IMG/VR virus record: IMGVR_UViG_3300044643_001857
Coordinates: 1 to 31,439 of that record
Source of the DNA: a virus
Length of the DNA stretch: 31,439 nt
Strand: one strand, 5' to 3'
Both the position numbers and the translations under genes were made by a program. Positions 1 to 31,439 of this stretch are shown here, piece after piece (within the stretch, counting starts at the first letter, position 1; each line of letters starts with the position of its first letter). Under the pieces are notes generated by a model. That model did not search any database. It was not told the DNA's origin and saw only the letters and a list, made by a program, of their open reading frames with translations.

Positions 1-2
1 CG

Positions 3-257
3 AAATACTACGTTGTGCAACCCGGTGCGCCGTGGTGCTCCCCGGACGACAACCCCGGCCCCTGGGACCCCACCACCCTCGACCACAACGGGTGGATTCG
101 CAGCAGGTTGCCGACGGTGGGGGATGCGCACCAAGGCAGGGGCCGCGTGTGGATCCCTTGCGACGCCAGCGGCCACGTAGCGCAGCACTACACATTTATT
201 GTCCCCGGCCAACCCTGGGCGCCGATTTGTTCCAACCCCGGCCCCTACCAACCATGA
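3..257 (+). CDS. Hypothetical protein, 5' end cut by the window
   Basis: The reading frame is open from the first bases of the window, so the true start probably lies upstream; a GTG at position 15 is the only visible internal candidate. The protein is rich in Pro, Trp and Gly and ends in SNPGPYQP. No domain is recognised. Its stop codon overlaps the ATG of the next gene (ATGA), placing it in the same translationally coupled unit that leads to the terminase. Codon use matches its neighbours. Function unknown. Confidence 0.55.
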   Translation, partial: KYYVVQPGAPWCSPDDNPGPWDPTTLDHNGWIRSRLPTVGDAHQGRGRVWIPCDASGHVAQHYTFIVPGQPWAPICSNPGPYQP

Positions 258-541
258 GGAAACCCATGCAACGCGACCCGCATCTTCCGCCGCCTGAAGT
301 CTGCGACTGGCTGCTGGCGCAAGAGTGGTCGGAGGCTATTCCGACCACCCTCACTACGTTTCACCCAGGCGGGCCTGGTGGAATCACGATGCACACTGCC
401 TACGACCACGTTCACGCAAGGGCTGCCCTTGGGGCCGATGAAGTCTTTGCGATTGAGTTGCCAGTGGAGGCCCTGGCGGTACTGCGGGCCGATGCGGAGG
501 CCAGGCGTAAAGCCAATCGATTGGGTGAGGTCAACCCATGA
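254..541 (+). CDS. Hypothetical protein, 95 aa
   Basis: The ATG at 254 overlaps the previous stop as ATGA. An in-frame ATG at 266 is an alternative start, four codons in. The frame stays open further upstream to position 32, but that part lies inside the preceding gene. The central part contains PPPEVCDWLLAQEW and a C-terminal Ala/Glu/Arg-rich helix. No family is recognised. It ends in another ATGA overlap with the next gene. Position just before the terminase suggests an accessory packaging or late-early gene, but nothing in the sequence shows this. Confidence 0.6.
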   Translation: MRKPMQRDPHLPPPEVCDWLLAQEWSEAIPTTLTTFHPGGPGGITMHTAYDHVHARAALGADEVFAIELPVEALAVLRADAEARRKANRLGEVNP

Positions 542-810
542 CCATGCTCGACGCCAACGACCCCAGCTTCTGGGAGCAATACCCCAATGGCTGCGATGTC
601 TACGACGCGTGGGGGCGTCCGATCCCGTTCGTGGTGGCATCCAACCCGGCAACGGGGGAGGTGATCCGGTTTGAGACTGCCGGTGGAGGCATGGCCGTGG
701 CCAAGGACGTCACCGGCGGCCCTTGGCGGCGCCACGGCTTCCACCCCGCGCCCCTGCGGGTGGTGGCGAACAGGCCGTTGGTGGAAGGCAGGCTGGGCCG
801 CATGCCATGA
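538..810 (+). CDS. Hypothetical protein, 90 aa
   Basis: The start is fixed by the ATGA overlap at 538-541; a second ATG follows two codons later. The product is compact and looks beta-rich, with an FWEQYPNGCDVYDAWGRPIPFV stretch summarised here by its Trp/Tyr/Asp-rich start and a GEVIRFETAGGG segment in the middle. It may bind a small ligand or be a structural accessory, but no domain is recognised. It ends in a further 4-nt overlap with the next gene. Confidence 0.6.
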   Translation: MTMLDANDPSFWEQYPNGCDVYDAWGRPIPFVVASNPATGEVIRFETAGGGMAVAKDVTGGPWRRHGFHPAPLRVVANRPLVEGRLGRMP

Positions 811-1001
811 CCATGCAATCCCACCACTTCCCGCCCTTCTGCCACGCGGCCAGCCCCGGCCATCTGTGGTTTCGCGTGTTCGGCTGGGGTCTGTGCGTAA
901 AGGACACCCGCCGCCACGCCCTGCTTTTCAGCGAGCGCATGAAGCTCACCGGCCGATCGATCGGGTGGCTGCACGTGTCAATGCTGCGTCCCCGCCCATG
1001 A
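807..1001 (+). CDS. Small conserved phage protein, WFRVFGWGL type, 64 aa
   Basis: The ATG at 807 overlaps the previous stop (ATGA). The body, with HLWFRVFGWGLCVKDTRR followed by LLFSER, resembles a small protein of unknown function seen in many phages and prophages, where a WFR-(I/V)-FG-x-GL-x-x-K-(D/N)-TRRHPLLFSER core is followed by a short basic tail. That similarity is from memory and gives no function. The frame stays open upstream to 723, but the overlap with the preceding gene argues for 807. Confidence 0.7.
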   Translation: MTMQSHHFPPFCHAASPGHLWFRVFGWGLCVKDTRRHALLFSERMKLTGRSIGWLHVSMLRPRP

Positions 1002-1366
1002 GCAAAGGAATCACCCCCGCCGACATCGAGGCCGCGCGGGATTGGCATCAGGGCGGCGCGATGCTTTCGACCCGGGAGCTGGCGGAGGCGCTTGCGAACG
1101 CTCCCAACCCCTGCCCCATGACGGCCCTCTGTGATCGCCACGACTGGCGCCGCCCATCGATGGCGGACTACGCCTTCATCGAGGCCTGCGGCAAGCGCCT
1201 GGGCGCCAAGCTGGACCTGGCGCTGGCAACGCACAGGGCCACCCGTGTCCATGTTCGCACCCACTCGCCAACCGGGCTCAGGCCTGGCGATCCCGTGACC
1301 GTCACTGGTGGCCACGGCCGTGCCGATGGGTTTGCGGTTGATGGACTGGTCGCCATCCCCGAATGA
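998..1366 (+). CDS. Hypothetical protein upstream of the large terminase, 122 aa
   Basis: The start at 998 is set by an ATGA overlap; its stop overlaps the large-terminase start at 1363 in the same way. The N-terminal half contains Ala-rich helices (ADIEAARDWHQGG, TRELAEALANA). The C-terminal half, with GLRPGDPVTVTGGHGRADGF, reads like a small beta-barrel with a PGDxVxV turn. The position invites a small-terminase assignment, but I see no clear helix-turn-helix DNA-binding domain, so I leave it unassigned. Confidence 0.6.
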   Translation: MSKGITPADIEAARDWHQGGAMLSTRELAEALANAPNPCPMTALCDRHDWRRPSMADYAFIEACGKRLGAKLDLALATHRATRVHVRTHSPTGLRPGDPVTVTGGHGRADGFAVDGLVAIPE

Positions 1367-3024
1367 CCCGCAGCTCCTCCCGGATCCTCCGCTACGCCAG
1401 TGCGCAGACGCTGCCGCTGGCGCAGATCGATGCAAGGATCCACGAGGCGGAAGAACGCGCCAAGCGACCTGTCGTCAAGGCGCCAGAGCCCTACACCAAG
1501 AGCTTCGGGGACTTCATCGCCGAGGTCTACCCCCAGTTCCCCTTCACGGGCCACACCACGCGGCTGGTGGAGCTTGGCCAGCGGGTGTTCAATGCCGAGC
1601 TGACGCGGGCCCTGCTGATGCTCCCGCCGCGGCACTACAAGTCCACGGTGTTCAGCCGCTTTGGGCCGGCCTACTTCTTGCGCAGGTATCCGGAGCGCAC
1701 GTGGGGCCAGGGCGCCCACACGCAGACGTTGGCCCAGGAGTTTGGCCAGGACGCCCGCGACTACTTCGTGGCCTCTGGCGGGATCCTGGACCCCAGCAGC
1801 GCAGGCAAGGGCCGGTGGTCGGTCGCCAATGCCCTGGGCGGCTACTGGGGCGCTGGCGTGGGCCTGGGCACCGGCTTGCCCGCGCACTTCATCAACGTTG
1901 ACGACCCGATCAAGAACCGGGATGAGGCCGAGAGTGCCGCCTATCGCCGCCGCCTCTACAACTGGTGGTCGAGCGTGCTCAACACCCGGGAAGAGCCCGG
2001 CTGCATCAAGCTCATCACCCACACCAGATGGGCGACGGCCGACCTGATCGGCTGGCTCATCAAGCAGGTGGAGGAGTTGGAACGCAGCGGCGATGCGGAC
2101 GCGGCCGAGCCGTGGCACGTGATCGAGATGCCGATGCTGGCCGAACCGATCCAAACGGCGGTGCCGGCCACCCTGACCCGCGAGCCGGATGAGCGCGAGC
2201 CAGGCGAGGCGTTGGACCCGGAGCGCTACGACGAGGAGTGGGCCAGGAAGAAGCGGCTCAACACCCCGGAGCGCGACTGGGCAGCCCTCTACCAGCAGCG
2301 GCCAGCACCCGACGGGGGCACAATCTTCTCCGCCCACATGTTCAGGTTCTGGGCCCCGCAGGGGCGCCCTGGCGAGCCTGGCGACGCGGTGCTCCCCGAT
2401 CGCTTCATCCGCCTGTTCGCATCGGTGGACTGCGCGTTCAAGGACAACCCCGGCGCAGACATGGTGGCCATGCAGCTGTGGGGGCAAACCAACGAGGGGC
2501 TCTGGCTGCTGGACATGAAGAACGACCGGATGAGCTTCTCCACGACGCTCGACACGATCAAGCTGCTCCAGCCGGTGTGGAAGTTCGGTGAGCTGGCGAT
2601 TGAGGACAAGGCCAACGGCCCGGCCATCGTGGACATGCTGATCCAGTCAGCCGCCGGCTTCATCGTCCACGCCGTCACCCCTGACGGCGGCAAAACCGCC
2701 CGGGCCAACGCCTGCACCCCGCAGTTCACCCAGGGCCGCGTCTTCTTCCCTCGCCACCACCACCTGCGCGACACGCTCACCGCCCAGCTGCTGGAGTTTC
2801 CCGGCGGCACCTACGACGACCTGGTGGACGCCACCAGCCAGGCCATTAACTTCGTGCAAGGAACCGGCCCAATGACTGTATCAACGGTGCATTATGGCCA
2901 TGGTTCCGGTAGTATGATTGGCGGGGATGCCGAGATTTTGCCTGGAATGACCGCTGAGCAGATCAAGGCACTACAGGAGCTGCACGAGCACGCAGCCAGG
3001 TTCGATCCGGGGCAATGGCAATGA
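1363..3024 (+). CDS. terL: Terminase large subunit, ATPase and nuclease
   Basis: This is the DNA-packaging motor that docks on the portal, translocates DNA with ATP and cuts the concatemer. It has 553 aa, a normal length. The N-terminal ATPase shows a Walker A-like PPRHYKST (residues about 88-95), Walker B NVDDP (178-182) and coupling motif THTR (219-222). The C-terminal RNase H-like nuclease shows ASVDCAFKD with Asp356, AIEDKANG with Glu414/Asp415, and YDDLVDA with Asp485/486, the three acidic clusters expected. A Gly/Met-rich tail follows the nuclease. It belongs to the terminase_6/gp17-like family as judged by motif layout. Start ATG 1363 overlaps the previous stop; the end overlaps the sigma-like gene. 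Confidence 0.95.
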   Translation: MTRSSSRILRYASAQTLPLAQIDARIHEAEERAKRPVVKAPEPYTKSFGDFIAEVYPQFPFTGHTTRLVELGQRVFNAELTRALLMLPPRHYKSTVFSRFGPAYFLRRYPERTWGQGAHTQTLAQEFGQDARDYFVASGGILDPSSAGKGRWSVANALGGYWGAGVGLGTGLPAHFINVDDPIKNRDEAESAAYRRRLYNWWSSVLNTREEPGCIKLITHTRWATADLIGWLIKQVEELERSGDADAAEPWHVIEMPMLAEPIQTAVPATLTREPDEREPGEALDPERYDEEWARKKRLNTPERDWAALYQQRPAPDGGTIFSAHMFRFWAPQGRPGEPGDAVLPDRFIRLFASVDCAFKDNPGADMVAMQLWGQTNEGLWLLDMKNDRMSFSTTLDTIKLLQPVWKFGELAIEDKANGPAIVDMLIQSAAGFIVHAVTPDGGKTARANACTPQFTQGRVFFPRHHHLRDTLTAQLLEFPGGTYDDLVDATSQAINFVQGTGPMTVSTVHYGHGSGSMIGGDAEILPGMTAEQIKALQELHEHAARFDPGQWQ

Positions 3025-3989
3025 CCGCCACCAAGCCAGCCCGGCGGCGCAGTGGCCAGGCACCGGCCGCCCCTGCTGTCGAGCCCGTGGAGGCGATTGA
3101 CGGGGCCCCGCTGGCGGCTGCCGAGGGCCTGGAAACCACGGAAATCCCGGTGTTTGACGCCTATGGCCTGCCCCCGCGCACGGCGGAGTCTGATCGGCTG
3201 ATCGTCGACAACGAGGCCCTGGCGCGGTGCTACGCCCGGAGGATGGGCCTCAGCACCAAGTTTTCCGCGGAGGACCTGCACGGCGCCGCGATGTGGGGCC
3301 TGATCAAGGCTGCCCGCACCTTTGAGCCTGAGCGGGGCTTCACCTTCTCCACCCACGCCGTCCCGAAGATCGTGGGGACGATCAAGCAATGGGTCAGGGA
3401 TTACGGCTATGCCGTGAGGTTCCCCCACAGCTGGCGGGAGCACATGCCGAAGGTCCGGCGCCTGGCGCAGGCCGGCAAGACTGCGGCGGAGATCGTGGAG
3501 GCCATCGGCGTGCGGCCCGGCGGTGGATCGATCGTCAACGAGGCGGACGTGCGCGAAATGCTGCACGTGACTCGCACCTTCAAGCCCTGGGATGAGGTGC
3601 TGGGCCTCGACAGCGAGCCGCGGGTGCGCAACTCCCAGGTGCTGGAAGATCTGGAGTTCGAGGAAGCCGAGGAGCTCAACGGCCTCTACGACCTGGCGGC
3701 CCGGGCCTGGCGGCTGCTGGATCCCGGCGACCGAGAGACCATCGCGGCAGGGTGGGCGGCCAAGCGGCGGAACGTGCCAGGCCATCCCCTCGGGCAGTTC
3801 GCCGCGGCGGCCAAGCGGCTGGTGGGCGATCACAAGGTGCGTGGCGGCGAGACGGAGCTGGCCCCCTTGGGCTTCCCCCTTGAGTGCGGCCTGGGCGCCC
3901 CCAAGCCCTCCCGGCGGATGGTGGCCGCCGCTGGCGAGGAAGGAGAGGAGCTGCTGGAAGTGGTGGAGCAGCTGGGCCTAGGCCTCTGA
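3021..3989 (+). CDS. Phage-encoded sigma-70 family factor (region 2-like)
   Basis: The protein has 322 aa from the ATG at 3021, which forms an ATGA overlap with the terminase stop and is preferred over the in-frame ATG at 3015. After a Pro/Ala-rich N-terminal tail, residues about 60-130 match sigma-70 region 2. They include NEALARCYARR, EDLHGAAMWGLIKAA, FEPERGFTFSTHAVPKI, GTIKQWVRDYG and then VRFPHSWRE, as expected for regions 2.1-2.4. Residues about 141-165 (MPKVRRLAQAGKTAAEIVEAIGV) look like a short region-3/HTH-type segment. A classical region 4 is not obvious; residues 225-270 are a weak candidate. It is the last gene of the coupled early unit, immediately before the first copy of the GGAAARCTCAGGGCA motif, which suggests it may control the genes downstream. 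Confidence 0.8.
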   Translation: MTATKPARRRSGQAPAAPAVEPVEAIDGAPLAAAEGLETTEIPVFDAYGLPPRTAESDRLIVDNEALARCYARRMGLSTKFSAEDLHGAAMWGLIKAARTFEPERGFTFSTHAVPKIVGTIKQWVRDYGYAVRFPHSWREHMPKVRRLAQAGKTAAEIVEAIGVRPGGGSIVNEADVREMLHVTRTFKPWDEVLGLDSEPRVRNSQVLEDLEFEEAEELNGLYDLAARAWRLLDPGDRETIAAGWAAKRRNVPGHPLGQFAAAAKRLVGDHKVRGGETELAPLGFPLECGLGAPKPSRRMVAAAGEEGEELLEVVEQLGLGL

Positions 3990-4001
3990 CCCGCAGGGCC
4001 G

Positions 4002-4016
4002 GGAAAGCTCTGGGCA
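4002..4016 (+). promoter_or_regulatory. Start-associated motif copy 1 (before portal)
   Basis: GGAAAGCTCTGGGCA, 25 nt from motif start to the GTG at 4027. It lies in the 37-nt gap between the sigma-like gene and the portal gene and is the first copy in the window. Function (promoter or RNA element) is inferred from recurrence and orientation. Confidence 0.75.
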
Positions 4017-4026
4017 ATAGGAAAAT

Positions 4027-5583
4027 GTGGGGCGGCTGGTGGCTCAGGCCGGGAAGATCAATCACCCAACCGACGACCCCAGCCTGCCGAGCTTCGTGCA
4101 TCCTGGGCTGAAAGAAGTCACGGGCGACCTTGAAATGGTCCGCGACTGCTGGGATCTGCTGCGCGAGGCAAAGGCCAAATACCTCCCCAAAGAGCCCAAG
4201 GAGCCGCAGAGGGCCTACCAGGGCCGGGTGATGCGCTCGAAGTACCCCGCCTTCTACCGCGATGGCGTGGTGGGCTTCGCCGGGGCCCTCAGCCGGTGGT
4301 CCCTGCGATCGGCGCCGGCCAGTTTTGAGGCCGCTCAGGACAACATCGACGGGGAGGGCACGAGCCTCAAGGCCTTCCTGCTGCTGGCTGATGCGCTCGT
4401 GCTGCGCGACCAGGGCTGCCTGCTGATGGTGGACATGCCGAAGAACCTCCCGGCCAGCCGCGGGGATGAGAAGGCGTTGCAGCGCCGGCCGCTGCTGACG
4501 ATGGCCGAGCGCTCGTCGGTGCTCAACTGGCGGACCACGAAGGTCGCCGGCCGCGAGGTGCCCACGGCCGTGACGGTGCGCGAGTTCCACGAGGTGGAGG
4601 TGGGGAACTTCGGCGTGGAGGTCGAGCCCCGATACCGCGTGATGAAGGGCGGCACCTGGCAGCTGATCAGGCTGGTTGCCGGCAAGGGCCGGGGCAAGAC
4701 CTCGTGGAGCCAGGAGGTGGTGGACCAAGGCGTCTTCACGGGCGCCGGCAACACGCCGCTGACGGCCCCGCCGGTGGTCTGGTACCCAGGCGCGGTCGGG
4801 GGCGGCTTCGGCCGCGGCCTGCTGATGCTGCAGAGCCTGGCGGAGCTGTCGCTGGCCTGGTATCGCAAGGATTCCGACCAGGAGGAGCTGCTGCACCGCT
4901 GCGCGTTGCCGGTGGGCGTCCGCAAGGGCGTGCCGGGCGCCATGGGTGCGGACGGGCAGGTGCGATCGGCGCCGCTGGAGATCGGGCCCAATTCCATCGT
5001 GGACATCCCCAACGCGGACGGCGACTTCCGATGGGAGGAGATCAGCGGCAGCAGCCTTGAGCTGCGTGAGAAGAGCCTGGAGCGCCTGGAGGCCCTGATG
5101 GACCGCCAGACGCTGGCCTTCCTGATGAGCGGCGCGGCGAACGATCGGACGGCCACGGAGGCGATCCTGGCCAGCGCTCAGCTCACCGCGTCCCTGGCGG
5201 GTGTGGCGGAGGCCAAGGCATCGGTGATTCAGTCCGTGATGGCGCTTTGGGCAGAGATGGCCGGTGAGCAGCTGCCGGGCGATGCGGGCCTGGCGATGGA
5301 GAAGGGACTGGTCGAGAAGCCGATCGACATTGAGACCCTGCGCGAAACCCGCGAGTGGTTCAACGCCATGCTCCTGAGGCGTGGAACGGCGGTGAGCGTG
5401 TTCGGCCGGGCTGGCCTGCTGCCTCAAGGCGTGACCGCCGAGGATGAGGCGGCGGGGCTGCAGGAGGAGGAGAGGGCGCGGGAGGAGAAGGAGGGCGAGA
5501 CCCCAGACGTGAACGACCCGGACGGGTGGGATGTGCCGGGGGCGGGGCCGAAGCCGGGGGCGGAAAGCTCAGGGCAACAGTAG
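4027..5583 (+). CDS. Portal protein, DUF4055-like
   Basis: Its 518 residues, position after the terminase and sequence character fit a DUF4055-type portal, the dodecameric ring through which DNA enters the head. Recognisable features are HPGLKEVTGDLEMVRDCWD near residues 25-45, LPKEPKEPQRAYQGRVMRSKYPAFYRD, and a central ALVLRDQGCLLMVDMP strand. Later come a long helix region SGSSLELREKSLERLEALMDRQ (stem/crown-like) and a Glu-rich C-terminus. The GTG at 4027 is the first start in frame, preceded by AGG five bases upstream; GTG 4039 is an alternative. The last codons (AESSGQQ) are encoded by a copy of the start-associated motif for the next gene. Confidence 0.8.
   Translation: MGRLVAQAGKINHPTDDPSLPSFVHPGLKEVTGDLEMVRDCWDLLREAKAKYLPKEPKEPQRAYQGRVMRSKYPAFYRDGVVGFAGALSRWSLRSAPASFEAAQDNIDGEGTSLKAFLLLADALVLRDQGCLLMVDMPKNLPASRGDEKALQRRPLLTMAERSSVLNWRTTKVAGREVPTAVTVREFHEVEVGNFGVEVEPRYRVMKGGTWQLIRLVAGKGRGKTSWSQEVVDQGVFTGAGNTPLTAPPVVWYPGAVGGGFGRGLLMLQSLAELSLAWYRKDSDQEELLHRCALPVGVRKGVPGAMGADGQVRSAPLEIGPNSIVDIPNADGDFRWEEISGSSLELREKSLERLEALMDRQTLAFLMSGAANDRTATEAILASAQLTASLAGVAEAKASVIQSVMALWAEMAGEQLPGDAGLAMEKGLVEKPIDIETLRETREWFNAMLLRRGTAVSVFGRAGLLPQGVTAEDEAAGLQEEERAREEKEGETPDVNDPDGWDVPGAGPKPGAESSGQQ
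5562..5578 (+). promoter_or_regulatory. Start-associated motif copy 2 (before zincin-family gene)
   Basis: GGAAAGCTCAGGGCAAC, 34 nt before the GTG at 5596. It sits inside the last codons of the portal gene, so the portal C-terminus ESSGQQ is dictated by the motif. Confidence 0.8.
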
Positions 5584-5595
5584 GGATCCTGAACC

Positions 5596-6600
5596 GTGGC
5601 AAAGGGTGGTCGGCGTCAGTACACGCGGGATGCTCGCGGGCGGTTCTCGGGTGGCGGCGGCGGCGGCGCCAGCCGGCCAGCGGCGCAGAAGGTCAAGCGC
5701 GGCACCAATCGGCTCACGCGGGACAATGCAGGGCGGATCACCAGCGCGGGCGGCGAGGGCGCAACGGCACGAGGGGGGCGGCTCAGGACCGCAGCGGGGA
5801 ACCTGAGGGCGACGCAGACGGCCAGGTTGAGGGGTGCGGGCGGGAAGGTGCGGCGGCCGATTGGTGGGGCGATGGCTGCTAAGGTTCCAAAGGTTGGCGC
5901 GGGTAAATCGGCAGTGATGGCGAAGCCGGTGCAGGTGCGGGGGAACTTCAGGCCACAAGGGGTAATGGCAAGGCCGGTAAAAGGAGAGAATCCGTTTGTC
6001 AGTGGATCAACCACAGCCAAGGATAGTGCCAGTCGCTTAGCAAACGTAAAAACGGCCAAAGCCTTTCTTGAGAAGCGAGGCTACGAAGTCGCCGTCTACA
6101 GTGGCGCCAGGCATGTCCCAGCCCGTTACAATGAAACAAAGGGAGTCATAGAAATCAACCGGGCCGCTACGCATTGGCAAAATCCAAAAGGCTCATCAGC
6201 GACAGAAAGAAAAAATCGCTTTTGGTCTTCATCCTCTCCGGTTGGGACGCTCTTCCATGAAATGGGCCACAGCAAAAGCAAAGGAGTTGGCGCAAGTTGG
6301 GTGACCGCTTCTCGTGGCGGTACTTACGAAGAAAGACTGCGGAAGGGGTCGAGATCTATGCAGCTTGCCAAGAGAGTCAGCAAATACGCCGCAACAAATC
6401 CAGCTGAGTTTATTGCCGAAGCATACGCCGGTCGCCGAACCGGCCGCCGCTACGACAGTCGCGTGATGAGCGCCTACCGCGAGGCCCGCGGCCTGCCAGG
6501 TATTCGCACAGGTTCCCGCGTCGCGCCTGGCGGCGCTGCATTGGTCAGTCCTAAAGCTGTAGCCAGAGATCGCGCCAGGCGCCGCCGCAAATCCAAGTAA
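5596..6600 (+). CDS. RDxxGRF-module family protein A with zincin-like metallopeptidase domain
   Basis: The first about 95 residues form a basic, Gly/Arg-rich module (YTRDARGRFSGGGG, then NRLTRDNAGRIT, then EGATARGGRLRTAAGN) shared with 7675-8352 and 9706-10683. The C-terminal half (about 130-300) is different. It contains TLFHEMGHSKSKG, a zinc-binding HExxH (His221-His225), followed by NPAEFIAEAYAG at about 268-279, where Glu271 or Glu275 could be the third ligand as in gluzincin-like peptidases. The protein ends in RARRRRKSK. The start is a GTG at 5596, 34 nt after the motif. DNA of the C-terminal domain (about 5990-6470) is clearly poorer in GC than the N-terminal module (48% in 6001-6060 against 73% in 5701-5760 by hand count), suggesting domain transfer. 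Substrate unknown; virion-associated cargo is an inference. Confidence 0.75.
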   Translation: MAKGGRRQYTRDARGRFSGGGGGGASRPAAQKVKRGTNRLTRDNAGRITSAGGEGATARGGRLRTAAGNLRATQTARLRGAGGKVRRPIGGAMAAKVPKVGAGKSAVMAKPVQVRGNFRPQGVMARPVKGENPFVSGSTTAKDSASRLANVKTAKAFLEKRGYEVAVYSGARHVPARYNETKGVIEINRAATHWQNPKGSSATERKNRFWSSSSPVGTLFHEMGHSKSKGVGASWVTASRGGTYEERLRKGSRSMQLAKRVSKYAATNPAEFIAEAYAGRRTGRRYDSRVMSAYREARGLPGIRTGSRVAPGGAALVSPKAVARDRARRRRKSK

Positions 6601-6603
6601 CCC

Positions 6604-7671
6604 ATGGCCACCATCGGCGACCAGCAGCTGACGCTTGCCGACGACTTCGCCGAAGCCCTTGACGGGATCGGCGATCGATCGACGGCCAACACGCGCAAGG
6701 CATTGCTGGCGGCCATGCGGGCCACGTTGCGGGACCTGCGCCGCTGGTACTCGGCCGCCGTGGATCCCACGCTCCCCGCCGAGCGCTCCGCCGATGGTGC
6801 TCTGCGCCGCCCTGCCAGCTACAGCATCGCCGAGAGCAGCAGGAAGCTGACGGAGCTGCAGCGCATCGCACAGGCCTACCTGAGCCCCGCACAGCTGCAG
6901 GCGCTGGCCAGGCGGTACGCGGTCGACCTGGAAGCTGCCACGGCCCTCGGGGGCGAGCTGGAGCGCCAGCTGATCGAGCTGACCGACCCAGGCACCGTGG
7001 CCGCCTCCCCGTTCGTGGGCCCCAACCGTGAGGCGATCAGGGCCGCGGCCGCAACCACCAGCGCCTACATCCGGGCGGAGGTGGAGAGCTTCCGCGACCG
7101 ACTCGGGCAGATCGTCACCAGCGGGGTGAGCCGCGGCCAGGGCTTCCGGGCGATCGAGAAGGACGTGCGGGTGGCCCTGCAGGGCGCCAAAGACCCCCAG
7201 GGGCTCACCCGCAGCATGGGCCTATTCCAGCGGGCCGAGCTGATCGCCAGGAGCGAGCTGAGCAACGCCTACGTGGGGGCGCAGAAGGCGGCGGCGGAGC
7301 GGAACGGGTACGCCTACGCGCGATGGATCGCCACGAAGGACGAGAGGACCTGTCCGGTGTGCGCCAGCAGGCACGGCAACGTCTACCGGCTGGGGGAGGT
7401 TGTGGCGCCTGGGCACCCTCGCTGCCGGTGTTCGCTTGCCCCCGTGAGCACCGAAGCCGTGGAGGAGAAGGACCCCAAAGCCCGCGCCCAGATGCTGCGC
7501 AGCGCCTACTGGGAGAAGTCACAGGAGGACGTGGCCAAGGCCTTTGCCAAGGGCAAGGGCTGGCCTTTTGAGAAGGCTTCTCAAGTGCTGGCAGACCACC
7601 TGCGCAAGCCCTCGCCATCGGAGCGGCGCCAGTTCCCGGACATCGAGACGGCGGCGCTGCCGGTGGGGTGA
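6604..7671 (+). CDS. Phage head morphogenesis protein, SPP1 gp7 / Mu F-like
   Basis: This 355-aa minor head protein probably sits at the portal vertex and acts in head assembly or DNA ejection, as SPP1 gp7 and Mu gpF do. The N-terminal half is helical (ADDFAEALDGIGDR, STANTRKALLAAMRATLRDL). The conserved gp7 core runs from RAELIARSELSNAYVGAQ through ARWIATKDERTCPVC to HPRCRCSLAP. The Cys pairs 250/253 and 274/276 plus His271 look like the usual metal or disulfide site of the family. The ATG at 6604 follows the previous stop by 3 nt without its own motif. It ends 3 nt from the stop of a convergent minus-strand gene. Confidence 0.9.
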   Translation: MATIGDQQLTLADDFAEALDGIGDRSTANTRKALLAAMRATLRDLRRWYSAAVDPTLPAERSADGALRRPASYSIAESSRKLTELQRIAQAYLSPAQLQALARRYAVDLEAATALGGELERQLIELTDPGTVAASPFVGPNREAIRAAAATTSAYIRAEVESFRDRLGQIVTSGVSRGQGFRAIEKDVRVALQGAKDPQGLTRSMGLFQRAELIARSELSNAYVGAQKAAAERNGYAYARWIATKDERTCPVCASRHGNVYRLGEVVAPGHPRCRCSLAPVSTEAVEEKDPKARAQMLRSAYWEKSQEDVAKAFAKGKGWPFEKASQVLADHLRKPSPSERRQFPDIETAALPVG

Positions 7672-7674
7672 GGG

Positions 7675-8352
7675 TTAGGGTTTGCGGCGGCGGGTGGGCG
7701 GTAGTGACTTGCCGGCCTTGCCGGCACCACCACCACGCAGAGCACCCTTGGCCGACGGCTTGGCCAGATCCGCCACGCCGCGCATCATCCGCGCATCGCT
7801 CTGCGCAAGCTGGCGCAAGCTGCCGCGAAGCGTTGCAGCCACGGACCCGCGACCTTGTGCCTGTACCGCCGCACCCTGTGCCGCTGGCGCCCTGCGAGGG
7901 ACGCGAATCTTCTCGCCAGTGATTGATTCAACCTCCCGAATCCAACGCGCGTCAGACTTTGCCAGGGACTGCAGGGTGTTTCGCAGCGTGCTGGTCATTG
8001 ACCCCGGCCGCTGCGCCGCCGGCACGCGACCTTGACCGGATGGCATGGCGGTGGCCCGCATGGCTTCCGCCTGTGCTCCGCCGCGAGGTGGGTTGCGCAC
8101 CTTCCCGCCCTGCCCCTTCAACCGGGCCGTCTGCGTTGCCCGAAGATTCCCCGCCCCAGTCCGCAGCCTGCCGCCCCTGGCCGTGGCCCCATCGCCCGTG
8201 CCCGTGATCCGGCCGGAGTTGTCGCGGGTGAGCCTGTTGCGCCCCCGCGGGGCTGGCTTGCTGGCAGGGCGCTGGCTGCCGGTGCTGCCGCCCCCGGCAA
8301 AGCGCCCGTTGCTGTCTCGCTTGTACGTGCGCCCCGCTCGCCCCTTCGCCAT
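7675..8352 (-). CDS. RDxxGRF-module family protein B, minus strand
   Basis: This 225-aa basic protein shares the N-terminal module with family A and C: TYKRDSNGRFAGGG, then NRLTRDNSGRITG, GATARGGRLRTGAGNLR, and QTARLKGQGGKVRN. The C-terminal part is different and consists of two imperfect copies of a 28-residue unit, TSTLRNTLQSLAKSDARWIRE and AATLRGSLRQLAQSDARMMRG, separated by a Pro/Ala/Gly linker. It ends in a Pro/Arg/Lys tail. The ATG at 8352 (reverse) is 30 nt after a motif copy on the same strand. It is convergent with the gp7-like gene and divergent from 8440. Role unknown; a DNA- or virion-binding accessory cassette is plausible. Confidence 0.75.
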   Translation of the reverse strand: MAKGRAGRTYKRDSNGRFAGGGSTGSQRPASKPAPRGRNRLTRDNSGRITGTGDGATARGGRLRTGAGNLRATQTARLKGQGGKVRNPPRGGAQAEAMRATAMPSGQGRVPAAQRPGSMTSTLRNTLQSLAKSDARWIREVESITGEKIRVPRRAPAAQGAAVQAQGRGSVAATLRGSLRQLAQSDARMMRGVADLAKPSAKGALRGGGAGKAGKSLPPTRRRKP

Positions 8353-8367
8353 GGCCCTTCTATCTGA

Positions 8368-8382
8368 TGCCTTGAGTTTTCC
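8368..8382 (-). promoter_or_regulatory. Start-associated motif copy on minus strand (before family B)
   Basis: On the minus strand this reads GGAAAACTCAAGGCA, 30 nt before the ATG at 8352. Its presence on the opposite strand in the correct orientation shows that the motif follows genes, not the DNA strand. Confidence 0.8.
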
Positions 8383-8439
8383 GTCTCGCCTTGCGCAATC
8401 TGAAGAAACGCCACAAACTGGCGCCAGCTGCTTGACAAC

Positions 8440-8703
8440 ATGGCCGCCGCCATCGCCATTTCGGACGCTCCCCCCAATGCCCTGTGCCCGAACCTGCAGC
8501 TGCTGCTGGCCCTGTTCGTGGGCGTGCTGACGCGATCGGAGGACGGCGTGCGGCAGGGCCTGAGGCTGGCGGCCACCACCCTGGGCGACGATGAGGCGCA
8601 GGAGCTGGCGGAGCTGCTGGTGCGCATGAGCGATCCGGTGAGCCGGTTCTGGCTGTCCCGGCTGGATGGGCCCCGGCGGAATCCAGGGAAGGCGTTCCGG
8701 TGA
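8440..8703 (+). CDS. Hypothetical protein, 87 aa
   Basis: The protein is helical and Leu/Ala-rich (LQLLLALFVGVLTRSEDGV, EAQELAELLVRMSDPVSRFW). Codon use is strongly G/C at the third position, as in genuine genes here, which supports it as real although no start-associated motif precedes it and its ATG at 8440 has no clear Shine-Dalgarno. It is divergent from family B with an 87-nt gap and is followed by a structured non-coding region. No family recognised. Confidence 0.6.
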   Translation: MAAAIAISDAPPNALCPNLQLLLALFVGVLTRSEDGVRQGLRLAATTLGDDEAQELAELLVRMSDPVSRFWLSRLDGPRRNPGKAFR

Positions 8704-8725
8704 TGGCCTGGCGGTGGTAGGGTTT

Positions 8726-8837
8726 GGGGGTCAAGCACTCGGCTTCCTCCGGGTGAGTCCCCGGTGGCTGCGCTCGTTTCTCAGGCCAGAGCAGCACCGG
8801 GCTTGGTTGTGGTTCAACCACTCAGCAGCCCAAGCCC
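8726..8837 (+). ncRNA. Structured RNA leader, possible attenuator
   Basis: This region has no coding frame with typical codon use. It can fold into a hairpin CACTCGG/CCGGGTG (8736-8742 with 8749-8755) flanked by GGGGG (8726-8730) and TCCCC (8758-8762). A second stem pairs GGGCTTGG (8799-8806) with CCAAGCCC (8830-8837) around a small GTGGT/ACCAC hairpin (8809-8821). The 3' arm of this second stem overlaps the 5' arm of the terminator at 8832, so the two are mutually exclusive, as in an antiterminator/terminator switch. No known riboswitch class is recognised. Seen: the pairings. Inferred: regulation. Confidence 0.4.
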
Positions 8838-8866
8838 CCACCGACTGCCATCGGTGGGGGCTTTCT
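8832..8866 (+). terminator. Strong hairpin terminator with short U-rich tail
   Basis: A perfect 13-bp stem AAGCCCCCACCGA (8832-8844) and TCGGTGGGGGCTT (8851-8863), with loop CTGCCA, is followed by TCTC-type bases rather than a long U run. It separates the 8440-8703 transcript from the motif-preceded gene at 8921. Confidence 0.75.
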
Positions 8867-8882
8867 CATGCCTGCCCTCCCC

Positions 8883-8899
8883 GGAAACCTCAAGGGAAG
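8883..8899 (+). promoter_or_regulatory. Start-associated motif copy (before 8921 gene)
   Basis: GGAAACCTCAAGGGAAG, 38 nt before the ATG at 8921 and just after the hairpin terminator, so it is placed where a new transcript would be expected to start. Confidence 0.7.
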
Positions 8900-8920
8900 C
8901 CGGCCGCACGCCCCCCTCCG

Positions 8921-9454
8921 ATGCCTCAGCCTCTGACGCCGCTGAACACGCTCTGGCGCAGCAAGCTGGCCACGCCACCGGCCACCGTGGATGATCGGGA
9001 GCTGATCAGGATGCACTGCGGCTGGGGCGGCCACTACGAGGCTCTGGAGATCCTCACGCAGCGGATGAACGAGGTGGCGGAGACCTACTCGCCAACCGTG
9101 ACCACGATCCAGGGCTGGCTCGATCGCATTGACGTGCTGGAGCAGGACCACGCCGACGCGGTGGAGGCCGGCACCGCCCACCTGGCCAACGCCGAGGAGT
9201 ACGAGGGGCCCATCCCCGGCACGGCGCCCACGCGGGAGCAGCAGCTGAACACGGCGGGCAAGCTGGCATGGGACACCAGCCTCCTGAAGGCCCGGTATCG
9301 CTTCGGGGGTGCTGCGGGGGCCGCCGGCAACGCTGACGGGCAGCGACGGGCGGAGATCAGCCAGCTGCGCCACCGGATCCTCGACGCCCTGGCCCTCGAT
9401 GAGCAGGCGGTGACCAATGGCGGGTTCGGGTACTCGGGGCTGGTGAGGAGCTGA
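8921..9454 (+). CDS. Hypothetical protein, 177 aa, possible neck/connector region gene
   Basis: The ATG at 8921 is chosen over upstream in-frame starts (frame open from 8666) because those would run through the terminator hairpin and the motif. The mostly helical protein has TLWRSKLATPPATVDDREL at the start and QRRAEISQLRHRILDALALDEQAV near the end. No family is recognised. Its place between head morphogenesis and tail completion genes would suit a head-tail connector or a small structural protein, but there is no direct sign of this. Confidence 0.65.
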   Translation: MPQPLTPLNTLWRSKLATPPATVDDRELIRMHCGWGGHYEALEILTQRMNEVAETYSPTVTTIQGWLDRIDVLEQDHADAVEAGTAHLANAEEYEGPIPGTAPTREQQLNTAGKLAWDTSLLKARYRFGGAAGAAGNADGQRRAEISQLRHRILDALALDEQAVTNGGFGYSGLVRS

Positions 9455-9456
9455 GG

Positions 9457-9471
9457 GGAAAACTCAAGGCA
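9457..9471 (+). promoter_or_regulatory. Start-associated motif copy (before DUF6496-like gene)
   Basis: GGAAAACTCAAGGCA, 30 nt before the ATG at 9487, in a 32-nt intergenic gap that holds nothing else. Confidence 0.8.
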
Positions 9472-9486
9472 CCCCGACCCGCCGCC

Positions 9487-9693
9487 ATGGCCGCCAAGAA
9501 GCCCACCGCCGCGCAGAAGAAGGTGGCCACCGTGATGCGTGAGTTCAAGGCCGGCAAGCTCCAGACGGGCAAGCCAGGCCCCGGCAAGGGCCCCAAGGTC
9601 AAGAGCCGGAAGCAGGCGGTCGCCATCGCCCTGTCCGAGGCGGCGCGGATGGGGAAGAAGGGGAGGGGGCGGAAAACTCAGAGCAGCACGTAG
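9487..9693 (+). CDS. Small basic DUF6496-like protein, 68 aa
   Basis: This Lys-rich protein matches the pattern I know as DUF6496: KKVATVMREFKAGKL, a short Gly/Pro/Lys linker, then VKSRKQAVAIALSEAARMGKKG. Members are small proteins of unknown function found in phages and bacteria. The C-terminal residues KTQSST are encoded by the motif copy for the next gene. The start is the ATG at 9487, and CCGCC precedes it rather than a Shine-Dalgarno sequence. Confidence 0.8.
   Translation: MAAKKPTAAQKKVATVMREFKAGKLQTGKPGPGKGPKVKSRKQAVAIALSEAARMGKKGRGRKTQSST
9671..9685 (+). promoter_or_regulatory. Start-associated motif copy (before family C)
   Basis: GGAAAACTCAGAGCA, 35 nt before the ATG at 9706 and overlapping the 3' end of the DUF6496-like gene. 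Confidence 0.78.
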
Positions 9694-9705
9694 CACCCCC
9701 CGTAG

Positions 9706-10683
9706 ATGGCCCGGACGTACAAGCGCGACGCAAACGGCAGATTCGCCGGAGGTGGCGGCAGCACCCGATCGGGCCGGCCGGCTGCCAAGCCCGTCAGCAG
9801 GGGCAAGAACCGCATCACCCGCGACAACGCAGGCAGGATCGCCAGCGTCGGCGGCGAAGGGGCCACGGCGCGAGGTGGGCGGCTCAGGACGGCGGCAGGG
9901 AACAAGCGGGCGGTGCAGACGGCGCGGATCAAGGGGGCGGGTGGGAAGCTGCGGAAGCCGATGGGGGGTGGGGGCGCAGCGCAGCCGGCCGCAAAAGCCG
10001 CAGCGCCATCGGCACAGCCCAGCCGGCAATCCGTTAAGTCAAAAAGCAGTAAGCGAACAGCGAAAAGCATTGATTCCGCCAAGGTTGAAAGAATACTAGG
10101 AAGGGTGCAGCAAAGCCCGGCTTACCAGGGAAGAACGAGAAGATTGCTCGCAGCTAAGCAGTCTGCCGGAGCGGACACGCGGCGACGCGCAGCTGATTTT
10201 CTAAGCAAGCAAGCAGGCCTTCAGCCCGACGGCACAAGCATGGGCCGCAAGCGCTGGAAGGCGCCTGAGGGAATGACGCAGCAACAAATGAAGCAGAACA
10301 TTGCGGATAGTCTTCCCAAGCAATCGCGCAAAAGCACAGCACGAACAGGCAATAAAAAACTTGTGACGAGAGCGCAAAAGCGTGATGAGAAGATTCAAGA
10401 GCGGCTAAATCCTGCACGCGTCTCGTATGTCTTCGGCCGCGAGGCTCCCAAGCCCAGCACACCGAAGCGACTATCTCAGGGTTACGACGGCGGCACTGCT
10501 CGCGGAAGCAAGGTCCTTGCCCGCGCTGCCTCTCGCCAGCGCGCGCGCCGTCGCGTGACCGAGGCCTTGGCTGGCACTGGACGACTGATGCGACCAGCTG
10601 CCAAGCTTCAGAGGGGAAGGGCTGGCCAGCGGAGCTTGCTTGGCGGACGCGCTACAACCTATGGGCGCCTTCGCCGTCGCTAA
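9706..10683 (+). CDS. RDxxGRF-module family protein C, 325 aa
   Basis: Residues 1-90 are the shared module: TYKRDANGRFAGGGG, NRITRDNAGRIAS, GEGATARGGRLRTAAGN and QTARIKGAGGKLRKP. From about residue 100 the protein is unrelated to A and B. It is highly basic, with VERILGRVQQSPAYQGRTRR, WKAPEGMTQQQMKQNIADSL and RARRRVTEALAGTGRL, and ends in GRLRRR. I recognise no catalytic motif. The DNA from about 10020 to 10480 is lower in GC than its flanks (50% in 10081-10140 by hand count) and uses codons such as aaa, aga and cta that are rare in the neighbours, as in family A, which suggests the C-terminal part was acquired separately. The ATG at 9706 follows the motif by 35 nt. Confidence 0.75.
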   Translation: MARTYKRDANGRFAGGGGSTRSGRPAAKPVSRGKNRITRDNAGRIASVGGEGATARGGRLRTAAGNKRAVQTARIKGAGGKLRKPMGGGGAAQPAAKAAAPSAQPSRQSVKSKSSKRTAKSIDSAKVERILGRVQQSPAYQGRTRRLLAAKQSAGADTRRRAADFLSKQAGLQPDGTSMGRKRWKAPEGMTQQQMKQNIADSLPKQSRKSTARTGNKKLVTRAQKRDEKIQERLNPARVSYVFGREAPKPSTPKRLSQGYDGGTARGSKVLARAASRQRARRRVTEALAGTGRLMRPAAKLQRGRAGQRSLLGGRATTYGRLRRR

Positions 10684-10686
10684 CCC

Positions 10687-11163
10687 ATGCCCACCCCCTT
10701 CGCCCCCTACGCCAGCCTCCGCCTCCTGTGGCGCGACCCCACCGCCAAGCCGGTGAACCTCCGGGATGGCCCCACGTCGGCCACCGTGCGGCTCGTGGTG
10801 ATCGAGGCCTTCATCGACGCCAGCCCCTCGGGCCCCAACGGCCAGGACGCGGGCGGTATTGAGATCGGTTCTCAACAACTGGAGGGCAACATCACCCGCT
10901 GGGCGCTGGTCCCCAACGGCGCCACCTGGCTCGACAGCGGCGCCTCCTGGGCCTGGACCGACACCGGCCTGCGACCCCCCGGCTTCGTGGCTGGCGTGCG
11001 CATGGAGGCCTGGGAGGGGCCCCTGGCGGAGCTGCCCACCACCACCAACGGCCGCCGAGGCTGGTTCACCATCGGCACTCTCTCCGGCACCGGCGGGATT
11101 GATGCCCTCGTGCGCGTGGAGGCGGGCGACGAGTTCACCGGGGTCTTCGCAGACGGCCGATGA
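10687..11163 (+). CDS. Hypothetical structural protein, 158 aa, head-tail region
   Basis: The start ATG is 3 nt after the family C stop; no motif precedes it. The protein looks all-beta (ATVRLVVIEAFIDAS, GNITRWALVPNGATW, RMEAWEGPL, GRRGWFTIGTLSG). It overlaps the next gene by ATGA at 11160-11163, coupling it to a tail completion candidate. A head-closure or connector role is possible by position only. Confidence 0.65.
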   Translation: MPTPFAPYASLRLLWRDPTAKPVNLRDGPTSATVRLVVIEAFIDASPSGPNGQDAGGIEIGSQQLEGNITRWALVPNGATWLDSGASWAWTDTGLRPPGFVAGVRMEAWEGPLAELPTTTNGRRGWFTIGTLSGTGGIDALVRVEAGDEFTGVFADGR

Positions 11164-11666
11164 GGGCCACGGTCCGCACGAGGGTTACGATCGACGCCAC
11201 CTTCTCCCGGCGCGTGCAGGCGGCGGCCAACCAGGCGGCGCGGCAAACCTTTGACGAGGCGTGGGCCCACATCCTCGACACCATGGGCAGCGAGGTCTGG
11301 CAATGGCCATCAGGGCGCATCACCTACCGGGGCGGCACCTACCGGCAGGACGGCAGCCGCACCAAGGGCCAGCCCGTCGGCAGCCCCCGCAACATCGTCG
11401 ATACCGGCCTGCTCCGGGCGTCCGGCTACATGATCGTCGACGGGGCCCTGGCCACCTTCAAGTTCCCCCTCGGGTACGCCACCGCCGTCCACTACGGGGC
11501 CGACATCTACCCATGGGGGGACAAGACCAAGCCGAAGGTGCACCTGCCCGCCCGGCCCTTCGTGACCGCCCCCCTGGGCCTTGATCCCTACCCCGGCGTC
11601 CCCGTGTTCCCGCTACGCCAGACCTTCCGGGAAAACTTTCAACGCGCATGGAAAACGATCAAGTGA
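11160..11666 (+). CDS. Tail completion protein, HK97 gp10-like candidate
   Basis: Its 168 residues show the layout of gp10/minor-tail-type completion proteins: an N-terminal helix (RVQAAANQAARQTFDEAW), then VDTGLLRASGYMIVDG, a strand ending YATAVHYGADI, and LPARPFVTAPLG near the C-terminus. The D-T-G-x-L-R-x-S and PARPF pattern is the basis of the call. The ATG overlaps the stop of the previous gene. Its 3' end runs 19 nt into the start of the chaperone gene. Confidence 0.65.
   Translation: MRATVRTRVTIDATFSRRVQAAANQAARQTFDEAWAHILDTMGSEVWQWPSGRITYRGGTYRQDGSRTKGQPVGSPRNIVDTGLLRASGYMIVDGALATFKFPLGYATAVHYGADIYPWGDKTKPKVHLPARPFVTAPLGLDPYPGVPVFPLRQTFRENFQRAWKTIK
11630..11644 (+). promoter_or_regulatory. 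Weak start-associated motif copy (before tail chaperone)
   Basis: GGAAAACTTTCAACG matches only the first eight or nine positions of the consensus and lies 18 nt before the ATG at 11648. It is inside the 3' end of the tail completion gene. Confidence 0.35.
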
Positions 11667-12418
11667 TGATGAAGAAAACGTTACCCTTTATCGTCAAGCC
11701 AGCGGAGCCCGCCGAGCCGTTCGCCACCGTCGGCGATGATCGCGTCGGCACCCTGCAGATCCCCCTCTACGGCTGGCTCACCGGCGATGAAGCCGCAATC
11801 ATCGGCGCCGTTGATCCTGAGAACCGCCAGTACACCGAATCCTGTTCCGCTGCGGTCGAGCTGGCCAAGGTCGCCGGCTTGTCCAGTGCTGACGCCTATC
11901 GGGCCCTCGCCAGGATCATCGCCAACCTCTCCGGCATGGGGAAGCCCCTCTCGCGGGAAGAGCAGGAGCTGAAGATCCAGCACTGGCGCATCTTCGCGCC
12001 GCTCATCCACCTCAGCCAGCAGCTGAACAACGAGCAGAACATCCGCCGCGTCACGGCCATGGCCCGCCGGCTCGATGGCTGCGGCGATTGGACCGACGCC
12101 GACAGCCGCGCCCTCCCCCCGCCGCTTCAGACCGCAATGGCGGACGTGGCCTGGCGGGAGGAGATCGCCATGACCCCCGAGGCTGACCCCCTCGTGCAGG
12201 CTGCCCTGCTGGAGGCTGACCTGGGAAAGCTGCTGCCGGAACCCTCACCGCGCCCAAGCCCGACTGGGGAGACCTCTACTGGCAGTTCCGAAACTTCTAC
12301 CCCACCGACCCCGACGGCAGCCGCGAGCGCTTCGGGAAGCTCCCGGCGCCCTACATCCTCGAAGCGATCGACAGGGGCCACCGCAGCCGCCGCGAAGCGC
12401 TCCACGCCGCTGAGCTGA
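11648..12418 (+). CDS. Tail assembly chaperone, lambda gpG-like, 256 aa
   Basis: This zero-frame product corresponds to the short chaperone that binds the tape measure during tail assembly. The N-terminal 190 residues are helical (GWLTGDEAAIIGAV, AAVELAKVAGLSSADAYRALARIIANL, SREEQELKIQHW). A slippery GGGAAAG heptamer lies at 12223-12229 in the correct phase for -1 slippage, as in lambda G/GT. After it the zero frame continues for 62 residues as a low-complexity Ser/Thr/Pro tail ending KRSTPLS, which has no look of a folded domain and is longer than the short extension of lambda G. The start at 11648 overlaps the previous gene; ATG 11666 is an alternative. Confidence 0.75.
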   Translation: MENDQVMMKKTLPFIVKPAEPAEPFATVGDDRVGTLQIPLYGWLTGDEAAIIGAVDPENRQYTESCSAAVELAKVAGLSSADAYRALARIIANLSGMGKPLSREEQELKIQHWRIFAPLIHLSQQLNNEQNIRRVTAMARRLDGCGDWTDADSRALPPPLQTAMADVAWREEIAMTPEADPLVQAALLEADLGKLLPEPSPRPSPTGETSTGSSETSTPPTPTAAASASGSSRRPTSSKRSTGATAAAAKRSTPLS

Positions 12419-12882
12419 GCACCGCCCAGCTTGCCCTGCTCCAGGCGGAGGCGAACCGCGACCGCAAGCAGCGTGCCAAGCCCTTTGAGCTGGCTGACTT
12501 CTGCTTCTTCGCCGATCGCACCGAAGCAGCCCTCCCCCCGGCCGCCGCTGGCGCCGCCCTGCTGGCCCTGCTCCAGCGCGACCTGATGCCCGGCTGGGCG
12601 ATCGGGCCGTGGTGCGAACCTCTCGAACAGGCAGGCGCCGGCCACGAGGCCCCCGCCCGCCTCTGCTGGGCCGCTGACGATGCCCTGATCCTGGCGCCGT
12701 GGCGTGCCGACGCTGACCACTGGGCGGGCTTCCTGATCGTCGACCGCAAGGCCGTGGGTCAGCCCCGCACCCTCTGGTCTGAGGATGGCGAATCGGTTGA
12801 CCTGCTGATCCCCGCCACCCTGGCCACCGCCGGCGCGTTCCTGTTCGCCCGCGAAGGCGTGACGCTCCCGATCATTCGCTGA
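11648..12882 (+). CDS. Tail assembly chaperone long form, gpGT-like, by programmed -1 frameshift
   Basis: Slippage on G-GGA-AAG at 12223-12229 joins the first 194 residues to a -1-frame extension of 217 residues, making 411 in all. This extension begins AAGTLTAPKPDWGDLYWQF and ends at the stop 12880-12882. The extension has clear coding character (G/C-rich third positions, Trp/Phe/Tyr-containing folded-type sequence, no start codon of its own near its beginning). It would correspond to the T domain that recruits tail tube subunits. In lambda the pair follows the tube gene; here it precedes the tube candidate. Frameshifting itself is inferred from phase and heptamer, not measured. Confidence 0.75.
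12223..12229 (+). other. GGGAAAG slippery heptamer for -1 frameshift
   Basis: The codon boundaries in the zero frame are G|GGA|AAG, the X-XXY-YYZ phase needed for tandem -1 slippage, and the heptamer is identical to the one used in lambda G/GT. The downstream sequence CTGCTGCCGGAACC could contribute a small structure, but I see no strong pseudoknot. Confidence 0.8.
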
Positions 12883-12888
12883 GCCCAC

Positions 12889-12903
12889 GGAAAGCTCAGG
12901 GCA
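12889..12903 (+). promoter_or_regulatory. Start-associated motif copy (before tail tube)
   Basis: GGAAAGCTCAGGGCA, a full match to the consensus, 33 nt before the ATG at 12922 in the 39-nt gap after the chaperone extension. Confidence 0.82.
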
Positions 12904-12921
12904 CCATCACCGCCTGAAATC

Positions 12922-13773
12922 ATGGCTGCCAACGCCTACGGGGCGACTGTCGACGTACTGACCTACATGGTCCCCATGCTGGCGTCGGCCGTCGATAGCG
13001 ACCAACTCGAAACCGCCCGCACCAACCTCGCCGGCTTCATCGACACCGCCACCGCCCTGCAGGGCCGCGGGATCTTCGACTGGAGCGGCAAGGGCACCAC
13101 CGCCTCGCCCTTTGTGGCGTTCGCCAACAGGGTCAACCTCACGATCACGACCGTGGCGCGGGCCACCAACGTGGTCACCATCACCACCTCCGCGACCCAT
13201 GGCCTCGTGGCCGGCGATCGGGTGCTGGTGACCGCCGTGACGAACACCACCGTCAATGGCGTCTTCACGGTGGCCAGTGCCCCCACCACGACCACCTTCA
13301 CCTACGCCAACACCGGCGCCACCATCGCCTCTGGCGCCGATACCGGCACCGTCAGCAAGGGCATCCTCAAGCTCGACGGCACCGACAAGGCCGTCAGGAT
13401 CATGGGCCTTACCGGCATCCCCCGGGCGACCGACACCCAGACCGATGAGAGCCTGACCCTCGACCCCGAGGACTCCGGCGCCACCATCCAGGTGGCCAGC
13501 TCGAACAGCTTCAGCTACGCCATCAGCGGCCTGGTCGACCGCAAGAGCTACGCCTGGAAGCTGTTCACCATGCTGTCCGAGTACGGGGTGATTCCCGGCC
13601 TGGCGGTCAAGTTCCTCCGGGTGGGCCCTGCCGGTTCCTCCGAAGCTCAGATCGGCTTCGGCCGCGTCAACATCTCCGAGGACGGCGACGCCGGCACCCT
13701 GCAGAAGTTCTCCGGCGCCATCACCATGATCGGTGCTGCGCGGACCATCCCCGACAACACCGGGATCGTATGA
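12922..13773 (+). CDS. Major tail (tube) protein candidate, 283 aa
   Basis: Its place after the G/GT chaperones, its length and its all-beta character suggest the tube subunit. Residues about 78-142 form an inserted Thr/Val-rich domain (NVVTITTSATHGLVAGDRV, VNGVFTVAS, TTTTFTYANTGAT) of a kind that recurs in phage tail proteins. A related copy occurs in 22331-23032. The flanking parts (SSNSFSYAISGLVDRKSYAW, FSGAITMIGAARTIPD) would form the tube core. The gene has its own full motif and is followed by a U-tailed terminator, as expected for a highly expressed protein. A tail fiber-like or other structural role cannot be excluded. Confidence 0.65.
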   Translation: MAANAYGATVDVLTYMVPMLASAVDSDQLETARTNLAGFIDTATALQGRGIFDWSGKGTTASPFVAFANRVNLTITTVARATNVVTITTSATHGLVAGDRVLVTAVTNTTVNGVFTVASAPTTTTFTYANTGATIASGADTGTVSKGILKLDGTDKAVRIMGLTGIPRATDTQTDESLTLDPEDSGATIQVASSNSFSYAISGLVDRKSYAWKLFTMLSEYGVIPGLAVKFLRVGPAGSSEAQIGFGRVNISEDGDAGTLQKFSGAITMIGAARTIPDNTGIV

Positions 13774-13802
13774 TCCACGGCGGGAAGGACTGAGCTGGAA
13801 CC

Positions 13803-14084
13803 TCAGCGCTCAACCACGGGATCACCAGGCGCCTCGGACGGGGCGCCTTTTTGTTGGGCGGCCAGCACCTCCCGGGCGGCGCCACAGGCCTCGGCCCATG
13901 GCCGCTGCAGGCCCTGCCGCATCGCCCAGCTTGTGGCGGCCCGCTGGCCCTGCCAAGCCCTGAGGAGCATCTTCGCCAGCTTCTGAAGCTCCAGCACGTC
14001 CGTGGTGCCCTCAATGGTGCGGCGCATCCGCTCCAGCTCAAACTCCTGTCCCACCGTCATCGCCATCGGTTGCAGCTGATCCAT
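13803..14084 (-). CDS. NblA-like small protein, minus-strand cassette, 93 aa
   Basis: The N-terminal 55 residues, with TVGQEFELERMRRTIEG followed by LQKLAKMLLRAWQGQRAATSW, resemble the cyanobacterial NblA (ycf18) pattern of a short helical protein beginning L-x-x-EQEFEL. NblA helps target phycobilisomes for degradation, and some cyanophages encode it. The match is by eye and partial; the protein is longer than typical NblA (about 60 aa), with a 35-residue tail. A different cyanobacterial conserved small protein is equally possible. The ATG at 14084 is 40 nt after a minus-strand motif copy, which supports the gene as real. Its 3' end overlaps the terminator of the tail tube gene. Confidence 0.5.
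   Translation of the reverse strand: MDQLQPMAMTVGQEFELERMRRTIEGTTDVLELQKLAKMLLRAWQGQRAATSWAMRQGLQRPWAEACGAAREVLAAQQKGAPSEAPGDPVVER
13827..13852 (+). terminator. Rho-independent terminator after tail tube gene
   Basis: The stem AGGCGCC (13827-13833) and GGCGCCT (13842-13848), with an eight-base loop, is followed by a run of T to 13852. It is 54 nt past the tail tube stop. On the other strand it falls within the last codons of the NblA-like gene. Confidence 0.8.
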
Positions 14085-14109
14085 GGCCAGGCTCCGGGGG
14101 TGCTGGTTT

Positions 14110-14124
14110 GCTGGGGAGGTTTCC
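14110..14124 (-). promoter_or_regulatory. Start-associated motif copy on minus strand (before NblA-like gene)
   Basis: The minus strand reads GGAAACCTCCCCAGC, matching GGAAAnCTC, 40 nt before the ATG at 14084. It is 12 nt from the plus-strand copy at 14137, forming a divergent pair. Confidence 0.6.
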
Positions 14125-14136
14125 GGGATCCCCTGC

Positions 14137-14153
14137 GGAAAGCTAGGGGAGCA
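14137..14153 (+). promoter_or_regulatory. Start-associated motif copy (before small basic gene)
   Basis: GGAAAGCTAGGGGAGCA, 37 nt before the ATG at 14174, one half of the divergent pair with 14110-14124. Confidence 0.6.
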
Positions 14154-14173
14154 TCCCCCTCAGAGGCGGCCCG

Positions 14174-14344
14174 ATGATGAACGGAATGGCGAAGACCAGC
14201 GGCGGCAAGGCCAAGAAGCCCACGGTCGCCAAGGTCAAGAAGGCCACGACCTACAAGGCCAAGAAGCCGGGCGCCGTCACGATGAAGGCCACGGCAGCCG
14301 CCAAACCCAAGCCCAAGGCCAAGCCCACGCGCATCCTGGGCTGA
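14174..14344 (+). CDS. Small Lys-rich basic protein, 56 aa
   Basis: The reading frame MMNGMAKTSGGKAKK continues as repeated Lys/Ala/Pro runs (VAKVKKATTYKAKK, AKPKPKAKPT) and ends RILG, like a histone H1 tail. Starts at 14174, 14177 or 14186 are all in frame; 14174 is 37 nt after a motif copy. It is 3 nt before the next gene's GTG. It probably binds nucleic acid or acidic surfaces because of its charge; nothing more can be said. It is not related in sequence to the RDxxGRF family but shares their basic character. Confidence 0.6.
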   Translation: MMNGMAKTSGGKAKKPTVAKVKKATTYKAKKPGAVTMKATAAAKPKPKAKPTRILG

Positions 14345-14347
14345 TCT

Positions 14348-14782
14348 GTGACGCTCCCCACCACCACGGAAGGCGTCTACGACCTGCTGGCGGCTGACAC
14401 CACCCTGGCGGGCCTGCTGGGCACGTACCTCTACCCCGATGGCACCACCCTGCCGGCCCTGTCGCGGCAGTTCATGAACCAGGCGCAGGACGAACCGACC
14501 GCCGTGGCGCGTGGGGTGGAGGTGGTGATCTGGCGGATCACCAGCGACGACCCGCAGGTGTGCGTCACCGGGGAGATCATCGTCAACCCCGTGGTGCGGA
14601 TGGTGGCGACCCAGTGGGACACGGACCCCACCGGCGGGGCCTACCACCTGCAGGCGGCGGTGCGGCGGATCCAGCTGCTGCTGCCCGGCTGCCGATCGGC
14701 CGATACGACCGTGCCGGATCTCACCACGGGCCTGGAGCAGCGGGCGCTCTCGTGGTCGGCGCCGCTGGTGATCGCGCCCTAA
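14348..14782 (+). CDS. Tail terminator-like protein candidate, 144 aa
   Basis: The GTG at 14348 starts three bases after the previous stop. The order helix (GVYDLLAADTTLAGLLGTY), strands (GVEVVIWRITS, VCVTGEIIVNPVVRMVATQW), helix (YHLQAAVRRIQLLLPG), final strand (QRALSWSAPLVIAP) resembles the small alpha/beta tail terminator fold of lambda gpU-like proteins. This is a fold-level impression. Its location between tube and tape measure is compatible with this. The end is followed by a strong hairpin. Confidence 0.45.
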   Translation: MTLPTTTEGVYDLLAADTTLAGLLGTYLYPDGTTLPALSRQFMNQAQDEPTAVARGVEVVIWRITSDDPQVCVTGEIIVNPVVRMVATQWDTDPTGGAYHLQAAVRRIQLLLPGCRSADTTVPDLTTGLEQRALSWSAPLVIAP

Positions 14783-14786
14783 TCGA

Positions 14787-14810
14787 GGCCCCAGGGATCG
14801 CCCCGGGGCC
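14787..14810. terminator. Hairpin between convergent genes, no U tract
   Basis: GGCCCC-A-GGG (14787-14796), loop ATCG, CCC-C-GGGGCC (14801-14810) forms a near-perfect 10-position stem with one A-C mismatch. It sits in the 35-nt gap between two convergent stop codons. It lacks a U run on either strand, so it may only stabilise or weakly terminate both transcripts. Confidence 0.5.
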
Positions 14811-14817
14811 CACGGGC

Positions 14818-15357
14818 TCAGCCCTTGCGCTTCCGGCCGCCGACCCCCCGCTTCTTCTCCATCGCCCGCACCTTGGCCTGAGCCGCCTGGACTGCCTTGA
14901 CGCTGGCGCGGATCCGCTGAGCACCGGCATCCTGCCGCTTGCCGAGGCCACGGGCAGAGGTGCGCCCACCGGCCATCATCTTGGCCTCCCTGGCCTTGCT
15001 GGTGGCGGCCTTGTACGCGGCCTTCGCCTTGTTCGGGGCGGCCTTGCCCGTCTTGGCCGGGGCCTTGGCGGCCATCTTGCTGGCGGCGACCTTCGTGCCC
15101 TTGCCCATGCCGCCGGTGGCGCCCATGCTGCGATCGAACATCCGCTTGGGCACGCTGCCAGCGGGTGCGGAGGTGCCGGGTCGCTTGCTGCCGAGCTTCG
15201 GGCCGCTGGCCTTCCCGCCCATCCGCGGGCCAGGCTTCGCCGCCGGGGCGGAGGCCTTGCTGGCAGCCTTGCCCTTGCCCTTCGAGCCGCCACCGCCTCC
15301 CCCACCACCGCCCCCGGCGAACCGCCCGTTCGCGTCACGCTTGTACGTCCGTGCCAT
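14818..15357 (-). CDS. RDxxGRF-module family protein D, histone-like, minus strand
   Basis: This 179-aa protein begins MARTYKRDANGRFAGGGG, identical to family C over its first 18 residues. It then has a run of ten Gly and a very basic Lys/Ala/Gly-rich body (SKGKGKAASKAS, KMAAKAPAKTGKAAPNKAK, RIRASVKAVQAAQAKV), ending GGRKRKG. The second half of the shared module (TRDNAGRIT, GRLRT) is missing, so it is a shorter variant. A role in condensing DNA or binding the acidic inside of the capsid is plausible from composition only. The reverse ATG at 15357 follows a full motif copy by 36 nt. Confidence 0.7.
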   Translation of the reverse strand: MARTYKRDANGRFAGGGGGGGGGGSKGKGKAASKASAPAAKPGPRMGGKASGPKLGSKRPGTSAPAGSVPKRMFDRSMGATGGMGKGTKVAASKMAAKAPAKTGKAAPNKAKAAYKAATSKAREAKMMAGGRTSARGLGKRQDAGAQRIRASVKAVQAAQAKVRAMEKKRGVGGRKRKG

Positions 15358-15378
15358 GGAAAGAGGATCAGAGCTTGT

Positions 15379-15393
15379 TGCCCTGAGCTTTCC
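15379..15393 (-). promoter_or_regulatory. Start-associated motif copy on minus strand (before family D)
   Basis: The minus strand reads GGAAAGCTCAGGGCA, a perfect consensus copy, 36 nt before the ATG at 15357. The plus-strand copy for the tape measure lies 39 nt away. Confidence 0.82.
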
Positions 15394-15431
15394 GCACCGC
15401 CGACCGCACCGTGAAAACCTAGGCCTGGCGC

Positions 15432-15450
15432 GGAAAGCTGAGGTGACAGG
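15432..15450 (+). promoter_or_regulatory. Start-associated motif copy (before tape measure)
   Basis: GGAAAGCTGAGGTGACAGG, 31 nt before the GTG at 15463. It matches the first half of the consensus well and the second half partly. Confidence 0.65.
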
Positions 15451-15462
15451 CGGGTAGCAGCG

Positions 15463-18400
15463 GTGGCAGATCTTGAGGTTTCAGCCAAGTTCGTGCTGGA
15501 GGGCGCCAAGGACCTGGCGGGCCAGCTGGAGCAGGCGGGCCGGGCCGGCGGCCAGGTGTTCGGCGAGTCGCTGTCCACCGAGGCCCAGAAGCGGCTCGAT
15601 GGGATCGTCAACCAGGCCGAAGCCGCCGCCAAGCGGGTGGGTTTGGCCTTCAACAAGACGAAGCTCCGGTTTGAGGACGCCAGCGGCCAGGTGGTGCCGG
15701 ATGACGTTTTCAACCGACTGGCGAAGCTCGACAAGGGCCTGCGGGACGCGAACCGCTCGCTGGGGCAGTTCGCATCCGAGATGAACCAGGCGGCGACCGG
15801 CAGCATTTCGGCACTGAAGACCCGGCTCGGCGAGCTGACAACACAGTTGGAGCGCGTGGCCATCGGCTCGCAGTCGTTCCGGCAGCTCAAGCGCGAAATC
15901 GCTGGGGTTGAGCGCGATCTGCGCAAGGCAGGCGAGGCCGGAGCGATAGCATCCCGTGGCATTGGACTGATGCAGGGCGCATTGAGCCTTGTGGGCGGCC
16001 TATCTGCGGCCCAACTCCTGCGCACCTCCATTGACCAGGCGATCCAACTTGAGACCGCTACAAAGCGACTGAGCAACACGCTCGGGCAGCAGGGCGCCGG
16101 GCGGGCGCTGGGCTTTGTGCAGGGAATCAGTGATCAACTTGGCCTTTCGTTCCGCGATCTTGTTGGCTCCTATGGGCGCTTCACAGCGGCGGCTACAGCG
16201 GCAAATGTGCCATTGAAGCAGCAAGAGGATCTGTTCACTGCTGTATCACGTGCAGGACAGTCGCTGGGGTTGAGTAGCGACGAAGTGAATGGGGCGCTTT
16301 TGGCGCTACAGCAGATTGCGTCAAAAGGCACCGTGAGCATGGAGGAGCTACGGCAGCAGCTGGGCGAGCGACTACCTATCGCCCTTGCCGCGACGGCCAA
16401 AGGCCTCGGCGTCAGCACGCAGTCGCTGATCAAGATGGTTGAATCCGGTCAGTTGACGGCCACAAAGTTTTTCCCCGCTTTCACAAAGGGACTGAATGAC
16501 CTCACATCGGCATCTGGTGGAATGCCCACCGCTGCGCAGAACCTGCAGCGGTTCACGAACGAATGGGAGTCACTGCAGGTGGCGTTTGGGCAGAATTTAC
16601 TGCCAATTATTACCAGTACTGTAAAGCAGCTCACCCTTGCGATCACAGAGCTCAAGGTTCAGAGCGCGGGCCGAGACCTTGGGCTTGGCAGGGGGCTGTT
16701 TGGCGGGTTATCAAATGAAGCGGCGCAGCTTGTTGGCGAACTGGACAGGGTGCAAAAGAAGTTTAATCTAACCGAAGAACAGGCAAAAAATATCTTTAGC
16801 GAAGCAGTTTCAGTATCGGGCGGAAAACGGACGGCATTTGGTGAGCTGATTGCGGATGCTGCGACCTATGACGGAATCTTGGCAAACCTTGAGCCGCGAG
16901 CCAAGCGCTTTCGTGAAAATCAGAAGGACGGTGCGGCCGAAACCAACGCGCAAGCTGCGGCATTGACCGCGCTGCAGGGCAGGTTGAATGAGAACATCAA
17001 AAAGCAGCAGGAGTCCAACGCCCTATACAGTCAGCGCACCGGCGTGTCCGCCTTGGAAGTAGAGGCGGAGCTGGTTCGTCAGGTTGCTGCCGGCAGGCTC
17101 ACCCAGGCCGATGCCGACAAAACGATCGCCGGAGCACGCAAGCAGGCACTCGAAGAGGAGATCAGGGGGCAGGATGCGCTGATTGCCAAGCTGAAAGAAG
17201 CTAAGGCTCAGGGAGCCGAGGGTGGCACCGAAAAGGCCATCCTCGCCGCGCAATCCGCTAGGGCCCAGAAGGTGCTGGAAGTGGCGAAGCTCGAATCCGC
17301 GGCGTCGCAAGCTGAGGTGCAACGGCGCCAGGAAATGCTGCGACTTGCGCAGGGCCAGCTCGACATCGTGAGCCAGCGCATCGGCCTGGAGACCACCGCC
17401 AGCCAGCTGGTCTTGGGCCGCCTCCGGGCGCAGCAGCAGGTGGCGGAAGCGCTCCTGGGGCTCCAGCAGGCGCAGCAAGGGCTGGTGGAAAGCCAATTCA
17501 GCCTGGACTCCGCCCGGCAGGGGTACGCGCTGCGGACGGCGGAGGAGGAGCTGGCGAAGCTGCGGGATCGCGGCGCCGGGGTGGATGTGATCAGGCAGCA
17601 GGAGGAGCGCATCGCCAGCCTCAAGCGCGGGGCGGAGACGATCGAGTTCCGGGCGATGGAGGCATCGATCGCGGCGGCTCAGCAGCGCTTCCAGTTGGAG
17701 CGGTCGGTCCTCGTGCTCAAGCAACAGCAGCAGGTGCTGGAAGCGCAGTCGGCCCAGCGTGCGGCGGCGCAGAACACCCTGCAGCAACGGCAGCGGCTGC
17801 TGGAGCTTCAGGGCCAGCTGGTGGACCCCTCGATCAGCGCGGGGCAGCGGCAGGCGCTGCAGCAGCAGGTGGCGATCCAGCGCGAAGCGATCGGCCTGGC
17901 GCAGCAGCAGCAGCAGGCGGAGGTCGGCCGACTTCAGACCCTCGGGGTGATCTTCGGCCTTGAACGACAGACGCTGACCGCCCAGCAGCAGGCCACCGCC
18001 AACGGGTTCCGGGCCCAGGCCGCCACGAAAGGGTGGGAGCAGTCCCTGACGGGACCCCTGCAGAACCTCGACGCCGCCGCCGGCTCCACGGCGCAGGTGG
18101 CTGGGCAGCTGCAAACCATCAGCGCGGGCTTCATCACCGTGGGCGGCCAGACCGTGCAGATCAAGGGCAGCCTCGACGCCGCCGCTGGGTCTACCGCAGC
18201 TGCAGCCGACGCCGCCAACGCCCTCGCCAGCGGCTACGCCAGCGCCAACACCCAGGCCACCGCCCTGCTGGGCACCCTGCAGCGCATGGCCAGCGTCCCC
18301 CAGGCTCGCTGGGCTGGTGGCGACGTGGAGCCCGGCACTCGCTACAGGATCAACGAGCTGGGTCGGGAGTCCTTCATGGACCGCGCCGGCAACCTCAGCA

Positions 18401-18708
18401 TGATCACCGCCCCCCGCAACGGCTTCTGGACGCCCCCCACCGCCGGTACGGTCATCCCTGCGGGCATCACCGCCTCACTGGCCGCCTCCGGTGCCTTCGG
18501 GGCCGCGGGGGGATCGTCGGGCCGCGGGGGCAGCAGGGCAGCAGCCATAGCCCCGCAGCGCTCCGGCAGCGTGCAGGGAGTCGGAAAACTCAATGCGGCA
18601 ATCAACCGGCTCACCGCCCGCATGGATGCCCTCGTGGCCAAGGACTGGAACGTGCGGGTGGTGACCCCCAGCTCTGCCGGGGTGCTCCGCAGCATCGGGG
18701 GCTACTGA
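15463..18708 (+). CDS. Tape measure protein, 1081 aa
   Basis: This protein sets tail length and is ejected before DNA. Residues about 195-350 match the tape-measure N-terminal domain (FRDLVGSYGRFTAAATAANV, RAGQSLGLSSDEVNGALLAL, SKGTVSMEELRQQLGERLP, TATKFFPAFTKGL). A hydrophobic segment lies near 165-185 (LMQGALSLVGGLSAAQLL). Long coiled-coil-like stretches rich in Gln, Ala and Leu fill about 500-870, followed by a Gly/Ala-rich tail. At about 0.15 nm per residue the tail would be near 160 nm (family rule, inference). The GTG at 15463 is the first start after the motif. DNA from about 15950 to 17050 is more A/T-rich than the rest. It ends in a TGATG overlap with the next gene. Confidence 0.93.
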   Translation: MADLEVSAKFVLEGAKDLAGQLEQAGRAGGQVFGESLSTEAQKRLDGIVNQAEAAAKRVGLAFNKTKLRFEDASGQVVPDDVFNRLAKLDKGLRDANRSLGQFASEMNQAATGSISALKTRLGELTTQLERVAIGSQSFRQLKREIAGVERDLRKAGEAGAIASRGIGLMQGALSLVGGLSAAQLLRTSIDQAIQLETATKRLSNTLGQQGAGRALGFVQGISDQLGLSFRDLVGSYGRFTAAATAANVPLKQQEDLFTAVSRAGQSLGLSSDEVNGALLALQQIASKGTVSMEELRQQLGERLPIALAATAKGLGVSTQSLIKMVESGQLTATKFFPAFTKGLNDLTSASGGMPTAAQNLQRFTNEWESLQVAFGQNLLPIITSTVKQLTLAITELKVQSAGRDLGLGRGLFGGLSNEAAQLVGELDRVQKKFNLTEEQAKNIFSEAVSVSGGKRTAFGELIADAATYDGILANLEPRAKRFRENQKDGAAETNAQAAALTALQGRLNENIKKQQESNALYSQRTGVSALEVEAELVRQVAAGRLTQADADKTIAGARKQALEEEIRGQDALIAKLKEAKAQGAEGGTEKAILAAQSARAQKVLEVAKLESAASQAEVQRRQEMLRLAQGQLDIVSQRIGLETTASQLVLGRLRAQQQVAEALLGLQQAQQGLVESQFSLDSARQGYALRTAEEELAKLRDRGAGVDVIRQQEERIASLKRGAETIEFRAMEASIAAAQQRFQLERSVLVLKQQQQVLEAQSAQRAAAQNTLQQRQRLLELQGQLVDPSISAGQRQALQQQVAIQREAIGLAQQQQQAEVGRLQTLGVIFGLERQTLTAQQQATANGFRAQAATKGWEQSLTGPLQNLDAAAGSTAQVAGQLQTISAGFITVGGQTVQIKGSLDAAAGSTAAAADAANALASGYASANTQATALLGTLQRMASVPQARWAGGDVEPGTRYRINELGRESFMDRAGNLSMITAPRNGFWTPPTAGTVIPAGITASLAASGAFGAAGGSSGRGGSRAAAIAPQRSGSVQGVGKLNAAINRLTARMDALVAKDWNVRVVTPSSAGVLRSIGGY
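18583..18597 (+). promoter_or_regulatory. Motif-like sequence inside tape measure gene
   Basis: GGAAAACTCAATGCG lies in the coding region (GKLNAAINR), 125 nt before the start at 18708. The distance differs from the usual 25-40 nt, so it may be chance. Confidence 0.25.
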
Positions 18709-19484
18709 TGCTCACCCTGTCCTACGGCGGCGCCACCTTCACCTTCCCGAACCTCGACCAGCACCCGCTGGCATTCGATGCCGTGGACGTGCGGCGCGGC
18801 CGGGCGCCGGAGTCGCTGCAGCCCTCGGGCCTGCTGCTCAAGCCCCAGGCGGACGACCTGCTTAACCTGTTCCGCTCCTGGCGCAACGCCAAGCTCGCCG
18901 AGGAGGCCCCGGAGCGCACCGGGACCGTGGGCGCCGTGGTGCTCGTGACTGCCCGCGGGCCTGGCTACTCGGGCGCCAGCGCATGGACCAGCCGGGCTGC
19001 ATGGATCGACGCCATCGACAAGCCCACGCAGGTGGGGCCCTTCACGCGGGTAGGCCTGACGCTCGTGGATGCCAGCCAGGCGCTCGCGGTGGCCCTGCGG
19101 GAGCTGGAAGAGGGGGAGGAGCAGGAAGAGGCCCTCGGGCTGGGCACGCTCACCTTTGGCGGCGCCGTGGTGAATCTGACCGCACGGCCTGACGACATCG
19201 GGAACCTGCCGCAGCCGGAACTCTCCGCCGCCGGGGCCCACGTGATCACCGGCAACCTGGCCACGGTCGACCTGCACAACGTGCAGGGCTGGGTCACGGC
19301 CGCCCATCTGCCGAGCCTTGAGACATGGGTGAAGACCACGGCCGCCACGCCCTCGCCGGCCAATGGCACATGGGTCCCGAGCGCATGGACACAGCCGGTC
19401 GCCCGCCTGAAGCGCAACGCCGGGGCGGTGAGCATCGTCTATGACGTGAGCTTCACGGCCACCAAGATCCGCGCCGCCGCATGA
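18708..19484 (+). CDS. Tail protein after tape measure, distal-tail candidate, 258 aa
   Basis: The ATG at 18708 overlaps the tape measure stop (TGATG); the frame is open further upstream but inside the tape measure gene. The N-terminus (LTLSYGGATFTFPNLDQHPL) and alternating strands suggest a beta-rich structural protein. The gene position, directly after the tape measure and overlapping the hub-like gene by ATGA, is where distal tail proteins normally lie. No family signature is certain. Confidence 0.6.
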   Translation: MLTLSYGGATFTFPNLDQHPLAFDAVDVRRGRAPESLQPSGLLLKPQADDLLNLFRSWRNAKLAEEAPERTGTVGAVVLVTARGPGYSGASAWTSRAAWIDAIDKPTQVGPFTRVGLTLVDASQALAVALRELEEGEEQEEALGLGTLTFGGAVVNLTARPDDIGNLPQPELSAAGAHVITGNLATVDLHNVQGWVTAAHLPSLETWVKTTAATPSPANGTWVPSAWTQPVARLKRNAGAVSIVYDVSFTATKIRAAA

Positions 19485-22315
19485 GCAGCTTGGACCTCCG
19501 CCACTGGGTTTTCTGCAGCCTCGGGCCGGTGGACCCCCGCTCGCCCGTGTCGATCCAGGAAGACCACGTGCAGGGCCAGGGCTTGTGCCTCACCCGCGCC
19601 ACGATCACGCTCACCGGCACACACAGGCCCGCCACGGGGTCCCCGGTGAGCCTGGCCTACAGCGATGGGGTCAACTACATCGCCAGGGTGCCGCGGCGCC
19701 TGCGGGTGCTGTCCAGCCAGGTGGACCCGCTGGAGGGCATCACCACGATCAGCGCGGGGTGCCTGCTGACCTACCACAGTAACCGCAAGCCGCCGGTTGA
19801 GTCGCTGAAGGAGACGGAGGAGAACTCGGACGTGCCGGAAGCGGTGCGACGGGTGGCGGCCCTGCCTATCTCCGCCGCATGGGTGGCTCACAGGATCCTG
19901 GTAACCCTGGGGCTCACAACCCCTGCCCCAATCCCGTTTCAGATCCGCCGGGTTGTCGATGAGTGGGATATGTCGTCGGGTTACGTTGAAGAACTCGGCA
20001 GGATTGCCCACAGCGAGGGATATTTCGCCTGGATCAACGAATCGGAGGGAGTTGAGTTTATCAGCAAGCGCAGCGACCCGGTAGGGCCCGGCCCAATCCT
20101 CACTGCGCCGCAGATACTGGAGATGTCACCCGTCAACGTGGGGGACCTGCCGGGCGATGCTGCCTTCGCCCGATACACCAGTCTCAAGCTCGTGCCGCCA
20201 GACAGCAGCCTGGACGAAAACCAGATCGCCCAACGCAACTGGGAGCGCGAGCAGGTGATTGGGGCGCCGGTGCAGGCGATCCATACATACACCAATGCCG
20301 CAGGGCAAACAATCAAAGAGTTTATTAGGTATAACGAGCGAAGCATCAGCGAGACGCGATACGACAGCCGCGACAGGGTGACAAGCCGAAAGGAAAGGCG
20401 ATGGGGCCTCAATGGCGTTTACAGCACCGACACAAAGTTTTCATACGGTTCTGGAATTGGGAGCGCAGAAGATTTCGCGGACGTCCGGGAAGAGCGGGTG
20501 GAAGAGCGTGGGCCAAGGGGCGATCTACTGGCGGCGTGCGGCGCCAATGGGCCACATGCAAGCACGTTCCGCCAGGAGGGAACCATCCTCACCGGCTGGC
20601 GGTCCACTACTTATGAGAAAGACTCAATTTCGGGCATCACGCTCACGAAAACCAGTAACGCCACAATGTATATTAATACTCCGCACGGCTCTGATGCCAT
20701 CAGCCGGCTACGGGATGCGGGGGAGCCACTGAGCGACTTGGTTGCCGCTGCTCGCAGGATCGTCGGTTATGGGTCGCAGATCAGGATTCGCACCGAACGA
20801 GAGTTTGGCCTACAGCGTCGACCCGGCCAACAGGACCGCAACCGTGCCGCACTGGAAAAGGTGCCCTCTGTTGAGCAGGTGGCCAACGTCTCCTGGGCCA
20901 TGGGCTCACCCGCCAGCTCCACCGCCATTGAGCTTTCACCGCCGTACGTCAGCGATGACCGGATCGTGGCGAGCGGCTCCCCCGTCACCTACTCAGTGGT
21001 GCCGAGCAATGCGCAGGCCGAGGCCACGGCCTTCGCGCAAGGCGAAAACCGTCTCCTCCTCGGTAACCGCAACGGGCAGGGCCTGCAGCTGCACCCGCTG
21101 GACATGCCAGCCAGGCCGTTCGCACCCCTCTACGTCCGCATCAATGGCTGCACGGCCTGCTATCGCGCCAACGGCTCCACATGGACCCTGGCGGCCGATG
21201 GTACCCGCTGCACCACCGATGGCCTGTTCTGGTCCGCGGTGGATGGCACCGTCGCCAATGCCTGGTTCCCGCTGCCCCCCGGGATCGCCAACCTCCCAGG
21301 CGCCGCAGCGGTGACCACCAACGCCAACCCAAGGCCGCCCAACGCCATGGCCATCCCGGTGGGCTTCAACCCGCTGGCCCCCGACCTCTCGACCCTGTTC
21401 GCCGCCCTGCCGTCAGGCCTTGCGCCGGTGCCACGGGCGACGGTGGACCCCACCAAGTTCGTTAAGCCCTACAACGTCACCATCCCGGTGCGCGGTGGCG
21501 TCAGGGTGGGCGCCAAGGTGCGGCTCCAGCGGTGGCTGCCCAAGACCATTCAGGTGGCCGGCGGGGTCCGCGTGGGCGCCATGGGCCGGGTGATCCACAT
21601 GATCGGCACCAGCAGCGGCGCGATCATTGACACCAAGCCGGCCACCCTGACCCAGGTGGGCGGGTTTGGCTCCACTGCCGCGCTGATCCTGCACTTCGAC
21701 GGAACCACGCTCGTCGACAGCAGCACCAACGGCTACACGGTCACCGCCAGTGGTGCCGCAGCGCTCAGCGCCACCCAGTCCAAGTTCGGCGGCAAGGCTG
21801 CGGCATTCGATGGCAACGACGGCTTTGTGACCGTCACCGGCGCCAACCTGGCCGTGGGTGTCGGTAACTGGACCGTGCAGGCATGGGTGCGGCTTGCCTC
21901 AAGCACCAACAACACTGACTTTCGGTCGATTGTGCAATTTGGAGACACTTACAACAGCCCCGGCCTGTACGTATATTCAGAGATCTCCGGCGACAGCTTT
22001 ATCGGCTGGTATGACGACTCGGTGTATGTCGAAGCACTTAGCGCGCCGATCCCCATTGATACGTGGGTTCATGTACTGGCAAGCAAAGAGGGAAGCACGG
22101 TGCGGATATTTGTCAGCGGCGTCAAGAGCGCAAGTGACTACACAATCACCGGCCCGACACCCACGGCAAACATCACATCCACGACCGTGCAGGTTGGTGG
22201 GGCTGAGCCTTTCACGTACGCTTTTGACGGCTACATCGACGACGTGGTGATTGAGCCTGGCCGGGTGGTGGACACCAACTTCACGCCACCGACGGCCGCA
22301 TACCCGGACCCGTAG
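19481..22315 (+). CDS. Large tail-tip/hub protein with C-terminal LamG-like domain, 944 aa
   Basis: The N-terminal 300 residues have the strand-rich character of tail hub proteins (ITLTGTHRPATGSPVSLAYS, RVPRRLRVLSSQVDPLEGIT, GYVEELGRIAHSEGYFAWIN). Residues about 730-940 form a LamG/concanavalin-like jelly-roll. They include LILHFDGTTLVDSSTNGYTV, GKAAAFDGNDGFVTV, NWTVQAWVRL, IDTWVHVLASKEG and FDGYIDDVVIEPG. Such domains bind carbohydrate, so receptor recognition is likely. The DNA of about 19900-20800 and 21900-22200 is lower in GC than its flanks (47% in 20641-20700 by hand count), as often seen in host-range segments. It overlaps the previous gene by ATGA. Confidence 0.8.
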   Translation: MSSLDLRHWVFCSLGPVDPRSPVSIQEDHVQGQGLCLTRATITLTGTHRPATGSPVSLAYSDGVNYIARVPRRLRVLSSQVDPLEGITTISAGCLLTYHSNRKPPVESLKETEENSDVPEAVRRVAALPISAAWVAHRILVTLGLTTPAPIPFQIRRVVDEWDMSSGYVEELGRIAHSEGYFAWINESEGVEFISKRSDPVGPGPILTAPQILEMSPVNVGDLPGDAAFARYTSLKLVPPDSSLDENQIAQRNWEREQVIGAPVQAIHTYTNAAGQTIKEFIRYNERSISETRYDSRDRVTSRKERRWGLNGVYSTDTKFSYGSGIGSAEDFADVREERVEERGPRGDLLAACGANGPHASTFRQEGTILTGWRSTTYEKDSISGITLTKTSNATMYINTPHGSDAISRLRDAGEPLSDLVAAARRIVGYGSQIRIRTEREFGLQRRPGQQDRNRAALEKVPSVEQVANVSWAMGSPASSTAIELSPPYVSDDRIVASGSPVTYSVVPSNAQAEATAFAQGENRLLLGNRNGQGLQLHPLDMPARPFAPLYVRINGCTACYRANGSTWTLAADGTRCTTDGLFWSAVDGTVANAWFPLPPGIANLPGAAAVTTNANPRPPNAMAIPVGFNPLAPDLSTLFAALPSGLAPVPRATVDPTKFVKPYNVTIPVRGGVRVGAKVRLQRWLPKTIQVAGGVRVGAMGRVIHMIGTSSGAIIDTKPATLTQVGGFGSTAALILHFDGTTLVDSSTNGYTVTASGAAALSATQSKFGGKAAAFDGNDGFVTVTGANLAVGVGNWTVQAWVRLASSTNNTDFRSIVQFGDTYNSPGLYVYSEISGDSFIGWYDDSVYVEALSAPIPIDTWVHVLASKEGSTVRIFVSGVKSASDYTITGPTPTANITSTTVQVGGAEPFTYAFDGYIDDVVIEPGRVVDTNFTPPTAAYPDP

Positions 22316-22316
22316 C

Positions 22317-22331
22317 GGAAACCTCAGGGCA
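22317..22331 (+). promoter_or_regulatory. Start-associated motif copy (overlaps start of 22331 gene)
   Basis: GGAAACCTCAGGGCA, with the last A being the first base of the ATG at 22331. The spacing of 14 nt is the shortest seen, so either the true start is further downstream or the element is not a simple promoter. Confidence 0.65.
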
Positions 22332-23032
22332 TGACCACTGTTACCAGAACCTGCGGGTTCATCCCGTTCCACGCCTTCCTTCCTGCCGCCATCTCGCGCG
22401 CCATCCATGCCCTGGGGGTCCACACCATCAAAGCCGCCCTAGGCACCGGCGTGCCGCTGATCCAGTCCAACACCATACTGCCTGACGTTGTGCAGGTTGC
22501 GAATGGCAACGGCTACACCACGGGCGGCGTGACTGTCAGCGTGACAGAGCCTGCCGAGTGGGTTGGTGGCACGTACCAATTCAACCCATCCTTCATCCCG
22601 ACGATCAGCGCAACCGGCAGCGGGTTCGCGTTCAAGTCCATCGTCTTCTACAACCAGACCACCTCCGCAAAAAACTTGATCGGCTGTCTGTTCAGCTCCG
22701 GCGCCGGCCAGGTGTCCATCACCAACGTGGCCCAGAGCGGCACCACGGCAACCCTGACCGTCAACGCCCACGGGATGGCCAATGCCGACGTGGTGGTGAT
22801 CGACCAGCTTCCGTTCCCCCGGATGAACGGGACCTTCGCCATCGCTGGCGTCACCACCAACACCTTCACCATCACGGTGACGAACACCGCGACGATCACA
22901 AGCCAGGCCGTCACAACCGGAAAGCTCATCAGGCCGGAGACCGTAACGCTCGGCGCGGGAGGCGTCTACAACGTGGCCTTTGATCCAGCGCTCGGCGCAT
23001 TCACCGCATCAATGGAGGGGGTTGTCCTGTGA
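22331..23032 (+). CDS. Tail protein with HG-type beta domain, 233 aa
   Basis: After an N-terminal part containing GFIPFHAFLPAAISRAIHAL, residues about 128-200 carry a beta domain (TATLTVNAHGMANADVVVI, MNGTFAIAGVTTNTFTITVT) of the same type as the insert in the tail tube candidate. The remainder looks strand-rich. No enzyme motif is seen. It couples to the next gene by a GTGA overlap. A distal tail or fiber-attachment role is inferred from position. Confidence 0.6.
   Translation: MTTVTRTCGFIPFHAFLPAAISRAIHALGVHTIKAALGTGVPLIQSNTILPDVVQVANGNGYTTGGVTVSVTEPAEWVGGTYQFNPSFIPTISATGSGFAFKSIVFYNQTTSAKNLIGCLFSSGAGQVSITNVAQSGTTATLTVNAHGMANADVVVIDQLPFPRMNGTFAIAGVTTNTFTITVTNTATITSQAVTTGKLIRPETVTLGAGGVYNVAFDPALGAFTASMEGVVL
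22919..22935 (+). promoter_or_regulatory. Motif-like sequence inside 22331-23032
   Basis: GGAAAGCTCATCAGGCC lies 110 nt before the GTG at 23029, inside the coding region. The match to the first half is good, but the distance is unlike the other copies. Confidence 0.25.
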
Positions 23033-23487
23033 CTCTGGCGATGGAATGGAGCAACGCGGAGCTCGCCCGCGTTCACGCCGTGGCCTATGCCGGCCGCCGT
23101 GCCCGGTTGTGCCTGGCGATCAACTCGACCGCGCTGACGAAGGAATCGACCACGGCGCAGTGGGATGCGGTGGAGATCAGCAGCCAGGCTGCCGACGGCT
23201 ACGCCAGGGTGGTTTGGACGCTCCCTGCGGGGGCCTACAGCTTCGCCCTGGGCATGGTGCAGGGCACCGGCAACCTATCGACCTTCCAGGCCACCAGCGG
23301 AGGCATCGGGCTTGAGTTTGATACCGCCTACCTTGTGCTCGGCACGCTGAGCGGTGGCACCACCACGTGGGACACTCATGTGGCGGGGGTCCTGCCGATG
23401 CTGCCAGAGGACCAAACCCTCTCGCCCGGCCAGCCGCTGAGCATCGAGGTGTTCACCCTCGTGGACGACATCACCGCGGTGGCGTGA
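23029..23487 (+). CDS. Hypothetical tail protein, 152 aa
   Basis: It begins at the GTG of a GTGA overlap with the previous stop; the ATG at 23041 is an alternative four codons in. The protein is all-beta in appearance (ARLCLAINSTALTK, ARVVWTLPAGAYSFALGMVQG, FDTAYLVLGTLSG, LSIEVFTLVDD). It is coupled to the next gene by TGATG. No family is recognised; a small baseplate-like or fiber accessory is likely by context. Confidence 0.6.
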   Translation: MTLAMEWSNAELARVHAVAYAGRRARLCLAINSTALTKESTTAQWDAVEISSQAADGYARVVWTLPAGAYSFALGMVQGTGNLSTFQATSGGIGLEFDTAYLVLGTLSGGTTTWDTHVAGVLPMLPEDQTLSPGQPLSIEVFTLVDDITAVA

Positions 23488-24773
23488 TGCGGATTGAGGT
23501 TCGGACGCCAGCAGAGGTCAGCGAGGTCTCCAGGGCGCTGCAACGGGCGAACCAGAGGCGGTTGGCGGACAGGCAGGCGGACGGCTGGGCGGAGCGTGAT
23601 GCGGTGCGACTGGCCAGGCGAGCTCAAGCGCTGGCGAGCAGCCCGGCCAGCCGGAGGGCAAGGACCGACCCATGGCGAGGCGCGGTGCCCGAGTTCCCGC
23701 TGGTCGCAGACGTGCGGGCGCAGCGACTGGGGAAGCGCTTCAAGATCGCCGGTGGTTACTACAGGTCCACGACGGCAGGCAGGCTGCAGGTACACACGGC
23801 AGACAGGAGTGTTTCAAGGGATATTGTGACACCCGTTGGGGCGGTTTACAGTCACATTGTCTTACCCGCAGGCTCTGGGCGGCTGATCTTGTTGGTGGGT
23901 GATTATGCAATAACGATCAGCAAAACTGAGATTAGAGTCAGGACTGGGCTTCCGTCACAGCTTGCCGCAATTGTGCGCCGCCTAAACAACCCACCCGAAG
24001 ACGAAAGCCCGTGGACTACCTACCTCAGCCCTGCAATCCTTCAATTCAACCCAATAGGCCAAGATTATCCACTGATTTGGGTGTGGACCCCACTGCTTCG
24101 GTCCTACGGCTACGGGCACCTTGTCAACCGCGACGCAGACGGGCAAACCCCAGGCTGGGGCTGGACTCCGATCATCTTTTCCTTTTTGCGCAACTACGAA
24201 GGCGAGTTCCACCAGGTAAATGGCGATACATCCATGATCTACAACGCGTTCAGCCATGAATACATTAAAAGGAAGTACATCCCGGATGACGCTCCGCAAT
24301 ACTTTGTCACTGCGGACGTGCGGTTTCCAGACGTGGACGAAGATACAACCGCAAACTATTATTATTTCAAGGCACCCTCAAGCGATGGAACCAGCGTTGG
24401 ATCCAGCGGCTACCCTACGCCAGATGGCACCATCTACCTGCCAAACGGGCCCGCTGGATACAGCACCCAAGGCACCCCAAGCAACCCTGGGGTAGTGCTG
24501 CTGCCGAACAGGGGTGATTACACGCGCGAGGTGGTCGCGTTGGATGACTCGCAATTTAGCGGGGAACCCCCTACAGAGCGAGACTTTGAAACCGGCTATA
24601 CGGGCACCTACGAGTACGACCGCCCCTTTGCCGCCTGGGACTGGGACCGCCCGCTTGCCTGCTGGATCGAGCTGATCCGCCTTGGCTTCACCCCCGATGA
24701 TTTGATGCTGTCCGAGGAGGAGCAGCAGGCGCTGAGCGAGGCCGACCCGGCGGAAGCTGGTTTCAAGTTCTGA
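23487..24773 (+). CDS. Hypothetical tail-associated protein, 428 aa
   Basis: The start is the ATG in the TGATG overlap at 23487; the upstream open frame is inside the preceding gene. An Arg/Ala-rich helical N-terminus (SRALQRANQRRLADRQADG) is followed by a strand-rich middle with many aromatic residues (PLIWVWTPLLRSYGYGHL, TANYYYFKAP) and an acidic C-terminus. The DNA of 23750-24600 is A/T-rich relative to its neighbours, as in the hub gene. It has no recognised domain; a host-contact protein would fit both the aromatic content and the variable composition. Confidence 0.6.
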   Translation: MRIEVRTPAEVSEVSRALQRANQRRLADRQADGWAERDAVRLARRAQALASSPASRRARTDPWRGAVPEFPLVADVRAQRLGKRFKIAGGYYRSTTAGRLQVHTADRSVSRDIVTPVGAVYSHIVLPAGSGRLILLVGDYAITISKTEIRVRTGLPSQLAAIVRRLNNPPEDESPWTTYLSPAILQFNPIGQDYPLIWVWTPLLRSYGYGHLVNRDADGQTPGWGWTPIIFSFLRNYEGEFHQVNGDTSMIYNAFSHEYIKRKYIPDDAPQYFVTADVRFPDVDEDTTANYYYFKAPSSDGTSVGSSGYPTPDGTIYLPNGPAGYSTQGTPSNPGVVLLPNRGDYTREVVALDDSQFSGEPPTERDFETGYTGTYEYDRPFAAWDWDRPLACWIELIRLGFTPDDLMLSEEEQQALSEADPAEAGFKF

Positions 24774-24779
24774 GGCACC

Positions 24780-24938
24780 ATGAGCGACACCAACCAACCC
24801 ATTACGATCCCCGCCGCTGCTGCCTCCCTGGCGGAGGTGGCCTCCCTGGTGGCCCTGGCCAATCGCCGCCGGCTGCAGCAGGCCGAGGATCGCCGCCGGA
24901 TGATCGATCAGGTGCTGATTCGGGCGACGAAGGGCTGA
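24780..24938 (+). CDS. Small helical protein, 52 aa
   Basis: MSDTNQPITIPAAAASLAEV is followed by a single helix ending QVLIRATKG with an Arg-rich middle (ANRRRLQQAEDRRRM). Codon use is typical of the window's genes. It begins 6 nt after the previous stop with an AGG close to the ATG. Likely a small phage protein of unknown function. Confidence 0.55.
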   Translation: MSDTNQPITIPAAAASLAEVASLVALANRRRLQQAEDRRRMIDQVLIRATKG

Positions 24939-24946
24939 GGGCAACC

Positions 24947-24965
24947 GGAAAACTCACGAGGCAAC
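24947..24965 (+). promoter_or_regulatory. Start-associated motif copy (before scaffold)
   Basis: GGAAAACTCACGAGGCAAC, 50 nt before the ATG at 24997. It has an insertion of about three bases relative to the consensus. Confidence 0.65.
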
Positions 24966-24996
24966 TTGCACCGGTGGCGCGACGCCCCGGCACCGC

Positions 24997-25809
24997 ATGA
25001 AGACCAAATGGACCGCTCGCACCCTCCTGGCCGAGCTGCTGAACCGTGTCGAGCCGACCCCGGAGGGCGAAGAGCAGGGCGGCGGACAGGAAACCGGCAA
25101 GCCCACCGGCGCCAAGGACCCGGCCGCTGCGGGTGACGACGAGGACATGGGCCCCGCTGGCCAAGATGCCCTGCGGAAGGAACGCGACCGCGTGCGGGCC
25201 CTGGAGCGCCAGCTGGGGGAGCTGAAGAACATGAGCCCCCAGATCGCCGAGCAGGTGGCGGAAGCTCGCCGGCGGGTCGAGGAGGCCGATGAGCGCGTGC
25301 GGCGTGCTGAGGAGGACAAGACCCGGGCCGTGGACGAAACGCGCCGCCGGCTGGACGAGAAGCACAAGCGCGACCGCGACAGCCTCCAGGCTGAGCGTGA
25401 TGCCGCCATCGCCGCCAAGGAGCAGCTTGCGATCCGAACCGCGTTCAACGAGGCCTTCAACGCCGCTGATGGCCGCCCTGGCGGCGAAGACGGCCTGACG
25501 CACTCGGAAGCGGTGTTCAATCAGCTCAAGGCCAATTTCGCGCTCAAAGATGGCCGCACCATCGTGGTGGATAAGGACGGCGATCCGGTGATGGCCGCCG
25601 ACAAGTCGGGGCCCATCGAGCTGAAGGACTGGCTGAACCTCAAGGCGGACAGCTCCAGCGTGATCGGGGTCCACTTCAAGCCGGTGGGTGGCGCCGGCTC
25701 CGGTGGCCTCCTCGGCGCCCGCGGATACCGGCCCATCCAGGGCCGCGACCCCAAGGACCTGGTCAAGATGACCCCCAATCAGCTGCTGAACAGCGCCTAC
25801 CCGGACTGA
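24997..25809 (+). CDS. Capsid scaffold protein candidate, 270 aa
   Basis: An acidic, Gly/Pro-rich N-terminus is followed by a long charged coiled coil (about residues 55-150: LRKERDRVRALERQLGEL, EARRRVEEADERVRRAEED, LDEKHKRDRDSLQAERDAA) and a C-terminal domain ending LVKMTPNQLLNSAYPD. This composition and the position directly before the coat gene are characteristic of scaffolding proteins, which shape the procapsid and then leave. A fused protease is not visible. Start ATG 24997 is 50 nt after the motif. Confidence 0.8.
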   Translation: MKTKWTARTLLAELLNRVEPTPEGEEQGGGQETGKPTGAKDPAAAGDDEDMGPAGQDALRKERDRVRALERQLGELKNMSPQIAEQVAEARRRVEEADERVRRAEEDKTRAVDETRRRLDEKHKRDRDSLQAERDAAIAAKEQLAIRTAFNEAFNAADGRPGGEDGLTHSEAVFNQLKANFALKDGRTIVVDKDGDPVMAADKSGPIELKDWLNLKADSSSVIGVHFKPVGGAGSGGLLGARGYRPIQGRDPKDLVKMTPNQLLNSAYPD

Positions 25810-25839
25810 TTCAGTAGCTGAAGCCCGCTGAAGGTGGCG

Positions 25840-25854
25840 GGAAAACTTAGGGCG
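25840..25854 (+). promoter_or_regulatory. Start-associated motif copy (before leader ORF and coat gene)
   Basis: GGAAAACTTAGGGCG, 30 nt before the ATG of a 20-codon ORF at 25870 and 206 nt before the coat start at 26046. Confidence 0.7.
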
Positions 25855-25863
25855 GACCTGGAA

Positions 25864-25910
25864 GGCGCGATGCCTGCAGGCCCGCCCTTTCCGCTTGGCG
25901 CGATGCCTGC
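25864..25910 (+). repeat. 14-nt direct repeat in the coat leader
   Basis: GGCGCGATGCCTGC occurs at 25864-25877 and again at 25897-25910, 33 nt apart, so both copies are in the same frame. Each contains an ATG; the first is the candidate start of the leader ORF. Confidence 0.8.
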
Positions 25911-25932
25911 GGGGGGCGAATCGACCACCTGA
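25870..25932 (+). CDS. Possible 20-aa leader peptide upstream of major capsid
   Basis: MPAGPPFPLGAMPAGGESTT, from an ATG located 30 nt after a motif copy, the modal distance for genes in this window. It is too short for codon-use tests. A second short ORF (25932-26000) begins in a TGATG overlap with it. Either these are a coupled regulatory leader for the coat gene or the ATG position is a coincidence. The region 25933-26045 holds nothing else that I can recognise. Confidence 0.3.
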   Translation: MPAGPPFPLGAMPAGGESTT

Positions 25933-26045
25933 TGCCTTCCCGCGTCAGCCACAGCGCAACGGAGCGATTCCGGGCGGTGTTGCCGATGCACCACGGATGA
26001 GCGTCGGCGGTACTCCCTCCATTCATCCCCTATCCATCGAATCAA

Positions 26046-27008
26046 GTGGCAACCCTTACCCTCTGGGAGCAGTTTCAGCTCCGCGCCAGCCAAGGCGCCT
26101 CCGAGCAGGAGCTGGCCGTTCGGGCCGGCATCAACCTGTCCCCCCTCAACGCCATCATCCCCTTCACCGGTGTTGACAACGGCGCCTATGCCTACGGGCT
26201 GGAGCGCGAGCTTCCCACTATCAGCCCTCGTGCCCTGAACGAGGCGAATGACGACAGCCTCGGCCGCGTCACTCAGGAAGCCGAGGTGCTCAAGATCTAC
26301 GGCAAGGACGTGAAAACGGACCGCGCCGCGATCGACATGTACGGGATGCGGGCTCACCGGCAGCAGCTCAACATGAACATCCGCGCCCTGCGCCTCCGCC
26401 TGGAGCGTGATTTCATCAAGGGCAACAAGTCCGAGAACAGTGGCCGCAACGCCTCCGGCCTGGAGCACCTGATCACCGCTGGTTCCAGCCAGTACATCAG
26501 CAACCACGCCACCGCCGGCCCCCTCTCCCGCGCCAAGCTCGACGAGCTGATCGACGCTGTGGACGTTCCCCCGTCCGAGAAGCGGCTGATCGTAGGCAAG
26601 CACATGGGCCGAATCCTCGGCGCCGCTGCTTCCAATTCCAACTTCGCCGGCAACGTCGACTTCCGACTCAATGAGTTCGGCAAGCAGGCCGCGTTCTTCA
26701 ACGAGGTGGAGATCATCCGCACCGACGTGGATGAGAACAACGAGCCCATCCAAGGGTTCACCGAGGCCAGCAGCACCACCAGCATCTACTGCGTGGCCCT
26801 GGGCGAAGGCCTGGTGACCGGCATCCAGGGCTTCGTAGAGGTGCCCAGCGGTGGCCGCCAGGAAGGCCTGGCCGTCTACGACGTGGGCGAGATGCACCAG
26901 ACCCCGCACATGCTTACCCGCATTGCCTGGTATCTCAACTTCGTGATGGAGAACAAGCGGGCCGCCGCTCGCCTGGACAAGATCACCAGCGCCACGCCGA
27001 TCGCCTGA
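26046..27008 (+). CDS. Major capsid protein, HK97-fold
   Basis: Its 320 residues match the general pattern of HK97-fold coats without a long delta domain. Visible elements are ATLTLWEQFQLRASQG at the N-terminus, VYGKD-like VLKIYGKDVKTDRAAIDM, a long spine helix (QLNMNIRALRLRLERDFIKGN), RLIVGKHMGRILGAA and a final IAWYLNFVMENKRAAARLD helix-strand. Coat proteins of this type form the icosahedral shell. The GTG at 26046 has no clear Shine-Dalgarno and is 206 nt from the nearest motif. It follows the scaffold gene and precedes a decoration-like protein. Confidence 0.85.
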   Translation: MATLTLWEQFQLRASQGASEQELAVRAGINLSPLNAIIPFTGVDNGAYAYGLERELPTISPRALNEANDDSLGRVTQEAEVLKIYGKDVKTDRAAIDMYGMRAHRQQLNMNIRALRLRLERDFIKGNKSENSGRNASGLEHLITAGSSQYISNHATAGPLSRAKLDELIDAVDVPPSEKRLIVGKHMGRILGAAASNSNFAGNVDFRLNEFGKQAAFFNEVEIIRTDVDENNEPIQGFTEASSTTSIYCVALGEGLVTGIQGFVEVPSGGRQEGLAVYDVGEMHQTPHMLTRIAWYLNFVMENKRAAARLDKITSATPIA

Positions 27009-27048
27009 TAGTCAGGCCAACCCCGTCCCATTCATCCTCTGATCTGTC

Positions 27049-27537
27049 ATGCCCCAAGCAACTGGTCTCGCCCCCGTCCGGGGCTACACGGTCGACCGTG
27101 ACGCCGTACTGCTCGGCGCCATCCGCGCCGGCGACGGCGCAACGGCCGGCACCCGCGACGGCTCCGCCCGCGTGCTCTCCGACGCCCTCAACCTGGCCGA
27201 CACCTTCAAGATCGTGGCCAACGGCGGCGCCTCCAACGCCTCCGGCGGGTACTACGTCGAGGTGGCCCACGTGGCCCGCGGTGCTGCCGTCGGCACCGCT
27301 AACCCCGCTGCCTACGTGCGCCTGGGGAGCATCAGCCTCAACGGCCTCACCCCCGTGGAGTTCGCCATCAGCGGCGCCACGATCGACGCACAGGTTCGCG
27401 CTGCCGCCTCCCCGGCGATCACCGGCGATGTGCGCGTGGTGGCCCTGCGGCTCGTGGCCGGCACTGGCGTAGGCCTCAACGGCCTGGCCGTGCCCACCAA
27501 CGCCAGCGCGGCAACCATCCACTACCAGCCGTTCTGA
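27049..27537 (+). CDS. Capsid decoration or head-stabilising protein candidate, 162 aa
   Basis: This Ala/Gly/Val-rich, all-beta protein (GYTVDRDAVLLGAI, FKIVANGGASNASGGYYVEV, VRVVALRLVAGTGVG) follows the coat gene by 40 nt and is terminated together with it by the UUCG hairpin at 27551. Such position and composition fit a decoration protein, but no family motif is certain. ATG 27049; there is no motif copy upstream, so it probably shares the coat transcript. Confidence 0.55.
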   Translation: MPQATGLAPVRGYTVDRDAVLLGAIRAGDGATAGTRDGSARVLSDALNLADTFKIVANGGASNASGGYYVEVAHVARGAAVGTANPAAYVRLGSISLNGLTPVEFAISGATIDAQVRAAASPAITGDVRVVALRLVAGTGVGLNGLAVPTNASAATIHYQPF

Positions 27538-27550
27538 TCGGCTGCGACCC

Positions 27551-27587
27551 GGGCAGGGGCTGGCTTCGGCTGGCCTCTTGCCCTTTT
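27551..27587 (+). terminator. Rho-independent terminator with UUCG tetraloop
   Basis: GGGCAGG-GGCTGGC (27551-27564), loop TTCG, GCTGGCC-TCTTGCCC (27569-27583) pairs with two G-U wobbles and one bulged T, followed by TTTT (27584-27587). It ends the coat and decoration transcript. Confidence 0.8.
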
Positions 27588-27609
27588 CATTCCTCCGCCA
27601 TCCTGAGCG

Positions 27610-27828
27610 ATGCCTGAGCTCCAAGTCTTCGCCAACATCACGTTTGACCGGCCGGCGCCAGCTGAGCCCGCGGAAGCCTCCGAGGCCCCCGAGGCGCCGT
27701 TGCCGGTGGTCATCACCCCGATCGATGCGCCCGATGAGCAGGCTGATCCCGAACCCGAACCCGATTTCGAGGTGCGCGATGGGGTGGCGAAAGCACCCCG
27801 GCGCCGCCGGGAAAACTCCAACCAGTAG
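27610..27828 (+). CDS. Small acidic Pro-rich protein, 72 aa
   Basis: MPELQVFANITFDRP is followed by a Pro/Ala/Glu-rich linker (EPAEASEAPEAPLP, DEQADPEPEPDFEV) and a basic end, RRRRENSNQ. The last codons (ENSNQ) overlap the next motif copy. It looks mostly disordered and could be a linker or accessory protein. It has no motif of its own and starts 22 nt after the terminator tract. Confidence 0.55.
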   Translation: MPELQVFANITFDRPAPAEPAEASEAPEAPLPVVITPIDAPDEQADPEPEPDFEVRDGVAKAPRRRRENSNQ

Positions 27829-27831
27829 GGC
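27810..27831 (+). promoter_or_regulatory. Start-associated motif copy (before fiber module)
   Basis: GGAAAACTC followed by CAACCAGTAGGGC, 30 nt before the GTG at 27840. The GGGC block is displaced from its usual place, but the first nine positions match. Confidence 0.6.
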
Positions 27832-27839
27832 GCACATCA

Positions 27840-28199
27840 GTGGCGTGGGTCACGGGCAAAACCTGGGAGCTGGAGCAGGGCCGGGATAACCCGCTCTCGT
27901 TCCGCCTGTGGGCCGACGCCGCCAAGACCACGCCCTGGGCATTCACCGGCTACGACGTCAACGCGACGATCAGCGACGCGAGCGGCCGGAACGTCTACCC
28001 AGTCACGGTCGAAGCTGACGCCACCCTGGGCACCGTGCGCCTGATCGCCCTTGAGGCCACCGTGGCCCAGCTGAAGCCCGGCAAGGCCTACCGCTACGAC
28101 TGTCTGCTGGTGGCGCCGGGTGGATTGGTGGCTGATGACCCATTCCTGGCAGCCGGCCCCGCCGTTGTTGCACTGCGCACCACCCGGAGGGATCCATGA
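27840..28199 (+). CDS. Small beta-sandwich tail/baseplate protein, 119 aa
   Basis: WELEQGRDNPLSFRLW, FTGYDVNATISDASG and GTVRLIALEATVAQL give the pattern of the Ig-like N-terminal domain seen in baseplate upper and fiber-associated proteins, where an incoming chain reads GDxxxLxFxL then TGYxVxAxI. The start is the GTG at 27840. It overlaps the fiber gene by ATGA, so the two products are likely made together and may contact each other. Confidence 0.55.
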   Translation: MAWVTGKTWELEQGRDNPLSFRLWADAAKTTPWAFTGYDVNATISDASGRNVYPVTVEADATLGTVRLIALEATVAQLKPGKAYRYDCLLVAPGGLVADDPFLAAGPAVVALRTTRRDP

Positions 28200-31111
28200 C
28201 TTGTCCTGCTGTCATTGAAGTCGTCACGCCGGGACCTCCGGGACCTCCGGGCAGTGGCAGCACCAGCCTGACGGGCCCTGCGGTACTGGGCCGCGCCGAG
28301 GCAACTCCGGGCTTTGCCGCCGCCCTGCCCCTGGGCACCGGCCTGTCGATCGTCAACGGTGCGCTGACGGCGACTGGCGCCACCAACCTGAGCTACGACC
28401 CCGCCACGCGGCTGCTGTCGAGTTCCACCGGCGACGATGTAACCCTGCCGCTGGTGTCAACCACGGCGGCAGGCCTGGTGCCCTCCGGCTGGCTCACGGG
28501 TGCCGAGCCGGCAACCCTGCCGCACATCCATGGCGCGTTGGCCGGCGTGGTCTACGAGCACGTGCGCAACGTCAGCGGCGCCACGATGGCGGCCATGACG
28601 CCCTACCACGTGGTGGGCAGCCAGGGCGATACGGACCGGGTGCAGATCGTCCCGGCTGATTCGAGCGATCCGCAGACGATGCCGGCGTCAGGGATCCTGA
28701 TGACAGCGCTGGCGAACAACGAGGACGGCCATGGCGTGATTGCCGGGGTGCCGACTGGGCTCAACACCGTTGCCAACCCCTCGGGCACAACCCTTTACGT
28801 CGGCTCGGGTGTGCTGACTGCCACCCCGCCGGCGACGAACATCCAGACCATTGCGGTTGTTGGCCGCAGCCATGCCAGCACTGGCAGCCTGGCGGTGGCG
28901 ATTGGCCCCGCACTGGGTAACGCGGCCCTGCGCAACGTCGGCACAACCGCCGGCACCGTGGCCGCTGGTGATGCAGTGGCCGCCCTGGCCGCCCGGTTGG
29001 ATCAGTTCCGGGACGCTGCGACCTTCTACGTCTCGAAGAGGATCAGCGCCAGCGACAGCAGCAACGGCACCAGCGAGGGCGAGCCGTTCCTGACGATCGG
29101 CGCAGCGGTGGCGGCGGCCAATGCCTACGTCACGGCGAACTCCGGCGCCAAGGCCAAGATCCACATAGGTCCCGGCCGCTTTGTCGAGGCCGCCCTGCCG
29201 CTCCGCCTCAAGCCCAACATCCTGATCCAGGGCGCCCTGCAGCGCGCCACCACGATCCAGCCGGCGGTCGGCCAAGAGCTCAACTCGATCATCGCCGTAG
29301 ACAGCGGCTGCATGATCTGCGATATCACGTTCGCAGGCCACCAGGCGCAGAGCACCAGCCCCACCGATTCGACCGTGGGGACCCGCGCTTGGGCGATCAC
29401 CTTCAACGAGCAGGCCAACGGCGGGGCCGGGGTGATCCTGACCGCCAGCCCCTACATCAAAGACTGTCTGAGCCTCACGGCCGAGGATGACGCAGGCGAG
29501 GCCGGCAGCACCAGCACCGGCGACTGTGGCGGCGGCGTGGAGGTGGATGGCGCGAAGTGTGCGCCCAACTCCCCCATCCGCTCGATGGTCGTCTACGGCT
29601 TCACCCAGCAGAACCTGGGAGGCCCTGGCGCGATCGTCAAGAACGAGGGCTATGCCGAGCTGGTGAGCTTCTTCGGCCTGTTCGGTACCTGGCACGTCCG
29701 GGCGGAAACGGGCGGCCAGGTAACGATGAGCGGCGGCGGGTGCTCGGAGTTCGGCATCTATGGCCTGATGGCCGATGGCTACAGCCCGACCGCAATCTTC
29801 ACCGGCGCCCTGCTGGCCAATGCTGCGCAGGGTGACACCACCGTCGACATTGGCAGCCTGAGCGCCAATCGGATCGGCAGCGCCTCCCGCCCTGGTCCCG
29901 GCCAGCTGATGATCCTGGCCGGCACCATCTACGTGGTGCAGTCGGCCACCCCGATCACCGGCGGATTCCGGGTGGGCTTCTACTCGCCCACGAGCGTAGG
30001 CCTGGCGGCGGCGGCATCCACAGGGGCGGCGGTCAACTTCCGCCTTCGCAGCCAGATCAACGCCGGCTGCCACACGGTCAACTACGTCGGCAGCGGCACC
30101 AACTACTCGGCACTGCCATGGAACGGTGGAGTCCCGATCCGTGCCAATGAAACGGTCGAGACCAACTTCGGCCGCGTGTTTGGTGCGACCCTGAATGATG
30201 TTGGCGATTTCAAAGTTTCGGGTGGTGCGTTTGCCGTTGATGGCACCACTGGCGCTGTCACGATCAACACCAGCAGTTTCAACCTCTCCGGCCTGAATGC
30301 CATCGGCCCATTTTCGCGCAACGGCGGGATCAGTACCGTTGGGGTGCAGCTGCAGGAGGTGAGCAACAGCACCAACCTGCTGGCATCCACCGGCGTCAGC
30401 GATGGCAACACCGCACCGACGCAGCTTGCGGTCAGGACCTATGCCAGCAGCAGCTTCTTGCAGGGGCTGACGGTAACGGGCGGCCAGCCGATCAGCATTT
30501 CCGACACGTCCACAACGGACGGCGCTGGGTTCGCAATTCGCAGCCGGAATATCGCGCTCAGCCTGAACACCGCCAATGGGCTGGCGCGGCTGGATGGTAA
30601 CGGGCTTCTGCCTGTAAGCCTGCTGAACCTGAGCGCCCCCGGAGCGATCGGCGGCACTACGCCAAGCACAGGGCAGTTCACCGGCGTCGGCCTCGGTGGC
30701 GTTGCGCCTCGCACTGGCTATGCGGCGGTGCTGGGATCCAATGTTCTACCTCGTGCGCAAATCGTCACGGTCTCTGGCTCCACCTACACCTGCGACATCC
30801 GCGCCGCTAATCGGTTCATGTTGGCAGCCGCCATCGCGGGGAATACTACGATCGCGTTTACCAACGTCGCGGACCTGGCGGTAGCGGGCGGGTTTGCGGA
30901 ATACGTCGAAGTGGAAGTAGATTTTCGTTACACGTCTGGTGTGATCACGATTTCAGCAGCCGGATTTACGACCACATGGGATGGCAACACCGCAGCGACG
31001 CCAACGGCTGGGGAGATTGAAACTCTGATCGTTCGGATCACCCCGGCCGTCACAGGCACGCCGTTTACTACGCCCACGGTCTACGTGGCGCCGATGCGGG
31101 GGAGAACGTGA
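28196..31111 (+). CDS. Long tail fiber with collagen-like start and beta-helix region
   Basis: This 971-aa protein begins with a short collagen-like segment (VTPGPPGPPGSGS). A strand-rich repeat region follows. Residues from about 277 have the FYVSKRISASDSSNGTSEG entry and PFLTIGAAVAAANAYV typical of right-handed beta-helix (pectate-lyase-like) fibers. The rest has many Ser/Thr/Gly turns. The C-terminus (about 840-971) includes AFTNVADLAVAGGFAEYVEVEV and may form a knob. Such proteins recognise or depolymerise surface polysaccharide. No catalytic triad is identified. It overlaps the following gene by TGATG. Confidence 0.75.
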   Translation: MTCPAVIEVVTPGPPGPPGSGSTSLTGPAVLGRAEATPGFAAALPLGTGLSIVNGALTATGATNLSYDPATRLLSSSTGDDVTLPLVSTTAAGLVPSGWLTGAEPATLPHIHGALAGVVYEHVRNVSGATMAAMTPYHVVGSQGDTDRVQIVPADSSDPQTMPASGILMTALANNEDGHGVIAGVPTGLNTVANPSGTTLYVGSGVLTATPPATNIQTIAVVGRSHASTGSLAVAIGPALGNAALRNVGTTAGTVAAGDAVAALAARLDQFRDAATFYVSKRISASDSSNGTSEGEPFLTIGAAVAAANAYVTANSGAKAKIHIGPGRFVEAALPLRLKPNILIQGALQRATTIQPAVGQELNSIIAVDSGCMICDITFAGHQAQSTSPTDSTVGTRAWAITFNEQANGGAGVILTASPYIKDCLSLTAEDDAGEAGSTSTGDCGGGVEVDGAKCAPNSPIRSMVVYGFTQQNLGGPGAIVKNEGYAELVSFFGLFGTWHVRAETGGQVTMSGGGCSEFGIYGLMADGYSPTAIFTGALLANAAQGDTTVDIGSLSANRIGSASRPGPGQLMILAGTIYVVQSATPITGGFRVGFYSPTSVGLAAAASTGAAVNFRLRSQINAGCHTVNYVGSGTNYSALPWNGGVPIRANETVETNFGRVFGATLNDVGDFKVSGGAFAVDGTTGAVTINTSSFNLSGLNAIGPFSRNGGISTVGVQLQEVSNSTNLLASTGVSDGNTAPTQLAVRTYASSSFLQGLTVTGGQPISISDTSTTDGAGFAIRSRNIALSLNTANGLARLDGNGLLPVSLLNLSAPGAIGGTTPSTGQFTGVGLGGVAPRTGYAAVLGSNVLPRAQIVTVSGSTYTCDIRAANRFMLAAAIAGNTTIAFTNVADLAVAGGFAEYVEVEVDFRYTSGVITISAAGFTTTWDGNTAATPTAGEIETLIVRITPAVTGTPFTTPTVYVAPMRGRT

Positions 31112-31439
31112 TGCTGGGGCGCAGTATGTTGCTTATGGCCAGCAGAGCTGCGAGACCAGCTATCGGTTACTGGTTCCCGCCAACTCCTTACGAAGATTTT
31201 GCGCAACTTAGGTCTACAAATTACGGCACTGTTACAGATGCAGTGACAACGCCTGCGGGAACATACCCCGGCAGCAACGCATTCTACGGCGGCGTCCTGC
31301 TGCCGGATGGTCGCGTTTTCTGCGTACCGTTTTCCTCAACCACCGCAAGAATCTACGACCCCGCTACCAACACAACAACAACGCCCGCAGGAACCTACCC
31401 AGGTGGTAGCGCGTTCATTGGCGGCGTCCTGCTGCCGGA
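31111..31439 (+). CDS. Kelch/propeller-like 44-residue repeat protein, 3' end cut
   Basis: The frame begins at the ATG in the TGATG overlap and is open to the window end. A 44-residue unit recurs: TPAGTYPGSNAFYGGVLLPD, then GRVFCVPFSSTTARIYDPATNTT, then TPAGTYPGGSAFIGGVLLP. Similar units occur in bacterial kelch-like beta-propeller proteins, each repeat forming one blade. The position after the long fiber suggests a surface or adhesion role. Only two units are in the window, so total blade number is unknown. Confidence 0.6.
   Translation, partial: MLGRSMLLMASRAARPAIGYWFPPTPYEDFAQLRSTNYGTVTDAVTTPAGTYPGSNAFYGGVLLPDGRVFCVPFSSTTARIYDPATNTTTTPAGTYPGGSAFIGGVLLP
31249..31307 (+). repeat. 59-nt repeat, first copy (second at 31381-31439)
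   Basis: Two 59-nt segments 132 nt apart encode the same TPAGTYPG-to-GGVLLP part of the repeat unit. Their third codon positions differ moderately, but the last 19 nt are nearly identical (GGCGGCGTCCTGCTGCCGG), suggesting recent exchange or duplication. Confidence 0.8.

Follow-up and report, generated by a model that had tools for sequence, protein, structure and literature searches.

A short N-terminal tag on proteins with exchangeable C-termini in the head operon of a cyanophage-like siphovirus: a candidate capsid address

To our knowledge, the selection of proteins for loading into the phage head is understood in only a few phages. In T4, IPI, IPII, IPIII and Alt share a short N-terminal capsid targeting sequence that leads them into the core of the scaffold, with IPI* going on to be injected; there are several such internal proteins per phage, they are basic with fast-changing bodies, and only the short N-terminus is common to them (PMC3012670). 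The MuF polymorphic toxins, whose genes lie in the packaging modules of tailed phages, combine a constant N-terminus with variable C-terminal domains (Jamet et al. 2017, PMC5576092). Phages and conjugative elements also encode polyvalent proteins, long single polypeptides that combine at least two different effector domains; here a zincin-like metallopeptidase lies beside virion genes, and packaging and injection have been predicted (Iyer et al. 2017, PMC5512222).

The window analysed here is the whole 31,439-nucleotide stretch of IMG/VR record IMGVR_UViG_3300044643_001857. The virus resembles the cyanosiphoviruses P-SS2, S-CBS2 and S-CRES1-3 in its portal (36-39% identity), in its capsid protein (about 35%) and in the sigma factor gene that comes after terL. 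All four ORFs that the original prediction had grouped into one family are present on the strands and at the coordinates below; we call them ZN, REP, BAS and HIS. Searches of Pfam and PHROGs with the four proteins gave no significant family match.

4027..5583, plus strand, portal protein, bounding slot 1 on the left (phrog_145, E 2e-73; 36-39% to S-CRES, S-CBS2 and PSS2)
5596..6600, plus strand, ZN, 334 aa, GTG start, slot 1 (portal-MuF interval), with a predicted zincin-like C-terminal domain
5620..5646, plus strand, tag of ZN, Y-x-RD-xx-GRF
5719..5739, plus strand, RDNAGRI of ZN, apparent degenerate second copy of the tag
5758..5790, plus strand, GATARGGRLRT of ZN, core of the type I second module
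6025..6486, plus strand, zincin-like domain of ZN: helix, three strands, HExxH helix, Glu helix (AlphaFold2 topology and alignment)
6256..6270, plus strand, HEMGH zinc-binding motif of ZN, residues 221-225 (both His and the Glu are identical in all 16 sequences)
6418..6420, plus strand, Glu275 of ZN, predicted third zinc ligand (invariant in the alignment)
6604..7671, plus strand, MuF head protein, a gene separate from the tagged genes (PF04233, E 6.9e-15; phrog_16619)
7675..8352, minus strand, REP, helical cassette behind the tag, slot 2, inverted within the operon
7735..8022, minus strand, mobile helical cassette of REP, two repeats S-x-x-TLRxxLxxLAxSDARxxR (HMM matches; helices predicted)
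8206..8226, minus strand, RDNSGRI of REP, second tag-like copy
8299..8325, minus strand, tag of REP
9706..10683, plus strand, BAS, basic C-domain behind the tag, slot 3
9718..9744, plus strand, tag of BAS
9820..9840, plus strand, RDNAGRI of BAS, second tag-like copy
14818..15357, minus strand, HIS, with a Gly/Lys/Ala-rich tail behind the tag, inverted in slot 5, directly upstream of the tape-measure gene
15319..15345, minus strand, tag of HIS

What the four proteins have in common is a tag of about 18 N-terminal residues, Y-x-RD-xx-GRF-[AS]-x-GGG. A six-frame scan of the window found RD-xx-GRF in exactly these four ORFs, and the corresponding DNA pattern matched four times against 0.01 expected, a number that none of 100 shuffles reached; the 24 whole records held 76 tag matches, and their reversed-letter control none. 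When scored against shuffled sequence, the first 95 residues of ZN, REP and BAS gave z = 28-30 against each other and the first 25 residues of HIS gave z = 8-13 against these three, while the z values of the C-terminal parts lay between -1.6 and 0.6 in all comparisons. The common opening segment and the complete divergence behind it, as originally claimed, are thus borne out. The 95-residue module that had been proposed for the family holds for ZN, REP and BAS, which also have a common second module ending at about residue 90, but since HIS has only the tag, the element common to all four is shorter. The universal address would likewise be the tag and not the 95-residue module, because in some tagged relatives the second module is another one or is missing. 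TRDN-x-GRI, previously listed as a separate shared motif, seems instead to be a second, degenerate tag copy: 28 relatives have the tag proper right beside GATARGG, at the place where TRDN-x-GRI otherwise stands. A search of open-access text for literal strings of the tag motif found no mention of it.

About 200 non-redundant, strongly basic proteins carry the tag, from uncultured siphovirus contigs that are probably cyanobacterial. The host of the virus is probably a cyanobacterium as well; a MuF search of genome contigs gave matches in cyanobacterial contigs, and a module search of genome contigs gave none. When 50,697 named phages were searched by tblastn with ZN, HIS, the module and one protein each of the type II and short-module kinds, no credible match came up, although the low-complexity filter may hide some, and the tag was not found in the stretches read of the portal-homologous cyanophages P-SS2, S-CBS2 and S-CRES3. 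P-SS2 is a cyanophage with virion proteomics, and the missing tag in the stretch read was counted against a cargo role. Among 31 spanning loci picked by MuF alone, with the tag ignored, 29 contained one to four tagged genes. The module recurs with 24 clusters of C-termini under strict clustering, which replaced single-linkage clustering, discarded as useless because basic linkers chained everything together. The modular design of the original prediction, a common N-terminus with exchangeable C-termini, is upheld by these counts and by the gain, loss and swaps described below, and the module is not just a low-complexity linker without association to variable domains.

These observations suggest a short N-terminal address on exchangeable C-termini at fixed head-gene slots, a cyanophage "load into the particle" signal. 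In our estimate it is roughly 60% probable that these four genes of a cyanophage-like siphovirus encode accessory cargo and that the tag is a capsid address on exchangeable virion cargo, comparable to the T4 internal proteins. The tag would be captured during procapsid assembly by a conserved head component, most plausibly the portal, MuF or scaffold, so that any protein bearing it would be loaded into the head and would exit with the DNA at infection. The basic body, whose net charge is about +20 per 100 residues, would keep the cargo attached to the DNA inside the head; activity in the host would fall to the C-terminal domains, namely the zincin protease, the helical cassette and, elsewhere, the J-domain. 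If the tag is such an address, it offers a testable packaging signal and a systematic route to injected effectors and counter-defence proteins. About 200 different proteins of one lineage are marked by this short motif, and the gains, losses and C-terminal swaps between near-identical genomes serve as natural experiments.

As in T4, a short N-terminal sequence is common to otherwise different proteins of one phage; the tag is a different motif, the genes lie in head-operon slots, and the bodies include zincin-like and J-domains. The tagged proteins also share with the MuF toxins a variable C-terminal domain behind a conserved N-terminus. However, MuF is a separate gene here, the constant part is the tag of about 18 residues, and no MuF domain was found in the four proteins or in the families of 134 relatives, which leaves the earlier polymorphic-toxin reading unsupported as regards MuF membership. 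In contrast to the long multi-domain polyvalent proteins, many short separate proteins occur here with about one C-domain each, and every window protein has at most one that is recognisable.

The C-terminus of ZN is predicted to be a zincin-like metallopeptidase. HExxH and a downstream Glu are present in ZN and its relatives, H117, E118, H121 and E171 being invariant across the alignment of 16 zincin-like sequences, and the AlphaFold2 model has the topology helix, three strands, HExxH helix and Glu helix with a core pLDDT of 80-92. Foldseek gave no significant fold match for this model (best E 0.25), the weak matches including the zincins abylysin, selecase and ArdC. The duplicated helical repeat first described in REP does consist of two repeats, and it is also a family of its own that is present in other phages, with 19 HMM matches of the cassette among the loci; three helices are predicted in this C-domain, and the REP model shows helices only. 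The "unknown basic domain" of BAS turned out to be a family of its own with homologues in L018, L021 and L024, and HIS, the slot-5 member, has divergent homologues in L009 and L014. DnaJ matches revealed J-domains with HPD at some C-termini of relatives. Most C-termini are without a recognisable domain and may have a structural role; there was no support for the basic C-termini being toxins.

The tagged proteins as a whole could be structural, internal proteins of a basic, histone-like kind whose task is to neutralise or organise packaged DNA, placed in the head by the tag, with no host role and with C-terminal variation due to drift in a permissive protein. Their median net charge of +19.7 per 100 aa (n = 199), the richness of HIS in Gly, Lys and Ala, the low-confidence and mostly unstructured N-module of the REP model and the many C-termini without known domains are consistent with this. 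We nevertheless consider it unlikely, given the enzymatic signatures conserved at some C-termini (HExxH...E in 16 proteins, J-domains with HPD). Were the proteins essential, whole genes should not be missing from near-identical phages; L010 and L014 have backbones about 94-95% identical over most of their length, yet two tagged genes of L010 are cleanly absent in L014, and L009 has no tagged gene other than its slot-5 member.

The slots of the tagged genes in the head operon are fixed. In the mapped records they sit among head and connector genes, beside the portal, MuF, g8822 or g10687 or right before the tape measure, and the genes downstream of them are conserved head genes; no immunity-gene pattern was seen among the neighbours mapped. 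This confinement makes it quite improbable that they encode intracellular late proteins, for nucleoid or RNA binding or antidefence, whose tag binds a cytoplasmic host or phage partner while nothing is packaged. Their strongly basic charge would suit such a role, and accessory genes with independent expression are often inverted relative to the operon, as two of the four are. However, a promoter scan, little informative at this G+C, detected nothing sigma-70-like for the inverted genes, and the same core motif stands at MuF/portal-to-effector junctions of other phages.

The slot-3 genes of L010 and L014 share the N-module as far as about residue 81, beyond which their C-termini are unrelated, and between L010 and L012 an in-frame segment of 148 aa differs directly behind KPKGLKP. 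Such breakpoints, at the module end and at a recurring KPKGLKP linker, are what one would expect if the shared N-terminus were a recombination handle, with cassettes recombining through DNA similarity and the encoded peptide having no function. We regard this as very improbable, since the synonymous sites of the paralogues are diverged or saturated (same codon at 21 of 68 shared residues in L010A/C, dS up to 3.2), so that the protein is preserved but the DNA identity is not, and the tag is retained where the remainder of the module is absent. The same divergence led us to reject recent gene conversion between paralogues. With dS of 0.7-3.2 against dN of 0.11-0.24, the module is under purifying selection at the protein level.

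That the tag is instead a maturation-cleavage or recognition site of the phage's own protease, for example the neighbouring zincin, recalls the proposed processing of virion cargo by polyvalent-protein zincins (PMC5512222) and the proteolysed form IPI* of T4 (PMC3012670), but it is highly unlikely, as L009, L010 and L014 have tagged proteins without a zincin in the stretch covered and cleavage so near the N-terminus would release little.

The RD-xx-GRF core also occurs in unrelated phages, with ADP-ribosyltransferase, Zeta-toxin or nuclease domains downstream. As HPRD-xx-GRF, it was in frame in 109 of 120 stretches among the matches listed, against 32 of 95 in a codon-permuted control; only these in-frame fractions are comparable, the control being a complete scan, and the search pattern favours high G+C and arginine codons of the CGN type. 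Upstream of the motif we found Phage_Mu_F (at least 5) and Phage_portal (at least 4), and downstream ADPrib_exo_Tox (at least 5), Zeta_toxin (at least 4), ART-PolyVal and PBECR2. Among the named phages, HPRD-type queries yielded one useful isolate, Streptomyces phage Gilgamesh, whose gp48 contains LHPRDSKGRF at residues 35-44 and is encoded immediately after a gene for a portal-MuF fusion. We tentatively entertain, as a possibility with the odds somewhat against it, that R-D-x-x-G-R-F is a widespread address of tailed phages, N-terminal in stand-alone cargo and placed between a MuF or portal carrier and the effector in fused cargo, which a conserved head component would read; convergence may also explain the resemblance of the Y-tag to the HPRD motif. 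If the address is indeed widespread, virion-delivered effectors could be found in sequence data directly.

All four open reading frames of the original prediction lie where it placed them and share the N-terminal segment as described, and across six frames of the window, a 31,439-base IMG/VR virus record, they alone carry RD-xx-GRF:

5596-6600, plus strand: ZN, with a zincin-like C-terminal domain
7675-8352, minus strand: REP, with a helical repeat
9706-10683, plus strand: BAS
14818-15357, minus strand: HIS

The DNA pattern of the shared tag matches four times in the window, against 0.01 expected. Over the 95 N-terminal residues, ZN, REP and BAS align locally with scores well above shuffles (z 28-30), and in the 92-residue module identity to BAS is 72-73% for ZN and REP. 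HIS reaches z 8-13 against each of them over 25 N-terminal residues, its likeness being limited to the first ~18. The C-terminal parts of the four proteins score at shuffle level, as expected if they diverge completely.

A module profile search found 73 loci in viral contigs, and an HMM run over the ORFs of the module loci returned 120 proteins in 75 loci, with at most four per locus. Type I proteins (tag followed by the GATARGGRLRT module), 80 after removal of redundancy, have C-termini in 24 clusters, so that the module does recur with other C-termini. The tag-only DNA pattern added further loci, and nearly all of the matches listed encode very basic proteins. The pool holds at least 275 tagged proteins, at least 199 once near-duplicates are removed, and the median net charge of the 199 non-redundant proteins listed is +19.7 per 100 residues; the RD-GRF letters served as selection criterion, and their conservation in this pool is partly by construction. 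Besides type I, there are type II proteins with a different module (...ARSSLKRSRAKL...QKGAVTR) and a third kind with neither. The common unit is therefore the tag and not the 95-residue module, which is real in ZN, REP and BAS but had been taken as the address as a whole. TRDN-x-GRI looks like a degenerate second tag copy, since the tag directly abuts GATARGG in 28 proteins and the low-confidence REP model has isolated bridges at matching positions of the two copies.

Two other readings of the module, a low-complexity linker and a mere DNA recombination handle, are counted against by its copies, in which dS is 0.7-3.2 and dN 0.11-0.24: the peptide is maintained while the DNA has diverged.

The late operon runs terL, sigma factor, portal, ZN, MuF, REP (inverted), g8822, DUF6496, BAS, g10687, g11160, g11648, putative major tail protein, g14348, HIS (inverted) and tape measure (g-numbers are window genes by coordinate), with scaffold and capsid genes further along. 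The mapped relatives with this operon have their tagged genes at shared junctions, or slots: portal/MuF, MuF/g8822, g8822/g10687, g11160/g11648 and just before g14348/tape measure. In a group further removed, with portals 25-28% identical, they adjoin the portal gene. One 75.9 kb record (L005/L204) has no MuF behind the portal, its MuF-tag-g8822 cluster having moved to the other strand, ~30 kb distant. Across 24 whole records there were 76 matches to the tag pattern and 0 to its reversed letters, and 29 of 31 loci picked by MuF only and spanning portal to g10687, near-duplicates among them, hold one to four tagged genes.

Direct evidence of cargo-like turnover comes from close relatives. Loci L010 and L014 have backbones about 94-95% identical over most of their length, yet L014 cleanly lacks the genes that L010 has in slots 1 and 2, and the slot-3 genes are ~94% identical across the N-terminal module and unrelated from there to the stop codon, which bears out the predicted modular design with exchangeable C-termini. 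L010 and L012 differ by a 148-residue in-frame segment directly after KPKGLKP. Tag, slots, exchange and selection are all matters of observation. A linker, G-T-[IMV]-[AG]-K-P-[KR]-G-x-K-P, recurs at domain boundaries in many tagged proteins (e.g. L010:6730-6760, L014:14432) and is found at two observed swap points.

Most tagged-protein C-termini matched no known family. The ZN domain has HExxH and a downstream Glu invariant in 16 of 16 sequences, and its predicted topology (helix, three strands, HExxH helix, Glu helix) is the one reported for the zincin-like peptidases that occur in polyvalent proteins (PMC5512222); Foldseek gave no significant match to the model, and its weak hits include several zincins. 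The duplicated repeat of REP is a helical cassette of two repeats, which recurs in proteins of all three kinds, type I, type II and those that lack a second module. Half of this cassette is present in an untagged open frame of 84 residues (L209:10486-10683, minus strand), possibly a remnant. A J-domain ends proteins at L005 and other loci.

In the simplest account, the tag would address proteins to the capsid, where a conserved component of the head recognises it, and the cargo would be held on the packaged DNA by its charge and exit with it. Packaging, injection, host targets and receptor are steps we infer. T4 internal proteins are a working precedent for capsid-address cargo (PMC3012670), and the tagged proteins are probably a variant of the same theme, cargo proteins of the virion marked by a common targeting sequence. 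The host is probably a picocyanobacterium, because the portal is 36-39% identical to those of cyanosiphoviruses S-CRES1-3, S-CBS2 and P-SS2 and the nearest MuF relatives in cellular assemblies lie in contigs labelled Cyanobacteria bacterium and Cyanobium, which may be free phage.

The sigma factor (PF04542; 3015-3989, plus strand) overlaps the terminase gene end and follows terL in P-SS2-like cyanophages too; the DUF6496 protein (9487-9693, plus strand; E 9e-15) often lies beside tagged genes in relatives; and a small inverted, untagged ORF adjoining slot 5 (13803-14084, minus strand) is 45-80% identical in relatives.

HPRD-xx-GRF and the Y-tag may have come by their seven-letter core independently. 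In other phages HPRD-xx-GRF was in frame in 109 of 120 stretches among the matches listed (32 of 95 in a codon-permuted control) and in ORFs of at least 300 aa in 88 of 120 (9 of 95), only the in-frame fractions being comparable. Literal mention of it was not found in the open-access papers searched. Among the matches listed, 32 upstream sides gave five with Phage_Mu_F, four with Phage_portal and a prohead protease; 77 downstream sides gave five with ADP-ribosyltransferase, four with Zeta toxin, and also ART-PolyVal and PBECR2. In Streptomyces phage Gilgamesh the motif stands near the start of gp48, encoded behind the portal-MuF fusion gene. Among viral contigs L214-L333, unrelated phages have it in proteins of very large size, near the N-terminus or at the boundary between MuF or portal and a toxin-like effector domain. 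Neighbouring RelA/SpoT and S-adenosylmethionine lyase (SAM-lyase) genes of one phage (L281:5041-9431) each carry HPRD-xx-G[RK]F, and at least five different proteins of another (L274:7983-14472 and L266, one contig) share ...LHPRD-xx-GRF... with differing remainders.
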